Assembly: GCF_900112595.1 (NCBI RefSeq)
Contig: NZ_FOMI01000011.1
Coordinates: 22,269-86,268, forward strand
DNA length: 64,000 bases
Reading direction: 5' to 3'
Origin: Algibacter pectinivorans
GTDB taxonomy: Bacteria; Bacteroidota; Bacteroidia; Flavobacteriales; Flavobacteriaceae
This document shows, piece by piece, positions 1 to 64,000 of the stretch. Both the position numbers and the translations under genes were made by a program. Within the stretch, counting starts at the first letter, position 1, and the number at the start of each line of letters is the position of its first letter. The notes below the pieces were generated by a model. That model was given only the letters and a program-made list of their open reading frames with translations, searched no databases and was not told the origin of the DNA.

Positions 1-612
1 ACGATTTGTTCTGGTGAATCTTACACTTGGAGTGCTAACGGCACAACATATACTACTAGTCAATCTGGGTTAACCATTACTAACGATGGTTGTACTGCAG
101 ATCAAGTGCTTAACTTAACAGTAACGCCAGCTACAACTTGGTACCTAGACGCAGATAACGATAACTATGCAGACTCTTCGATAACGGCTTGTTCATCTCC
201 AGGCGTTGGCTATACAACTACGGTAATGCCAACAACAGACTGCGATGATACAGATAACACCATTTACCCTGGAGCTCCAGAAGTTACAAACGATGGTATT
301 GATCAAGATTGTGATGGTTCAGATCAAACAACATTGGATAACAGCACTCAAGAGATAAATCTTATTGCTGTTACACCAAATCCATTCAAAGATAATGTGA
401 ACATCCAGTTACCTTCAAGCCTAAATAACAGCGATTTTAATATTAAGGTATTTGATTTAAATGGAAGGCTTGTATATGATAGAAAATTTTCTTCTAAAAA
501 TGGACAAGTAAAAGTTGTTGGCTTAAGTAAACTCGATCAAGCGCTTTATGTGTTCAAAATCGCGGATTTAAATTCAGGAGAAACAATTTACAAAAGATTG
601 ATAAAGTACTAA
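1..612 (+). CDS. T9SS-secreted protein with MopE-type metal-binding motif (5' partial)
   Basis: The reading frame is open from the first base, so the gene starts outside the window; the GTG at 106 is internal. The visible part is the C-terminal end of a large secreted protein. After a Cys/Thr-rich Ig-like stretch come DADND and DCDDTDNTIYPGAPE followed by NDGIDQDCDG, the acidic repeat of the putative metal-binding (MopE) family, which probably binds Ca2+ or another divalent ion. The last 80 or so residues (VTPNPF, then KVFDLNGRLVYD, ending ETIYKRLIKY) have the form of a type A T9SS sorting domain, so the protein is expected to cross the outer membrane by T9SS and be anchored or released. A perfect palindromic terminator follows. 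The function of the upstream part cannot be judged. Confidence 0.85.
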   Translation, partial: TICSGESYTWSANGTTYTTSQSGLTITNDGCTADQVLNLTVTPATTWYLDADNDNYADSSITACSSPGVGYTTTVMPTTDCDDTDNTIYPGAPEVTNDGIDQDCDGSDQTTLDNSTQEINLIAVTPNPFKDNVNIQLPSSLNNSDFNIKVFDLNGRLVYDRKFSSKNGQVKVVGLSKLDQALYVFKIADLNSGETIYKRLIKY

Positions 613-630
613 CCATAGTTTTTTTTAGAT

Positions 631-670
631 AAAAAGAGGCTGAATTTTATATAAAATTCAGCCTCTTTTT
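631..670 (+). terminator. Rho-independent terminator, 40-bp perfect palindrome
   Basis: Two 20-base arms (631-650 and 651-670) are exact reverse complements with no unpaired loop beyond the central AT. The arms begin AAAAAGAGGCTG and end CAGCCTCTTTTT. It lies 19 bases after the stop of the partial T9SS gene and ends in a T run. Confidence 0.9.
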
Positions 671-805
671 TATAAAGTAATCAAATAATCAATAAAAATA
701 AAAAGGATTCTTTATTAACAAATACTTTATACACAAATTATACCCATACACAAATACCTTAAAACCAACTAATTACATTTACACAATGTATTTCATCGAT
801 TAAAT

Positions 806-836
806 TTGTATTTCATGGAGTTTTAATCTAATTTTG
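806..836 (+). promoter_or_regulatory. Bacteroidetes promoter for the 2430-aa secreted protein
   Basis: TTG at 806-808 (-33 element), 20 bases, then TAATTTTG at 829-836 (-7 element TAnnTTTG). Expected start of transcription is about 842, giving a leader of about 36 bases before the ATG at 878. A second -7-like TAAATTTG at 801-808 overlaps the -33 element. Confidence 0.7.
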
Positions 837-877
837 TCCCATATTAATTAGTCCCAAGCTAAAAAATTTAACCTCTC

Positions 878-3800
878 ATGAAAAAACTTTACACTTTCAG
901 TATAATTTTGCTGTCCTTAATTTCACTTGGCAGCAATTCATTATTTGCACAAACAACCATTGCCTACCATGATTTTGAATCTGGGAATTTAGAAAACTGG
1001 ACTGATGGAGGTAATGATGCCGGATTATTTTTTAATTCAGATTGGGCATGTGCAGGAGATTATTCTATCTACAGTAAGGACGATCAACTTGGAAATAACA
1101 GAATGACGTCTCCAACCTATGATTTTACACCATATAGTACTATTACTATGGAATGGTGTAATCAAAATTATGAACTTGAAAATGGTGAAGGTTTCGATTT
1201 AGAATACTTTGATGGTACTACTTGGCACCTTGTTGAAACCTACCTAAGAGGCATCGATTTTACAGGAACAGGGGCAGCCACTTATACCCTTAACTACACA
1301 CTAAACTCTGCTAGTTATACATTTTCTGATTCTTCAAGGTTTCGATTTTCTGGTAATGGTAATAACGATAATGAATACAACTTTTACGACAATATAGAGA
1401 TTATAGGTAATGGTTGCAGCAACACAATAGACAGCTTTCCTTATAATGAGGGCTTTGAATCTGGGTTAGGTCTTTGGACTCAATCAGTCAGCGATGATAA
1501 CAATTGGACTAGACAAAATGGCGGAACTCCATCACTTAATACCGGTCCTTCAGGCGCTAACCAAGGCACGCGCTACTTATTTACAGAATCTAGTAACCCT
1601 AACTTTAATGATACGTTCATTTTAAATAGCCCATGTATAGACCTTACCGCTCAATCATCAATGGAGTTTTCATTCTTTTATCATATGTATGGTTTTGGTA
1701 TGGGAGATCTATTTGTTGAATTAAGTACCGACAATGGTGAAACCTATCCAAATTTACTATGGAGTCAATTGGGACAAGACCAAACTAGTAGTGGTCAAGC
1801 ATGGAATGAAGCTAATATTGATTTAAGCGCCTATTTTGGACAAGTTGTAAGGATACGTTTTAGAGGTGAAACGGGGAATGATTACCGAGGTGATATGGCT
1901 ATCGATGATATATCATTAACGCCAATGGCACAACCTGAAATTAATGTTCAAGGTAATGCTGTTACAATTGTAGATGGAGATACAACACCATCTATAACCG
2001 ATGATACCGAATTTGGTACTATTGCAAACGCAACCACATTAGACCGTACCTTTACTATTCAAAATACAGGAACCGATGTTTTAAACTTAACAGGAGGTAT
2101 TCCTCTAGTTGATATTAGTGGTAATGCTGCCTTTTCTATTTTAACTCAACCTAGTGCTAACAGTATAGCTAGCGGTGGTACAGACCTTACTTTTACGGTT
2201 AGGTTTGCCCCTATTACAGACCTTACAAATGCACAAGCAACAATTTCTATTGATAATAACGATAGTGACGAAAACCCATATACATTTGTTATTCAAGGGT
2301 CTTCTTTTACTTCTGGTCCAGAAATTAATGTACAAGGTAACAGCCTTTCAATTTCTGATGAAGATACAACACCATCAACTGCAGATCATACAGATTATGG
2401 AAACGTTAATATTTCTAGCGATCTTGATAGAGTTTTTACTATACAAAATAACGGTTCTACAGATTTAGATATATATTCAATACTAATTACCGGAGTCGAT
2501 GCAAGTGAATTTTCAACAGTACCATCACCGTTTGTTCCAGTTACAATTAGCGCGGGTAACGCAATTACATTTACCGTTAAGTTTAGCCCATCATCTCTAG
2601 GAGCAAAATCGGCAGTTATAAATATTGCAAGTAACGACTCCGATGAAGCCACTTACAACTTCAATATTACTGGTAATGGTTTTGTACCCTCTCCAGAAAT
2701 TAATATTACCGGTAACGGATCAAGTATATCTAATGGAGACACAACTCCTGCTATTGGAGACGATACCGAGTTTGGTACAACTGCAGTTACAACATTTATT
2801 GACCATACGTTTACCATTCAAAATACGGGTACATCTGTTTTAAGTTTAACCGGTGGTAGTCCAATAGTTGATATTAGCGGAAACACAGCTTTTTCTATAC
2901 TAACTCAACCTACCTCAAATAACATAAATAGTGGCGGTAGCCTTACTTTTGTAGTAAGATTTGCTCCAACTACTGTTTTAACAAATGCCCAAGCAACAAT
3001 TTCTATTGATAATAACGATAGCGACGAAAACCCTTATACTTTTGTTGTTCAAGGTTCTGCTATTCCTGGAGACCCAGAAATTGATATTGAAGGTAATGGT
3101 CTTAGTATTGCAAATGGAGATACCACACCAAGTTTACTTGATGACACAGATTACGGCACAACAAATATTGGAGGTACTAACACAACAACATTCACTATTA
3201 GAAATTTAGGACCAGCACCTTTAAATTTAACGGGAGCATCTCCTTACGTAACTATAACAGGAGCGCATGCATCAGACTATTCCATTATTGAAAACCCAAA
3301 CGCCATAATTAATGGAAGTTCATTTACAACTTTTGATATTCGATTTACACCTACAAATACAGGTATTAGAAGTGCAACACTAACTATATTAAATAATGAT
3401 GGCGATGAAGCATCATACACATTCAATATTCAAGGTACAGGTGTAATAGGAGATCAACAAAGCCATACCATCTTTTATGAAAATTTTGATGAAAATGATG
3501 GTGGTTGGAATTCAAGTACCGCACCTTTTAGAAATGGGTCTTGGGTTTACGAAACATCTCCAACCTTAGTTTCAGAAGGAAATTATTGGAGAGTGAACAG
3601 TTTTAATAATTATGGAAATAATTATACAACATACTTAACCAGCCCAACGGCAATTTCAACTACTGGCTTTTTTAATGTTACCTTTTACATGGATATTAGA
3701 CACGACACAAGTTCTGATATTGATGATGGTGTTCAAGTACAATACACCACAGACCCTTTAGGAATTTTTGGTTGGACAAGATTAGGAGATGATGGTGCCG

Positions 3801-6800
3801 GAACAAATTGGTATAACGATAACGATGTTAGTGCCATTAATACTAATGAGCACGGATGGACTGGTTTAAATGCTGAAAACGGGACTGACTCAAACAATAA
3901 GTTTATGGAAGCTTCTATATCCAGTGCAGCCCTAGACAACCAAGCAACTGTTTGGTTTAGAGTGCTTTTTGCTAGTGATGGTGGAACAACCGATTTAGGT
4001 GTTGCTATAGATAATGTTTTTATAAAAGGAGACTATATAACGCCTCCATTAGACCCAACTTACGGTCCTGGAAACGCAAATAATAATTTAAAATTATGGT
4101 TAAAATCTGATGTTGGAACAAGTACAACAACTGATAATACAGCTATTACCTCTTGGGGAGATCAAGCATATAGTAATGATGCTCATGCCTTTGGAACTCA
4201 AAGCCCTGTATATAAAGACAACGCCTCAGATAACATAAACTTTAACCCTGTTATTGATTTTGATAAAAACAACGGTAATATCCTTAAAGGTAAAGGTGGA
4301 TATTGGACTCAAGATTATTGGATAGTAGTAAAAACTAATGACACTTTCGACAAAACAACATCAAATACTCAATCTCCAATATCAGGAAAATTTACTAAAA
4401 TTGGATTTGATGTTGATGGTACTGGATTAGGTTTTGGTAGAATATCTTCTAGATTTAACAGTGATAATCTTATATCACACACACTAAGTACTTATAAGCG
4501 AACAGATGTACCAGGCTTAAACTCCTACGGAAGATCTTATGCTCCTAGCTCAACTAATAATATTGGGACGGATGTAATGATACTTAATGTAAAATCTAAT
4601 ACCGCGGTATCACCGGCTAGAAGTGAAATCTATTATAATGGAAAACGTATAGATAACCACGCAGGAACCAATGGTTCTACTGGTACTGGAACACCTCTTA
4701 TACATGATGAATTCGAGAATTTAAGATACATCTTAGGAGCAGGTCAATTCTCAATAAATGGGCATGCATTAAGCTCTTATTTGGATGGAAAAATAACAGA
4801 GGTGGCAAGTTATTCTAGTCCTAATTCTACTCCAGACCAAAAGAAAATACAAAGTTACCTAGCTATTAAATACGGGGTAACATTAAAAGAATTTGGAACA
4901 TCCAAAGATCCATTCGATTACGAATGTGATACAGATTATGTTGACTCTCAAGGCACAGTTATTTGGGATGCAAGTGCCAACGCTGGTCATAACTTTGATA
5001 TAGCAGGTATTGGTCGTGACGACGCCTCACAATTAAACCAAAAACAATCGAAGAGTCAAAATATAGAATCAGATGGAACAGATGCTTATGGTCCAACCTT
5101 AACAAATGGATTCTTAACCATTGGTCTTTCTGATGTTTATGACACAAATAACGAAAATATAGCTTCCAACGCTACCACTTTAAACGATAGAGAGTATTTA
5201 ATTTGGGGTAATAACGGAGCAGACATTAACCTTGCCTCTTCTTCTATTGCTGTAGATATGAGCTCTGGTATAGCAGGATTAAGTACACCTGTTACATTTA
5301 CAGCTATGCAACGTGTATGGAAAGTAGTAGAAAACCGCGGAGATATCCCTTCTTGTAAAATACGAATACCAGAAAACACCATAAGAAACATAACCCCTCC
5401 TGGTCATTTCTATATGTTTATCTCAGATAGCAATGTTTTCGATCCAACTGCCGATTATAGAGTCATGACTAGCGATGGTAATGGTAATTTAGAAACGAAT
5501 TATGATTTTAATGGCACCAAATACATAACTTTTGGATATGCACCACAAATAATAGTTGAACGTTCTATTTACTTTAATGGTATTACAGATTATATTGATG
5601 TTGATAACAAAATCAATCTAGACGCCAATGCGTTTACAATATCTGCTTGGATAAAAAGAGACCCAGGAACCGTAAATGCTTCTATTGTTTCAAAAAGAAA
5701 TTCAGCATTTTCTGAAGGTTACGACTTAAGAATTAATGCAACAGGACATGTAGAAATGACATGGAATGGTGGTTCAGAATCCTTAACATCATCGGTTGCC
5801 ATTCCAGAAAACGAATGGCATCAAGTAGCTGTAATTTATGATAACGGAACTGCCACGTTATATATTGACGGTGTTCCGGATACAGTTGCAAATTCTTTAA
5901 CTGCTCCAACCCCTACATCTCAAAAATTCTTAATTGCAGCAGCAGATGGATGGGACCCTAATACCACCGATTATTTTGGAGGTAATATAGACGAAGTTAG
6001 AGTATGGAATACAGCACTTACTCCTGTTCAATTAAGATACATTATGAATCAAGAAATCATGGACGATGTATCTCTAGCTCTGGAACATGGAGATGTTATT
6101 CCTACAACAATTACAAAAAATGAAATAAACTCGATTCCTTGGACAGATTTAGCAGGATACTACCCAATGACTGTTTATACCTATACTAATACAGACGATA
6201 TGTCTGGTAACGGTAACCAAGGGGCATTAAGAAACCTAAATACCGTAGACTATCAAACAGCACCGCTACCATACCAAACTCAAGCTACAGGCTTGTGGGA
6301 TGCAGATGCTACTTGGTTAAACAATACGGTACAAACTTTACCTAATGCCTTTTCTATTATTGATGGTACTACCCCTATTGATTGGAATATAGTTGAAATA
6401 AATCATGATGTGTATTTAGGTACAAGTACGACACCAGCGGATGTAAGAAGTAGAGATTGTATTGTAGAAGGATTAATAATTAATACTAACGGAAACTTAC
6501 AAGTTAACGGAAGTACAGCCTCTAACGACGGTATTGGTTTAACTGTAACGCATTACTTAAAGCTAGACGGAACCATCGATTTAGAAGGCGAGTCGCAATT
6601 AGTACAAACAGATCGTAGTGAGTTTGATGCTTCTAGTACAGGATTATTAGAGCGCGACCAACAAGGGTATGCTAGCACTTATTTATATAACTATTGGTCT
6701 TCACCTGTTTCTACTACTAGCAACGCAAATTATACCGTTGGAGATGTATTAGATAACGTAGGATTCTTAACATCGGGATATGATGGTACTAGTTCTCCAG

Positions 6801-8170
6801 TTCAAATTGCAGATTACTGGATTTGGAAATACACTAACAGACCTAGTAACAACTATTCTGAATGGCAACATGTAAGAAGCACAGGATCTCTAGCAATAGG
6901 AGAAGGCTTTACCATGAAAGGCCCAGGAACTGCAACACCAGACCAAAATTACGTTTTTGTAGGGCAGCCAAACAATGGTGATTTCACAACATCTATTAAC
7001 GAAGGAAACGCCTACTTAGTTGGTAACCCATATCCTTCGGCTATGGACGCAGATCAATTTATTAGAGATAACCTCCATACTGCCGATGGTGGTAATAACG
7101 ACAGAAATGTTATTAATGGAGCTTTATATTTTTGGGATCATTTTGCCGTAGATAGTCATAATTTATCAAGTTATCAAGGTGGATATGCAGTTTACACTCT
7201 TATGGGAGGTACAGTAGCTATATCTACAGATTCAAGAATTAATGCCACATATGCTTCTGGAACTAAACTACCTGAGCGCTATATTGGTGTAGGACAAGGA
7301 TTCTTTGTATCATCAGACGATGGTGGACTAACAGGATTAACACAACCTATAATAGATGGCGATATTAACTTTAAAAACGGACAACGTGTTTTTCAAAAAG
7401 AAACCGTATCTGGAAGTAATTCAGGTTCTGTTTTCTTTAAAGGCTCTAAAAAATCTAAAAGCAATTCGAACGCTGTAGGAGATACAAGAGAAAAAATTAG
7501 ATTAATGTTCGATTCTCCAAGTGGATATCACCGTCAGTTATTAACTGGTGTAGACCAAAACACAACTAATGGATTCGATTTAGGGTACGACGCTGTACTT
7601 ATTGAAGACAATCAAGAAGATATGTATTGGAGTCTAGGAGATTCTAAATTAATAACCCAAGCGGTAAATAATTTTGATGATACTCAAAACATTCCGTTTG
7701 GTATGAAAATAACTAAAAAAGGTTTAGCTACTGTAAGAATTGATAATTTAGAAAACCTAGACACTAGCAAAAACATTTATGTTCATGATTTAGAACTAAA
7801 CACGTATCACAATTTACAAGATGGTGCGTATACCGTCGAGCTAAGCCCAGGAGAATACACAAATCGTTTCGAAATTACATTCGCTAACCAAGCGTCGTTA
7901 AGTGTTGAAAGTATTGAAGAAATAGACCTAGATGTATATTTTTCAAATAATAAAGAAAGCTTGATAATAAACAACCCAAAATTACTAAATATTAAAGCTG
8001 TAGAAATGCATAATATATTAAGTCAGTCTGTTTTCAAGCTAAACGCAGAAAACGATAAACTTAATGAAAGCTATCTTGAATTTAAAGTTAAGCAAATTCT
8101 TTCTGGAGTATACATTATCAATCTAACGACTGATAACAATAAAATCTCAAAAAAAATACTGGTGGATTAA
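878..8170 (+). CDS. giant T9SS surface protein: MAM-like, four choice-of-anchor-D repeats, LamG, T9SS tail
   Basis: A 2430-residue secreted protein with a signal peptide ending LFAQ (about 1-25). In order: a jelly-roll-like region (about 28-180); a MAM-like domain (about 185-345, ending MAIDDISL); four repeats of about 125 residues, each opening PEIN or PEID and resembling choice-of-anchor D (HYDIN-like) beta-sandwiches, starting near 353, 481, 606 and 733; another jelly-roll region (about 860-1050); a DUF8202-like region (about 1060-1540); a LamG/concanavalin-like domain (about 1559-1727); a module shared with the next gene (about 1803-2338); and a type A T9SS sorting domain (about 2340-2430). 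The architecture suggests a cell-surface adhesin or polymer-binding protein. No catalytic motif is visible. Repeats 1 and 3 are nearly identical over long stretches even in DNA. A promoter precedes it and a hairpin follows it. Confidence 0.85.
1934..3442 (+). repeat. four tandem coding repeats (choice-of-anchor-D domains)
   Basis: Four in-frame units begin near 1934, 2318, 2693 and 3074, a spacing of about 380 bases. Units 1 and 3 are the closest pair: the segments around 2236-2297 and 2992-3054 differ at only a few positions and both encode [17 protein letters not shown]. Units 2 and 4 share only the domain framework. This suggests amplification by unequal exchange of a two-unit block. Confidence 0.8.
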
Positions 8171-8176
8171 CCCTTA

Positions 8177-8212
8177 AAACTAGCCCTAAAAACCTAGGGC
8201 TAGTTTAAAACA
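8177..8212 (+). terminator. hairpin after the giant surface protein gene
   Basis: A 12-bp stem (AAACTAGCCCTA at 8177-8188 with TAGGGCTAGTTT at 8195-8206) and a 6-base loop, 6 bases after the stop codon. The 3' tail is TTTAAAA rather than a clean T run, so termination may be partial and allow some read-through into the paralogue at 8311. Confidence 0.6.
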
Positions 8213-8310
8213 CTTGTAAAATACTCGTGTGTTTTACACAAAAAATTAATTAATTCTAAACCGGCTTAGTAAGTAAATTCTATTTTCAAGGCCTAAACAA
8301 AAACCTAACC

Positions 8311-11300
8311 ATGAAGCACTTTGTTATAATAATATCTGTAGTGTTATCCCTCATTATTGGTATTAAAAAAACATATGCCCAAGTACATTCTATACCTAAT
8401 TGCGCACAGAATTACAACTTAAATTGGTCTACAAACATGGCCAACGAAAATTTTTGGCCACCAGGAAAATTATCAAACACCTATAAAAATGTAAATAACT
8501 CCGGTACCGATATTACGATTTCCTTTACTGGAGAAACAAACACTTTAGGTTTTTGGTATGGCAACACACCTAAAGTAGGATCGCAATCCAGTTATTTATA
8601 TAAAGGAATAGATTTACTATCCAATGGGTTTTCGGGCCCAGGTATTACATGCACTATAACATTTAGCAAACCTGTTTATGCATTTTCTTTCGATATTCAT
8701 CATATAAATAAATGGAACACTAATGGTGACAAATATACCTTTACAGGTAAAGATGTAAACGGAAACACCCTTTACCCTGAGTTTACACATTCTAGTTCGC
8801 CTTCCTACGAGTCCGATAGCAATACCGGTATTGTAAATGCACTTACAAACAAAATATCTGGAGATAATGCCATAATTGGTGTTAACTACACCACCCCTAA
8901 CTATATTAAAAGTGTTTCTTTTTTATGGGAAGATTGCGATACCTGCAACAATAACCTACCACATGCAACAGGACTAGGAAGTTTTAACTTTTGTATGCCT
9001 CAAATCATAGATTTTGATGGTAAAGACGATTATATTAGTACATCTCCTTTTATTAACGACAAAAAGGAAGTTACCATGATGTCTTGGATAAAACTAGACA
9101 AAAAATCTGATGGTGGTTATATTATGGGGCAACCTAATTTTAATATGGCTATAGACTCAAACAAAAAAATACGGGCACATATTAAGACTAATGAAGGCAC
9201 ACCAATTAAATCTCCAGATTTATCGGAGTATTCTTTACAAGAAAACCTATGGTACCATGTGGCTCTAAAATTTGATAGTAATTCAGGTACCGCCATATTA
9301 TACCTTAATGGAAATGCTATTTGGACCTACAGCAATGATAATTTAATACATAATAGTATTGCCGCCAATACCGAAGGGCATGTTTATGATTTTGAAATAG
9401 GTAGAAACCCAGAAACTAAAAACGATTATTTTGAAGGCTCTATTTACGAATCGAAGGTTTTCAAAACCGCTTTAAACGAAAACCAATTGCACCAACAGAT
9501 AAATCAAGAAATTGAGAACAACGATGGCCATGTTAGAGGCATTATAATCCCAAAAGATATTGAAGGCTTGTTATGGAGCGACCTCCTCCTCTATTATAAC
9601 ATGTCAAATACAGAAAACGGAAATGTTACAGATTTATCTAGCCATGGTAGAGATGGTAAAATTAACAATATTCAACCCGACCAAACCAGACAAGATTTTA
9701 CTGCGCCCTTGCCTTATGTAACCACAAAAACAAGTCAAGGAAACTGGAAAAATAAAGAAAACTGGGAAAATGGCTCTCATTTGGATATAAGCACCAAAAT
9801 ACCAAGCCACGCTATTATTAAAATAAAAGGCGATTTGGAAATTGACACCAGTGTTGAAACTACAGGATTAATAATTGACAATAACAAAACGTTGAAAATA
9901 ATTAATAATTCGGCCTTAATTAACACGTGGTATTTAGCACTTGATGGCGTTTTAGATTTAGAAAACAACTCTCAACTTATTCAAACATCAACTAGTACAT
10001 TAAACCCAACTAGCTCCGGTATATTACAAAGAAACATTCAAGGTACAGCCGATACATATACTTATAATTATTGGTCATCGCCAGTAGGAAAAACAAACAA
10101 CCACTCCATAAACAACCCATATACTGTAAAAGATATATTTAAAGATATCACCTTTATAAGCACTGGATACAATGGTATTATCTCACCATTGTCGATTGCA
10201 GATTATTGGATTTGGAAATATAACAATATGCTAAGCGATAAATATTCCACATGGCAACAAGTACGTAGCTCTGGCGAGATTTTACCAGGTGAAGGCTTTA
10301 CAATGAAAGGCCCAGGTACCGGAACAATAAGTGAATCGCAAGATTATGTGCTACAAGGAAAACCAAATAATGGAGAAATTAGCCTACCTGTATATGCCGG
10401 CAACGATTATTTAATTGGTAACCCCTACCCTTCGGCTATTGATGCTGTTAAGTTTATTCAAGATAACAAATCGGTTATTAATGGAGAAGGTGCAACAGAT
10501 GGCACGCTTTATTTCTGGAAACATTGGGGCGGTGGTTCTCATTTAGCAAGCGAATATCAAGGTGGTTATGCTACATATTCACTTTCTGGAGCTGTACCAG
10601 CGGCAGGAAAAATGGAAGATGAAAGTATTTTTTCTACTGGAGGCACACAAACAGAACTTCCAAGCAGATATATTCCTGTTGGGCAAGGGTTTTATGCTAC
10701 CGCAGAAACCAATGGGAAAATTACATTTAACAATAGCCAACGTGCTTATTATACTAACAGTAATACGGCAAGCAAAAGCACGTCTTCAAAAAATGTAACA
10801 GAAAACAATGACGATCCTAGAACCAAACTACGCCTTGGTTTTAACTCTGTGGGAGGCTTACAGCGTCAACTTTTAGTAACTGTAGATGAAAATGCCTCTA
10901 CAGGATACGATTGGGGTTACGACTCAAAATACATTGATACCCAAGCCGATGATATGTATTGGTTAATAGACAATCAAAAATATACCATACAAGGTGTTAA
11001 TGAGTTTTCAAAACAATTGGCTTTTCCTTTAGGAATACACACGAAAACCGATGGTTATAATAGTATACAGATAGATGAAATAAAAAATCCTCAAGTAGAT
11101 TTCGACTTGTACTTACATGACAAAGCATTAGGTGTTTATCATGATTTAACCCAAGGTAAATTTGAAACTTACCTAGAAGCTGGCGAGCATTTAGATAGAT
11201 TTGAGCTTACTTTCCAAAAAGGCCAAACATTAGATATTGTAGAAAATAGTATGGATCAAATTGAGGTTTACTATTCAAACGAAAATGCAAACATTGTTAT

Positions 11301-11493
11301 AAACAACCCAAAATCTAAACAAATTGAAAAGGTTGAAATGTTTAACCTTTTAGGGCAAACTCTTTTTAAATATCATGCTAACACTACACAAAATCATCTT
11401 GAATATAATACCCAACAAATAACACCAGGTAATTACATTTTAAAGATAGATTCGGAATACGGAAGTGTATCTAAAAAAGTGTTTATCAAGTAA
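8311..11493 (+). CDS. T9SS surface protein with LamG domain, paralogue of the upstream gene
   Basis: A 1060-residue secreted protein with a signal peptide ending TYAQ (about 1-24). Residues about 25-228 form an unrecognised N-terminal region with a cysteine pair (CDTC) near 210. A LamG/concanavalin-like domain occupies about 231-402 (motifs VTMMSWIKL, NLWYHVALKF, FEIGRNPET). Residues about 476-970 match the module of the upstream gene, with shared motifs [28 protein letters not shown] and IGNPYPSAIDA. The last 90 residues are a T9SS type A sorting domain (VEMFNLLGQTLFKY, then PGNYILKI). It lies 140 bases behind its paralogue and may be co-expressed with it. It probably acts at the cell surface in binding; no enzymatic motif is visible. 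Confidence 0.85.
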   Translation: MKHFVIIISVVLSLIIGIKKTYAQVHSIPNCAQNYNLNWSTNMANENFWPPGKLSNTYKNVNNSGTDITISFTGETNTLGFWYGNTPKVGSQSSYLYKGIDLLSNGFSGPGITCTITFSKPVYAFSFDIHHINKWNTNGDKYTFTGKDVNGNTLYPEFTHSSSPSYESDSNTGIVNALTNKISGDNAIIGVNYTTPNYIKSVSFLWEDCDTCNNNLPHATGLGSFNFCMPQIIDFDGKDDYISTSPFINDKKEVTMMSWIKLDKKSDGGYIMGQPNFNMAIDSNKKIRAHIKTNEGTPIKSPDLSEYSLQENLWYHVALKFDSNSGTAILYLNGNAIWTYSNDNLIHNSIAANTEGHVYDFEIGRNPETKNDYFEGSIYESKVFKTALNENQLHQQINQEIENNDGHVRGIIIPKDIEGLLWSDLLLYYNMSNTENGNVTDLSSHGRDGKINNIQPDQTRQDFTAPLPYVTTKTSQGNWKNKENWENGSHLDISTKIPSHAIIKIKGDLEIDTSVETTGLIIDNNKTLKIINNSALINTWYLALDGVLDLENNSQLIQTSTSTLNPTSSGILQRNIQGTADTYTYNYWSSPVGKTNNHSINNPYTVKDIFKDITFISTGYNGIISPLSIADYWIWKYNNMLSDKYSTWQQVRSSGEILPGEGFTMKGPGTGTISESQDYVLQGKPNNGEISLPVYAGNDYLIGNPYPSAIDAVKFIQDNKSVINGEGATDGTLYFWKHWGGGSHLASEYQGGYATYSLSGAVPAAGKMEDESIFSTGGTQTELPSRYIPVGQGFYATAETNGKITFNNSQRAYYTNSNTASKSTSSKNVTENNDDPRTKLRLGFNSVGGLQRQLLVTVDENASTGYDWGYDSKYIDTQADDMYWLIDNQKYTIQGVNEFSKQLAFPLGIHTKTDGYNSIQIDEIKNPQVDFDLYLHDKALGVYHDLTQGKFETYLEAGEHLDRFELTFQKGQTLDIVENSMDQIEVYYSNENANIVINNPKSKQIEKVEMFNLLGQTLFKYHANTTQNHLEYNTQQITPGNYILKIDSEYGSVSKKVFIK

Positions 11494-11555
11494 TAAGTTG
11501 AGTTTATATTCAAAATTTTAAGTTAGTATTTATAAATCTGTAACTTAACTTATTT

Positions 11556-11587
11556 AAAGTCCTGAATAAAAATTCAGGACTTTTTAC
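11556..11587. terminator. bidirectional terminator between the T9SS gene and hisS
   Basis: A 12-bp stem (AAAGTCCTGAAT at 11556-11567 with ATTCAGGACTTT at 11572-11583) and a 4-base loop. It has T runs on the plus side and A runs that become T on the minus side. The stop codon of hisS (11584-11586) abuts the stem, so it can serve both convergent genes. Confidence 0.85.
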
Positions 11588-12957
11588 TTTTTAGTTTGAA
11601 CTATTAGCGTTTCTAAAGACACCTTATCTTGCTCTCCAGAAACCATATTTTTTAAAGTATAGGTATTGGATTCTATTTCCTGATCGCCCACTAAAACCAC
11701 AAAAGGAATGGCACGCTTATTAGCATGATTCATTTGTTTTTTCATTTTAGCAGCATCCGGATAAAGCTCCGCATTAATACCTTGAGAACGCAATTGTTTA
11801 ATCGCTTTTAAGCTGAACAATGCTTCTTTATCGCCAAAGTTTATAAATAAAACATCAACATTTTTATTTACCGTTTCCGGAAATAATTTTAATTCTTCAA
11901 GCACTAAATAAATACGATCTAAACCAAAACTTATACCTACACCACTTACATCTTTCATCCCGAAAATACCCGTTAAATCGTCGTAACGACCACCACCACC
12001 TATAGAGCCCATTTTTACTTGAGCCGGAGCAGAAACTTCAAAAATAGCACCCGTGTAATAATTTAAACCACGAGCAAGCGTTACATCTAGTTGTAATACC
12101 GCTGTTGTTAAACCTAACTCTGTAATTGCTGTATTTATAAAGGCTAATTCTTCAATACCTTTCTTTCCTTCTTCAGAGGTATTTAAAATACCTTTTAAAC
12201 TTTCCATTTGTGTTTCAAAAGAACCAGACAACGTAAATAAAGGTTGCAGTTTACTGATCCCTTCATCTGAAATACCTTTAGCACGCATTTCTTCTTTTAC
12301 CTTCTCCTCGCCTATTTTATCCAACTTATCTAAAGCAACCGTAAAATCGATAAGTTTATCGCTAGCGCCAATAACTTCGGCTATGCCAGATAATATTTTT
12401 CTGTTATTAATTTTTATGGTAACACCTTCTAATTTTAATGCCGAAAAAACCGTGTCGTATAATTGAATAAACTCCACCTCTTGCCATAACGACTTACTTC
12501 CAGCCACATCGGCATCACATTGAAAAAACTCTCTAAAACGACCTTTTTGAGGTCTATCTGCTCTCCAAACTGGTTGTATTTGGTAACGTTTAAACGGAAA
12601 TTCTATGTCGTTTTGGTGTTGCACAACGTAACGTGCAAAAGGCACAGTAAGGTCGTAACGCAATGCTTTTTCCGAAATTGAAGACGTTAATTTTAACGCA
12701 TCTTTTTCAGCATAAGCCTGCTCATTTGCTTTGGCTAAATAATCTCCAGAATTTAAAATTTTAAAAATAAGTCTATCGCCTTCATCGCCATATTTACCCA
12801 TTAAGGTCTCCGAGTTTTCAAAACTTGGTGTTTCAATAGGTTGAAATCCAAAAGTTTCAAAAGCACCACGAATGGTGTTAAAAATATAGTTTCGTTTTGC
12901 TACTTGTTCTGGATTAAAATCTCTGGTTCCTTTTGGGATGCTTGGTTTTTGAGCCAT
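11584..12957 (-). CDS. hisS: histidyl-tRNA synthetase
   Basis: Charges tRNA-His with histidine in the cytoplasm. At 457 residues it is a normal class II HisRS. Visible motifs: PKGTRDF at the N-terminus; motif 2 as [23 protein letters not shown] (about 130-150, quoted only in part in databases as the R-x-E loop); the histidine-binding ARGLNYYTG; motif 3 around GGGGRYDDL and [10 protein letters not shown]; and a C-terminal anticodon-binding domain from about 360 (VDVLFINFG to VVLVGDQE). It starts at [10 protein letters not shown]. It is transcribed away from the DUF6495 gene with 172 bases between them, and ends in the shared bidirectional terminator. Confidence 0.97.
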
Positions 12958-12962
12958 ATTAA

Positions 12963-13040
12963 TGCCTGCAAAAGCAGGTAACTTTTTAATAATTACTAAA
13001 TTTTATTTATAATGTAGATTCCGGCCTAAGCAGGAATAAC
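12963..13040. repeat. two small REP-like palindromes upstream of hisS
   Basis: CCTGCAAAAGCAGG (within 12963-12979) is a perfect 5-bp-arm hairpin. GATTCCGGCCTAAGCAGGAATAAC (13017-13040) is an imperfect palindrome with arms GATTCC and GGAATA. Both resemble the short GATTCC-TGC-GCA-GGAAT hairpin sequences scattered between genes in many bacteria, here partly decayed. A -7-like CAAAAATA (minus-strand TATTTTTG) follows at 13040-13047. Confidence 0.45.
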
Positions 13041-13129
13041 AAAAATAATTAATCAATTGTCATTACGTGTTTTTTCCTCAGAAAAAAAACTTGGCAATCT
13101 CTTAAATAAAAACTGAATTTGAATTACAG

Positions 13130-13597
13130 CTAATTTATAAGCTTATAAAAATAGTTATACAATTCGCCTTTAGTAATAGAAGCGCCTTGCTCAATCATTT
13201 TAAACTTATCTACATTTTTATCATCGGAGTATGCTTTGTCTGCTTGTAAAAACTCGACATTATCGTCCATTAAGTTTTCACGCAACCAATCATAGCCTTC
13301 TTGGGTTGTAATATCTACATCATTTTTTAGGTTAACTACAATAGCATGCATTTTGTCTTCTTTTAAATGAAACAAGTACATGTGTTGCGGTGCAAAATGC
13401 TCTAGGTATTCTGCTTTATTTAAAGCACCTTCCCAAATTAAATCGCTAAATACATCTAATTCCATTTCTGCCAATTCCGGCTTATTGGTTTTTAAGTTTG
13501 CCCACTCATCTGCTGTTATAGATTGTGTTGCTAAAAAGTTGATGAATTCTTGGTGTAATTCTTCAAATTGTTCTTTTGTAAGTCTACGATACTTCAT
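13130..13597 (-). CDS. DUF6495 family protein
   Basis: A 155-residue soluble, acidic protein with no signal peptide or membrane segment. It opens MKYRRLTKEQFEELHQEF and contains ELDVFSDLIWEG and QHMYLFHL. I recognise it as the Flavobacteriales-restricted family named DUF6495, for which no function is known. It sits between hisS and the Oar-like receptor on the same strand. Its ATG is only 4 bases from the T tract of the upstream terminator, and a -7 element overlaps that terminator, so it probably has its own very short leader. The family name is from memory. Confidence 0.75.
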   Translation of the reverse strand: MKYRRLTKEQFEELHQEFINFLATQSITADEWANLKTNKPELAEMELDVFSDLIWEGALNKAEYLEHFAPQHMYLFHLKEDKMHAIVVNLKNDVDITTQEGYDWLRENLMDDNVEFLQADKAYSDDKNVDKFKMIEQGASITKGELYNYFYKLIN

Positions 13598-13600
13598 AAT

Positions 13601-13638
13601 AAAAAAAAATGCGCCCCTTAATTAGGAGCGCAAATTTA
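13601..13638 (-). terminator. terminator of the Oar-like gene overlapping a -7 promoter element
   Basis: Read on the minus strand: GCGC-t-CCT, loop, AGG-g-GCGC (13611-13631) followed by nine T (13601-13609). This is a good terminator for the receptor gene that stops at 13659. The minus-strand TAAATTTG at 13631-13638 fits the -7 consensus for the DUF6495 gene, so terminator and promoter share bases. Confidence 0.65.
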
Positions 13639-13658
13639 AGAATATATATGCTATTTTC

Positions 13659-16600
13659 TTAGAAAATATAGCGTAAACCTACTTGAGCTTGCCATCTAGA
13701 AGCTAAACTAGAGTCAAAACCAAATGTTGTAGAATTTTCATCGCCATTAAAGGTATAAGTTGGTACTCCAGAACCATCTACACTCACACCAATTGGTTGT
13801 ACATTGTTTGGTTGTTGGATAATACCCCAATCTGAACTTAATAAGTTACCAAAATTCAAGATATCAATACTAAATTGAATAGTATTGGTTTTATCGCCAG
13901 CTACCGTAATATTATAATCTTGTAAAAACTTAATATCCCAACGTCCTCTCCAAGGTGCTAAAGCGCCATAACGTTCTGCATATTGCCCACGTCTTCCGTT
14001 TAAATAATCATCTTGTTGAATATAGCTTTCTAGTGCTGCAGCATCTCCGGTACTTGCAAATTGCATTTGCCCAATTTCGCTGGCTGTTGGAATGTAAATT
14101 AAATCGTTAATTCCAGAACCATCACCATTTATGTCTCCGCCATAAGTATAGTTAAATCGTCCTCCTTGTGCATATTCAAAAAAGGTAGAAATAGTTGTTG
14201 CCCATTTATCATTTCCGTAATTCCATTTTTTACTAGCAACACCAATAAAACGGTGTGTATCGCCATATTTAGAATACGATAACACATCGTTATTTACATT
14301 TCCTAAAGCTGGATTACCGGCAAACGCATCGCTAGTAATTTCTGCTTCAATAGAATTTACATCTTTAGAGTTTAAGTAGCTATAAGCTAACATGGTATAG
14401 AAACCACCTTCAAATGTTTTTTGTGCTTTTAACGAAGCATTCCATATTCTACCTTTATCAGAATTTGTAAAAACAAATGCACCATCGGCAGGATTTCCAT
14501 CAAAAGTAAGGATATCGGCAGCTGTATAAATAGGTCTGTTATCTACACCTTGTAAAGTTCCAGACGGTGTTGATAGCCCCCAATGTTGTACATGAGCTCC
14601 ATTTATATCTTTAGTATACGATACATCGGCGGTTAAAATTAAACCATTTTCTAGTTTTTTATCTGCACCAATGTTAGTACGCCAAACCTGTGGATATTTA
14701 TAATCTGGATCTACAGCTTGTAAAAAGAAAGCATCTGGTGCCGCAATTTGGTTACCTAACCAAACAAAAGGAAAACGTCCTGTAAATAACCCTGAACCTC
14801 CACGAAGTTGAACCGTATCGTCGCCGTGTACATCGTAATTAAACCCGATTCTTGGAGATACTAACCAATCGCTATTTGGCATTTGTGTATTGTCTATAGT
14901 AACAGATTCTCCTGTACTTGGGTCTTCGTATTGTACATCTGGTAATACAAACCCTCTATCAATAACATCTTGCGCTTTTTGTGCAGAATCAAAAAACATA
15001 GGCTTATCAAAACGTAAGCCATAGGTTAATTTTAATTTTTCGGTAACGTTCCACTCATCTTGCATGTAGAAGGATAACTGCCCTACATTAGTTTCGGCTA
15101 ATGCCCAACCTTCGCCATCTGGCACTGAATTATTAGCATTAAATGTGTTTTGTGGCGAATCAAAATCATAACTCGTAGCATCAAAATCATTAATATCAAC
15201 AGAGCCAAAAAGATCAAATCCGTAACTTGTTAAATTAAATGAGTTATCGAATTCAAATTTTTCAAATGAGAAGCCTACAGTAAACGTGTGATCGCCTTGA
15301 AAAAAGTTTAAATTATTTGAAAATTGAAATACTTTTTGGTCCAATCTATTATGTACAGAAAATGGTTCGTGACCAGCAATTATATAGTTTGAGCCATCTT
15401 TTGTAATATTAATGGAAGGCGCCGGTGTAGAGAACGGATTTCTAAAATCGTTAAAGTGCGTGTACCCCACTTGCAATTTATTTGTTGAAGATTCTGAAAG
15501 TGTAGAATTTAACTCTAATTGTACAGACTTAAGTTCGTTATTAATTTCGTAACCAGAGTTTTGAAATTGCAGGGTATTTGCATTAGGCCCTCTAAATGTA
15601 ATAGCCGTTGGGTGCGCTGGCTTTTCTTTTGAAGCATTTAAGAAATTATAAATAACAGCTAAACGGTTATTATCATTAATATTCCAATCTAATTTAAAAA
15701 TACCTTTTGTAGATCTTGCCGAATGTGTAAACCCTTGGTAAGCACCAGGATCGTATCCTACAGCTAATAATGCATCTCTAACTGCAATTAAATCGCTTTC
15801 TAAAACTCTAGATTCGCTAATACCACCAGAACCTGTGTTTGGTGTCCAGCCATTAGTCCCTAAATCATCACGTTCATCTTTTTCGAAGTTCGCAAAAAAG
15901 AATAATTTATTTTTTACTATTGGCCCTCCAATACTAACGCCATATTGTGTTTGATTCAAATCTGGCCTTGCAACTTCTTCACCTTTTATTTTATTACCAG
16001 TTAAAGATTCATTTCTTGTAAATCCATAAACGGTTCCATGAAACTCGTTAGTTCCACTTTTAGTAACCGCATTTACAGAAGCACCTGTAAATCCGGATTG
16101 TGTAACATCGTAAGGTGCTGTAGATACTTGAATTTGATCTATAGCATCTAGTGATACGGGTTGCGAATCTGTTTGTCCACCCGGTGTCGCAGCATCCAAT
16201 CCAAATGGGTTATTGAAAATAGCACCATCTAAAGAGAAATTATTAAACTGGTCGTTTCTACCTCCAAATGAGTTTCCACTTGCAGTAGGTTCTAACCTTG
16301 TAAAATCTGATGCCGATCTAGAAATAGTTGGTAAACGGGATAATTCGCGTCTTCCTACACTAGTTTCGGCTCCCGTTCTATCGCTACCAAAAGTACCAGT
16401 ACCTTGTCCTGCTTGAATAACCACGGCATCGAGTTGTTCGCTATCATCTTGCATAACAACATCTATATTTTGTGTTTTTCCTAAAGTTAAAAACACATCA
16501 TTATAAGATTGCTCCTTGTAACCCACAAAAGTAATTGTAATGGAGTAAGGCCCTCCAACTCTTAAATTTAACAAGTTAAATCTACCATCAATATTAGATG

Positions 16601-16769
16601 CAGCACCATATTTAGTCCCTGTTGGGGTATGAATTGCAACAATATTAGCCCCAGGAAGTGGCTGGGAAGTTTCGTCTAAAATCAATCCTTTAATATTAGA
16701 AGTTGTTACCTGCGAGAAGGCAAGAACACTAAAACATATTAAAAAAAAGGTAAGGGTTGTTTTTTTCAT
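13659..16769 (-). CDS. Oar-like TonB-dependent outer-membrane receptor
   Basis: A 1036-residue outer-membrane protein. A signal peptide (about 1-20, ending AFSQ) is followed by a carboxypeptidase-regulatory-like domain (about 25-115, KGLILDETSQPLPGANI to ITFVGYK), a TonB plug (about 120-240, SFTRLEPTASGNS-like region to SGTNEFHGTVYG) and a large beta-barrel ending in LRYIF with the terminal aromatic. The NEFHGTVYGFTRN and PRIGFNYDVHG motifs are typical of the Oar/OmpA-related branch, not of siderophore receptors. It is thought to import or export a large substrate; none can be named. It is monocistronic, with a terminator behind and a -7 element ahead. Identity is firm, substrate unknown. Confidence 0.9.
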   Translation of the reverse strand: MKKTTLTFFLICFSVLAFSQVTTSNIKGLILDETSQPLPGANIVAIHTPTGTKYGAASNIDGRFNLLNLRVGGPYSITITFVGYKEQSYNDVFLTLGKTQNIDVVMQDDSEQLDAVVIQAGQGTGTFGSDRTGAETSVGRRELSRLPTISRSASDFTRLEPTASGNSFGGRNDQFNNFSLDGAIFNNPFGLDAATPGGQTDSQPVSLDAIDQIQVSTAPYDVTQSGFTGASVNAVTKSGTNEFHGTVYGFTRNESLTGNKIKGEEVARPDLNQTQYGVSIGGPIVKNKLFFFANFEKDERDDLGTNGWTPNTGSGGISESRVLESDLIAVRDALLAVGYDPGAYQGFTHSARSTKGIFKLDWNINDNNRLAVIYNFLNASKEKPAHPTAITFRGPNANTLQFQNSGYEINNELKSVQLELNSTLSESSTNKLQVGYTHFNDFRNPFSTPAPSINITKDGSNYIIAGHEPFSVHNRLDQKVFQFSNNLNFFQGDHTFTVGFSFEKFEFDNSFNLTSYGFDLFGSVDINDFDATSYDFDSPQNTFNANNSVPDGEGWALAETNVGQLSFYMQDEWNVTEKLKLTYGLRFDKPMFFDSAQKAQDVIDRGFVLPDVQYEDPSTGESVTIDNTQMPNSDWLVSPRIGFNYDVHGDDTVQLRGGSGLFTGRFPFVWLGNQIAAPDAFFLQAVDPDYKYPQVWRTNIGADKKLENGLILTADVSYTKDINGAHVQHWGLSTPSGTLQGVDNRPIYTAADILTFDGNPADGAFVFTNSDKGRIWNASLKAQKTFEGGFYTMLAYSYLNSKDVNSIEAEITSDAFAGNPALGNVNNDVLSYSKYGDTHRFIGVASKKWNYGNDKWATTISTFFEYAQGGRFNYTYGGDINGDGSGINDLIYIPTASEIGQMQFASTGDAAALESYIQQDDYLNGRRGQYAERYGALAPWRGRWDIKFLQDYNITVAGDKTNTIQFSIDILNFGNLLSSDWGIIQQPNNVQPIGVSVDGSGVPTYTFNGDENSTTFGFDSSLASRWQAQVGLRYIF

Positions 16770-16800
16770 TTTGAATACGTTATTTGAGTTAGTCGATACA

Positions 16801-16837
16801 TATTATGCGTACATAATAATTTTTCAAAACAAAAATA
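16801..16837 (-). promoter_or_regulatory. -7 promoter element and inverted repeat ahead of the Oar-like gene
   Basis: The minus-strand -7 element TATTTTTG is at 16830-16837; no -33 TTG is seen at the proper distance. In the resulting leader lies a 7-bp inverted repeat TATTATG-CGTA-CATAATA (16801-16818), which could be an operator or a small hairpin. It is about 32 bases from the start codon. Confidence 0.45.
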
Positions 16838-16839
16838 GC

Positions 16840-16869
16840 ACAAAAAAAAGCCACTCGTAAGAGTGGCTT
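16840..16869 (-). terminator. terminator of the rpsF-rpsR-rplI operon
   Basis: Minus strand: AAGCCACTC (stem, 9 bp), loop TTAC, GAGTGGCTT, then eight T. The stem is 16848-16869 and the T tract 16840-16847. It lies about 50 bases after the rplI stop. Confidence 0.88.
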
Positions 16870-16900
16870 ATCTTTATTTTAAGCTTTTATTAACTTTTTG

Positions 16901-16924
16901 TTAATTAATTAATTAATTAATTAA
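16901..16924. repeat. (TTAA)6 microsatellite containing the rplI stop codon
   Basis: Six consecutive TTAA units. The last units provide the TAA stop of rplI and further stops in other frames. Tetranucleotide tracts of this kind can slip during replication, but here slippage would not change the protein. Confidence 0.8.
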
Positions 16925-17364
16925 GCTTGAGCAATAACTTCAAATTCTAAATCTACAGATACTTCTCTATGTAAACGTACAACTGCTGTATATTTACCTA
17001 AACGTTTAACCGTAGTAACAGTTATGAATTTTTTATCTATTGACTGTCCTTCTTTTTCTAAAGCTGCAGCAACATCAATATTGTTAATAGATCCAAATAA
17101 TTTGTCTCCAGTACCAACTTTTGCAGGTATTTTAATTTCTAATGCTTTAAGTGCTTCTGCAGTTGTATTAGCATCATCAACTATTTTCTTTTCTTTAAAA
17201 GCACGTTGCTTTAAATTTTCTGCTAACACTTTCTTTGCAGAAACTGTAGCTAGAATCGCTTGTCCTTGAGGAATTAAAAAGTTTCTACCATAACCGTTCT
17301 TAACTGTTACAACATCGTCTTTAAATCCTAAATTTTCAACGTCTTGTTTTAATATAAGTTCCAT
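16921..17364 (-). CDS. rplI: 50S ribosomal protein L9
   Basis: 147 residues, the normal length for L9, a large-subunit protein that bridges to the next ribosome. The N-terminal L9 signature is clear: MELILKQDVENLGFKDDVVTVKNGYGRNFLIP, of which GxGRNFLIP is diagnostic. A central helix (VDDANTTAEALKALEI) leads to the C-terminal globular domain. It is the last gene of rpsF-rpsR-rplI, 13 bases after rpsR. Confidence 0.97.
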   Translation of the reverse strand: MELILKQDVENLGFKDDVVTVKNGYGRNFLIPQGQAILATVSAKKVLAENLKQRAFKEKKIVDDANTTAEALKALEIKIPAKVGTGDKLFGSINNIDVAAALEKEGQSIDKKFITVTTVKRLGKYTAVVRLHREVSVDLEFEVIAQA

Positions 17365-17377
17365 TGTTATCGGTATT

Positions 17378-17674
17378 TTATTTTAATAAATCTCCTACGT
17401 AAGGCATTAATGCTAAATGACGTGCTCTTTTTACAGCTACAGCCACTTTTCTTTGATACTTTAATGATGTTCCTGTTAAACGACGAGGTAAAATTTTACC
17501 TTGTTCGTTAATAAAACGCATTAAAAAATCTGGATCTTTGTAATCTACATACTTAATTCCAGACTTTTGAAACATACAATATTTCTTAGTCTTGCTTGTA
17601 TCAATATTAAGCGGTGTTAAATATCTAATTTCACCGTCCTTTTTTCCTTTTGATTGTTGTTCTATTGATGACAT
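17378..17674 (-). CDS. rpsR: 30S ribosomal protein S18
   Basis: 98 residues, slightly longer than the usual S18 because of a polar N-terminal extension ([19 protein letters not shown]). The core carries [21 protein letters not shown] and [27 protein letters not shown], the standard S18 rRNA-binding motifs. It lies 2 bases after the rpsF stop, so the two are translationally linked. Confidence 0.97.
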
Positions 17675-17676
17675 AA

Positions 17677-18015
17677 TTAAGCTTTTTGTTTAAGTTTAAC
17701 TCTTCTTCTTTCAGCCCAAGAAATAGCATGTTTATCTAACGCTACTGTTAAATAACGCATAAAACGCTCATCACGTCTAAACTCAACTTCTAAAGGTGTA
17801 ATAACTTCTCCTGGTACAGTGTACTCAAATAAATGGTAGAAGCCACTTTTCTTGTTTTGAATTGGGTAAGCTAATTTTTTAAGCCCCCAATCTTCTTTTG
17901 ATACCATCTTAGCGCCGTTAGAAACAAGAAAATCTTCGTATTTCTTTACTGTTTCCTTTATCTGGTCTTCAGATAAAACGGGATTTAAGATGAAAACAGT
18001 TTCATAATGATTCAT
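17677..18015 (-). CDS. rpsF: 30S ribosomal protein S6
   Basis: 112 residues, typical S6, which pairs with S18 on the small-subunit platform. It opens [18 protein letters not shown] and contains [22 protein letters not shown] and [10 protein letters not shown]. It is first in the operon and is preceded by a full consensus promoter. In other bacteria the S6-S18 complex can bind its own mRNA leader; the leader here is only about 27 bases, so there is no evidence for that control. Confidence 0.97.
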
Positions 18016-18047
18016 AAAAATCTATTTTTATTGTTAAAAATTGGCTG

Positions 18048-18078
18048 CAAAAATAATTAAATTCTGTATATTACACAA
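18048..18078 (-). promoter_or_regulatory. promoter of the rpsF operon
   Basis: Minus strand: TTG (18076-18078), exactly 20 bases, TATTTTTG (18048-18055). This is one of the best matches to the Bacteroidetes consensus in the window. Transcription should start near 18042. Confidence 0.8.
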
Positions 18079-18163
18079 TATTATTTCTTCCTATTTTAAA
18101 AAGTTTAACAGCTACATTTTATTTGTTAATGAAATGTTAAATAACGTATTTAAACGATGATTT

Positions 18164-18194
18164 TTGGTTTTTAACCGAAAAAATCGTACTATTG
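18164..18194 (+). promoter_or_regulatory. probable promoter of the LytTR regulator gene
   Basis: TTG (18164-18166), 20 bases, TACTATTG (18187-18194). The -7 element has one departure from TAnnTTTG (A at the fifth position). The leader would be about 27 bases. Confidence 0.5.
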
Positions 18195-18225
18195 TCGATA
18201 TCTTAACCGAAATAATATAAATGTT

Positions 18226-18921
18226 ATGACTTTAAACTGTGTAGTAGTAGATGATTCAGCGATACAACGTCTGTCTATTGTTAAGTTGGTCGAGAACCAC
18301 CCTTCTCTTAACTTAATAGCAGAATACAGTAGCGCTTTAGAAACTAAAAATGGTTTAAATACGCATCAAGTAGACCTAATTTTTTTAGACATTGAAATGC
18401 CAGTGTTAAATGGATTTGAACTATTAGACGTATTAAACAACAAACCTCAAATTATTTTTGTAACCGGTAAAACTGAATATGCTTTTAAAGCATTTAACTA
18501 TGATGCTACCGATTATTTACATAAACCAATTACAAGAGAACGTTTTAATACCTCTGTAGATAAAGCGCTAGAGCAACATAGGTTGACTTTAGACTTTAAT
18601 GAAGAGGAAGGCGAGCACATTTTTGTAAAAAGCAACCTTAAAAAACGTAAAGTATATATTAAGGATATTAAATGGATTGAAGCCCTTGGTGATTATGTAA
18701 AACTTGTTACTGAAGAAAACAGCTTAGTAGTACTTTCTACAATGAAATCTTTTGAAGCCGAATTACCCGAAGGGAAATTTTTAAGAATTCATAAATCTTA
18801 TATTGTGAATCTAGATAAGATTGACAGATTTAACAGTAAAAATGTTGAAGTTGGCGCATACGAAATTCCGTTAAGTAGAAATAAAAAGACCCAATTGGTT
18901 GATGCCTTAAACAATATTTAA
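18226..18921 (+). CDS. LytTR-family response regulator (orphan)
   Basis: A 231-residue two-component regulator. The receiver domain (about 1-120) has the acidic pair D9-D10, the phospho-acceptor D55 in FLDIEMP, the T in FVTGKTEYA and the K in LHKPI. A LytTR DNA-binding domain follows (about 130-231: IFVKSNLKKRKVYIKDI, IEALGDYVKL, FLRIHKSYIVN, IPLSRNKK). It binds DNA as a regulator once phosphorylated. No histidine kinase lies nearby, so its partner is elsewhere. Targets are unknown. The gene is divergent from the rpsF operon and ends at a hairpin derived from a priA-like fragment. Confidence 0.93.
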   Translation: MTLNCVVVDDSAIQRLSIVKLVENHPSLNLIAEYSSALETKNGLNTHQVDLIFLDIEMPVLNGFELLDVLNNKPQIIFVTGKTEYAFKAFNYDATDYLHKPITRERFNTSVDKALEQHRLTLDFNEEEGEHIFVKSNLKKRKVYIKDIKWIEALGDYVKLVTEENSLVVLSTMKSFEAELPEGKFLRIHKSYIVNLDKIDRFNSKNVEVGAYEIPLSRNKKTQLVDALNNI

Positions 18922-19004
18922 GGACTTTAAAAAAATTATGATAAACTCCTTACATAAGTCTGGACCGAATCATTTATAAAATTTGTTTATAAATTTATAT
19001 ATCA

Positions 19005-19112
19005 TTAAAAGTTATCGTCATTTAGAATTACCCTAACAAACGGAAAATCTTTTATAATCAAGAAGCTATTATTACATTTTAATAATAGCTTCTTTTATTT
19101 TTAATCTCAGAC
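19005..19112 (-). pseudogene. degenerate second copy of the priA 3' end
   Basis: Read on the minus strand, this stretch repeats the last 30 or so codons of the intact priA that stops at 19142. The fragment encodes KEAIIK and then, after a single-base shift, NNSFLIIKDFPFVRVILND followed by DNF and a TAA stop at 19005-19007. The intact gene has KEAIMKINNSFMSVKDFRSVRVVLNVDNF split over the same positions. By eye about three quarters of bases match over 19011-19100, and the match fades beyond about 19110. Changes are largely conservative at protein level (V/I, F/F, DN kept), so this looks like the tail of a diverged priA allele rather than a fresh duplication. It has no start and is not functional as a gene. 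Confidence 0.8.
19060..19101 (+). terminator. terminator of the LytTR gene, formed inside the priA remnant
   Basis: A perfect 14-bp stem (AAGAAGCTATTATT at 19060-19073 with AATAATAGCTTCTT at 19081-19094), a 7-base loop and a T-rich tail (TTATTTTT). The arms correspond to the KEAII and NNSF codons of the priA fragment. The intact priA holds the matching but imperfect inverted repeat. Confidence 0.8.
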
Positions 19113-19141
19113 TAATAACAAACAAATTAGCAAGGAGACAA

Positions 19142-21592
19142 CTAGAAATTATCGACATTTAGAACAACCCTTACCGACCTAAAATCTTTAACACTCATAA
19201 AGCTGTTATTAATTTTCATAATGGCTTCTTTTGTTTTTGCTAACGATTGTTGTTTTGGAATTTTAACCAAAATGTTTTTATGAAACTGATTCCTTATTCT
19301 GGCCACTGGTGGCGACTCCGGCCCCAACACATAATCTTTAAACACCTGCCTAAGCGACTTTGCATACCATATAGAAGCGGTTTCTACCTTATTATAATCC
19401 TTATGTTTTAAAGTAATTTTTATCTGCTTGTAAACCGGCGGATATTTAAAATTATACCTATCATCCATTTGCTCCTTAAACATATCTATATAATTATTAG
19501 TAGATACTTGTTGCAAAATATTATGGTATGGATTATACGTTTGTATTAAAACCTTACCACGCTCTTCGGTACGTCCTGCCCTACCAGATACTTGCTGCAT
19601 AAGCTGAAAACTACGCTCGTGCGCTCTAAAATCTGGAAAATTAAGCATATTATCGGCATTCATAATACCAACCAGCTTTACGTTTCTAAAATCTAAACCT
19701 TTAGTTAGCATTTGGGTGCCTACCAGAATATCAATTTCTTGTTGCTCTAATGCAGTAATTATTTTCTCGTAACCATATTTGCCGCGCGTGGTATCTAAAT
19801 CCATTCGCGCTACTTTGTGCTCCGGGAAAAGCAATTTTACTTCCCCTTCTATTTGCTCTGTTCCAAAACCTTTACTGTCTAAATCTTGACCGCCACAGGC
19901 TTCACAATTTTGCTTCATAGCAGAATTATAACCGCAATAGTGACAGCGCAATTGATTTCTATATTGGTGGTAAGTTAAACTCACATCGCAATTAGGACAT
20001 TGCGGCGAGTGCCCACATGTATTACACTCCACAATTGGGGAGAATCCTCGTCGGTTTTGGAATAATATTACTTGATGGCCTTCACTTAGGGTTTCTTGCA
20101 TTTCCTCAATTAACCTATCGCTAAAATGCCCTTTCATGCGCTTCCTTTTTAGCTTATCCTTAATATCAACCAACTCAATATCGGGCATTAAAACGTCGTT
20201 ATAACGCTTTGTAATTTCAACAAACCCATATTTATCTTGTTGCGCATTAAAGTAACTTTCTAGACTTGGAGTAGCAGAACCCAAGAGCGTTTTAGCCTTG
20301 TGCATGTGCGCTAAAACTACAGCAGTATCGCGCGCATGGTAACGCGGTGCAGGATCAAATTGCTTAAACGATTGTTCGTGCTCCTCATCCACTATAATTA
20401 AGCCTAAATTATCGAAAGGTAAAAATATAGACGAGCGTGCGCCTAGTATTATTTTCGCTTTCGCGGAATTGTGCAGTACATTATTCCACACCTCAACACG
20501 CTCGTGCGTTGAGTATTTAGAGTGAAAAACAGCAACCTGCTCGCCAAAGTAATTTTGTAATCTTGTAACCAATTGTGTGGTTAAAGCTATTTCTGGAAGT
20601 AAATATAAAACCTGCTTTCCTTGTTGGATTACATCTTCTATAAGTTTTACATACACCTCGGTTTTACCTGATGATGTTACACCATGTAATAAGGTAACGT
20701 GATGTTTTTCAAAAGACGCTTTTATTTCTGTTAAGGCTGCCTGTTGATACTCATTAAGTCGTTTTGAAGCTTCGGTTTCTTCGCCAGAATACTCTACCCT
20801 ATCCCTTTGAATATAATATTCTTTAAGAACACCTTTATTAATTAAAGATTTTATGATCGAGCTAGAGGCACCACTTTCGGTAGTTAAATCGCTAACCTTT
20901 ACAGGCTTTTTTGTTTTGGCAGAAATAGAAAACAACGTCATAACAACATCGCGTTGTTTTGGTGCTCTACTCAAATCATCCAACAATTTATGAAGCTCTA
21001 CCTCGGCCGTGTAATGCGGATCTAACTTAACATAACGCACCAATTTTGGTTTATACTTTTCATAAACCTCTTCCTCTACAGTAATAGCCTCTTTCTCAAT
21101 AAGCCTTTTAATAACAGGAAGAACATTCTTTTTATCTAAAATACTAGCAATATCATGAATCTTTAAAGAGGATTGATGGTGCAACGCTTCGTAAACCAAA
21201 AACTCATCATCTTTTAATATAGACTCATCAATAGTATTAACATTGTTTTTAGTAATTACAGTTTCGCTTTCTAAAATAAAAGCACTTGGCAATGCAGCCC
21301 GCATTACATCTCCCATAGTACACATATAATACTCCGAGATCCAATGCCAAAGTTTTAACTGGTACTCATTTACTACAGGCGATTCATCTAATATTTGTTC
21401 AATGTCTTTCGCCTCATAAGCTGCAGGTGCATTCTCATGTATGTTAAAAACAACACCGGTATATATTTTAGATTTTCCAAAAGGCACAGCAACGCGCATA
21501 CCAACTTTTAAAAAATTGGCTTCGGCAGCAGTTATGCTATACGTAAATAGCTTTTGAAGCGGTATAGGAATTATAACGTCTATAAAGTGCAA
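19142..21592 (-). CDS. priA: primosomal replication helicase PriA
   Basis: An 816-residue 3'-to-5' DNA helicase that reloads the replisome at stalled forks. The N-terminal DNA-binding part (about 1-110) is followed by a winged-helix stretch, Walker A GVTSSGKT (about 306-313), the DEEH box (VDEEHEQSF, about 400), and a zinc-binding insert with eight cysteines (CNTCGHSPQCPNC and CHYCG with CEACG, about 520-570). Helicase motifs follow (GTQMLTKGLDF, QVSGRAGR). The C-terminal domain ends VRVVLNVDNF. It starts 30 bases after the DUF2147 gene on the same strand, probably in one transcript with nadC and the yihY-like gene. A decayed copy of its 3' end lies directly downstream. Confidence 0.97.
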   Translation of the reverse strand: MHFIDVIIPIPLQKLFTYSITAAEANFLKVGMRVAVPFGKSKIYTGVVFNIHENAPAAYEAKDIEQILDESPVVNEYQLKLWHWISEYYMCTMGDVMRAALPSAFILESETVITKNNVNTIDESILKDDEFLVYEALHHQSSLKIHDIASILDKKNVLPVIKRLIEKEAITVEEEVYEKYKPKLVRYVKLDPHYTAEVELHKLLDDLSRAPKQRDVVMTLFSISAKTKKPVKVSDLTTESGASSSIIKSLINKGVLKEYYIQRDRVEYSGEETEASKRLNEYQQAALTEIKASFEKHHVTLLHGVTSSGKTEVYVKLIEDVIQQGKQVLYLLPEIALTTQLVTRLQNYFGEQVAVFHSKYSTHERVEVWNNVLHNSAKAKIILGARSSIFLPFDNLGLIIVDEEHEQSFKQFDPAPRYHARDTAVVLAHMHKAKTLLGSATPSLESYFNAQQDKYGFVEITKRYNDVLMPDIELVDIKDKLKRKRMKGHFSDRLIEEMQETLSEGHQVILFQNRRGFSPIVECNTCGHSPQCPNCDVSLTYHQYRNQLRCHYCGYNSAMKQNCEACGGQDLDSKGFGTEQIEGEVKLLFPEHKVARMDLDTTRGKYGYEKIITALEQQEIDILVGTQMLTKGLDFRNVKLVGIMNADNMLNFPDFRAHERSFQLMQQVSGRAGRTEERGKVLIQTYNPYHNILQQVSTNNYIDMFKEQMDDRYNFKYPPVYKQIKITLKHKDYNKVETASIWYAKSLRQVFKDYVLGPESPPVARIRNQFHKNILVKIPKQQSLAKTKEAIMKINNSFMSVKDFRSVRVVLNVDNF

Positions 21593-21622
21593 ACGGCTTA
21601 AGATTTAATATTATAAAAAGAA

Positions 21623-22045
21623 TTATTGATGGCGAATCCAATATTGTGTAAGGTATAAAAAAGAAATATAGCCACGTACTTGAAGCTTTCCTGTATCCTC
21701 CATTAACTTTATTCTGCACTTATATTCTTTTCCATTTTCAGCATCGAAAATAGTTCCGTTTTTATAATATTCGTCTTGCTTTTCCAGCTCATTAATAATA
21801 ACCATACCTAAAATTGGTTTATCTTTTTTATCACCTTCACAGTTTTGACACAAAGTATTTTTATCAAACGGCTCTAGTATTTCTATAACCTTGCCAAAAA
21901 TCTTACCGTTTTCTTCATAAATATCTACAATACATTTATGTGCGCCTGTTTCATCATCAACCGTTTTCCATTGTCCTAAAACACCTTGAGATTGCACCGT
22001 TAGCAACAAACAATATAACACTATAAAACACATATAATTCTTCAT
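21623..22045 (-). CDS. DUF2147 family exported protein
   Basis: 140 residues with a signal peptide (about 1-20, ending VQSQ). The mature part begins GVLGQWKTVDDETG and includes CIVDIYEENGKIFGKV and a cysteine pair LCQNCEGD, then KPILGMVIINEL, the pattern of DUF2147, a small beta-barrel-like periplasmic family of unknown role. The last residues read LTQYWIRHQ, the usual W-x-R end. It is 2 bases downstream of the yihY-like gene and 30 bases upstream of priA. Confidence 0.85.
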   Translation of the reverse strand: MKNYMCFIVLYCLLLTVQSQGVLGQWKTVDDETGAHKCIVDIYEENGKIFGKVIEILEPFDKNTLCQNCEGDKKDKPILGMVIINELEKQDEYYKNGTIFDAENGKEYKCRIKLMEDTGKLQVRGYISFLYLTQYWIRHQ

Positions 22046-22047
22046 AA

Positions 22048-22989
22048 CTAAAAGCTTTTTCTAAGTTTATTTAATGAGGCATTCAATTCGTAACCCAACA
22101 ATAAAATATTAGAGTTAAGCCACAGGTAAAATAATAAAATTAATAACGCGCCAATAGAACCATACAGTTTGTTGTATTGTCCAAAATTTTCAATGTAAAT
22201 ACCAAACAAATAAGACGTTAATATAATAAGCAACGTTGTAAATATAGCACCTATAGAAAAGAATTTAGACTCTCGCCCTTCTCTTGTTCCAAAATAATAC
22301 AAGGTAGCTGTTGCCATATACACCATAACTACAAAAAACAGATATTGCACCACATTGGTCCAAAAAACCCCTTCGGAATCTACATGATAACCTCTATCCT
22401 CGAAAACCGTTATTAACTCTTGCACTACGTATATTTGAATATACCCAAGTACGATAATGGTAAAAATAAGTAAAAAAGCTAATATTAAAGCTATACCTAA
22501 GGCATACATATATTGCTTAAATACGTTACGCGTTAATTGCTCGTGATAAGAATTTTCGAATCCAGAAAAAACAGCGTTTACACCATTTGCCATTAACGCT
22601 ACCGACAACACAAAAACGGAAGATAATAACCCACCACGTTGCGATTGGTCTATATTTTCGAAAATATTTTCAAAGAAAAAATCTGAGGTACTTGGAGGTA
22701 AAAACGATTCTAGAAATTGTAAAAATTCAATTTTAAAATCATCAATAGGCACGTATGGTATTATAATTAAAACAAATAGTAAAAAAGGAAAAATTGCAGT
22801 AAAAAAACTAAAAGCTATGGCACTAGCCCTAGTGGTTAAAGCGCCTTTTACAATACCCGTTATATACAACTCAAGTAAATCGTAAAATGAGAGTCCCTCA
22901 AGCCCTGGAAGCTTTATTTGCTTAAAAAAACGAACCAAGACATTAACTACGGGTATTTTATCTAGTTTTTCCTCAAGACTTCTGGACAT
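22048..22989 (-). CDS. YihY/BrkB family inner-membrane protein
   Basis: 313 residues with about six membrane-spanning helices between 50 and 300. Family motifs include RASAIAFSFFTAIFPFLLF near the first helix and NGVNAVFSGFENSYH, and the C-terminal YGSIGALLILLFYLW. The YihY/BrkB family (once misannotated as RNase BN) has no settled function; transport and envelope roles have been proposed. It lies between nadC (77-base gap) and the DUF2147 gene. Confidence 0.9.
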   Translation of the reverse strand: MSRSLEEKLDKIPVVNVLVRFFKQIKLPGLEGLSFYDLLELYITGIVKGALTTRASAIAFSFFTAIFPFLLFVLIIIPYVPIDDFKIEFLQFLESFLPPSTSDFFFENIFENIDQSQRGGLLSSVFVLSVALMANGVNAVFSGFENSYHEQLTRNVFKQYMYALGIALILAFLLIFTIIVLGYIQIYVVQELITVFEDRGYHVDSEGVFWTNVVQYLFFVVMVYMATATLYYFGTREGRESKFFSIGAIFTTLLIILTSYLFGIYIENFGQYNKLYGSIGALLILLFYLWLNSNILLLGYELNASLNKLRKSF

Positions 22990-23066
22990 TAATAATTTAT
23001 GTTATAATTGTGTATATAACAAAGTTATTAAAATTAAAAAGTAAAAACAGATTTAAAAAAGGTTAA

Positions 23067-23927
23067 TTACTTAATAGCTTTTAAACTTAAATCCATATTG
23101 TGTACAGAATGCGTTAAAGCACCACAAGAAATATAATTTACACCACATTCTGCATAGTGCCTAATGGTACTTTCGTTTATATTTCCCGAAGATTCGGTAA
23201 GACATTTATCGCCAATTAACTTCACGGCTTTTCTAGTATCTTCATAGTCAAAATTATCTAACAAAATTCGATATACCCCTTCGTTATTCAGTATTTCTTG
23301 AACCTCTAATAAATCCCTAGCCTCGACCATAATTTGAAGATCCCTTTTCGTTTCCTTCAAATAATCTTTAGTCATTTCTATGGCCTTTGTAATACCTCCT
23401 GCAAAATCAATGTGGTTGTCTTTAAGCATAATCATATCGTATAAAGCAAACCTATGGTTTTCGCCCCCACCAATTTTTACGGCCCATTTTTCTAACACGC
23501 GAATTCCCGGTGTCGTTTTTCTAGTATCTAAAATTCTAGTTTTAGTACCTTTAACTAAATCAACAAACATTCTAGTTTTAGTAGCAATAGCACTCATACG
23601 TTGCATAGCGTTTAACACGGTACGCTCTGCTTTTAAAATAGATTGCGATGGTCCTTCAACGTACATTACAACATCGCCGTATGTAACTTCGGTACCATCT
23701 TCTAAACGCACATCTAATTTTAAATTTTTATCAACATAAGCAAACACCTTTTTTGCAAAATTAACACCACCAATAACCCCTTTATCTTTAACTAAAAGCT
23801 TAGCTTTTCCTCTGGCATTTGCCGGAATACAAGCCAAAGAACTATGATCGCCATCTCCAACATCTTCTCGGATAGCATTTTCAATAATCATCTTAACTTC
23901 TGTGTCAAACTGCTCTTGTGTTATCAT
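23067..23927 (-). CDS. nadC: nicotinate-nucleotide pyrophosphorylase (carboxylating)
   Basis: 286 residues, normal for quinolinate phosphoribosyltransferase, which joins quinolinate and PRPP to nicotinate mononucleotide in NAD synthesis. Motifs: REDVGDGDHSS at the N-terminus; RTVLNAMQRMSAIATKTR; the substrate-binding LDTRKTTPGIRVLEKWAV; KIGGGENHRFALYDMIMLKDNH; and SSGNI near the end. nadA and nadB are not in the window. Its minus-strand -7 element TATTTTTG is at 23950-23957. Confidence 0.96.
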   Translation of the reverse strand: MITQEQFDTEVKMIIENAIREDVGDGDHSSLACIPANARGKAKLLVKDKGVIGGVNFAKKVFAYVDKNLKLDVRLEDGTEVTYGDVVMYVEGPSQSILKAERTVLNAMQRMSAIATKTRMFVDLVKGTKTRILDTRKTTPGIRVLEKWAVKIGGGENHRFALYDMIMLKDNHIDFAGGITKAIEMTKDYLKETKRDLQIMVEARDLLEVQEILNNEGVYRILLDNFDYEDTRKAVKLIGDKCLTESSGNINESTIRHYAECGVNYISCGALTHSVHNMDLSLKAIK

Positions 23928-23949
23928 AATACTTATAAATTAATACAAG

Positions 23950-23957
23950 CAAAAATA
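23950..23957 (-). promoter_or_regulatory. -7 promoter element ahead of nadC
   Basis: Minus-strand TATTTTTG, 23 bases upstream of the nadC ATG. The nearest upstream TTG is 28 bases away, further than usual, so only the -7 element is convincing. The rest of the 293-base gap to rlmH is AT-rich with no other feature that I can support. Confidence 0.4.
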
Positions 23958-24220
23958 AGAAATAGATTAACTAAATTATATTTTACAATTACGAATTTTA
24001 TATTTTTTTTCTAACTAAAATATATTATTCCTAAATTTAAACTACTTTTTTTTCATTTTAAAACAACTAATCATTTAAAAATCATTGTCTTTAACTATTT
24101 AGGCTTAAACTATAAGTGGATTATGATACTAACTTAAAATATACTTATTTTGCTATTTACTAAATGCTAAATGTAATTGAATATATTCAATTACGCCCAA
24201 AACCTATTTATTTCTAATAA

Positions 24221-24694
24221 ATGACTATTACATTAATTACAATTGGTAAAACCGACAATAAAAACCTTGTAGCCTTAATAACGGAATACACAAAACGCTT
24301 AACACACTATATTAAATTTAATTTGGAGGTTATACCGGATATAAAAAACGCTAAAAACTTAAGCCAAACCCAGCAAAAAGAAAAAGAAGGTGAATTAGTT
24401 TTAAATAAAATTAAACCTACAGACACCGTAATATTGTTAGATGAAAACGGTAAACAGTTAGATTCTGTAGCCCTTTCAACCTACCTACAAAAATATATGA
24501 ATTCTGGAATAAAACGCCTTGTGTTTGTTATTGGAGGCCCTTATGGGTTTTCCGAAACCATTTATAAACAATCAAACGGCAAACTATCCTTATCTAAAAT
24601 GACGTTTTCGCACCAAATGATTCGCTTGTTTTTTATAGAGCAATTGTACAGAGGCTTCACTATCCTAAAGAATGAACCTTACCACCATAGGTAA
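24221..24694 (+). CDS. rlmH: 23S rRNA (pseudouridine1915-N3)-methyltransferase
   Basis: 157 residues, the standard length for RlmH, a SPOUT methyltransferase acting on the assembled ribosome at helix 69. The SAM-binding knot is visible as LVFVIGGPYGFSETIY followed by LSLSKMTFSHQMIRLFFIEQLYRG and the C-terminal NEPYHHR. It is convergent with hpf, with a shared hairpin between them. Confidence 0.96.
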   Translation: MTITLITIGKTDNKNLVALITEYTKRLTHYIKFNLEVIPDIKNAKNLSQTQQKEKEGELVLNKIKPTDTVILLDENGKQLDSVALSTYLQKYMNSGIKRLVFVIGGPYGFSETIYKQSNGKLSLSKMTFSHQMIRLFFIEQLYRGFTILKNEPYHHR

Positions 24695-24762
24695 ATTTAC
24701 AGTCTCAGTATTCAGTTTTGAGTATTCGGTAGTTACTCAGGCTTATAATACTCCTTTTAAAC

Positions 24763-24803
24763 AAAAAAAGATGACTAAACATAATGTTGTAGCCATCTTT
24801 TTC
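24763..24803. terminator. bidirectional terminator between rlmH and hpf
   Basis: The outer stem AAAAAGATG / CATCTTTTT continues inward with CTA / TAG and AACAT / ATGTT, separated by single mismatches or bulges. T runs are present on both strands. It is located between two convergent stop codons. Confidence 0.75.
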
Positions 24804-24831
24804 TTCGGTTTTAAGGTCTTCCTACTAAACG

Positions 24832-25131
24832 CTAATGTGTTTTATATATCTCTTTGCGCTTTTTAAGCTGTCGCTCTAAATCGCTTACTGTTTCCCTTAC
24901 CGCAACTTCAAAATTATGTTCGTTAGACGTGGCAAAAATTCGAGGTCCTGGTAAGCTTAATTCAATATTACAAATTTTACCTTTATCGTGGTCTTTTTCA
25001 TCTTGCTTAAAATGTACCGCAGCATTTATTAAAAACTCATATCTGTTAAACAATTTTTCTAACTTCTCCTTTGTGAATGATGAAAGTGTCTCACTTACAT
25101 CCACGCCTACGTACTGAAAATTTACTGTCAT
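24832..25131 (-). CDS. hpf: ribosome hibernation-promoting factor (short HPF/RaiA type)
   Basis: 99 residues, the short form without the long-HPF C-terminal dimerisation domain. It opens MTVNFQYVGVDVSETLSSFTKEKLEKLF and ends in the charged helix DLERQLKKRKEIYKTH. The family binds the 30S decoding site and inactivates ribosomes in stationary phase. Because only the short type is present here, whether this organism makes 100S dimers with it cannot be read from sequence. Confidence 0.92.
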   Translation of the reverse strand: MTVNFQYVGVDVSETLSSFTKEKLEKLFNRYEFLINAAVHFKQDEKDHDKGKICNIELSLPGPRIFATSNEHNFEVAVRETVSDLERQLKKRKEIYKTH

Positions 25132-25248
25132 AGTCCTTGTCTTTTAATGTTTAATTATTACCCCAATATACAGGTTTTTTACATAAGAAAAAGAAACAAA
25201 AATCATAAAATGGTGCTAAAATTTTATTTAGAAAAATAAAGGCTCCTG

Positions 25249-25280
25249 TTGTTATTTAAAATCAAGAAATAGTACTTTTG
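25249..25280 (+). promoter_or_regulatory. promoter of rdgB
   Basis: TTG (25249-25251), 21 bases, TACTTTTG (25273-25280). The ATG follows at 25300. Confidence 0.7.
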
Positions 25281-25299
25281 ATGGTATAAAAAAAAATTT

Positions 25300-25887
25300 A
25301 TGCAACTCGTTTTCGCAACCAACAACCTAAATAAGGTTAAAGAAGTACAGGCTTTAATACCTTCTGAAATAAAAATACTTAGTTTAAAAGATATAGAATG
25401 TTTTGAGGATATTCCTGAAACGCAAAACACTATAGAAGGTAATGCCATTCAAAAAGCCGAATATATAAAAACCCATTACGGTTATGATTGTTTTGCCGAT
25501 GACACAGGTCTAGAGGTAGAAACTCTAAACGGTGCTCCTGGAGTTTACTCCGCTCGATATGCGGGCGAACAAAAGGATGCTAACGACAACATGAATAAAT
25601 TGCTAGAAGCCTTGCAAAACGAAACTAATAAAAATGCGCAATTTAAAACCGTAGTAGCACTAAATATTAATAATAAAACACAAACGTTTACGGGAATATG
25701 CAAAGGTAGTATAACAAGCTCTAAACATGGCGATAAGGGTTTTGGATACGACCCCATATTTAAACCAAACAACTATAACATTACGTTTGCCGAAATGGAT
25801 TTATCCACAAAAAACAGCATTGGACACCGCGGAAAAGCTGTTACTAAATTGGTCCAGTTTTTAAAACTTCTAAAAGAAAAAAAATAG
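25300..25887 (+). CDS. rdgB: XTP/dITP diphosphohydrolase
   Basis: 195 residues, the usual length for RdgB/HAM1 enzymes, which remove inosine and xanthosine triphosphates from the nucleotide pool. Motifs: [12 protein letters not shown] at the N-terminus, [41 protein letters not shown], and the base-recognition IGHRGKA near the end. The (p)ppGpp enzyme gene follows 55 bases later on the same strand. Confidence 0.96.
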
Positions 25888-25942
25888 CAAAAAAAGTAAT
25901 TTCGATGTTGGCTATTAATTTTCTTTATCTTACTTTTAATTT

Positions 25943-28168
25943 ATGACAGAGGAAGCTATAGAAAAAGAGAATGCCACTATTGCCAAAGCCTACAAAGAAT
26001 TATTAAAAGTTAGTTATACCACGCTTTCTAACGACGACAAAAAACTAATTCGTAGTGCTTTTGAAGTAGCTTTAGATGGCCATAAGGACCAACGAAGAAA
26101 ATCTGGAGAAGCTTATATTTTCCACCCTATTGCTGTGGCAAAAATTGTGGCGCAAGAAATTGGACTAGATGCAACTTCTATTGCCGCGGCTTTACTTCAT
26201 GATGTGGTTGAAGATAGTCCTGATTATGAAATTAAGGACATTGAAAAAAAGTTTGGAAAAACCATTGCAACTATTGTCGATGGTCTTACAAAAATATCTT
26301 CCTTAAGTAAAGAAAAGGATATGGATGTATCCTTGCAAGCTGAGAATTTCCGTAAAATGCTCTTAACTCTAAATGATGACGTAAGAGTTATAATTATAAA
26401 AATTGCAGATAGGCTTCATAATATGCAAACCATGGACTCTATGCGTCCAGATAAACAAATAAAAATTGCATCTGAAACCCTATACATTTATGCACCACTA
26501 GCACATAGAATTGGTTTGTATAACATTAAAACCGAGCTTGAAGATTTAGGACTAAAATATACCGAGCCCGAAGTTTACAACGACATTCTTAATAAAATAA
26601 AGGAAAGCAAAGAAGAACAAGACGAGTATATTACTCAGTTTAGCGATGTTATAAAAAATTCGCTCGATAAGGAAAATTTACGATATAACATTAAAGGAAG
26701 ACCTAAGTCTATTTTTTCTATTAGAAAGAAAATGACAAATCAAGGTGTTACCTTTGATGAAGTATACGACAAATTTGCTATTAGAATAATTTACAAGTGT
26801 GACGCAGACCCGCAGAATGAAAAGTTTATTGCTTGGAAAATATACTCCATAGTAACAGACCATTTTAGACCTAACCCTATACGTCTGCGTGATTGGATTT
26901 CATCGCCAAAATCAACTGGATACGAAGCCCTACATATTACTGTAATGGGGCCAAAAGGACGTTGGGTAGAAGTACAAATACGTAGTGAACGTATGCACGA
27001 AATAGCCGAAAAAGGTTATGCGGCTCATTACAAATACAAACAAGGTAACGAAAAAGAAGACAACTTAGAAAGCTGGATTAACAGGTTACAAGAAGCCTTA
27101 GAAAATCCAGACATGAATGCTGTAGATTTTGTTGAACAATTTAAACTCAACCTATACTCCAAAGAAATATTTGTATTTACACCTGGTGGAGATTTAAAGT
27201 CACTACCTAAAGGAGCAACTGCTCTAGACTTTGCCTTTAGCATACATACCGAAGTAGGAATGAAAACTCGTGGCGCTAAGGTAAATGGTAAACTAGAACC
27301 TTTAAGTCATATTTTAAAAAGTGGCGACCAAGTCGATATTTTAACTTCCGATAATGTAAAACCCAACCCTAACTGGTTAGATTATGCCACAACGGCAAGA
27401 GCTAGAAGTAAAATTAAATCGGCACTAAAAGAAGACAAAAAAATAATTGCTGAAGACGGAAAAGAAATACTACGTCGTAAATTAAAACAGTTAAAAATTA
27501 CGCTAGATGAATCTTCCGTTAACGAAATGGTCAGTTATTTTAAGCTCAAAACCAGTCTCGACTTATTTTACAGAATTGGTCTTGGCTCCATAGATAATAC
27601 TATGCTAAAAAGCTACGCTTCATCAAGAAGTAACGCTTTAATGAGTTTTATAAAAAATAAAATTTCTAGAAAGACAACCATCTCCAAAGATGACTTAGAA
27701 AAACAGGAAATAACATTAAAATACGATTCTATTGTTTTTGGAAAAAATGAAGAAACCCTGGATTATAAACTATCAAACTGTTGTAATCCAATCCCTGGTG
27801 ATCGCGTTTTTGGCTTCTTAACCGTTAAGGAAGGCATAAAAGTGCACAAAAAAAATTGCCCTAATGCCGTAAGTTTACAATCCAATTACTCCTACAGAAT
27901 CATGGAGGCTAAGTGGATAGACTCCTCTCAGCAAGAGTTTTTAGTTAAAATAGAATTAACAGGTATAGATCACATTGGACTTGTAAACGACATTACTAAA
28001 ATTGTATCTGCTAACATGCACGTAAACATGAGAAGTATTAGTTTTGAAACTAATGCAGGTCTATTTTCAGGAAAAATTAATGTTGTTGTTAAAAATAACA
28101 CCATTATTAGAAAACTTATTGAAAAACTTAAAAAAATTAACGGCATAGACAAAGTTAGGAGAGTTTAA
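25943..28168 (+). CDS. bifunctional (p)ppGpp synthetase/hydrolase (Rel/SpoT)
   Basis: 741 residues. Domains in order: HD hydrolase (about 50-200; HDVVED near 86-91 and KIADRLHNM are intact, so hydrolysis is expected); RelA/SpoT synthetase (about 240-360; GRPKSIFSIRKKM, SPKSTGYEALHITV, VEVQIRSERMHEIAEKG); TGS (about 395-460; VFTPGGDLKSLPKGATALDFAF); a cysteine-containing region (SNCCNPIPGDRVFGF and KKNCPN, about 610-645); and a C-terminal ACT domain (about 665-741). The synthetase motif reads RPKS where many bifunctional enzymes have RFKD, so charge at that site differs. It is cytosolic and ribosome-associated in the family. It sits upstream of the fur-like gene and purA, both linked to nucleotide and stress control. 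Confidence 0.95.
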   Translation: MTEEAIEKENATIAKAYKELLKVSYTTLSNDDKKLIRSAFEVALDGHKDQRRKSGEAYIFHPIAVAKIVAQEIGLDATSIAAALLHDVVEDSPDYEIKDIEKKFGKTIATIVDGLTKISSLSKEKDMDVSLQAENFRKMLLTLNDDVRVIIIKIADRLHNMQTMDSMRPDKQIKIASETLYIYAPLAHRIGLYNIKTELEDLGLKYTEPEVYNDILNKIKESKEEQDEYITQFSDVIKNSLDKENLRYNIKGRPKSIFSIRKKMTNQGVTFDEVYDKFAIRIIYKCDADPQNEKFIAWKIYSIVTDHFRPNPIRLRDWISSPKSTGYEALHITVMGPKGRWVEVQIRSERMHEIAEKGYAAHYKYKQGNEKEDNLESWINRLQEALENPDMNAVDFVEQFKLNLYSKEIFVFTPGGDLKSLPKGATALDFAFSIHTEVGMKTRGAKVNGKLEPLSHILKSGDQVDILTSDNVKPNPNWLDYATTARARSKIKSALKEDKKIIAEDGKEILRRKLKQLKITLDESSVNEMVSYFKLKTSLDLFYRIGLGSIDNTMLKSYASSRSNALMSFIKNKISRKTTISKDDLEKQEITLKYDSIVFGKNEETLDYKLSNCCNPIPGDRVFGFLTVKEGIKVHKKNCPNAVSLQSNYSYRIMEAKWIDSSQQEFLVKIELTGIDHIGLVNDITKIVSANMHVNMRSISFETNAGLFSGKINVVVKNNTIIRKLIEKLKKINGIDKVRRV

Positions 28169-28323
28169 TTAAAAACATCTATTTTTGCTCAAACACTTTT
28201 TAATTAAATATTGTTAATAGTTTAACACATTTCCATGTCGCACTTGTGTTTATGAGATTGTAATCCTAAAAAATTAGTTAATAAATTACAATAACATATT
28301 CTAAACAGTCTATAAAAAAAGTG

Positions 28324-28331
28324 TAAATTTG
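28324..28331 (+). promoter_or_regulatory. -7 promoter element of the fur-like gene
   Basis: TAAATTTG just 9 bases before the ATG at 28341. The in-frame TTG at 28329 falls inside this element, which argues against it as a start codon. The 5' leader would be only a few bases or none. Confidence 0.5.
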
Positions 28332-28340
28332 CAACGAATT

Positions 28341-28799
28341 ATGGATGAAAATATAGATTCGAAAAATCAAGAGATTGTTAAAAGCGTATTTACTAGCTTT
28401 TTAGAAACAAACGGGCATCGCAAAACACCTGAACGCTATGCCATACTTCAAGAAATTTACAATAACAAAGAACATTTTGATATAGAATCTCTATATCTTA
28501 ACATGAAAAATAAAAAGTATCGTGTGTCTCGTGCTACACTATACAATACTATCGAATTACTTTTAGAGTGTAAATTGGTTAGAAAACATCAATTTGGCAA
28601 AAACCAAGCACACTACGAGAAATCTTATTTTGATAGACAACATGATCATGTTATACTTACCGATACTGGTGAAGTTATTGAGTTTTGTGATCCTAGAATA
28701 CAATCTATAAAAAAAACTATCGAAGAGGTTTTCGATATTGAAATTAATAACCACTCGCTCTATTTTTACGGAAATAGAAAATCAACAACTAATAACTAA
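28341..28799 (+). CDS. Fur-family transcriptional regulator lacking the zinc-site cysteines
   Basis: 152 residues from the ATG at 28341; an upstream in-frame TTG lies within the promoter and was rejected. The winged-helix N-terminus is clear ([12 protein letters not shown], then [17 protein letters not shown]). The family metal-binding HDH is present in RQHDHVIL. The two cysteines that normally follow (H-D-H-L-I-C-x-x-C-G) are replaced, since the sequence reads [17 protein letters not shown], and the C-terminal CxxC is also missing ([10 protein letters not shown]). The structural zinc site is therefore absent, so the protein may sense a metal through another site or none. It is 9 bases upstream of purA, probably in one transcript. 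Confidence 0.9.
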
Positions 28800-28808
28800 T
28801 ATTTTAAG

Positions 28809-30083
28809 ATGGCAGTAGATTTACTACTTGGACTACAATGGGGAGACGAAGGCAAAGGAAAAATTGTTGACGTACTTACCTCTAACTACAATATTATTGC
28901 CCGTTTTCAAGGTGGACCAAATGCAGGACACACTTTAGTATTTAACGGTAAAAAGCATGTATTACACACCATTCCTTCAGGAATTTTTCATGACGATGCA
29001 ACCAACCTTGTTGGTAACGGTGTTGTTATAGATCCTGTAATTTTTAAAGGTGAACTAGATAAATTAGAAGAACAAAATGTTGATTATAGAAAATCACTTA
29101 TGATTTCTAGAAAGGCACACATCATTTTACCAACACACAGACTACTTGATGCTGCCAGTGAAACTTCTAAAGGAAAAGCTAAAATTGGCTCTACTTTAAA
29201 AGGTATTGGCCCAACATATATGGATAAAACCGGTAGAAACGGAATTCGTGTTGGCGATTTAGAATTAAGCGATTGGAAAGAACGTTATAGAGCATTGGCA
29301 GATAAGCATGAGTCTATGATTTCTTTTTATAATGTTGAAATTGAATACGATCTAAAAGAATTAGAAACCGAGTTTTTTAAAGCTGTCGAAGTTTTAAAAT
29401 CTTTAAAGTTTATAGATTCTGAGGAATATATTTATCAAGCACAAAAATCTGGACAAACCATTTTAGCTGAAGGTGCTCAAGGCTCTTTACTAGATATCGA
29501 TTTTGGAACTTACCCATTTGTTACCTCAAGTAACACCACTGCGGCAGGTGCTTGTACTGGTTTAGGTGTAGCACCTAATCAAATAGGCGAAGTGTTTGGT
29601 ATTTTTAAAGCTTACACTACACGTGTAGGTTCGGGCCCTTTCCCTACCGAGTTATTTGATGAAGATGGTGCAACTATGGCTAAAGTTGGTAACGAGTTTG
29701 GAGCTACAACAGGACGCCCAAGACGTTGCGGATGGTTAGATTTAGTAGCCCTAAAATATGCTTGTCAAGTAAATGGAGTTACACAACTTATGATGATGAA
29801 AGGCGATGTACTTTCTGGTTTTAAAACCTTAAAAGTGTGTACCGCTTATAAATATAAAGGTGAAGTAATTGAACACTTACCATATAATATTGAACCTGAA
29901 AATGTTGAACCTATATATACTGATTTTAGCGGATGGAACGAAGACTTAACAGAAATGTCTGAAGCTTCACAAATGCCTAAAGCACTAAACGAGTATATTG
30001 AATTCTTAGAAAAAGAATTAGAAATTCCTATTACTATAGTTTCGGTTGGACCAGATAGAAAACAAACTATTTTTAGAAAATAA
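28809..30083 (+). CDS. purA: adenylosuccinate synthetase
   Basis: 424 residues, full length. It makes adenylosuccinate from IMP, aspartate and GTP, the first step from IMP to AMP. Motifs: the P-loop-like GDEGKGK at residues 12-18; GPNAGHT with the catalytic His; KGIGPTYMDK; EGAQGSLLDIDFGTYPFVTSSNTTA; and GRPRRCGW near the end. It follows the fur-like gene closely and ends at a strong terminator. Confidence 0.97.
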   Translation: MAVDLLLGLQWGDEGKGKIVDVLTSNYNIIARFQGGPNAGHTLVFNGKKHVLHTIPSGIFHDDATNLVGNGVVIDPVIFKGELDKLEEQNVDYRKSLMISRKAHIILPTHRLLDAASETSKGKAKIGSTLKGIGPTYMDKTGRNGIRVGDLELSDWKERYRALADKHESMISFYNVEIEYDLKELETEFFKAVEVLKSLKFIDSEEYIYQAQKSGQTILAEGAQGSLLDIDFGTYPFVTSSNTTAAGACTGLGVAPNQIGEVFGIFKAYTTRVGSGPFPTELFDEDGATMAKVGNEFGATTGRPRRCGWLDLVALKYACQVNGVTQLMMMKGDVLSGFKTLKVCTAYKYKGEVIEHLPYNIEPENVEPIYTDFSGWNEDLTEMSEASQMPKALNEYIEFLEKELEIPITIVSVGPDRKQTIFRK

Positions 30084-30106
30084 TTTTCACCAACATACTA
30101 GTTACA

Positions 30107-30140
30107 AAAAAACGCTCCAAAACAATTTGGAGCGTTTTTT
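30107..30140 (+). terminator. Rho-independent terminator after purA
   Basis: A perfect 15-bp stem (AAAAAACGCTCCAAA at 30107-30121 with its complement at 30126-30140) and a 4-base loop ACAA, ending in six T. Confidence 0.93.
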
Positions 30141-30172
30141 GTATCAAAACAATTATACATCATATTTATCGT

Positions 30173-30180
30173 TATTTTTG
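30173..30180 (+). promoter_or_regulatory. -7 promoter element of the OstA-like gene
   Basis: TATTTTTG, 18 bases ahead of the GTG start at 30199. No clear -33 TTG. Its position supports the GTG as the real start. Confidence 0.5.
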
Positions 30181-30198
30181 CTATAAATTATTTAAACT

Positions 30199-32361
30199 GT
30201 GAACAAACTACAGCTTTTACTTTTTACACTTATTATTGGTATAAGTTCCATAACAAGTGCTCAAGAACAAAAGAAAATTAAAATAGAATATGCTGGTAAA
30301 CTAACCATTGACAATGAAAATTACCCCGGCGCTAAAATTTTAACACGAGATGATGCTCAACAAGTACATATAGAACATGGCGGTGCTAACATGTGGTGCG
30401 ACAAGGCTATACATTACAGTAAAGACAACTTTATTGAAGCTTATGGTAATGTAAAGTTAAAACAAGGCGATACTATAAATATGACTTCTAAGTATATTGA
30501 GTACAGCGGGATTACCGAATTAGCGTTTGCAAGTGGCGATGTGGTTATGACAGACCCAAATTCCACCATTACATCAGATACGCTTTATATGGATCGCACA
30601 AGACAACAGGCATTTTACAGAAGCGGCGGAACGGTTGTAAAAGATTCATCGGGTACTATTACCAGTAAAATTGGAAGGTATTATATGGATCAAAAAAAGT
30701 ATCAATTTGTCGAAGATGTTGTTTTGGTGAGTGAAGAATCAACCATAAATTCAAATTACTTCGATTTTTATTCAGACACCGGTTATGCTTACCTTTTTGG
30801 ACCATCAACCATTACCACTGAAGAAAGTAAAACCTATTGTGAAAAAGGATTCTACGATACCGAAAACAAAATAGGATATGCTCTTAAAAAAGCTAGAATC
30901 GATTATGATGATAGAATCATTGAAGGTGATAGTTTGTTTTTTGATAATAATAAAAGTTTTGCTTCGGCTTCCAATAATATAAAAATTACAGATACTATAA
31001 ATAACAGTATTGTTAAAGGACATTATGCCGAAGTATTTAAGGAAAAGGATTCTTTATTTATAACAAAGCGAGCACTGGCCATTACCGTTCAAGAAAACGA
31101 TTCTATTTATATTCATGCCGATAAAATAATGGTTACCGGAAAACCAGAACATCGCATTATTAATGCATACTACAACGCAAGAATTTTTAAAACGGACCTT
31201 AGTGGAAAAGCAGACTCTATTCATTCCGATGAGAAAACAGGCATCACCAAATTAATAAATATTCCGCGTCTCTCTAAAGGCGATAAATTTTCAGTAGTAC
31301 GAAAACCTATTCTTTGGAATTTAGAAAATCAAATGACGGGCGACACGATTCATTTAATTTCAAACCCTGAATCAGAAAAAATAGATTCTCTACTAGTATT
31401 CGAAAACGCCTTTGTTATAAGTAAAGACACGCTAAGCCAAAACGGATATAATCAAATTAACGGAAAGCGATTAGTAGGTTTATTTAATGACAAAAATGAA
31501 TTAAACAAAGTAGATGTTACTAAAAATGCCCAGTCTATTTTCTACGCTAGAAACGATAAACAAGAACTTATAGGTATCGATAAATCTAAATCTGGAAGCA
31601 TTTCTATTTTGTTTACTGATGGCGATATAGATGAATATACACGATTTAATCAAATTGATGGAAATTTATTTCCAGAATCTAAATTCCCTGAAAAAGAAAA
31701 ATTCTTAAAAGGTTTCGATTGGCGAGACGATGAGCGTCCGCGTAGTGTTGAAGATTTATTTAAAGACGATCCGCCATTAAAATTAGCCGTTATAAAAGGA
31801 TTAGAAGATTACATTCCTCAAGACGATTTCTTTGACCAGTCATTAAACGACCGTATTAATGCTTCTAAACGTATTTATAAAATCAATCCAAAAAAACAAA
31901 AAAGCTTATTGCTTTACCCAAATGATTTCGACAACCTAAAATGGATTAAAAACAATATTACAGTAATAAAAAATACAGAATATGCACCAAATGGTAATAT
32001 GGAGGCAGACCAAATAAAAAACACCTCTAAAAAGGTTGGATTTATTACACAATCTATTAATGAAACCAATGGAAGTTTTAAATATTCTATTTGGCTAAAA
32101 GGACAAGGCCACGTTAAAATCAACCTTCAAGAAATGTACGGCGACTTTACCGTATACAATAAATTAGATGTTAATCTAACAACCAATTGGAAGTTATATG
32201 AAATTAATGCCACAAAAGAAAATGACGGCCATAAAATAAGGTGTGCAATTAGTAATATTGTTGAAGGCGACACCGTCTATTCTTGGGGAGCAACACTAAT
32301 TAAAATACCTAAAGATCAGGTATCAATATCCCAACCAAAAAAAGATAACAACAAAAAATAA
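30199..32361 (+). CDS. OstA/LptA-like periplasmic protein with C-terminal beta-sandwich domain
   Basis: 720 residues, GTG start, signal peptide about 1-21 (ending TSAQ). Residues about 25-480 have the repeating beta pattern of OstA-like (LptA/LptD N-terminal) proteins: YGNVKLKQGDTINMTSKYIEY, FASGDVVMTDPNSTITSDTLYMD and FKTDLSGKADSIHSDEK. This fold carries lipopolysaccharide across the periplasm. The region to about 545 ends in the family-typical FDWRDDERPRSVEDLFKDDPP. Beyond that, residues about 575-708 look like a jelly-roll, CBM-type domain: LLLYPNDFDNLKWIKNN, then EYAPNGNMEADQI, then SIWLKGQGHVKINL and TTNWKLYEI. From memory, flavobacterial OstA-like proteins usually stop near 560-600 residues, so this tail appears to be an addition. 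An aminotransferase gene follows 44 bases later. Confidence 0.85.
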   Translation: MNKLQLLLFTLIIGISSITSAQEQKKIKIEYAGKLTIDNENYPGAKILTRDDAQQVHIEHGGANMWCDKAIHYSKDNFIEAYGNVKLKQGDTINMTSKYIEYSGITELAFASGDVVMTDPNSTITSDTLYMDRTRQQAFYRSGGTVVKDSSGTITSKIGRYYMDQKKYQFVEDVVLVSEESTINSNYFDFYSDTGYAYLFGPSTITTEESKTYCEKGFYDTENKIGYALKKARIDYDDRIIEGDSLFFDNNKSFASASNNIKITDTINNSIVKGHYAEVFKEKDSLFITKRALAITVQENDSIYIHADKIMVTGKPEHRIINAYYNARIFKTDLSGKADSIHSDEKTGITKLINIPRLSKGDKFSVVRKPILWNLENQMTGDTIHLISNPESEKIDSLLVFENAFVISKDTLSQNGYNQINGKRLVGLFNDKNELNKVDVTKNAQSIFYARNDKQELIGIDKSKSGSISILFTDGDIDEYTRFNQIDGNLFPESKFPEKEKFLKGFDWRDDERPRSVEDLFKDDPPLKLAVIKGLEDYIPQDDFFDQSLNDRINASKRIYKINPKKQKSLLLYPNDFDNLKWIKNNITVIKNTEYAPNGNMEADQIKNTSKKVGFITQSINETNGSFKYSIWLKGQGHVKINLQEMYGDFTVYNKLDVNLTTNWKLYEINATKENDGHKIRCAISNIVEGDTVYSWGATLIKIPKDQVSISQPKKDNNKK

Positions 32362-32405
32362 CTTTTACAACCTTCTAAAAAAAACAGTTTCTCACAAACA
32401 ATAAC

Positions 32406-33602
32406 ATGCAGGCAGATTTCAAAAAATACCAAGCCCAAACCTCACCACATCCTTTGGCTATGGAAATCTCACATGCCAACGGTTCTTATATTTACGATAC
32501 CAACAATAAAGCTTATTTAGACTTTGTTGCTGGTGTTTCTGCTTGTCCTTTAGGGCATAATCATCCTAAAGTAGTTAAAGCTATTAAAAAGCAATTGGAC
32601 AGCTATATGCATGTTATGGTTTATGGTGAATACATACAAAAACCTGCTGTAGAACTTACAAAACTTCTTTCAGAGCATTTACCCGAAAACTTAGAAAAAA
32701 CCTATTTAACAAACTCAGGAACCGAAGCCATTGAAGGCGCTTTAAAACTAGCAAAACGTGCTACTGGGCGTAGCGAAATTATAGCAGCTAATAAAGCCTA
32801 TCACGGTAACACTATGGGAGCTATGAGTGTTATGGGTTTCGAAGAACGCAAACAAGCCTTTAGACCGCTACTACCAGATGTAAAATTTATAGACTTTAAT
32901 AACGAAGCCCATTTAAATAAAATAACCACAAAAACAGCTGGTGTAATTTTAGAAAGCATACAAGGTGGCGCTGGGTTTATTGAACCTACCCCTAACTACT
33001 TAGAAAAAGTTAAAGCACGTTGCGCTCAAGTTGGTGCTTTGTTAATTTTAGACGAAATACAACCAGGAATTGGTCGTACAGGTAGACTCTTTGGTTTCGA
33101 AAATTATAATTGCGTCCCAGACATTCTAGTTACAGGTAAAGGTTTAGGCGGAGGCTTACCTATTGGAGCGTTTACGGCATCGGGAAAACTTATGGACTTA
33201 CTTCAAGATAATCCAAAACTAGGACATATTACCACTTTTGGTGGACATCCTGTTATTGCTGCTTCTGCCCTAGCCACGCTTAAAGAAATTACAGAAAGTA
33301 ATTTAATAGAAGAAACCCTTGAAAAAGAAAAGTTGTTTAGAGAGCTGCTGGCTCACCCATTAATTAAAGAGGTAAGAGGAAAAGGACTAATGCTAGCGTT
33401 TTTAACACCTTCTGCCGAAATTACAAACGCTTTAATTCTAAAATGTGAAAAACTTGGTTTAATACTATTTTGGCTTTTATTTGAACCCAAAGCGGTAAGA
33501 ATAACGCCTCCACTAACTATTTCGAAGGATGAAATTAAAGAAGGTTGCCAAATAATACTAGGTGTTTTAGATGAAATTCAACAAACAACAACCTCAAAAT
33601 AA
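32406..33602 (+). CDS. class III PLP-dependent aminotransferase (ArgD/GabT-like)
   Basis: 398 residues, in the acetylornithine/4-aminobutyrate aminotransferase group. Motifs: FVAGVSACPLGHNHPKV; LTNSGTEAIEGALKLAKRATGR; the PLP region LILDEIQPGIGRTGRLFGFE; and TGKGLGGGLPIGAFTA, where the lysine forms the Schiff base. The substrate cannot be set from sequence: acetyl- or succinylornithine, GABA and others all fit. It lies between the OstA-like and TPR genes and no arginine genes are beside it, so I leave the symbol blank. Confidence 0.88.
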   Translation: MQADFKKYQAQTSPHPLAMEISHANGSYIYDTNNKAYLDFVAGVSACPLGHNHPKVVKAIKKQLDSYMHVMVYGEYIQKPAVELTKLLSEHLPENLEKTYLTNSGTEAIEGALKLAKRATGRSEIIAANKAYHGNTMGAMSVMGFEERKQAFRPLLPDVKFIDFNNEAHLNKITTKTAGVILESIQGGAGFIEPTPNYLEKVKARCAQVGALLILDEIQPGIGRTGRLFGFENYNCVPDILVTGKGLGGGLPIGAFTASGKLMDLLQDNPKLGHITTFGGHPVIAASALATLKEITESNLIEETLEKEKLFRELLAHPLIKEVRGKGLMLAFLTPSAEITNALILKCEKLGLILFWLLFEPKAVRITPPLTISKDEIKEGCQIILGVLDEIQQTTTSK

Positions 33603-33747
33603 CACTCTGATTATCAAAGAGTAAACTAAAAAACCACTCGTAAATCCTATAAATGTTCATTACTTTGTTAAAAACATTTATGCAATCTGGCCTATATCAA
33701 GAAATAGTAGCTTAAATTTATAATACTAGTAATTTTTAAATGTGCTT

Positions 33748-35139
33748 ATGGAGTTTAGTCATGATGACAACAACAATTTGCCAATCACCAAGTTTGAATC
33801 GATGTTAAAAACAAACCATGTTTTGTTTTTTGACTCTGAAGAATTTGAAAATATTATTCACCATTACTTAAATCAAGGTAAAATTGCTTTAGCTAAAAAG
33901 GCAATTAAACTTGGCCTAGGTCAGCACCCAACATCTATTAATTTAAGACTTTTTAAAGTAGAAATTTACGTTTTTGAAGACAAGCTTCAAGAAGCTGACG
34001 ATCTGCTAAACGAATTATATAGTATAGATCCTAGCAACGAAGAAATATACATTCAAAAAGCAAATATTTTCTCGAAAAAAGATGACCATGAACAGGCCAT
34101 AAAAATACTTAAGGAAGCTGCTAAATTAGCAGACGATTTGGTAGATTTATATTCTTTAATTGGTATGGAGTATTTATTTTTAGACAACTATGAAGAGGCT
34201 AAAACCTATTTCATGAAATGTTTAAAAACCGATCCAAATGATTACTCGGCACTGTACAATGTTATTTATTGCTTTGAGTTTTTAAACCAAAACGAAGATG
34301 CTATTTCTTACTTAAATGATTTTTTAAACGAAAATCCTTATTGTGAAGTTGGTTGGCATCAACTAGGTAAGCAATATGTAACCTTAAAAGAATTTGAAAA
34401 AGCATTAACGGCATTCGATTTTGCTATTATTTCAGATGATACTTTTGTTGGGGCATACCTAGAACTTGGTAAAGTGTTAGAAGAGTTAAAACGTTATGAT
34501 GAGGCTATAGCAAACTATACTATTACTTTAAATTTAGACGATCCTACCTCTTTCGCTTTACTTCGTATTGGTAGCTGCTATGAAAAATTAAATAAAGACG
34601 ATTTAGCCATTCAGTATTATGACAGAACGGTTCATGAAGACCCACTACTGGACAAAGGCTGGATTGCTATTACAAAGTTTTATAATAAAAAAGGAAACTA
34701 TCAAAAAGCGCTTTTCTTTATTAATAAGGCTATAAATATAGATTCTGAAAATGTAACCTACTGGAAGTTATATTCTCAAATAAACCACCGTTTAAGTTTT
34801 TATGAAGAAGCAGAACGCGGTTATAAAAAAACGATCGAGCTTGGAAACTACGAACTTAATACCTGGTTATCTCGTGGCGACTTATTAATTCAATTAGGTG
34901 AGCCACAAGCTGCAATACTAAATTTTGAACAAGCCATAGAGTTTTATCCTGAAAACGCCGAACTAGAATACCGCCTAGCAGGTTTATTTTTTCTTTTAAT
35001 GGAAAACGACAAAGGTATTTTTCATCTTAAAAACGCGTTAAAACATAATAAAGATTATGCTTTTATAATTGACGAGCTTTTCCCTAAGGTATCCAACAAA
35101 TTGTTGGTTAAAAATATCCTTAAACAAATTGAAAAGTAA
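33748..35139 (+). CDS. tetratricopeptide-repeat protein
   Basis: 463 residues from the ATG at 33748; a GTG two codons upstream is also in frame but less likely. From about residue 45 nearly the whole chain is TPR units (patterns such as YSLIGMEYLFLDNYEEAKTY and LGKVLEELKRYDEAIANY), giving about ten or eleven repeats. There is no signal peptide or membrane segment, so it is probably a cytosolic scaffold. The partner is unknown. It leads a group of TPR, DUF368, DUF368, aroE and DUF349 genes. Confidence 0.85.
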   Translation: MEFSHDDNNNLPITKFESMLKTNHVLFFDSEEFENIIHHYLNQGKIALAKKAIKLGLGQHPTSINLRLFKVEIYVFEDKLQEADDLLNELYSIDPSNEEIYIQKANIFSKKDDHEQAIKILKEAAKLADDLVDLYSLIGMEYLFLDNYEEAKTYFMKCLKTDPNDYSALYNVIYCFEFLNQNEDAISYLNDFLNENPYCEVGWHQLGKQYVTLKEFEKALTAFDFAIISDDTFVGAYLELGKVLEELKRYDEAIANYTITLNLDDPTSFALLRIGSCYEKLNKDDLAIQYYDRTVHEDPLLDKGWIAITKFYNKKGNYQKALFFINKAINIDSENVTYWKLYSQINHRLSFYEEAERGYKKTIELGNYELNTWLSRGDLLIQLGEPQAAILNFEQAIEFYPENAELEYRLAGLFFLLMENDKGIFHLKNALKHNKDYAFIIDELFPKVSNKLLVKNILKQIEK

Positions 35140-35184
35140 GCGGTTCATCTCGTGCTAATAATTTTTTTTTAGTGACCAATTGTA

Positions 35185-35192
35185 TACCTTTG
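35185..35192 (+). promoter_or_regulatory. -7 promoter element ahead of the first DUF368 gene
   Basis: TACCTTTG, 18 bases upstream of the ATG at 35211; a T-rich stretch is present at the -33 distance but no TTG. Suggests the DUF368-DUF368-aroE group can be transcribed separately from the TPR gene. Confidence 0.4.
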
Positions 35193-35210
35193 GTTTTCTT
35201 ATAAAATATT

Positions 35211-36128
35211 ATGCAAAGAAACCTAAAAGATTACCTTATTATCTCCTTTAAAGGATTAGCCATGGGCGCTGCAGATGCTGTTCCTGGAGTTTCAGGAGGC
35301 ACAATCGCTTTTATTTCTGGAATTTATGAAGAACTCATTTCTAGCATCAGCAATGTTAACGCAGCACTTTTTAAAACCCTATTCAAAGATGGCTTAAAAG
35401 CCTTTTGGAAACAGGCAAATGGTAATTTTCTGTTAGCACTATTAACAGGAATCATAATTAGTTTTGTTTCCTTTATGAAACTGGCTAAATATTTACTAGA
35501 GTACCATCCCGTTTTAATATGGTCCTTCTTTTTCGGACTTATTGTGGCCAGTATTTATTTTGTTGGTAAACAAATTACAAAATGGAATTTAGGCACTATA
35601 GTCGCTCTAGTTATTGGTGCTGCCATAGCCTTTTATATAAGTAAATTACCGTCTTTAGGCACTAACGAAAATCCTTGGTTTTTATTTATAGCAGGAGCTA
35701 TTGCTATTTGTGCTATGATATTACCAGGTATTTCTGGTTCTTTTATATTAATTATACTTGGTGCGTACAAAACCCTTAGTAATGCCATACACGACCTAGA
35801 TTTAAAAAAAATAGTCATATTTGCTGCAGGAGCTGTAATAGGTTTATTAAGCTTTAGCCATGTTTTAAAATGGCTCTTTAAACATTATCATAACATTACT
35901 TTAGCGGTATTAACAGGCTTTATTTTCGGGTCGCTAAATAAAGTTTGGCCATGGAAAAAAACATTATCCTGGTACACAGACTCTAAAGGTATAGAAGTGC
36001 CCTTGTTACAAGAAAGCGTATCGCCAATAGCCTTTGAAGGTCCAAATCAAATGATGTACGCCATAGTACTAATGCTTCTGGGTTTTTTAACTATTTTTAT
36101 TCTTGAACGCGTGGGCTCTAAAAAATAA
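35211..36128 (+). CDS. DUF368 polytopic membrane protein (first copy)
   Basis: 305 residues with eight or more membrane helices. It carries the DUF368 signature GLAMGAADAVPGVSGGTIAF at the N-terminus and a second inverted-type motif AMILPGISGSFILIILGAY near residue 170. DUF368 proteins have been linked in recent work to transport of the lipid carrier C55-P (PopT). The assignment here rests on family membership only. Its stop overlaps the start of a second DUF368 gene by one base (TAATG). Confidence 0.9.
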   Translation: MQRNLKDYLIISFKGLAMGAADAVPGVSGGTIAFISGIYEELISSISNVNAALFKTLFKDGLKAFWKQANGNFLLALLTGIIISFVSFMKLAKYLLEYHPVLIWSFFFGLIVASIYFVGKQITKWNLGTIVALVIGAAIAFYISKLPSLGTNENPWFLFIAGAIAICAMILPGISGSFILIILGAYKTLSNAIHDLDLKKIVIFAAGAVIGLLSFSHVLKWLFKHYHNITLAVLTGFIFGSLNKVWPWKKTLSWYTDSKGIEVPLLQESVSPIAFEGPNQMMYAIVLMLLGFLTIFILERVGSKK

Positions 36129-37144
36129 TGCAAAGTACAAGAACATTAACAGATAAAATTTTTCTAATCTTAAAAGGGTTAGGTATGGGAGCTGCCAATA
36201 AAGTTCCTGGAGTTTCTGGTGGTGTTGTGGCTTTTGTTGCTGGGTTTTACGAAGAGTTTATCTACTCCTTAAAAAAAGTAAATAAAACGGCCTTTAAGTT
36301 ATTATTTAACGCACGTTTTAAAAGCTTTTATAAATATATTAACGGTCGTTTTTTAAGTCTGCTTTTTCTAGGTATGGTTGTTAGTTATTTTAGTATCTCT
36401 AAAATTTTAGACTACCTAATAAAACATTATGAACTCTATATTTGGAGTGTCTTTTTTGGCATGATAATAGGTTCCATTTATTACATAAATAAAGATTTTA
36501 AAGATTGGAATTTTAAAACTTACACCTCTTTAGCTATTGGCATATTGCTTGGTGTGGGTATTAGCTTTTTAAACCCAGCTAAAGAAAATGATAACCTGTG
36601 GTTTGTTTTTTTCTGCGGCATAATTAGCGTTTCCGGAATGACCTTACCAGGATTCTCAGGCTCTTTCATTCTTATTCTTCTGGGAAATTATGTATTGCTT
36701 TTAGTAGATTCTGTAAATGCATTATCCGATACATTTACAGAAATAATAAGCGGCGACTTTAGCTTTCTTGACAATACAGAACGCATTAGAATGTTAAAAG
36801 TGCTGGTGGTTTTTACCTTAGGCTCGGTAACCGGTTTAGTAACCTTTTCTCATATACTAAGTTATATCCTAAAACACTACAAAAGCATTACTCTTTCTGC
36901 CATAATAGGATTTATTATAGGCTCTTTAGGTGTAGTATGGCCCTGGAAAAAAACAATTTATAAACTAGACGAATCAGGACATTTTTTATTAGATTCGGCA
37001 AAAGAAAAGGTTATTGAAAATTACCAACGTTTCATTCCTGGTTTAAAAACAGAAACTTATTATGCTATTGGTTTTATTTTCCTTGGAATAGTAATAGTTT
37101 TGGCATTGGAATGGTACGGACAAAAAACAAGAAAAGCAACATGA
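36128..37144 (+). CDS. DUF368 polytopic membrane protein (second copy)
   Basis: 338 residues, homologous to the preceding gene: GLGMGAANKVPGVSGGVVAF at the N-terminus, SGMTLPGFSGSFILILLGNY in the middle, and the same C-terminal VWPWKKT. Charged residues differ (NKVPG against DAVPG), so the pair may have different partners or form a heteromer. It is translationally coupled at both ends: TAATG with the first copy and ATGA with aroE. Confidence 0.9.
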   Translation: MQSTRTLTDKIFLILKGLGMGAANKVPGVSGGVVAFVAGFYEEFIYSLKKVNKTAFKLLFNARFKSFYKYINGRFLSLLFLGMVVSYFSISKILDYLIKHYELYIWSVFFGMIIGSIYYINKDFKDWNFKTYTSLAIGILLGVGISFLNPAKENDNLWFVFFCGIISVSGMTLPGFSGSFILILLGNYVLLLVDSVNALSDTFTEIISGDFSFLDNTERIRMLKVLVVFTLGSVTGLVTFSHILSYILKHYKSITLSAIIGFIIGSLGVVWPWKKTIYKLDESGHFLLDSAKEKVIENYQRFIPGLKTETYYAIGFIFLGIVIVLALEWYGQKTRKAT

Positions 37145-37881
37145 ATAAATTAGGTTTATTAGGTAAAAACATATCTTACTCCTTCTCGAGAACATATTTT
37201 AAAAAGAAATTTGAAAATGAAAATATCAAGGATACTTCATATGAAAATTTCGATATTAAAAACATTGATTTATTTCCTTCGATAATTAAAGAAACCGAAG
37301 GCCTAAAAGGCATGAACGTTACCATTCCTTACAAAGAACAGGTAATGCCTTTTCTAGATAAAATAAATAAAAAAGCAAAAACTATTGGCGCCGTAAACAC
37401 CATAAAAATCACAAAAAAAGGCAAGTTAGTTGGTTACAATACAGATTGCTTTGGTTTTAAAAACAGCATTAAACCTTTTATAAAACCGCATCATAAAAAA
37501 GCTTTAATTTTAGGTACAGGAGGTGCTAGTAAAGCTGTTGCTTTTTCGTTAAATGAAATGGGTATTTCTTATTATTACGTATCTAGAAGTTTAAAAAACG
37601 GTGTAACGTTTACCTATGATACCTTAACAGAACAAGACATAGAAGAGCATCAAATTATAGTAAATTGCACACCATTAGGCACTTTTCCCAACATTCAAGA
37701 GTGCCCAAATATTCCTTATAACGCCATTACAAAAAACCACATTCTTTTCGATTTAATATATAACCCAGAGGAAACCAAGTTCTTAAACCTTGGTAAACAA
37801 AATAAGGCCACCATAATTAATGGTTTAAATATGCTTAGGCTACAAGCCGAAAAATCTTGGTCTATTTGGGGGCTTAAATAA
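37141..37881 (+). CDS. aroE: shikimate dehydrogenase
   Basis: 246 residues from the ATG at 37141, which overlaps the stop of the second DUF368 gene (ATGA); an upstream in-frame start at 37111 would give a basic extension and was rejected. It reduces 3-dehydroshikimate with NADPH in the chorismate pathway. Motifs: GLLGKNISYSFS; GMNVTIPYK with the catalytic lysine; GAVNTI; NTDCFGF with the catalytic Asp; LGTGGASKAV for the nucleotide; and NGLNMLRLQAEKSW at the end. It is a little shorter than the E. coli enzyme, as is common in Bacteroidetes. Confidence 0.95.
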   Translation: MNKLGLLGKNISYSFSRTYFKKKFENENIKDTSYENFDIKNIDLFPSIIKETEGLKGMNVTIPYKEQVMPFLDKINKKAKTIGAVNTIKITKKGKLVGYNTDCFGFKNSIKPFIKPHHKKALILGTGGASKAVAFSLNEMGISYYYVSRSLKNGVTFTYDTLTEQDIEEHQIIVNCTPLGTFPNIQECPNIPYNAITKNHILFDLIYNPEETKFLNLGKQNKATIINGLNMLRLQAEKSWSIWGLK

Positions 37882-37911
37882 AGAGTTAATACTGCTTTGT
37901 AAATACTATAC

Positions 37912-37944
37912 TTGTTAGTATCTTTAATGACGAAAGTAATTTTG
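37912..37944 (+). promoter_or_regulatory. promoter of the DUF349 gene
   Basis: TTG (37912-37914), 22 bases, TAATTTTG (37937-37944). The spacing is slightly long. The ATG is at 37967. Confidence 0.55.
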
Positions 37945-37966
37945 ACGAACCTTAACATTTTTTATA

Positions 37967-39925
37967 ATGTCTGATATTAATAAACCTGAACAAGTAGACG
38001 GAAACGAAGCTTTAAAACCTAATGACGATTCTACTCCAATAACCGATAATACCAACGAGGAAGTAACCTCTGACACACCCGAAGTTGAAGCTCAAACTTC
38101 CGGCCCGGATCGAAATGATGGAGAAAATCATGACGAGGTCTTAAATGAAATTGAAGACTCCAATGCTGAAGATGCCGAAGACGAGGGTAATAAAGACCGC
38201 CATACTATTGAGGTAAAAGCATACGATACCATGTCGTTAGAAGCTTTAGCTATTGAATTAGAAAAACTCATTAAAAATGAAAAGGTTCAGGCTATTAAAA
38301 CACATGTTGATAGTATTAATGCGGAATTTAAAACAAAATTTGAGGCTTTAGTTGAAGAGAAAAAAGAAGACTTTATAAATGATGGTGGAAACGAGATAGA
38401 TTTTTACTACTCCTCGCCTGTTCAAAAAAGGTTCAAGGAAGCATACAGACAATACCGCAAAAAAGTAAATGACCACTATAAAAGTTTAGAAAAAAACTTA
38501 AAGCAAAATCTAGCAGATAAACTTGAAATTATTGAAGAATTAAAGGGGCTTATTAATGTTGAAGAAAATATAAATACCACCTACAAACACTTTAAAGAAT
38601 TACAAGAACGCTGGAGAAATACAGGTCCTATTCCTAGAGACAAATACAATAATGCATGGAATAGTTACCACCACCATGTCGAGATATTCTACGATTTTTT
38701 AAATATTAATAGAGATTTACGCGATTTAGATTTTAAACACAATCTAGAAAAGAAATTATTAATTATCGAGCGTGCCGAAGAATTAGCCAAAAGTGATGAT
38801 GCTATGCGTGCCTTTAGAGAGTTACAAGAACTTCATAAAATGTGGAAAGAAGAGCTTGGACCAGTATCTAGAGAACATCGCGAAAGTATTTGGGAGCGTT
38901 TTAAAGCGGCAACAAAAACAATTAACGATAAGCGTCAGGTTTATTATAAGGAAATAGATAAGATTTACGAGAAAAATCTAGAACACAAACTAGAGATTAT
39001 TGCAAAAATAGAAGAGATTGCCAAAGAGGAAAATAACTCTCATAATGCATTACAAAAAAGAATTAAAGCCATCGAAGCGCTAAGAGAAGCCTTTTTTAAT
39101 GCAGGGAAAGTGCCAATAAAAGTAAATGAGGCTACCTGGGCAAAATTTAAAGACGCTGTTCGCAGGTTTAACCGACAAAAAAACGCATTTTATAAAAATC
39201 TTAAAAAAGATCAATATAAAAACTTACAGTTAAAACTAGATTTAATTAAAATTGCTGAGGATAATAAGGATAGTGAAGATTTTGAAGCTACTACGCCTTT
39301 AATGAAAAAGATTCAAAGCGATTGGAAAAAAATTGGTCATGTACCAAGAAAAAACAGCGATAAAATCTGGAAACAATTTAAAGCAGCTTGTAATCATTAT
39401 TTCGATAGAATTCATGCCAGCAGAAATGCCGCTAGCCAAGAACAAGTTGATGCCTACAATAAAAAGACCGAATTTATAAGTAGTTTAAACGACTTAGAAT
39501 TACCTGAAGATAAAGAAAAAGGCATCGAACTTATTAAAGAGAAAATTAAAGAGTGGCAAACTATTGGTCGCGTACCAAACGATAAACGTTATATTGATGG
39601 TAAATTTCAAAAATCTATTGATGGCTTGTTAACTAAATTAAAAGTTGACAAAACTGAAGCCGAAATGATTAAATATGAAAACAAACTAGATAGTTTAGTT
39701 GACCCGAACGATACCAGAAATTTAGATAACGAACGTAATTTTATTAGAAAAAGAATAGACGAAGTAAAAGGGCAAATTAATCAATTGGAAAACAACTTGC
39801 AGTTTTTTACTAATGTCGATGACGACAACCCGTTAGTAAAAGAAGTACATACCAATATAAAAAAGCATAAAGAAGAATTAAAAGTTTGGACATCGAAGCT
39901 TAGAAAAATAAAAGAATTGTATTAA
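37967..39925 (+). CDS. DUF349 coiled-coil protein
   Basis: 652 residues, no signal peptide or membrane segment. An acidic, Asp/Glu/Asn-rich and probably disordered N-terminus (about 1-75) is followed by several DUF349 units of about 75 residues (repeating W-x-x-I/T-G-x-V/I-P-R, as in WRNTGPIPRDKYNNAW, WKKIGHVPRKNSDKIWKQF and WQTIGRVPNDKRYIDGKF) and then long helices to the end (about 590-652). DUF349 proteins are conserved in Bacteroidetes with no settled function. The gene has its own promoter and a terminator shared with proA. Confidence 0.9.
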   Translation: MSDINKPEQVDGNEALKPNDDSTPITDNTNEEVTSDTPEVEAQTSGPDRNDGENHDEVLNEIEDSNAEDAEDEGNKDRHTIEVKAYDTMSLEALAIELEKLIKNEKVQAIKTHVDSINAEFKTKFEALVEEKKEDFINDGGNEIDFYYSSPVQKRFKEAYRQYRKKVNDHYKSLEKNLKQNLADKLEIIEELKGLINVEENINTTYKHFKELQERWRNTGPIPRDKYNNAWNSYHHHVEIFYDFLNINRDLRDLDFKHNLEKKLLIIERAEELAKSDDAMRAFRELQELHKMWKEELGPVSREHRESIWERFKAATKTINDKRQVYYKEIDKIYEKNLEHKLEIIAKIEEIAKEENNSHNALQKRIKAIEALREAFFNAGKVPIKVNEATWAKFKDAVRRFNRQKNAFYKNLKKDQYKNLQLKLDLIKIAEDNKDSEDFEATTPLMKKIQSDWKKIGHVPRKNSDKIWKQFKAACNHYFDRIHASRNAASQEQVDAYNKKTEFISSLNDLELPEDKEKGIELIKEKIKEWQTIGRVPNDKRYIDGKFQKSIDGLLTKLKVDKTEAEMIKYENKLDSLVDPNDTRNLDNERNFIRKRIDEVKGQINQLENNLQFFTNVDDDNPLVKEVHTNIKKHKEELKVWTSKLRKIKELY

Positions 39926-39944
39926 AATTCGTTTTTAAATTCAA

Positions 39945-39980
39945 AAAAAGCCTCATAATATCATTATTATGAGGCTTTTT
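39945..39980. terminator. bidirectional terminator between the DUF349 gene and proA
   Basis: A perfect 16-bp stem (AAAAAGCCTCATAATA at 39945-39960 with its complement at 39965-39980), a 4-base loop, and T runs on both strands. The convergent genes stop at 39925 and 39997. Confidence 0.92.
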
Positions 39981-39996
39981 ACTTCTTACTGTTTTA

Positions 39997-41202
39997 TTAT
40001 ACACGAACGTGGCCATCGCCAAACACATAATACTTATTTGTTACCAATTCTTTAAGCCCTAAAGGCCCTCTATGGTGTAATTTATCTGTACTAATAGCCA
40101 ATTCTGCTCCAACACCAATTTGTCCGCCATCGGTAAATCGGGTCGATGCGTTTTGATATACAACGGCACAATCAACCTGTTCCATAAAGGTTTTAGCTTG
40201 AGCTTTTTCTGTGGTCATTATAGTAGCCGAATGCCTTCCAGAAAAGGCATTAATTTTCTCTATAACTTCAGTAATAGAATCTACAGTACCAATACAGCAT
40301 TTCATTTCTAAAAACTCCTGATACCAAATTTGAGTATTGTCAATACTTTGTTCTTCAGGTAACACCGTTTTGGTAACCTCATCTACTAAAACCTGAACTT
40401 GTTTTGCCTTTAAGATGGTGTTTAGTTCCTTTATTTTGTTGCTATAATCCGGAAGCTTACTACTTACTAATATCTTATCAAGAGCATTACAAGCCGAAAT
40501 TTTATCGGTCTTAGCATTTAAAATAACCGCTATGGTCTGTTTCCAATTGGCATGCTCATCCACATACAAAAAGTTATTTCCGCGTCCGCTAACCAAAACT
40601 GCACATTTGGCATGTTCCTTTACAAATTTTATTAACTGCTCACCGCCTCTTGGTACAATTAAATCTAAAGGTTGGGTAGGCTCTTTTAAAAAGGCTTGTG
40701 TTTCTTGCCTATTCATGGTTAACATTTGAATATAATCTGTAGTTAAACCATTATCTTCAAGTGCTTTATGCCATAATTTTACAATAGCTGTATTACTATG
40801 TACAGCCTCTTTTCCGCCTTTAAGTAAAATTTTATTATTCGCTTTAAAAGCAAGTACTGTAGCTTCAACAGTAACATCTGGTCGAGATTCATAAATAATC
40901 ATAATAGTACCAAAAGGTGCTGTTTTATTAATTACTTCCAAACCACTTTGTAAGGTATTTTTACTTATAATTTTATTAACAGGATCGTCCTGTGCTTTTA
41001 CCTCTTTAATTGCAGTAATCATACCTGCAACCTTTTTACTATTTAAAATAAGGCGATCGTACATGGCTTGATCCTCATTATTAAAAGCCTCAATATCTTT
41101 CTTATTCGCTTTTAATAAGGCATCTTGATTTTCCTCTAAAAGGGCAATCATACTTGTTAAAACTTTATTTTTTTTATCTTCTGATAATAATTCCATTTTC
41201 AT
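39997..41202 (-). CDS. proA: gamma-glutamyl phosphate reductase
   Basis: 401 residues from the ATG at 41202, seven bases after the proB stop. A longer frame to 41256 runs into proB and would add an unrelated N-terminus. ProA reduces glutamyl-5-phosphate to glutamate semialdehyde with NADPH, the second step of proline synthesis. Motifs: NKTAPFGTIMIIYESRPDVT; LLKGGKEAVHSN; and the catalytic cysteine in TDKISACNALDKILV. The C-terminal HHRGPLGLKELVTNKYYVFGDGHVR is standard. Last gene of the operon, with a terminator shared with the DUF349 gene. Confidence 0.96.
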   Translation of the reverse strand: MKMELLSEDKKNKVLTSMIALLEENQDALLKANKKDIEAFNNEDQAMYDRLILNSKKVAGMITAIKEVKAQDDPVNKIISKNTLQSGLEVINKTAPFGTIMIIYESRPDVTVEATVLAFKANNKILLKGGKEAVHSNTAIVKLWHKALEDNGLTTDYIQMLTMNRQETQAFLKEPTQPLDLIVPRGGEQLIKFVKEHAKCAVLVSGRGNNFLYVDEHANWKQTIAVILNAKTDKISACNALDKILVSSKLPDYSNKIKELNTILKAKQVQVLVDEVTKTVLPEEQSIDNTQIWYQEFLEMKCCIGTVDSITEVIEKINAFSGRHSATIMTTEKAQAKTFMEQVDCAVVYQNASTRFTDGGQIGVGAELAISTDKLHHRGPLGLKELVTNKYYVFGDGHVRV

Positions 41203-41209
41203 ATTTTTT

Positions 41210-41980
41210 TTACAATGATACTTTGGTACCAACCATTTTTCCGTCCATAATATCAATTATAACATTATCTTTTTTTCCGTTGGCAATAAAGGTTGGAATA
41301 TTATTTGCCGCCGCTTGTTGGGCATAATCGAGTTTCGATCCCATGCCGCCTCTACCTTCGCCATCTTTTTTATTGGAGTCTTTTATATACTTATCCAAAT
41401 CTTCGGTAGGATCTACATTTTTAATTAAATCGCTGTTATCTTCTTCTGGGTGCCCATCGTAAAGGCCATCTATATCGGTTAAAATAATAAGTTTATCGGC
41501 ATTTAATAATTGCGCTATTAAACTCGCTAGCTCATCATTATCAGAAAACATAGACATGGTTACAGACACCGCATCATCTTCATTAGCGACAGGAATAACA
41601 CCTTCTGCAAGTAAGCCTTCACAACAATTAATCATATTTTGTCGATGTACTCCAGGGCTAAAATCGCGTTTTGTAGGCAGCACTTGGGCACACTTTAAAC
41701 CATAATCATGAAAAATATTATAATACAAACGCATCATTCTTGGTTGTCCGATAGCAGAATACACCTGTCTACGTTGTGTTTTGTCTTTTATGTTTGATGT
41801 ACCTAGAACCTCCTTTCCTGCAATTACAGAACCCGAAGACACTAAAATAGTCATAATACCTCTTTCGTGTAATTCGGCTATTTGCTTTACTAAACGCCTT
41901 AAAACAGGTCTTACTATTCTATTATCTCTGTTGGTCATTACATTAGTACCAACTTTTATAACTATTTTTTCTTTATACAT
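41210..41980 (-). CDS. proB: glutamate 5-kinase (short form without PUA domain)
   Basis: 256 residues. It phosphorylates glutamate, the first step of proline synthesis and the usual point of feedback inhibition. The amino-acid kinase fold is complete: VIKVGTNVMTNRDN; ILVSSGSVIAGKEVLG; VPVANEDDAVSV-like loop (IPVANEDDAVSV); LIILTDIDGLYDG; and GRGGMGSKLDYAQQAAANN. The C-terminal PUA domain found in E. coli ProB (367 residues) is absent, as I recall is normal in flavobacteria. It starts one base after the proC stop. Confidence 0.95.
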   Translation of the reverse strand: MYKEKIVIKVGTNVMTNRDNRIVRPVLRRLVKQIAELHERGIMTILVSSGSVIAGKEVLGTSNIKDKTQRRQVYSAIGQPRMMRLYYNIFHDYGLKCAQVLPTKRDFSPGVHRQNMINCCEGLLAEGVIPVANEDDAVSVTMSMFSDNDELASLIAQLLNADKLIILTDIDGLYDGHPEEDNSDLIKNVDPTEDLDKYIKDSNKKDGEGRGGMGSKLDYAQQAAANNIPTFIANGKKDNVIIDIMDGKMVGTKVSL

Positions 41981-41981
41981 T

Positions 41982-42788
41982 TTAGTATTCTTTTCCTAAT
42001 TCTACTGCCCGACTAAATGCCGCAAAAGCAGCTTCTTTAATTAATTCGTTTACATTATTATCTTCCATAGAATCTAATGCAGCTCGTGTTGTTCCACCTT
42101 TTGACGCTACTTTTTCCATCCAAGAGTTTGGCGATAAATTAGATTGATTAAACAGCTCTACGGCACCTGTAAACGTTTGGCTTACCAACACCGTTGAATC
42201 GGTTTTGGAAAATCCCATTTGCATTGCTGCTTCCATCATACTTTGCATAAAGTAAAACACATATGCTGGACCACTTCCTGAAATTCCTGTAGAAGCATCA
42301 ATCAAGTTTTCATTAGATACACGAACAGATTTTCCTGTGGTATCCAATAAACTCTCAACGGTAAGCATTTCAATTCGAGACACCTCTGGCGATGTTACAT
42401 AGGAGGTTAAACCCTTACCAATTTGCGCTGGTAAATTAGGCATAGCTCTAATAACTTTATTTAACCCCGTTATATCTTTTATAGTCGATATGGTTACACC
42501 TGCCATTATAGAAATGATAATTTGCTCGGGCTTAACAAACCCCTTAATAGCTTTAAAAACAGTTTCGGCATGATAAGGTTTTACAGCTATAAAAATGATA
42601 TCGGCCTTTGGAACACAATCACCCAATTCGCTAAAGGCATCAAAGTGTGATATCTGGTTTAAGGCTTCCATTTTCTCTTCAGACTTATCTAAAACCATAA
42701 TGTTTCTCTTTTTTAAGAGTTTAGATTTCGACATGCCTTCTGCATAAGTAAGCCCCATGTTACCCGCTCCAATTACTAGTACTTTCAT
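41982..42788 (-). CDS. proC: pyrroline-5-carboxylate reductase
   Basis: 268 residues, normal length. It makes proline from pyrroline-5-carboxylate. The N-terminal dinucleotide fold has GAGNMG (7-12). The family signature appears as STGISGSGPAYVFYFMQSMMEAA, then TFTGAVEL and SKGGTTRAALDSMEDN at the C-terminus. It is first of the three adjacent proline genes (proC-proB-proA), 27 bases after a 63-codon ORF. Confidence 0.96.
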   Translation of the reverse strand: MKVLVIGAGNMGLTYAEGMSKSKLLKKRNIMVLDKSEEKMEALNQISHFDAFSELGDCVPKADIIFIAVKPYHAETVFKAIKGFVKPEQIIISIMAGVTISTIKDITGLNKVIRAMPNLPAQIGKGLTSYVTSPEVSRIEMLTVESLLDTTGKSVRVSNENLIDASTGISGSGPAYVFYFMQSMMEAAMQMGFSKTDSTVLVSQTFTGAVELFNQSNLSPNSWMEKVASKGGTTRAALDSMEDNNVNELIKEAAFAAFSRAVELGKEY

Positions 42789-42815
42789 TATTTATATATT
42801 TAGTTGATAAAAAAA

Positions 42816-43007
42816 TTAAACAAACAAGAAACAGTCCTTACAGTCTTTAACTTCACCGTAGTAAGTTTCTCTGTATTTATGTAAGGTTTTAATAGGTAAG
42901 CCTAACAAATATTTTTTAACGTATGTTACTTTAGTGGTGAGTTCTCCCATTTTAATACTGTGTCTTTTTTCTACTTTTGTTTCTCTCTTAACTTGAATTA
43001 ATTTCAT
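42816..43007 (-). CDS. small basic protein of unknown function with C-terminal CxxC
   Basis: 63 residues, rich in Lys (opening MKLIQVKRETKVEKRH) and ending CKDCFLFV, so a single CxxC pair. No signal peptide or membrane segment. It lies in tandem with GNAT (17-base gap) and proC (27-base gap), which together with its unbroken frame argues for a real gene of the pro operon. I do not recognise the family. In other flavobacteria, from memory, arginine genes sit between a GNAT gene and proC, so this could be a separate small gene or what remains after loss of such genes. Confidence 0.6.
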   Translation of the reverse strand: MKLIQVKRETKVEKRHSIKMGELTTKVTYVKKYLLGLPIKTLHKYRETYYGEVKDCKDCFLFV

Positions 43008-43024
43008 GTTTAACTTTTAATGAT

Positions 43025-43480
43025 TTATTTGTTTAGAAAGGATAATCTATCCAATCGTAATTCTATATTACGGGCTTTGAACCCTTGTTTTTGGAATAAT
43101 TTTATAACAGGATCGTTAATATTTATATGTATTGAAATTTCTCCGCTACAATAATCAATAGTGTGCTTAATTAATGCTTTAGCAATACCGCTTTGTCTGA
43201 AACCTTGTTTTACAGCAAGATACACAAGAATATTTTCGGATAAATACTCATTCATGCCGGTTCTATTTACTACCACAACACCAAGTATATCATCGTTTTC
43301 TTGCATAATAAAAACATATCCACCAAGTCCAGGTATTTCTTTGGCAGCGTACTTAATTGCCTTTGTAATAGCACTTTTAGAGTCTTTAAACTCACCAGCA
43401 TTTTCGTGTATAAAGTTTGTTATACGATTAATATCCATAAAGGATAGCCTTGTAAAGGCATCGTAGGTTTTAATAGTCAT
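43025..43480 (-). CDS. GNAT-family N-acetyltransferase
   Basis: 151 residues with a full acetyltransferase core: VFIMQENDDILGVVVVNRTG (beta strands), then LVYLAVKQGFRQSGIAKALIKHTIDY, where Q-G-F-R-Q-S-G-I-A is the acetyl-CoA loop. The C-terminus has INDPVIKLFQKQGF. The substrate cannot be told. A similar GNAT gene heads the arginine cluster in other flavobacteria as I remember it, where it may make the N-acyl glutamate; here it heads a group leading into proC-proB-proA. It follows a long leader with several inverted repeats. Confidence 0.85.
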   Translation of the reverse strand: MTIKTYDAFTRLSFMDINRITNFIHENAGEFKDSKSAITKAIKYAAKEIPGLGGYVFIMQENDDILGVVVVNRTGMNEYLSENILVYLAVKQGFRQSGIAKALIKHTIDYCSGEISIHININDPVIKLFQKQGFKARNIELRLDRLSFLNK

Positions 43481-43493
43481 TTAATCCGTATTT

Positions 43494-43518
43494 TAACATC
43501 TAAAAAAAAAAGATGTTA
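43494..43518 (-). promoter_or_regulatory. hairpin just upstream of the GNAT start
   Basis: A perfect 8-bp stem TAACATCT / AGATGTTA with a nine-base homopolymer loop (T on the transcript strand), 13 bases before the GNAT ATG. It could hide or expose the start region. It is not a normal terminator, as the T run is in the loop. Confidence 0.45.
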
Positions 43519-43532
43519 CAGTAAAAAAGTAT

Positions 43533-43611
43533 AACAGGACGTAGGGCTAGTTTTAAGGTAAAAACAGCTCTAGCAATTTGTTATATTAAAGAAATTAGTA
43601 AAACTCCTGTT
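43533..43611 (-). promoter_or_regulatory. nested inverted repeats in the leader of the GNAT/pro operon
   Basis: Outer 7-bp arms AACAGGA (43533-43539) and TCCTGTT (43605-43611) enclose inner arms GCTAG (43546-43550) and CTAGC (43570-43574). On the transcript the two could form a branched leader element between the small peptide ORF and the GNAT gene. Seen directly; any function is inference. Confidence 0.35.
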
Positions 43612-43621
43612 TAAGGATTAC

Positions 43622-43723
43622 TTACGTAGTAGGAGGAATGAATTTATCGGACTGATTTCTAAAAACCAGAAAATTAAAGTTGAAGATTCGTGTATTTCGC
43701 TTTTCATGTATTCCTTTTCCCAT
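43622..43723 (-). CDS. candidate 33-residue leader peptide upstream of the pro operon
   Basis: A short open frame starting MGKGIHEKRN and ending DKFIPPTT before a TAA stop. The ATG lies only 4 bases from the end of a consensus -7 element, so the message would be leaderless or nearly so. The peptide has four Arg and a Pro-Pro pair three residues before its end. A leader peptide ahead of amino-acid genes is a known control arrangement, but no database check was possible, and length alone does not prove coding. Confidence 0.4.
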   Translation of the reverse strand: MGKGIHEKRNTRIFNFNFLVFRNQSDKFIPPTT

Positions 43724-43727
43724 GGTG

Positions 43728-43758
43728 CAAAAATACACAAATAGCCTCTAACCATCAA
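43728..43758 (-). promoter_or_regulatory. promoter of the GNAT/proCBA operon
   Basis: Minus strand: TTG (43756-43758), exactly 20 bases, TATTTTTG (43728-43735). An excellent consensus match. It places the transcription start about 240 bases ahead of the GNAT ATG, which is unusually far for this genome. Confidence 0.75.
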
Positions 43759-43806
43759 ATGTATAGTGTTAAGATAATACCAACAAAACACACTAAAACG
43801 TTATAG

Positions 43807-44583
43807 TTACTGCATTGTTTTGGCTTCTTCCCAAAAAATATCCATTTCGGCAAGTGTCATGTCTTTTAGGGGTTTATTTAAATTTTTGGCTTTTTCCTCT
43901 AAATATTGAAAACGTTTAGAGAATTTTTTATTAGTACGCTCTAAAGCATTTTCTGGATTAATATTTAAAAAACGCGCATAGTTTACTAAGGAAAACATGA
44001 CATCGCCAAACTCGCTTTCCATTTTATCGGCGTCTTTAGCTTTTACTTCTACCTGAAACTCGTTTAACTCCTCCTCTACTTTTTCCCAGACTTGCTCAGG
44101 TTTTTCCCAATCGAAACCAACACCTGCTACTTTTTCTTGAATTCTGTTGGCTTTTACTAATGCTGGTAAACTTTTTGGAACGCCTTCTAAAACACTAGAT
44201 TTCCCTTCTTTAAGTTTTAAGTTTTCCCAGTTGCGTTTTACATCTTCTTCATTTTCAACTTTTACATCGCTATAAATGTGTGGGTGTCTATGTATTAGTT
44301 TATCGCAAATGGTATTACACACATCGGCAATATCAAAATCTTTGGTTTCGCTTCCTATTTTAGCATAAAATACAATGTGTAATAACACATCTCCAAGCTC
44401 TTTTTTAACTTCGTCTAAGTCTTTATCTAGAATGGCATCTCCAAGCTCGTAAGTTTCCTCAATGGTAAGATGGCGTAAGGTTTCCATGGTTTGTTTTTTA
44501 TCCCACGGGCATTGTGCTCGTAACTCGTCCATTATGGTTAATAACCTATCGAATGCTTTTAATTGATTTGCTCTAGAATTCAT
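43807..44583 (-). CDS. mazG: nucleoside triphosphate pyrophosphohydrolase MazG
   Basis: 258 residues, the usual two-domain MazG length. Domain 1 has CPWDKKQTMETLRHLTIEETYELGDAI and ELGDVLLHIVFYAKI (metal-binding E-E-x-x-E and E-x-x-D); domain 2 repeats it as EEELNEFQ and ESEFGDVMFSLVNYARF. It hydrolyses NTPs to NMPs and in E. coli also lowers (p)ppGpp. It is monocistronic; a minus-strand -7 element TATTTTTG is at 44598-44605. Confidence 0.95.
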   Translation of the reverse strand: MNSRANQLKAFDRLLTIMDELRAQCPWDKKQTMETLRHLTIEETYELGDAILDKDLDEVKKELGDVLLHIVFYAKIGSETKDFDIADVCNTICDKLIHRHPHIYSDVKVENEEDVKRNWENLKLKEGKSSVLEGVPKSLPALVKANRIQEKVAGVGFDWEKPEQVWEKVEEELNEFQVEVKAKDADKMESEFGDVMFSLVNYARFLNINPENALERTNKKFSKRFQYLEEKAKNLNKPLKDMTLAEMDIFWEEAKTMQ

Positions 44584-45039
44584 TTTTGATGTTTTTTCAA
44601 AAATACAATTTTGATGTTTTTAAATTAGAAATAATGTGCTCTATATTAGTTTTAGTGATTTTACTTATACTTGACTCCGTTAGAAAAATCAATTAACTTG
44701 GTTTAACGTGGGATATAAAATTTTAAAACGATTTTGATATCTACTTAATATAAACGAACCACTCCAACGAAAATCCAACTCATATTGCAAAATCAAAGCT
44801 AGATAATACCTGCTTCAGGGATTTAAATGCCATCCCATAAAAAAATGGTAGGTTATATTTTAACTTTAAAGTAAATAATTATTGATAACCACATTGCTAG
44901 ATCCTCGAAAAAACTTTTTATAAACGATTTATTTGCTGGCTGTTTGCTACTCAAGTTCTAATTTGTTATAAAACCTCCTTAATATATCACTCTACAATTA
45001 GAATATACCTACAAAACTTTTTGTTTCTATATTATTTTT
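44584..45039. other. AT-rich intergenic stretch with no gene recognised
   Basis: Between the divergent mazG and C1q-like genes. It holds a minus-strand -7 element (44598-44605) flanked by two copies of TTTTGATGTTTTT, and otherwise no open frame, hairpin or repeat I can support. It may include decayed coding sequence, but I cannot show this. Confidence 0.5.
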
Positions 45040-45069
45040 TTGTATATTAATTCTGATATAGTAATTTTG
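45040..45069 (+). promoter_or_regulatory. promoter of the C1q-like secreted protein gene
   Basis: TTG (45040-45042), 19 bases, TAATTTTG (45062-45069). A strong consensus match. The leader is about 55 bases. Confidence 0.72.
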
Positions 45070-45127
45070 CACTGCTAATATAATTCTCTCATATATATAG
45101 TTTTAGTTTAAAAACTTTTAATTAATT

Positions 45128-45799
45128 ATGATGAAGAACGTATTACTTTTTATCCCTCTATTTTGTATTACAAATGGAATATTTGCGCAAATTGGTATAA
45201 ACACAACTTCACCAACCGCAACCTTAGATGTTAATGGAACCTTTAAAATTAGATCGACTATTAAAGAGGTTGATATAGGTGTTATACACGACTCTATTTT
45301 AGTAATATCTAAAACAGGTACTGTTAATACCGTTCCTGCTCCAGATATCATTAATGTTGCCCTTCCTACTGTAGTAAAGGCTTCTTTTACAGGCACAGGA
45401 AATATTAATCACTTATTAAGTATTGGTAGCTCTAAAATAATGTTTGATGATGTAGAGGTTGATAATAATAATGAGTTTGACCCCGCGACCAATACTTTTA
45501 CAGCTAAACAAGACGGCATATACGCCATAAACGCTCAAATAAAACTAAATGCCGTTATTGGCGTAAGTACAGACTTTGGTTTAGGTATTTATAAAAACAA
45601 TGTTTTAATTGCTGAACATCGTTTTACGAGTATCGTGGTTTTGGGCGTTCAGGTATCTTCGCCTATACGATATGTTAGCACGACAGTGGATTTAGTTGCT
45701 ACTGATACTATAGAATTTAGAATAACATCTACGTTACCTAACGTGGATATACTTGGTAGTGATACGGAAAGCTATTGCTCGATTTACCAATTAAGATAA
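45128..45799 (+). CDS. secreted protein with C1q/TNF-like jelly-roll domain
   Basis: 223 residues with a signal peptide (about 1-21, ending IFAQ). The mature N-terminus has IGINTTSPTATLDVNGTFKI, a motif common at the start of flavobacterial surface or fibre proteins. Residues about 80-223 alternate short strands (KQDGIYAINAQIKL, FGLGIYKNNVLIAEHRF, VDLVATDTIEFRI) in the manner of C1q-like domains. There is no T9SS tail, so the final location is uncertain. The start could be either of two adjacent ATG codons. It is a single-gene unit with its own promoter and terminator. Confidence 0.75.
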   Translation: MMKNVLLFIPLFCITNGIFAQIGINTTSPTATLDVNGTFKIRSTIKEVDIGVIHDSILVISKTGTVNTVPAPDIINVALPTVVKASFTGTGNINHLLSIGSSKIMFDDVEVDNNNEFDPATNTFTAKQDGIYAINAQIKLNAVIGVSTDFGLGIYKNNVLIAEHRFTSIVVLGVQVSSPIRYVSTTVDLVATDTIEFRITSTLPNVDILGSDTESYCSIYQLR

Positions 45800-45815
45800 C
45801 AGCATGACTGAAATA

Positions 45816-45852
45816 AAAAAGCCATTTCATTACTTAAATGAAATGGCTTTTT
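45816..45852. terminator. bidirectional terminator between the C1q-like gene and aconitase
   Basis: A perfect 16-bp stem (AAAAAGCCATTTCATT at 45816-45831 with its complement at 45837-45852), loop ACTTA, T runs on both strands. Confidence 0.92.
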
Positions 45853-45882
45853 GCATTAATATTATAATTTGTTATTGCTTAA

Positions 45883-48153
45883 TTAAGCATTATTTTCTTT
45901 TTTAATTAAATTAAGTGCAGAACCTTCGTTATACCAAGCAATTTGAGCTTCGTTATAGGTATGGTTTAATTTAATAAGATCTTTAGATCCATCCTCATGA
46001 ACCGCCTCTAAGGTTAATTGTTTATTAGGTGCAAACTCATTTAAATCGATAAAATTAAAGGTATCGTTTTCCTGAATTAAATCGTAATCGGCTTCATTAT
46101 TAAAAGTTAAGCCCAACATACCTTGTTTTTTAAGGTTTGTTTCATGAATACGTGCAAACGATTTTACAATTACTGCAGCGACACCTAAATGTCTTGGTTG
46201 CATTGCGGCATGCTCTCTAGAAGACCCTTCGCCATAATTATGATCGCCAACTACTACTGTTTTTATACCTGCTTTTTTATATTCGCGCTGTACATCTGGT
46301 ACTCCGCCATAATCGCCAGTTAATTGGTTTTTAACAAAGTTTGTTTTTTGGTTAAAGGCATTTACTGCTCCAATTAAAGTATTGTTTGCAATGTTATCTA
46401 GATGCCCACGGAAACGTAACCAAGGTCCTGCCATAGAAATATGATCGGTAGTACATTTACCAAAGGCTTTAATTAAAAGTTTAGCACCCGTAATGGAGCT
46501 TCCTAGTGGTGTAAAAGGTGTTAATAATTGTAAACGCTCTGAATCCTCTTTTACAGAAATTTGAACATGACTACCATCGGCTTCTGGCGCTAAATACCCA
46601 TTATCCTTAACTTCGAAACCTTTTGGTGGTAACTCCCATCCCGTTGGCTCATCGAACATCACCTCTTCGCCGTTTTCGTTAATTAACTTATCGGTTAAAG
46701 GATTAAAATCTAAGCGTCCCGCTACGGCAATAGCTGCTGTTATTTCGGGGGATGCAACAAAGGCATGGGTGTTAGGGTTTCCGTCGGCACGTTTAGCAAA
46801 GTTTCTATTAAAAGAGTGTACAATACTATTTTTTGGTGCGTTTTTAGGGTCGCTATATCTAGCCCATTGCCCAATACATGGCCCACAAGCATTGGTGAAA
46901 ATTTTGGCGTCTAACTTTTCGAAAATTCCAAGAATACCATCGCGTTCTGCGGTGTAGCGTACTTGCTCTGATCCTGGATTAATACCTAATTCTGCTTTTA
47001 TTTTTAAACCTTTATCTAAGGCCTGTTGTGCGATTGATGAAGCTCTTGATAAATCTTCGTAAGATGAATTTGTACAAGACCCTATTAATCCCCACTCTAC
47101 TTTTATTGGCCAATCGTTAGCTTTTGCTTTTTCAGTCATTGATGTACCTACTTCTGTAGATAAATCTGGAGTGAATGGTCCGTTTAATAATGGCCCTAAC
47201 TCTGATAAATTGATTTCTATAACTTGATCGAAATATTGCTGTGGGTTTGCATACACTTCAGGATCTGCAGTTAAATGTGCTTTAACCTCATTTGCAGCAT
47301 CGGCAACATCTGCTCTATCTGTAGCACGTAAATAGCGTTCCATCGACTCATCGTAACCAAATGTAGATGTGGTAGCTCCAATTTCTGCTCCCATATTACA
47401 AATAGTTCCTTTTCCTGTACATGACATAGCTGTTGCTCCTGGTCCAAAATATTCAACAATAGCGCCTGTACCTCCTTTTACGGTAAGAATTTCGGCTACT
47501 TTTAATATTACATCTTTTGGCGCCGTCCAACCGGAAAGTTTTCCTGTTAACCTAACACCAATTAATTTTGGAAATTTAAGTTCCCAAGCCATACCTGCCA
47601 TAACATCTACGGCATCTGCGCCTCCTACTCCAATGGCCACCATTCCTAGTCCACCGGCATTTACGGTGTGCGAATCTGTACCAATCATCATTCCTCCTGG
47701 AAATGCGTAATTTTCTAAAACGACTTGATGAATAATACCTGCTCCTGGTCTCCAGAAACCAATACCGTATTTATTAGAGACCGACTCTAAAAAGTTAAAC
47801 ACTTCACTACTTACGCTATTAGCATGTTTTAAATCTTTTGCCGCACCTTCTTTTGCTTGAATTAAATGATCGCAATGTACCGTTGTTGGTACAGCGACTT
47901 TAGGTTTTCCTGCTTGCATAAACTGCAATAATGCCATTTGAGCTGTTGCATCTTGACATGCAATGCGATCGGGTGAAAAATCTACGTAATCCTTACCTCG
48001 GGTAAATGCTTCGGTAGGTGAACCATCCCATAGGTGTGTGTATAATATCTTTTCTGATAATGTTAGTGGTTTCCCAACAATATTACGAGCTGTATCAACT
48101 CGTTCTGTCATTTTAGCGTAAACCCCTTTAATCATATCAATGTCAAATGCCAT
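45883..48153 (-). CDS. aconitate hydratase
   Basis: 756 residues, in the mitochondrial-type aconitase group used in the TCA cycle to isomerise citrate to isocitrate. The [4Fe-4S] ligands are visible: the first cysteine in [11 protein letters not shown] and two in [10 protein letters not shown]. Other motifs are [43 protein letters not shown], and the C-terminal swivelling domain with [22 protein letters not shown]. Flavobacterial genomes usually name this acnA or acn; the sequence is closer in length and motifs to mitochondrial aconitase than to E. coli AcnA or AcnB, so no symbol is given. It is transcribed alone. Confidence 0.96.
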
Positions 48154-48347
48154 AAATTTTATTTATTTTTTGATTATTCTACAAGTACTCAATATACAAA
48201 ATAAAGCTTCTTACGCCAAGTGTATATCCTGTTAAAGTTTCATTAAACTTATGGATTGTAAAAAGCAGAGAGAAATTTATTTTTTTTAAAGAAAAAACTA
48301 CAAATAAAGTGTCCTACATATAGGATTGGGAAGTATTTCAAATTTTA

Positions 48348-49067
48348 TTATGACTTGTCATTAATTACATCCTCTGCAGTAGGCTCAAAATTAGTCTCTT
48401 TAACTATACCTAACACTATAAAAAGCTGTGATAAACCATAAAAAAGCATAACCGCAATGTTTTGAAAAGGTATATCGCTATCATAAAAGGAAACCAACGC
48501 TGCTAAAGTATCGGACGCTAAACCCAAAAATACGCCAACAATAACTAGGGCGTAACTATGAGTGTCCACATAATCTCGACGTAAAAACGCGAATACTACA
48601 AACAGCGTAGAGATAAAAAAGTAAAATAATGTTGGAAAGAAAAAATTATCTAGATTATCATTAATTAAATACATAACCAGCATCATTAGTAAGAAACAAA
48701 AAACAAGTGCTGGTGTAATTTGTTTTACCCTAAAGTCGCCTTGATTAGAAAACCTAAATACATAAAATAATTTAGCTAAGCCAAAAGAAAAAATAGCGAA
48801 AATGTAATATAATTCTATTTGATATAAAATAAAAAAGATGTCGCCTATAAAGAAAAATAATAAAGCTACAGTCATAAAAAACTGTTTTACTCTTGAAGTC
48901 TCTTTGTGGAAGAAGCTATAATAGCCTATTAATAATATGGATAGCGAACTTTTGGAAATATAACGAAACACAGAAGCATCCCAATTAATTTTGATAATTA
49001 TATCAATTATCAGGGCTATTATAAACAACAAAGAAAAAACAACTGTTTCCTTACTAAACTTTAACAT
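48348..49067 (-). CDS. YhhN/TMEM86-like integral membrane protein
   Basis: 239 residues with about seven or eight membrane helices and a polar C-terminus. The YhhN pattern is suggested by FFFIGDIFFI in an early helix, GLASDTLAAL in a late one, and a final GLSQLFIVLGIV. Some family members (TMEM86) are lysoplasmalogenases that cleave vinyl ether lysolipids, but bacterial roles are less clear. It lies downstream of the glmU-type gene with a 72-base gap, perhaps in the same transcript. Confidence 0.65.
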   Translation of the reverse strand: MLKFSKETVVFSLLFIIALIIDIIIKINWDASVFRYISKSSLSILLIGYYSFFHKETSRVKQFFMTVALLFFFIGDIFFILYQIELYYIFAIFSFGLAKLFYVFRFSNQGDFRVKQITPALVFCFLLMMLVMYLINDNLDNFFFPTLFYFFISTLFVVFAFLRRDYVDTHSYALVIVGVFLGLASDTLAALVSFYDSDIPFQNIAVMLFYGLSQLFIVLGIVKETNFEPTAEDVINDKS

Positions 49068-49139
49068 TCAAAAAAATATACTACTGCAATGTAGGTTTTT
49101 TTTTGTTAAAACCAAAAAGATAGTTTTTTATAATTCTTA

Positions 49140-50315
49140 TTAATAACGTCTAAAGCGCTTTGTTTCTTCAAAAACATGCTCTAAGATCGCTTTGTCCTGT
49201 TGGGTAAATTCAACATTACGTCGTTTCATAACAATAGGTGCCACCTCAAACGCCTTTTTTGTTAAATAGGTTGAAAAACCACCGTTACCACCCCAACTAA
49301 AGCTAGGTATAAAGTTTCTAGGAAAACCACTACCAAAAATGTTAGCACTTACACCCACAACTGTCCCTGTATTAAACATGGTATTGATGCCACATTTACT
49401 ATGATCGCCCATTATAAGTCCACAAAACTGTAAGCCCGTTTTAGCAAAACCTTGTGATTGATAATCCCATAAACGTACTTCGGCATAATTATTTTTTAAA
49501 TTCGAATTATTAGTATCGGCACCTAAATTACACCATTCGCCTAATACCGAATCTCCTAAAAAACCATCATGACCTTTACTAGAGTACCCAAAAATAACCG
49601 AATTACTAATTTCGCCACCAACTTTACTGTAAGGCCCAACAGTTGTTGCCCCATAAATTTTTGCTCCTAATTTAATAACAGCGTTTTCGCAAAGCGCTAA
49701 TGGACCTCTAACAATGGCACCTTCCATTATTTCGGCATTCTTTCCTATATATATTGGACCTTTACTAGCGTTAAGTGTTGTAAATTCTAATTGTGCACCT
49801 TCTTCTATAAATATGTTTTCTGGAGCTATAATGTTATTACTAGCAGGAATAGCCTGTGAAGTTCTGTCCTTTGTTAATAAACTAAAGTCTTGTTTAATAG
49901 CTTCATCATTTTTAGAGAAAATATCCCAAGTATGTTCTATTTTTAAAATATCCTGCTGGTATTCTATACAATCAAAATCATCAAAATTAATATCATCTTG
50001 CTCTTCAGTAGCAAAAAATGCTATTAATTCTTCATCTTGAAAAATGGCTTGATTTTCTTTTAAACTAGTAATAGCTTCAACTAACTCTTGGTTGGGAAGA
50101 CATGATGCGTTAATCATAATGTTTTCTTCCAGTTCTACCATTGGATATTTTTCAGACAAATAATCTTCGGTTACCGTTGTTGTTGCAGTGCCTAAATACA
50201 TTTGCCACTTTTCTCTAATGGTTAAAATTCCAACACGAATATCGGCCACTGGTCTTGTAAATGTAAACGGTAACAAATTGTTACGTGAAGGACCATCAAA
50301 TAGAATGTAATTCAT
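49140..50315 (-). CDS. alternative bacterial GlmU (sugar-phosphate nucleotidylyltransferase/acetyltransferase family)
   Basis: 391 residues. It opens MNYILFDGPSRNNLLPFTFTRPVADIRVG and ends FEETKRFRRY, the form of the Bacteroidetes alternative GlmU (TIGR03991). The C-terminal half (about 170-370) is a left-handed beta-helix of hexapeptide repeats (IYIGKNAEIMEGAIVRGPLALCENAVIKLG, GPYSKVGGEISNSVIFGYSSKG). It is thought to supply UDP-GlcNAc for peptidoglycan and lipopolysaccharide. The N-terminal nucleotidyl-transfer domain lacks the classic LAAGxGTRM loop of E. coli GlmU, so the call rests on overall family likeness. Confidence 0.85.
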   Translation of the reverse strand: MNYILFDGPSRNNLLPFTFTRPVADIRVGILTIREKWQMYLGTATTTVTEDYLSEKYPMVELEENIMINASCLPNQELVEAITSLKENQAIFQDEELIAFFATEEQDDINFDDFDCIEYQQDILKIEHTWDIFSKNDEAIKQDFSLLTKDRTSQAIPASNNIIAPENIFIEEGAQLEFTTLNASKGPIYIGKNAEIMEGAIVRGPLALCENAVIKLGAKIYGATTVGPYSKVGGEISNSVIFGYSSKGHDGFLGDSVLGEWCNLGADTNNSNLKNNYAEVRLWDYQSQGFAKTGLQFCGLIMGDHSKCGINTMFNTGTVVGVSANIFGSGFPRNFIPSFSWGGNGGFSTYLTKKAFEVAPIVMKRRNVEFTQQDKAILEHVFEETKRFRRY

Positions 50316-50455
50316 TTAAAGTTTTAGTTAAAAGTTAGAAGCTTTACCTTCAAACTTACAATTTATACCAAACAAACTTAATTTCAACTTATTAAATTCG
50401 TTCATTGTTACTTTTTTACCCATGTTAGGTAACAAAATTAAAGTTGTAAAAATAA

Positions 50456-50484
50456 AAAAGCCTCTCATTACAGAAAGGCTTTTT
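50456..50484 (-). terminator. terminator of rpmE2
   Basis: Stem AAAAAGCCT / AGGCTTTTT extended by TC / GA across one mismatch, loop ATTAC. T run on the minus strand. About 22 bases after the rpmE2 stop. Confidence 0.8.
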
Positions 50485-50506
50485 AAAAATATATTTTAGA
50501 CTAAAC

Positions 50507-50758
50507 TTATTTTTTAAATTTAGCATATTTGTTTTTGAACTTGTCAATACGACCAGCTGTATCTACTAATTTAGATTTACCTGTGTAAAATGGATGAGAT
50601 GTTCTAGAAATCTCCATTTTTACTAATGGATATTCAACACCATCAACCTCAAGAGTTTCATTAGTATTTGCTGTAGACTTTGTTAAAAACACATCGTCAT
50701 TAGACATATCTTTAAATGCTACAATTCTATAATTTTCTGGATGTATACCTTTTCTCAT
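50507..50758 (-). CDS. rpmE2: 50S ribosomal protein L31 type B
   Basis: 83 residues. It opens [21 protein letters not shown] and has [25 protein letters not shown]. The zinc-binding cysteines of type A L31 are absent, which defines type B, the zinc-independent form often induced when zinc is short. No Zur-like operator could be recognised. It has a full consensus promoter and a terminator of its own. Confidence 0.97.
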
Positions 50759-50797
50759 CGCTAAATGCTTTATTTATTACTTTCAATTTTGGAAATG

Positions 50798-50827
50798 CAA
50801 ATTTAGGTATTTTTTATAAATGCGCAA
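50798..50827 (-). promoter_or_regulatory. promoter of rpmE2
   Basis: Minus strand: TTG (50825-50827), 19 bases, TAAATTTG (50798-50805). Near-perfect consensus; leader about 34 bases. Confidence 0.78.
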
Positions 50828-50940
50828 TACTTTTTCCCTTTTTTATTTCAATTTTTAATCCCTTGGCTTTCAAATAAAAAAAGAAGCTAAAATTACCATT
50901 CAAAATATAATTCTTTTCCATTAAAAATGTAACGTTTTAC

Positions 50941-50948
50941 TATATTTG
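50941..50948 (+). promoter_or_regulatory. -7 promoter element of the DUF4199 gene
   Basis: TATATTTG, 39 bases upstream of the ATG at 50988. No TTG at the -33 distance; a T-rich stretch is present. Confidence 0.45.
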
Positions 50949-50987
50949 AATACCAACTAGAAAATAACTTAGGTAAATAAAACTATT

Positions 50988-51521
50988 ATGGAAAAATTTT
51001 TAAAGTCCATTGCTATAAACCACGGTCTATATTTGGGTATCGCATTAGCAATATTAACAGTTACAGCTTATACTATTAGCTTAGATTTGTACACCAAAAT
51101 TTGGTTTGGTTTAACAATTTTAGCGCTTATAATAGTTTTTGGTATTATTTCGGTATACAAAACTAAAATTGCAAATGGTGGTTTTTTAAGTTTTAAAAAC
51201 TCTTTTGTGTCCTATTTTATAACCATTTTAATCGGACTAATAATAAGCACTGTAATAAGTATTATTATATTCAACATTATAGACCCTGAAGCGGCTACTG
51301 TAATCCAAGAAAAAGTAATGGTTTCGCAAATAGAGCGATTAGAAGCTTATAACGTGCCTGTGGAAGTTATAGATGAAACCATGAAAAAGATGGAAGAGCA
51401 AGGCAATATGTTTTCTATTGGTAATGTTTTTCAATCTTTAATATTTCAAATAGTTGGTTTTTGCGTTGTGGGACTTATTGTTGCAGCGGCAATGAAAAAA
51501 AATAACCCAGACGACGTTTAA
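50988..51521 (+). CDS. DUF4199 family membrane protein
   Basis: 177 residues with four membrane helices (about 10-30, 35-55, 70-95, 145-165) and a charged segment between the third and fourth (KVMVSQIERLEAYNVPVEVIDETMKKMEEQG as a helical loop). The pattern fits DUF4199, a Bacteroidetes inner-membrane family of unknown function. It lies 38 bases upstream of the GT2 gene on the same strand, an arrangement I recall as common in flavobacteria, so a role in envelope glycan or lipid handling is possible but unproven. Confidence 0.85.
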   Translation: MEKFLKSIAINHGLYLGIALAILTVTAYTISLDLYTKIWFGLTILALIIVFGIISVYKTKIANGGFLSFKNSFVSYFITILIGLIISTVISIIIFNIIDPEAATVIQEKVMVSQIERLEAYNVPVEVIDETMKKMEEQGNMFSIGNVFQSLIFQIVGFCVVGLIVAAAMKKNNPDDV

Positions 51522-51559
51522 ATTCCTTAATTTTGAAACTTATTTTGAAACTATTCTAG

Positions 51560-52507
51560 ATGCATATATCTGTAGTTATACCACTACTAAACGAAGAAGA
51601 ATCTTTAACCGAATTACACGACTGGATTGCAAAAGTTATGCAATCTGAAGCGTATACCTACGAAATTATTTTTATTGATGATGGTAGTACAGATGATTCT
51701 TGGAATTTAATAACTAAGCTTTCTCTTAAAAACCCATTGGTAAAAGGTATTCGTTTTTTAAAAAATTTTGGAAAATCTCAAGCACTTCATGCTGGTTTTA
51801 ACAAAGCCAAAGGCGATGTGATTATCACAATGGATGCCGATTTACAAGATAGTCCAGATGAAATCCCAGAGCTTTACAATATGATTGTTAAAGATGGGTA
51901 CGATTTAGTTTCTGGTTGGAAAAAGAAACGCTATGATTCTATTATTGCAAAAAACCTGCCGTCGAAACTATTTAATTGGGCAGCTAGAAAAACATCGGGG
52001 GTAAAACTTCACGATTTTAACTGTGGCTTAAAGGCGTACCATAAAGATGTGGTGAAAAACATAGATGTTAATGGCGAAATGCATCGCTATATTCCAGTAC
52101 TATCAAAAAATGCTGGTTTTTCAAATATTGGAGAAAAGGTAGTACAACATCAAGCCAGAAAGTATGGTGTTACAAAATTTGGTATGGATCGTTTTGTACA
52201 CGGCTTTCTAGACCTAATTACCATTTGGTTTTTATCCCGCTTTGGCAAACGCCCCATGCATTTATTTGGCGCCCTAGGATTTATTATGTTCGCTATAGGT
52301 TTTGGTTTTGCGCTATACTTAGGCATAGACAAACTATTTATTAATAGAGCTGGCAGACTTATAACACAACGACCACAGTTTTATATTGCACTTTCTACCA
52401 TGATTATAGGAACGCAATTTTTTGTAGCAGGCTTTTTAGGCGAGCTTATTTTAAGAAATAGAACAGACAAAAAAAGATACACCATTAAAGACCAATTAAA
52501 TATATAA
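51560..52507 (+). CDS. family 2 glycosyltransferase, dolichol-phosphate-mannose-synthase-like
   Basis: 315 residues. The GT-A catalytic part (about 1-225) has VVIPLLNEEESL, FIDDGSTDDSW, the DxD-type TMDADLQDSPDEIP and FNCGLKAY. Two C-terminal membrane helices follow (about 235-260 and 275-300). Enzymes of this shape move a sugar from a nucleotide onto a polyprenyl phosphate on the cytoplasmic face of the membrane; the sugar cannot be named. A -7 element TAATTTTG lies at 51528-51535, so it may be transcribed separately from DUF4199. Confidence 0.92.
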   Translation: MHISVVIPLLNEEESLTELHDWIAKVMQSEAYTYEIIFIDDGSTDDSWNLITKLSLKNPLVKGIRFLKNFGKSQALHAGFNKAKGDVIITMDADLQDSPDEIPELYNMIVKDGYDLVSGWKKKRYDSIIAKNLPSKLFNWAARKTSGVKLHDFNCGLKAYHKDVVKNIDVNGEMHRYIPVLSKNAGFSNIGEKVVQHQARKYGVTKFGMDRFVHGFLDLITIWFLSRFGKRPMHLFGALGFIMFAIGFGFALYLGIDKLFINRAGRLITQRPQFYIALSTMIIGTQFFVAGFLGELILRNRTDKKRYTIKDQLNI

Positions 52508-52560
52508 TTAACACCAAACAAATTAAGCTATATGGATTCATTATAAAGTAATGAATTTCT

Positions 52561-52568
52561 TATTTTTG
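52561..52568 (+). promoter_or_regulatory. -7 promoter element of the phosphohexomutase gene
   Basis: TATTTTTG, 18 bases ahead of the ATG at 52587. It lies inside the longer frame that begins at 52551, which supports the later start. Confidence 0.45.
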
Positions 52569-52586
52569 TTTTATAAAACTAACTAT

Positions 52587-54317
52587 ATGATACATATTGA
52601 CCCAAAAATTTTAGACCGAATTAACGCATGGTTAACACCATCTTTCGATGAAGACACTCAAGCTACTATAAAAGATAGCATAGCAAACAACCCTAAAGAT
52701 ATTCAAGAGAGTTTTTATAAAGATTTAGAATTTGGTACCGGTGGAATGCGCGGTATTATGGGCGTTGGCACTAATCGTATAAACAAATATACACTAGGAA
52801 AAAGCACTCAAGGTTTAAGTAATTATTTACATAAACAATTTCCAAACGAAACGCCAAAGGCTGTTATTGCTTATGATTGTAGACACAATAGTAAAACCCT
52901 TGCTAAGGTGGTTGCAGATGTGTTTTCGGCAAACGGAATTGAGGTATTTTTATTTGAAGATTTACGTGCTACTCCAGAGTTATCCTTTGCAGTTAAGCAT
53001 TTAAATTGCCATTGTGGTATTGTTTTAACAGCGTCTCATAACCCGCCAGAATATAACGGTTACAAAGTGTATTGGCAAGATGGTGGTCAGTTAGTTCCGC
53101 CACATGATGGTGCTGTAATTAGTTTAATTAACGATTTAGATTACGCTAATATTAAATTTGAAGCCAACAACGATCTTATTACATATATAGGTAAAGATGT
53201 TGATGATGTATTTATTGATGCCTCTGTTAAAAATGGATCTGTAGGTGCTACACAAAATGCCAAAGACGATTTAACAATTGTATTTACGTCACTTCATGGT
53301 ACTTCTATAACAGCGGTTCCAGAAACATTAAAACGTGCTGGCTATAAAAATGTTCACATTGTTGCAGAACAAGAAAAACCAGATGGTGGCTTCCCTACAG
53401 TTAAATCACCTAATCCTGAAGAACCAGCGGCTCTAAAAATGGCTTTAGAATTAGCCGATAAAGTAAACGCAGATATTGTAATTGGTACAGACCCAGATTG
53501 TGATAGATTAGGGGTAGCAGTTAGAAATAACGATGGCGAACTACAGCTTTTAAACGGAAATCAAACCATGTTAATGATGACAGATTTCTTATTAAAACAA
53601 TGGAAGGCCGAAGGCAAAATAAAAGGAAAGGAATTTATTGCATCAACCATTGTATCTACACCAATGCTTACAAAATTAGCAGAATCTTACGGTGTTGAAA
53701 GCAAAATTGTTTTAACCGGATTTAAATGGATAGCTAAACTTATAAAAGATTTCCCAGAATTAGATTTTATTGGTGGTGGAGAGGAAAGCTTTGGCTATAT
53801 GGTTGGCGATTTTGTTCGCGATAAAGATGCTGTAACCTCTACCCTATTAGCTTGCGAGATTGCAGCAATTTCAAAAGCTAACGGAAGCTCTTTCTTTAAT
53901 GAATTAATAAAACTTTACACAGAACACGGTTTCTACAAAGAAAAATTAGTTTCATTAACTAAAAAAGGTATTGAAGGTGCCGAAGAAATCAAACAAATGA
54001 TGACCGATGCGCGTAACAATACACTTAAAGTTATTAACGGTTCTAAAGTTGTTAAATTTGAAGATTACGATTTATCAATCTCAAAAAACATGATTTCAGG
54101 TGAAGAAATAACGATTGATGTACCAAAATCTAACGTATTAATTTATTATACTGAAGATGGTAGCCAAGTAGCATTACGCCCAAGTGGAACAGAACCAAAA
54201 ATAAAATTCTACGTTAGTGTAAACACAAAATTAGCAGCAATTGAAAAATTCAAATCAACCGAAGCTGCTCTTGATACTAAAGCCGAAGATATTTTAAAAA
54301 GCATGAACCTTATATAA
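52587..54317 (+). CDS. phosphoglucomutase/phosphomannomutase
   Basis: 576 residues from the ATG at 52587. A longer frame from 52551 adds a hydrophobic stretch ([12 protein letters not shown]) across a promoter element and was rejected. It is an alpha-D-phosphohexomutase, of the long PGM/PMM form, that interconverts hexose 1- and 6-phosphates for glycan precursors. Motifs: [18 protein letters not shown]; the phosphoserine loop [13 protein letters not shown]; the metal loop [12 protein letters not shown]; the sugar loop [10 protein letters not shown]; and the phosphate loop [12 protein letters not shown]. It is 79 bases behind the glycosyltransferase and 32 ahead of the ABC exporter. Confidence 0.95.
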
Positions 54318-54349
54318 GGTTCATGAAACAAATAATTAGCATCATTTAG

Positions 54350-56179
54350 ATGAATCATTTTTACAACATACTTCGGTATGCAAAACCATATAAAAATTTC
54401 GCAATAGGACACATTATTTCTAATGTGTTTTATGCGTTATTTGGGGCACTATCTTTTATAGCATTAATACCAATGCTTGATATTTTGTTTGAAAAAAAGG
54501 ACAAAATAACACCATTAGTAGAACCAGTTTACGAAGGCCTTTCTAACTTAAAAGATTACTATAAAGATTATTTAGCATATCAAGTCAGCTTATACACAGA
54601 TAACGATCCGCAAAAAGCGCTTCTTATGGTGGTAAGCTTAATTATTGTTTTGTTTCTCTTAAAAAACATTTTTGGTTATTTAGCCAATTATTTTATGGTG
54701 TTTTTACGCAACGGCGTAGTTAGAGACATTAGAAATACGGTGTATAAAAAAACAGTTGAATTACCGCTTTCGTATTTCTCTGAACAGAAAAAAGGCGATA
54801 TCATGACACGGGTTACCGCCGATGTTTCCACCTTACAATACTCTATGCTTCCAGCGCTAGAACTTATTGTTCGTGAACCACTTACTATTATTTTCACCAT
54901 AATAATGATGCTTTTAATAAGTGTAAAACTAACGATTTTCGTCTTTATTTTTATTCCACTTTCAGGCTTAGTTATTTCAAGAATTGGTAAAAGTTTAAAA
55001 CGAAAATCGGACCGTGTTCAAAAAGAACAAGGAATAACTCTTTCAACTTTAGAAGAAACATTAACCGGATTACGTATTATTAAAGGTTTTAATGCTGAAG
55101 GTACGTTTTATGAAAAATTCTCAGATTCTACGAACAAATTCTATCACTTTTCCAACAAATTACTAAACCGTCAAAATTTAGCTTCACCTGCAAGTGAATT
55201 TTTGGGCATATTGGTGATTTCTATTTTACTTTGGTACGGTGGTCAATTAGTTTTAGTCGATAAAACCCTAGACGGCAGTTCTTTTATTGCATATATGGGG
55301 CTTGCTTATAACATTCTAGTACCTGCAAAAGCGATTTCTAGAGGGCTTTACAATATAAAACAAGGTGATGCGGCAGCAGAGCGTATTCAGGAAATTATAG
55401 ATTCGCCAAACCTTATTAAAGATATACCAGACGCTACTAGTTTAAAAGGGTTTGAAAATCAAATTGAATTCAAAAACATTTCGTTTAAATATGAAGACGA
55501 GTATGTTCTAAAAAACTTCTCATTAACAATTCCTAAGGGACAGACTGTGGCTTTAGTTGGTCAATCAGGAAGCGGTAAATCTACCATTGCCAATCTTATA
55601 ACACGTTTTTATCATGTTAACGAAGGTGATATTTTAATTGATGGTATAAACATTAATAATTTAACCACTAGCTCACTTAGGCAACAATTAGGTATTGTAA
55701 CCCAAGACGCTATTTTATTTAACGATTCTATTATTAGCAATCTAAAACTAGGAAAACAAGATGCAACAGAAGAAGAGGTTATTGAAGCCTTAAAAATTGC
55801 AAATGCTTGGGAATTTGTTAAAGATTTACCGGAAGGCATACATACAAATATTGGCGATTCTGGAGGTAAACTATCAGGTGGACAAAAACAACGATTAAGT
55901 ATTGCTAGAGCAGTTTTAAAAAGTCCTCCAATTATGATTTTAGATGAGGCTACCTCAGCCCTCGATACCGAAAGCGAACGTATTGTGCAAGTTGCGCTAG
56001 AGAACATGATGAAAAACAGAACATCAATTGTAATTGCTCACAGGCTTTCTACCATACAAAACGCAGATAACATTGTGGTTTTAAACAAAGGAGAGATTGT
56101 AGAGCAAGGTAAACATGACGACCTTATAAACAAAAAAGGTATTTATAAAAAACTAGTAGACATGCAAAGCTTCGAATAA
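54350..56179 (+). CDS. ABC exporter, fused membrane and ATPase domains (MsbA-type)
   Basis: 609 residues: a six-helix transmembrane domain (about 15-340) and a nucleotide-binding domain (about 365-605). ATPase motifs: Walker A GQSGSGKST, Q-loop VTQDAIL, signature LSGGQKQRLSIARA, Walker B IMILDEATSALD and the H-loop IVIAHRLST. This half-transporter would work as a homodimer. MsbA-type lipid or lipopolysaccharide flipping is likely given the neighbouring glycosyltransferase and mutase, but drug or peptide export cannot be excluded. It is followed by a terminator hairpin with an unusual loop. Confidence 0.92.
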   Translation: MNHFYNILRYAKPYKNFAIGHIISNVFYALFGALSFIALIPMLDILFEKKDKITPLVEPVYEGLSNLKDYYKDYLAYQVSLYTDNDPQKALLMVVSLIIVLFLLKNIFGYLANYFMVFLRNGVVRDIRNTVYKKTVELPLSYFSEQKKGDIMTRVTADVSTLQYSMLPALELIVREPLTIIFTIIMMLLISVKLTIFVFIFIPLSGLVISRIGKSLKRKSDRVQKEQGITLSTLEETLTGLRIIKGFNAEGTFYEKFSDSTNKFYHFSNKLLNRQNLASPASEFLGILVISILLWYGGQLVLVDKTLDGSSFIAYMGLAYNILVPAKAISRGLYNIKQGDAAAERIQEIIDSPNLIKDIPDATSLKGFENQIEFKNISFKYEDEYVLKNFSLTIPKGQTVALVGQSGSGKSTIANLITRFYHVNEGDILIDGININNLTTSSLRQQLGIVTQDAILFNDSIISNLKLGKQDATEEEVIEALKIANAWEFVKDLPEGIHTNIGDSGGKLSGGQKQRLSIARAVLKSPPIMILDEATSALDTESERIVQVALENMMKNRTSIVIAHRLSTIQNADNIVVLNKGEIVEQGKHDDLINKKGIYKKLVDMQSFE

Positions 56180-56201
56180 AATAGAGCTTGTTTTAAAATA
56201 T

Positions 56202-56237
56202 AAAAAGGATAGAGACTTGGGGGCTTCTATCCTTTTT
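56202..56237 (+). terminator. terminator after the ABC exporter, loop contains AGACTTGGGG
   Basis: A perfect 12-bp stem AAAAAGGATAGA (56202-56213) / TCTATCCTTTTT (56226-56237), with a 12-base G-rich loop and a T run. The loop is unlike those of other terminators here and matches that of the next hairpin. Confidence 0.85.
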
Positions 56238-56243
56238 TAGTTT

Positions 56244-56269
56244 TTGTTAGACTTGGGGACGACTAACAA
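56244..56269 (+). promoter_or_regulatory. second hairpin with a matching ACTTGGGG loop
   Basis: A 7-bp stem TTGTTAG (56244-56250) / CTAACAA (56263-56269) with a 12-base loop that begins ACTTGGGG. Only 6 bases separate it from the previous hairpin. No T run follows, so it is not a terminator. It stands about 200 bases ahead of the ECF sigma gene. Function unknown. Confidence 0.5.
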
Positions 56270-56472
56270 CATAAGTAGGTTTCTGATACAAATATAGAAC
56301 AGACAAATCGAATTGACAAGAAAAAAATGCATTTTATCGGTTATTAACAACAGTTCGTCGATAAAAAACTAACCAAAAGCCTAAAAACCAACCTTTTACA
56401 TATTCGCAAAAATTATTAATATTCAGATTAAACTTTTTGTATATTTCATAGTCCAATATATAAACCATATTT

Positions 56473-57015
56473 GTGATTGAAGAAGCACAACTATTAGAAC
56501 AATTAAAATCTAAAACCCAAAAAAATAAAGCCTTTAAAGTTCTATTGGAACTATACAAAGATCGCTTATATTGGCACATACGCGGTATTGTAAAATCGCA
56601 TGACGATGCAGACGATGTGCTTCAAAACACCTTTATAAAAATCTTTAAAAACATCGATAATTTTAAAGGTGATAGTAAATTGTTCTCATGGATGTACCGT
56701 ATTGCAACCAACGAGTCCATTACATTTTTAAACAAGAAAGCAAACCGTTTAAAAATTAGTAATGAAGAAGTGCAGCAACTTGCAATTAACAATTTAACTT
56801 CCGATATTTATTTTGAAGGAGACGACATTCAACTAAAACTTCAAAAAGCCATTGCAACTTTACCAGAAAAGCAACAATTGGTTTTTAATATGAAATATTT
56901 TGAAGATTTAAAATATAAAGATATGTCTGAAATATTAGAAACAAGCGAAGGCGCTTTAAAGGCATCATACCATATAGCAGTAAAAAAAATTGAAGCCTAC
57001 TTAACTCAAAATTAA
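56473..57015 (+). CDS. ECF-type RNA polymerase sigma factor
   Basis: 180 residues, GTG start. Region 2 is visible as FKVLLELYKDRLYWHIRGIV, DADDVLQNTFIKIFKNI and FSWMYRIATNESITFL, and region 4 as ALPEKQQLVF-type (TLPEKQQLVFNMKYFEDLKYKDMSEIL) with a DNA-binding helix ending in ALKASYHIAVKKIE. It directs polymerase to a small regulon. It leads a three-gene set: an anti-sigma-like gene 45 bases downstream and a periplasmic helical protein gene 17 bases further on. No near-consensus housekeeping promoter was found ahead of it, so it may be self-regulated. Confidence 0.93.
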   Translation: MIEEAQLLEQLKSKTQKNKAFKVLLELYKDRLYWHIRGIVKSHDDADDVLQNTFIKIFKNIDNFKGDSKLFSWMYRIATNESITFLNKKANRLKISNEEVQQLAINNLTSDIYFEGDDIQLKLQKAIATLPEKQQLVFNMKYFEDLKYKDMSEILETSEGALKASYHIAVKKIEAYLTQN

Positions 57016-57060
57016 ACCTTTCCGTTTTAATTTAGTCTTATAAGTAGTAATTAAAAGAAA

Positions 57061-57567
57061 ATGAATAATAAAGAATTACATAATATTAAATCTACAGGTT
57101 TTAAAACACCTGATGATTATTTTGATTCTGTTGAAGAAAAAATTTTCAGTAAATTAAATACCGAATCTCTTCTAGACAGTGTCGATGCCCCTGGATTTAA
57201 AGTACCCGACAACTATTTTGAATCTTTAAACGAGCGTATATTAAACAAAACTATAAGCGAAGAGAAAACAAAAGTTATTTCTTTGTTTAGCAGAACAAAT
57301 TTAATTTACGTATCCAGTATTGCTGCCGCTATTTTGTTATTATTCAACCTATCTATTTTTGACAGCAAACCTACTTTTGATAATTTAGATATTGAAACCG
57401 TTGAAAATTATTTAGAAGACGAAAGCATAAGCACCTACGAAATTGCTGCACTATTTAGCGATAAGCAAATAGATGAAGACTATATTATTGATTACAATTT
57501 TGATGAAGATAATATTGAAGAATACCTATTACACAATGTCGATATAGAGACATTAATTTTAGATTAA
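57061..57567 (+). CDS. membrane-bound anti-sigma-like protein
   Basis: 168 residues. The cytosolic N-terminal half contains two copies of a short motif, GFKTPDDYFDSVEEKI (about 11-28) and GFKVPDNYFESLNERI (about 42-58). A single membrane helix follows (about 82-103, IYVSSIAAAILLLFNLSIF). The periplasmic C-terminus is very acidic (EDNIEEYLL, VDIETLIL). No zinc anti-sigma HxxxCxxC is present. By position and topology it should hold the ECF sigma at the membrane, but there is no sequence family that proves it. Confidence 0.7.
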   Translation: MNNKELHNIKSTGFKTPDDYFDSVEEKIFSKLNTESLLDSVDAPGFKVPDNYFESLNERILNKTISEEKTKVISLFSRTNLIYVSSIAAAILLLFNLSIFDSKPTFDNLDIETVENYLEDESISTYEIAALFSDKQIDEDYIIDYNFDEDNIEEYLLHNVDIETLILD

Positions 57568-57584
57568 AAAAAAGAAAAACGAAA

Positions 57585-58028
57585 ATGAAAAAAATAATAC
57601 TAATACTAGTGCTTTTTATGTCCTTTAGCATATCTGCACAACATAAAAATAGAGAACGAATAAAATCTTTAAAGGTATCTTTTATTACCGATAAATTAGA
57701 TTTAACCGAACAGGAAGCACAACAATTTTGGCCAGTTTATAATGCCTACGAAAAGCAATATTATGCCATTAGATATATTGAATCTAAAGAAATTCGAAAA
57801 GAAATACGAGAAAGCATAGATACCCTAAACGATAAAAAAGCGAACACCTTATTAGCGAGACTTGAAAAGGCAGAAATAGATAAACACAACGCCAAAATGG
57901 AATTCTCGAAACAGCTTACCAAAATATTATCGCCAAAAAAAATAATACTTTTAAAAATAGCTGAAGCCGATTTTAAAAGGAAAATGTTAGAAGAATATAA
58001 AAAACGCAAAAAAGAGGATCATAAATAA
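57585..58028 (+). CDS. periplasmic helical protein of the ECF sigma cassette (Spy/sensor-like)
   Basis: 147 residues with a signal peptide (about 1-18, ending ISAQ). The mature chain is almost entirely helical and highly charged: LDLTEQEAQQFWPVYNAYEKQ, the L-T-x-x-E-A-x-x-F-W-P pattern of proteins that flavobacterial annotation calls sensor of ECF-type sigma factor, and a long basic helix to the C-terminus. It resembles the Spy/CpxP type of periplasmic sensor or chaperone in plan. It is last in the operon, with its stop inside the terminator stem. Confidence 0.75.
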   Translation: MKKIILILVLFMSFSISAQHKNRERIKSLKVSFITDKLDLTEQEAQQFWPVYNAYEKQYYAIRYIESKEIRKEIRESIDTLNDKKANTLLARLEKAEIDKHNAKMEFSKQLTKILSPKKIILLKIAEADFKRKMLEEYKKRKKEDHK

Positions 58029-58038
58029 TCCTCTTTTT
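58009..58038 (+). terminator. terminator of the ECF sigma operon
   Basis: Stem AAAAAGAGGAT (58009-58019) / ATCCTCTTTTT (58028-58038), 8-base loop. The last codons and the stop of the sensor-like gene form the rising arm and loop. Confidence 0.85.
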
Positions 58039-58620
58039 ATACGCTAAGAAAAAATTCTATATCGTAAACTTTATAAACACAATCCATAATATAAATAATT
58101 TTACACTTTATAAATTGTTTATATAAATCCATCTTTAACGCTAAATTACAGCGCTAAATTTGAAGAATAAATTTATTACCACTACAATAAATTTAGCTAT
58201 TAAAAAGCACCACTAAAAAACTTATATTTTCACCCCCAATAACACTTACTCAAAAAAAACAAAAGTATTTCGCTATTTAAATAACAACCCATTACGCTTA
58301 TATAGTATAACACCTATAAATTATTAACAAATAGCTATGTTAAAAAATATGAATAAAACAATTTACTGATAATGGATTTACAATAGAAAACACTACACTT
58401 TTATATAAAAAGTGTAACAGTCTTTAATAACAACCTCTTTTAGTATACATAACTACCTAAGCATCTTTTGACAGCCTTTTTAGTAGTTTATTAAACCCCT
58501 TTTCATCATTAATTAATTGATTATCTCCGTTACTTTGATTGTAAATAGTAAACACAGATTAACTAATGTAAATACCGTAAATTTTTAAATATTTAGTCAT
58601 AACAACTTGAAATTTGGAAA
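58039..58620. other. AT-rich gene-free stretch
   Basis: No open frame of note. A -7-like TAAATTTG lies at 58155-58162 without a clear -33. The block GCTAAATT occurs twice at 58139-58161. Nothing else can be supported until the GC-richer island further on. Confidence 0.5.
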
Positions 58621-58627
58621 GAACAAT

Positions 58628-58790
58628 ACTACTCATATTTAAACAACTTGAAAATGGGATCTAGATCTCACACCTTCCGCCCGACAGGTAGGAAACCAAC
58701 CGAAGTTTAAGTAGTAACATAGAGCGTATTATCTATGTTTCCGGAGCCTAATACTTCAACACATATAGTAATCTTAGTGTTTACTTTTGT
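58628..58790 (+). ncRNA. candidate structured non-coding RNA (possibly 6S-like)
   Basis: A GC-richer island in a gene-free AT-rich gap. Stems seen directly: TTCC-GCC / GGT-a-GGAA around a 5-base loop (58673-58692); GAAGT(TTA) / (TAA)-t-ACTTC enclosing a bubble AGTAGT against TCCGGAGCC (58702-58758); and inside it an 8-bp stem AACATAGA / TCTATGTT with loop GCGTATTA (58717-58740). A possible closing pair is TAC-tc-ATAT with ATAT-a-GTA (58629-58640 with 58763-58770). One pair in the first stem is G-U if read on the plus strand and a mismatch on the minus, which favours plus. A stem-plus-bubble shape recalls 6S RNA, and a 6S-Flavo family of about this size is known, but I cannot match its consensus from memory. 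No convincing promoter was found. Confidence 0.4.
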
Positions 58791-58799
58791 TCTTTCTGA

Positions 58800-59104
58800 T
58801 TATTAATTAAGTCGAGTGATATAAAAACTTAAAGCTATATATAGCTAATAACCATCCTATTTAGTGTTAGATCAGAAGCCTTTCTTTAGTGATGTTAAGA
58901 ATTATAATTCATCGTTCATTCAATCTTTTAGCATTCCACTTCAATCATAAATGCATAGAAGCTTAACATAAAACATTCCCATAAACTCCTTAAAACATAT
59001 ATAAAAATAGCCGTAATTTCTAAATGTAATACAAAAACACCTATGGTATAAAACAAAGCACTTTAAAACCTGTAAACAAGTTAAAAATTAACCATTTAAA
59101 AACG
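58800..59104. other. AT-rich gene-free stretch upstream of the RsmB-like gene
   Basis: No open frame, clear hairpin or repeat. It leads to the -7 element at 59105. Confidence 0.45.
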
Positions 59105-59112
59105 TACCTTTG
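59105..59112 (+). promoter_or_regulatory. -7 promoter element of the RsmB-like gene
   Basis: TACCTTTG, 18 bases ahead of the ATG at 59131. The in-frame TTG at 59110 falls inside it, which argues against a start there. Confidence 0.5.
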
Positions 59113-59130
59113 CAGCCTTATTTAAATACC

Positions 59131-60345
59131 ATGCGATTACATAGAAACCTCTGCTTTGCAGTTATAGACGGCCTAACATTAATCTTCAACGAAGGTAAAT
59201 ACGCCGATAAAGTTATACAACAACTATTAAAACGCGATAAACGTTGGGGCTCTCGCGATAGAGGCTTTGTTGCCGAAACCACATACGACATGGTACGCTG
59301 GAAACGCCTGTATGCCGAAATTGCCGAAGTAAAAGAGCCTTTTGATCGTGATAACCTATGGCGCATGTTTGCCGTTTGGGCAACCTTAAAAGGAATAAAA
59401 TTACCAGACTGGAAATATTTTGAAGGCACACCACTACGCAAAATTAAAGGACGTTACGACGAGCTTTCTAAAGTGAGACGCCTAAAAGAATCTATTCCAG
59501 ACTGGATGGACGAGATTGCACGTAAAGAATTAGGCGATGCCGTTTGGGGTAAAGAAATAGCAGCCTTAAACGAGCAAGCCGATGTTATTTTAAGAGTAAA
59601 CACCCTTAAAACAACCAAAGAAAAATTACAAACCGAATTATTCGATCTAGATATTGAAACCGAATTTATAGACGGTCACCCAAGCGCACTTAAATTACGC
59701 GAACGCGCAAATGTTTTTGCTACCGAAAACTTTAAAAATGGTCATTTTGAAGTTCAAGATGCCAACTCGCAGTTAGTAGCCGAATTTTTAAATGTGCAAC
59801 CGGGTATGCGTGTTGTAGATACCTGTGCTGGTGCCGGCGGAAAAACCTTGCACCTAGCCTCCTTAATGGAAAACAAAGGACAAATTATTGCCATGGATAT
59901 TTACGGCAATAAATTAAACGAATTAAAACGTCGTGCTAAGCGAAACGGTGCTCATAATATTGAAAACCGCGTTATAGAATCTACAAAACCAATTAAAAAG
60001 TTATACGACAAAGCAGATCGTGTGTTAATTGATGCGCCATGTTCTGGTTTAGGAGTGTTACGCCGTAACCCAGATGCTAAATGGAAATTACAACCCGAGT
60101 TTATAGATAAAATAAAAGAAACTCAACAAGATATTTTACAACAATACTCTAGAATGGTAAAAGTAGGCGGGCAACTAGTTTACGCTACTTGTTCTGTATT
60201 ACCTTCAGAAAATCAAAATCAAGTTAAAACCTTTTTAGCTTCGGAAGCTGGAGCAAACTTCGAATTATTAAAAGACAAAAAACTACTGTCTCATAAATCT
60301 GGATTCGATGGTTTTTATATGGCTTTGTTGGAGCGTAAGGCATAA
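59131..60345 (+). CDS. rRNA cytosine-C5 methyltransferase, RsmB/NSUN type
   Basis: 404 residues from the ATG at 59131; an upstream TTG start was rejected because it lies in the promoter. An N-terminal NusB-like/RNA-binding part (about 1-160) leads to the SAM-dependent domain with VVDTCAGAGGKTLHLASLM (SAM loop), DAPCSGLGVLRRNPDAKWK (first catalytic Cys) and YATCSVLPSENQNQV (second catalytic Cys). It methylates a cytosine in 16S rRNA by family; which position is not certain, so no symbol is given. It stands alone with its own promoter and terminator. Confidence 0.9.
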   Translation: MRLHRNLCFAVIDGLTLIFNEGKYADKVIQQLLKRDKRWGSRDRGFVAETTYDMVRWKRLYAEIAEVKEPFDRDNLWRMFAVWATLKGIKLPDWKYFEGTPLRKIKGRYDELSKVRRLKESIPDWMDEIARKELGDAVWGKEIAALNEQADVILRVNTLKTTKEKLQTELFDLDIETEFIDGHPSALKLRERANVFATENFKNGHFEVQDANSQLVAEFLNVQPGMRVVDTCAGAGGKTLHLASLMENKGQIIAMDIYGNKLNELKRRAKRNGAHNIENRVIESTKPIKKLYDKADRVLIDAPCSGLGVLRRNPDAKWKLQPEFIDKIKETQQDILQQYSRMVKVGGQLVYATCSVLPSENQNQVKTFLASEAGANFELLKDKKLLSHKSGFDGFYMALLERKA

Positions 60346-60363
60346 CATTAACTTATATAATTT

Positions 60364-60395
60364 AAAAATCCTGATAGGCAATTATCAGGATTTTT
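60364..60395 (+). terminator. terminator after the RsmB-like gene
   Basis: A perfect 13-bp stem AAAAATCCTGATA (60364-60376) / TATCAGGATTTTT (60383-60395), 6-base loop, seven T in the tail. Possibly also used by the convergent ACT gene. Confidence 0.9.
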
Positions 60396-60433
60396 TTATG
60401 CCCTAAAAAAAAGCGAATCTTAAAAGCAAAATA

Positions 60434-60832
60434 CTAATAACTTTTAGAAAGTGCGGTTAACGCTTTAACGGCTTGTTCCGCATCGTTTTTATCAACAAAA
60501 ATATGATCGTGGTAAAACCCAGCTATAATATTGCTACTTATATTATGTTTAGTTAACTCCTGGGCAAATAACGCAGTTAAACCAACCGCATCTAGAGCAG
60601 AATGCACCTCTAAAGTTATCCAACTCGCTATAAAACTATATGCAAGACCTAAGCCATCGGCCTTTGTTTTATCCATTACAAGGGTTATACCCTCTGCTTC
60701 TTTAAACTCACAAATAGTATCTTCTCTTTTAATTTCGCCAAAATGCTTCACGGTTACAAAAACATATTCGCCTTCATTCAGCTTTGGGCTCATGCTTCTT
60801 ACTAACTTTTCTAAATTCTTCTCTCCACTCAT
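60434..60832 (-). CDS. ACT-domain protein, COG3602-like
   Basis: 132 residues, cytosolic. It opens with KNLEKLVRSMSPKLNEGEYVFVTV and ends with FYHDHIFVDKNDAEQAVKAL; in between, ITLEVHSALDAVGLTALFAQEL fits the ligand-binding ACT fold. Two ACT-like units seem to be present (about 20-65 and 68-130). Family members bind amino acids or similar ligands, but the ligand is unknown. It is transcribed alone between two genes on the plus strand. Confidence 0.85.
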   Translation of the reverse strand: MSGEKNLEKLVRSMSPKLNEGEYVFVTVKHFGEIKREDTICEFKEAEGITLVMDKTKADGLGLAYSFIASWITLEVHSALDAVGLTALFAQELTKHNISSNIIAGFYHDHIFVDKNDAEQAVKALTALSKSY

Positions 60833-61001
60833 AATTTAAAATTTCATTCAACAAGATAAAATAACATCAAAATTATTTAACGCAACATTCACAATTACAG
60901 CACTTTTCAGCTAATTAAAAGTTAAATAACAAGTCATTAACTTTATAGTATTGTTACAATTTCTAATTTCAGTCGTTTACTTTGTATAACACCAGTAATA
61001 T

Positions 61002-62462
61002 ATGCAATTAAAAATTACTTTAATTATTTTACTAGCAGGCTTAAATGCGATATCTCAAAATATTACCGCACAGCTAATAGATAAAAACACTAAGACACCA
61101 ATACCCTATGCTACTATAAAAACGGGCAATAACTCTGGGACGATTTCTAACGACGAAGGCTATTTTACTATTAGCTCAAAAAGCCAAAATCTTACCATTT
61201 CTTGTATGGGTTACCAAAGTAAAAACCTTACACTGCAAGACATAAAAGCACTTAACTATACCATTGCACTCCATGAAGCTTTAAACCAACTTGGTGAGGT
61301 TTATATTAGTAACAAAAACCCTAATGCCGATAGCATTATTAATAAAGTAAAGCAACAATTAAACACCAACTACAGCAATAACTTATATAAACACCATATT
61401 TTTAAACGCGATACCGATAATGTAGATTTTACAAATTTAGATTTCGAAATTGAAAAAGCATCGCATGTTAAAAAAGGCAACCTAGAATCGGCAAACGCTA
61501 GTTTTAAAATCCTCTCTAAAACTATTAAAGAAAGTGATATTGTTAATTTTAGAGATTTTAAAGGCACCTTTTACACCTTAAACCAAGACAGCACCAAATT
61601 AGTGGTACAAAAAGCAACGTCGTTATTAGACGCTAAAAACGATTTTTCGTTAGAGCAAATACAGGAAAAAGCTCAAAATATTGTTCTAAAATATCTAGAC
61701 ACTACCAAAACATACAAACTCAAATCTGGGCTATTTAAAATAGAAGATTCTTTGTCTTTAAAAAATGGAGATCAAGAAGAAAAACACAAACAAGAATATA
61801 ACATTGCTACGCTTAATAAAAGTACACGCTCTTTAGTTAAGCATGCTCAATTTTTCGAAGATTCGTTTTTAAACACCCTTTTAGATTTTAACTTATACGA
61901 ATACAACTATATTGACGCAGTATTTAACTCCAATGAACTAACACACATTATCTCATTTACTCCAAAAAAAGGAAAAGCAAAATATACGGGGCAATTGTAT
62001 ATTAGCGACAACACTTATGCCATTACACAAATGCATTATAAATATTATAAAAATAGACATGGGCAAAAGGTAAATTTAAAATTTGTTTTAGGGGTAAAAT
62101 ATATAGAAAATGTTAGCGAAGGCACCCTGTTGTTTGAAAAAGACAGCAACAATATATACTTACCCAAATATATAAAACGAACTTACGGCAGCTATTTTTA
62201 TGTAAAAAGAGATGTGAAATTTATTGAAAACAGTAACCAAAAAAGTAAAGTAAACTTTAGCTTTAAAATTGAAGGCAATAATAGTAATAAGGAAGAACTA
62301 TTATTTACATCGCATAGCAAGTTAAACTTGGAAGAATTTAAGAGCATCACCCAAGATTCTGTTGTGCCCTACCAACAGCTAAATAAGTTTGAAAAAACCC
62401 TTTGGAAAAACGAACAAATTATAGAACCTACTTTAGAGATGAAAGCTTTTAAAGCCGAATAA
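61002..62462 (+). CDS. exported protein with carboxypeptidase-regulatory-like domain
   Basis: 486 residues with a signal peptide (about 1-18, or to 24 ending ITAQ). Residues about 22-105 are a carboxypeptidase-D-regulatory-like (CarbopepD_reg_2) domain: TAQLIDKNTKTPIPYATI, then GTISNDEGYFTI and LTISCMGYQSK. The remaining 380 residues, of mixed strands and long polar loops, are not a TonB plug or barrel I recognise; DUF5686-like proteins have a similar start but are longer. There is no T9SS tail. Likely periplasmic or outer-membrane attached. It ends only 2 bases from the stop of the convergent thiamine kinase gene. Confidence 0.75.
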   Translation: MQLKITLIILLAGLNAISQNITAQLIDKNTKTPIPYATIKTGNNSGTISNDEGYFTISSKSQNLTISCMGYQSKNLTLQDIKALNYTIALHEALNQLGEVYISNKNPNADSIINKVKQQLNTNYSNNLYKHHIFKRDTDNVDFTNLDFEIEKASHVKKGNLESANASFKILSKTIKESDIVNFRDFKGTFYTLNQDSTKLVVQKATSLLDAKNDFSLEQIQEKAQNIVLKYLDTTKTYKLKSGLFKIEDSLSLKNGDQEEKHKQEYNIATLNKSTRSLVKHAQFFEDSFLNTLLDFNLYEYNYIDAVFNSNELTHIISFTPKKGKAKYTGQLYISDNTYAITQMHYKYYKNRHGQKVNLKFVLGVKYIENVSEGTLLFEKDSNNIYLPKYIKRTYGSYFYVKRDVKFIENSNQKSKVNFSFKIEGNNSNKEELLFTSHSKLNLEEFKSITQDSVVPYQQLNKFEKTLWKNEQIIEPTLEMKAFKAE

Positions 62463-62464
62463 AA

Positions 62465-63070
62465 CTAATCGTTTATAAACAGAAACATATTACCTGTTTT
62501 AAAGCTAATTTCAATAGTATCATCAATAGCCTTATTGCGTGTACCAATACGTCCGCCAAAATATAAAGATTCATTATTAAGCCCATATTCCAAACCTTTT
62601 GTAATAATACCATTGGTCTCTGGAAAAGGAAATAAAGACACATGTTTACCTAAACAACCCGTTAATGTAACCTTGGTGTCTGCAAGAAAATAAAAGCCAT
62701 AATTATCAAAAAAAGTAATATTCAACTTTGTTTTCCATTGTAGCGCGGTATGCAAATTACCTAAAAAGTGATCCTGCTCTTGCCCACTAGCGCCATAAAC
62801 ATGAATATCGCTAAAACCTCGATCAAATAGAATTTGTAAAATTTTATCAAAATCTGTAAAATCTTGATTTGGAGTATGTATTACCTCTATACTATCTGGT
62901 ATGGTTTTAATAGAATCGAAATCGCCGCTAATAAAATGAGGTACAACATTATTAGCCTTTAAAAAGGTGTACGCACCATCTGTGGCGCAAACCGTGTTAT
63001 AGCTTTTTAAATCTGGAATACACTTAGGCGGCTCTCCATTTAAAAATAAACATACTTGCTTTGTATTCAT
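62465..63070 (-). CDS. thiamine pyrophosphokinase
   Basis: 201 residues, complete. It converts thiamine to thiamine diphosphate with ATP. Motifs: LFLNGEPP; CATDGAYTFLKANNVVPHFISGDFDSI (substrate loop with acidic residues); TPNQDFTDFDK; and HVYGASGQEQDHFLGN, with a C-terminal B1-binding domain ending IEISFKTGNMFLF. No thiamine riboswitch can be seen: the ATG is only 5 bases after the -7 element TATTTTTG (63076-63083), so there is no room for one. Confidence 0.93.
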   Translation of the reverse strand: MNTKQVCLFLNGEPPKCIPDLKSYNTVCATDGAYTFLKANNVVPHFISGDFDSIKTIPDSIEVIHTPNQDFTDFDKILQILFDRGFSDIHVYGASGQEQDHFLGNLHTALQWKTKLNITFFDNYGFYFLADTKVTLTGCLGKHVSLFPFPETNGIITKGLEYGLNNESLYFGGRIGTRNKAIDDTIEISFKTGNMFLFIND

Positions 63071-63075
63071 CTAAA

Positions 63076-63083
63076 CAAAAATA
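63076..63083 (-). promoter_or_regulatory. -7 promoter element of the thiamine pyrophosphokinase gene
   Basis: Minus-strand TATTTTTG, 5 bases before the ATG. No -33 TTG at the normal distance. Implies a leaderless or near-leaderless message. Confidence 0.45.
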
Positions 63084-63124
63084 GGAAAGTTAAAGGACTT
63101 TTAGTTCCTTTAAAAAACACACCT

Positions 63125-63625
63125 TTATATAAACAACATAATAAGGGTTAACACCAAACCAAATGCTGTAAAATATAATCCTTTTTTAAAGATTTTGGTT
63201 TTAGGCATAAACATCCAAAACGAAGAAATTGAAAAGAAAAATAACGACACCCCAGAAAACACGTTTAAATAAAATAAAGGTTGGGCAGATGTAGCTTTAT
63301 GTAAATGCGTCATTCTATCCAATACATAGGGCAACTCCTTGGTAGTGTATTTAGCTAAACCAGTCGTTTTATTGTATTGCCCGTTTTTAAACAACACTAG
63401 ATCTCCTTCTGTTTTTTCTGCTTTAAAACGTCTAATTTTTAAAGCACGACCAAGCGCTTCTCCACTTAAATTTGGTTTAATTGTTTTTTCTACTGCGGTT
63501 TCACTTTTTAAAAAGTCGGTATTTCTAAAAATTAAAACAATGCCGCTTAATGAGTATACAATCATTACTCCTATTAGAAAAAATCCTAAATAACGATGTA
63601 TTATACGCATCCATTTTCTTGTCAT
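63125..63625 (-). CDS. PepSY-associated membrane protein
   Basis: 166 residues. Helix 1 (about 10-32) carries MRIIHRYLGFFLIGVMIVYSLSG, the H-R-x-L-G start of PepSY_TM proteins. A periplasmic part (about 40-110) follows, then two further helices (about 118-137 and 147-166). It is shorter than the full PepSY_TM reductases (about 370 residues), so it is a reduced form. Such proteins often go with iron uptake or reduction, but no TonB receptor lies beside it. Confidence 0.75.
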   Translation of the reverse strand: MTRKWMRIIHRYLGFFLIGVMIVYSLSGIVLIFRNTDFLKSETAVEKTIKPNLSGEALGRALKIRRFKAEKTEGDLVLFKNGQYNKTTGLAKYTTKELPYVLDRMTHLHKATSAQPLFYLNVFSGVSLFFFSISSFWMFMPKTKIFKKGLYFTAFGLVLTLIMLFI

Positions 63626-63698
63626 ATCTGTTTTTTTTAATGGGGTTGGACTAAGCTACTGTGTAAAGGTTTAATTGAACTCAAAAAAAAATAGCATA

Positions 63699-63728
63699 AA
63701 AAAATCCTAAACATCAAGCTCAGGATTC
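63699..63728 (-). terminator. terminator of the ferredoxin gene
   Basis: Minus strand: AATCCTgA ... TtAGGATT followed by seven T. The stem is interrupted by mismatches, and it is about 25 bases after the ferredoxin stop. Confidence 0.65.
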
Positions 63729-63752
63729 TTATATATCTAGAAATTTATTACT

Positions 63753-64000
63753 CTATCCTTCTGGATGCATAAATTTTTGTTTCGCTAATAATTCTTCTTC
63801 AGTTTCCACAACATCTTCATCAGGTACACAACAGTCTACCGGACAAACAGCAGCACACTGAGGTTCATCATGAAATCCTTTACATTCTGTACACTTATCT
63901 GGTACAATGTAGTAAAGCTCATCGCTAATAGGTTCTTGCGGTTCATCAGCATCAACCTCTTTTCCATTAGTTAAAACTACTGTACCATCTAAACTAGTAC
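63753..64000 (-). CDS. 4Fe-4S dicluster ferredoxin (5' partial)
   Basis: The last 82 codons of a small ferredoxin; the start lies beyond the window. Visible cysteines: CTECKGF, then [10 protein letters not shown], the second cluster-binding set, and a C-terminal acidic helix ending [11 protein letters not shown]. In the full protein a first CxxCxxCxxxC set would precede [12 protein letters not shown]. It is probably a soluble electron carrier. The family is common in Bacteroidetes. Low-potential partners cannot be named from here. Confidence 0.9.

Follow-up and report, generated by a model that had tools for sequence, protein, structure and literature searches.

We analysed a 64-kb stretch of the Algibacter pectinivorans genome (the window) that carries the convergent genes for a LytTR response regulator (lytTR) and the replication restart helicase PriA (Table 1). 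Between them lies a second, degenerate copy of the priA 3' end (R), placed between the lytTR stop and the intact end of the gene (T). Sequence conservation is much higher for the LytTR regulator than for PriA, with 95-100% identity in many genera in which PriA reaches 80-89%.

Table 1. Features of the lytTR-priA locus in the window.
Feature	Position	Strand	Remarks
lytTR (LytTR response regulator gene), convergent with priA	18226..18921	+	Pfam Response_reg 1.6e-18, LytTR 5.2e-19; ORF
Intergenic stretch, lytTR stop to copy R	18922..19004	+	AT palindrome ~18979-18996
Copy R of the last 96 priA bases	19005..19101	-	1 extra base, out of frame; TAA 19005-19007
Terminator-like hairpin within copy R	19060..19094	+ (lytTR sense)	dG -15.8 kcal/mol
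T-rich tract, directly 3' of the R hairpin	19095..19103	+	TTATTTTTA
Spacer, copy R to priA stop	19102..19141	no strand	
T, intact priA 3' end	19142..19237	-	
Decayed hairpin in intact priA end T	19200..19227	+	dG -7.0
priA, replication restart helicase	19142..21592	-	TIGR00595 588.7 bits; Pfam domains

The degenerate second priA 3' end that a first-pass annotation had described next to the intact gene is real. R is identical to the priA end at 77 of 96 bases, with one extra base, and the alignment scored 92 compared with a maximum of 39 after shuffling. Chance similarity was ruled out, as 0 of 2000 dinucleotide shuffles were as good. The TAA of R aligns with the priA stop, as had been noted, and the reported one-base insertion is also present; it breaks the reading frame and falls in a hairpin loop (~19074-19080). 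The range first given, 19005-19141, holds for the copy only as far as 19101, the remaining 19102-19141 being spacer. When 18900-19300 was searched against the window's own genome (E <= 0.001), the two matches obtained were the query region against itself and the hairpin, a 35-base inverted match within that region; at this cut-off, no other place in the genome matched. The plasmid records searched gave no match.

In 2 of 10 genomes of the genus, those of the window and of A. amylolyticus DSM 29199, the PriA C-terminus was matched a second time immediately after the gene; the other eight had no such match downstream of priA. We further surveyed the best 80 of 578 named relatives (81 loci with the window), among which only A. 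amylolyticus (L072) carried a tail copy (score 105; all others at most 28). A fixed-offset check for own-tail copies in 60 further loci of the family gave no score above 29. The A. amylolyticus copy lacks the extra base and is an open frame, in frame, whereas the frame of the window copy is broken. Judged from these sequences, R is an old copy of the priA 3' end that is common to both species.

On the plus strand, R contains a perfect inverted repeat of 14 pairs, 139 bases past the lytTR stop; the inserted base falls in its loop, and a T tract follows directly. It was the only terminator-like site with dG < -9 kcal/mol found for lytTR in the window and in L072, and we infer that lytTR is the gene served by this putative terminator. 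At the same cut-off, however, the window contains 46 such sites, so a hairpin of equal strength in one genome proves little; 23 of these lie inside ORFs, 11 of them antisense, and the case therefore rests on comparison between genomes. A simple terminator scan gave 3 sites against 2.5 expected. Rfam 15 returned no family above its gathering score in 18000-19700, the only match being RF04343 (22.2 bits against a cut-off of 55.8, E 0.31). A bidirectional terminator was considered and rejected: the minus-strand stem is followed by GATTATAAAA, with no T tract, and a terminator-like site for priA itself, on the priA strand within 450 bases, was present in just 4 of the 81 loci.

The genus-mates carry this hairpin within their intact priA gene, with a lytTR-priA gap of only 15-22 bases in L073-L077. 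The priA end was therefore tested for a second constraint. An opposite-strand hairpin with a T tract (dG < -9 kcal/mol) was present inside the priA coding sequence in 67 of the 81 loci; we chose this cut-off and a search reach of 140 bases into priA. A hairpin in the gap was found in none of these 67 loci and in 13 of the 14 others, and no locus had both (Fisher p 4e-14, although the loci are related by descent and their counts are thus not independent). The single locus with neither, L132, has a gap hairpin of -7.6. The median lytTR-priA gap was 30 bases in the in-gene loci versus 241.5 bases in the others (Mann-Whitney p 5e-7). The terminator-like hairpins lie at least 51 bases past the lytTR stop in the loci scanned.

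The exclusion was also seen in the 60 further genomes of the family, of which 0 had both hairpins; three of these loci (L183, L188 and L212) apparently duplicate the contigs of L151, L121 and L124. Where the gap could be measured (41 genomes), 18 had the in-gene hairpin only, 17 the gap hairpin only and 6 neither. The other 19 had no usable gap length, partly because lytTR seems to overlap priA, and comprised 9 in-gene cases and 10 with neither. By eye, the same AAGC...GCTT motif was recognised in 24 of the 27 further in-gene cases, being absent from L193, L217 and L225. In L182, L113, L122, L128 and similar loci the in-gene stem is longer, with a dG of -16.0 to -24.5.

Codon choice at the priA end is unusual in the loci compared. 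Across 79 loci, the last 33 codons had a synonymous conservation excess of 0.212, compared with a mean of 0.067 (sd 0.027, maximum 0.135) in other priA windows. Against synonymous-codon randomisations the hairpin reached a mean z of -3.07 on the lytTR strand and -1.86 on the priA strand, while ten control regions gave means of -0.76 to 0.13 on the lytTR strand. In the in-gene loci, the stem Ser codon was AGC in 67/67 (background 8%) and the stem Phe codon TTC in 61/67 (background 14%); GCA or GCG was used in 0/67 stem Ala codons (background 48%), and ATA in 0/66 codons at one stem Ile (background 31%). The same Phe was TTT in 12 of 12 loci without the in-gene hairpin, a comparison set that leaves out L072 and the window.

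Base pairing pointed in the same direction. Stem cells were paired in 98.1% of cases across the 67 in-gene loci, with 823 Watson-Crick and 97 G-U pairs against 2 A-C and 16 other mismatches; the excess of G-U over A-C is in part a consequence of the genetic code, through T/C-ending codons. Four stem pairs had changed on both sides, a number reached by 7 of 500 shuffles, and this involved 12 stem cells, which 0 of 500 shuffles reached. Together, covariation and codon bias argue that pairing has been kept by selection in the 67 in-gene relatives.

R and T have diverged along different lines in the two species that carry both. The R hairpins have a dG of -15.8 (window) and -16.2 (L072), compared with -7.0 and -4.9 for the T hairpins, which are within or near the synonymous null (6/60 and 26/60 randomisations as good, respectively). 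Relative to the majority sequence of five genus-mates, window R has 8 changes, 5 of them at codon position 2, whereas window T has 16 changes and none at that position; in A. amylolyticus the copy has 10 changes and the intact tail 12. The earlier description of the changes in R as mostly conservative therefore does not hold. Among changes common to both species, 5/8 in R and 0/10 in T are at codon position 2 (Fisher p 0.0065), which indicates that the copy evolves as noncoding and the tail as coding sequence. Within the stem, both copies are unchanged at all 28 bases, versus 5 changes in the intact tail of the window and 4 in that of L072; the absence of changes in R is not significant alone (0.063) and comes from two species.

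Between the two species, R differs by 2 substitutions in 89 sites, compared with 22 in 121 sites for flanking noncoding sequence (Fisher p 0.0003); the one extra loop base comes in addition, and the T tract differs at 1 of 9 bases. R is the slowest noncoding stretch of the lytTR-priA gap. The first-pass annotation had considered the copy now dead, which is correct for its coding capacity in the window; a lack of function is at odds with this slow evolution.

We propose that the final ~100 bases of priA may, in a large part of the family, do two jobs, encoding the PriA C-terminus and providing, on the opposite strand, an intrinsic lytTR terminator made of the hairpin and T tract. In the common ancestor of the window species and A. 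amylolyticus, the priA tail would have become doubled. R, beside lytTR, would have been freed from protein reading and have kept the terminator, while in T, joined to the gene, the hairpin would have become dispensable and been lost through changes that the protein tolerates. With the terminator kept by R and the protein end by T, the apparent remnant would therefore be a lytTR terminator derived from a former piece of priA. R most likely works as such, and the hairpin presumably terminates lytTR in the cell. We put the probability that the copy event split two overlapping functions, a subfunctionalisation below gene scale, at roughly 80%.

That R is instead a functionless pseudogene fragment whose decay is still to come seems very improbable. 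Its broken frame in the window, the missing start codon and the codon position 2 changes in both species would all be expected once protein constraint was lost, but such a fragment should not evolve more slowly than its noncoding flanks, keep a perfect 14-pair stem with the inserted base confined to the loop, and be the only terminator-like site of this strength for lytTR. Another reading accepts the in-gene hairpin and gives it a different role, in mRNA stability, as a DNA site or in priA translation. It could draw on the conservation of priA codons 800-814, which lie outside the hairpin and show a synonymous excess of 0.234 in the 67 in-gene loci versus 0.104 in the 12 others. Yet the T tract on the lytTR strand, the stronger pairing on that strand than on the priA strand, and the mutual exclusion of the in-gene hairpin and unrelated intergenic terminators are not what such a role predicts, and we regard it as quite improbable.

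How the second tail arose is a separate matter. The first-pass annotation had favoured allele replacement, in which a foreign priA recombined in the 3' end and the old tail was left behind as debris. The 83 bases between R and lytTR resemble the gaps of L079, L091 and L085 (local scores 57, 43 and 41; best of 300 shuffles, 38), so R keeps the old junction to lytTR, and T with its unrelated spacer looks inserted, as replacement would have it. A simple tandem duplication should have left a spacer similar to 18922-19004; against this, 19102-19141 showed no similarity to that stretch or to the intergenic gaps tested. Moreover, the first 270 codons of priA tend towards the A. lectus group (ultrafast bootstrap 74; grouping with L074 not rejected, p 0.086), which makes recombination near priA plausible. 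R is also nearer to relatives than to its own gene, as the annotation had expected of a replaced allele: window R differs from L073 and L074 at 8 of 96 sites and from its own intact tail at 20. As evidence for replacement, however, this is confounded, because R keeps the hairpin that relatives keep inside priA and T has lost it. A remnant's similarity to relatives alone is thus no evidence of gene replacement.

A foreign origin of the priA 3' end finds no support in the best tree, in which the final 270 codons of intact priA group, with modest support, with the genus-mate L074 (ultrafast bootstrap 84). The six flanking genes do likewise (69; genus clade 100) and reject the A. lectus group (AU p 0.0002), which for the priA 3' end is not formally rejected (AU p 0.062). 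T itself is nearest to L074 among the 67 tails compared (12 and 10 differences), and in a tree of the 96-base tails R and T each also group loosely with other taxa (supports 23-60). Sliding identity along priA revealed no clear donor, third positions being near saturation, and the highest relevant support in 130-codon window trees of priA was 66. We consider replacement by a foreign allele rather unlikely and prefer within-lineage duplication, but the data would be matched equally well by import from a close relative; even with a donor as close as L074, R would remain a terminator, as it would in either case.

The proposed element shares with intrinsic (Rho-independent) terminators its stem, short loop and T-rich tract, at least 51 bases after the lytTR stop, and differs in that, in 67/81 loci, the convergent gene's coding sequence encloses it entirely. 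The usual terminator predictors can score in-gene sites and search tail-to-tail regions (PMC1852404). As in overlapping convergent transcripts of the excludon type, the lytTR mRNA would overlap the 3' end of the priA mRNA, and long 3' overlaps between convergent genes have been described (PMC7154746; PMC3027695). Unlike in those cases, the overlap here would end at a conserved site that constrains the codon choice of the other gene. A further parallel lies in the duplication-degeneration-complementation model, in which two copies each lose a different ancestral function. Here, by contrast, the unit would be ~100 bases long, and its two functions would be the end of a protein and an RNA hairpin on the other strand. 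A literature search, with most subscription papers outside its reach, returned no account of a priA-internal terminator, or of one set free by duplication of a gene's tail.

If our reading is true, the locus would be a natural experiment on overlapping functions, in which a terminator embedded in an essential gene governs codon choice throughout many genera, and in which two species escape the overlap by copying ~100 bases. Short 'gene remnants' beside intact genes may then be working noncoding elements.

The conserved stretch at priA codons 800-814 (numbered as in L073; window residues are two higher) has a distinctive codon usage in the in-gene loci, with CGG in 40/66 Arg, GTC in 46/66 Val and AAC in 45/66 Asn codons, and corresponds to plus strand ~19005-19050 in copy R. 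No second stem was predicted in the conserved upstream stretch (34 of the 67 sequences). It is conceivable, if unlikely, that the strand opposite priA carries a lytTR 3' UTR element reaching beyond the terminator, perhaps a regulatory RNA, which would span these codons and have been released whole by the duplication. Were this so, sister lineages would show the same conflict between an essential protein and its neighbour's RNA both before and after it was resolved.

Two smaller features of the locus were also observed. In the window and in A. amylolyticus L072, yihY and priA are separated by a DUF2147 gene (21623-22045; Pfam 4e-28), which was not found at this position in the genus-mates L073-L077 or L086. 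The best matches to it come from A. lectus L089 (81%), A. miyuki L101 (77%) and A. pacificus L087 (71%), and an import of this gene together with the priA 5' end is possible. The AT palindrome AAATTTG...AAATTT in the stretch between lytTR and R is kept in the gaps of L079, L091 and L085 and in both copy-bearing species.
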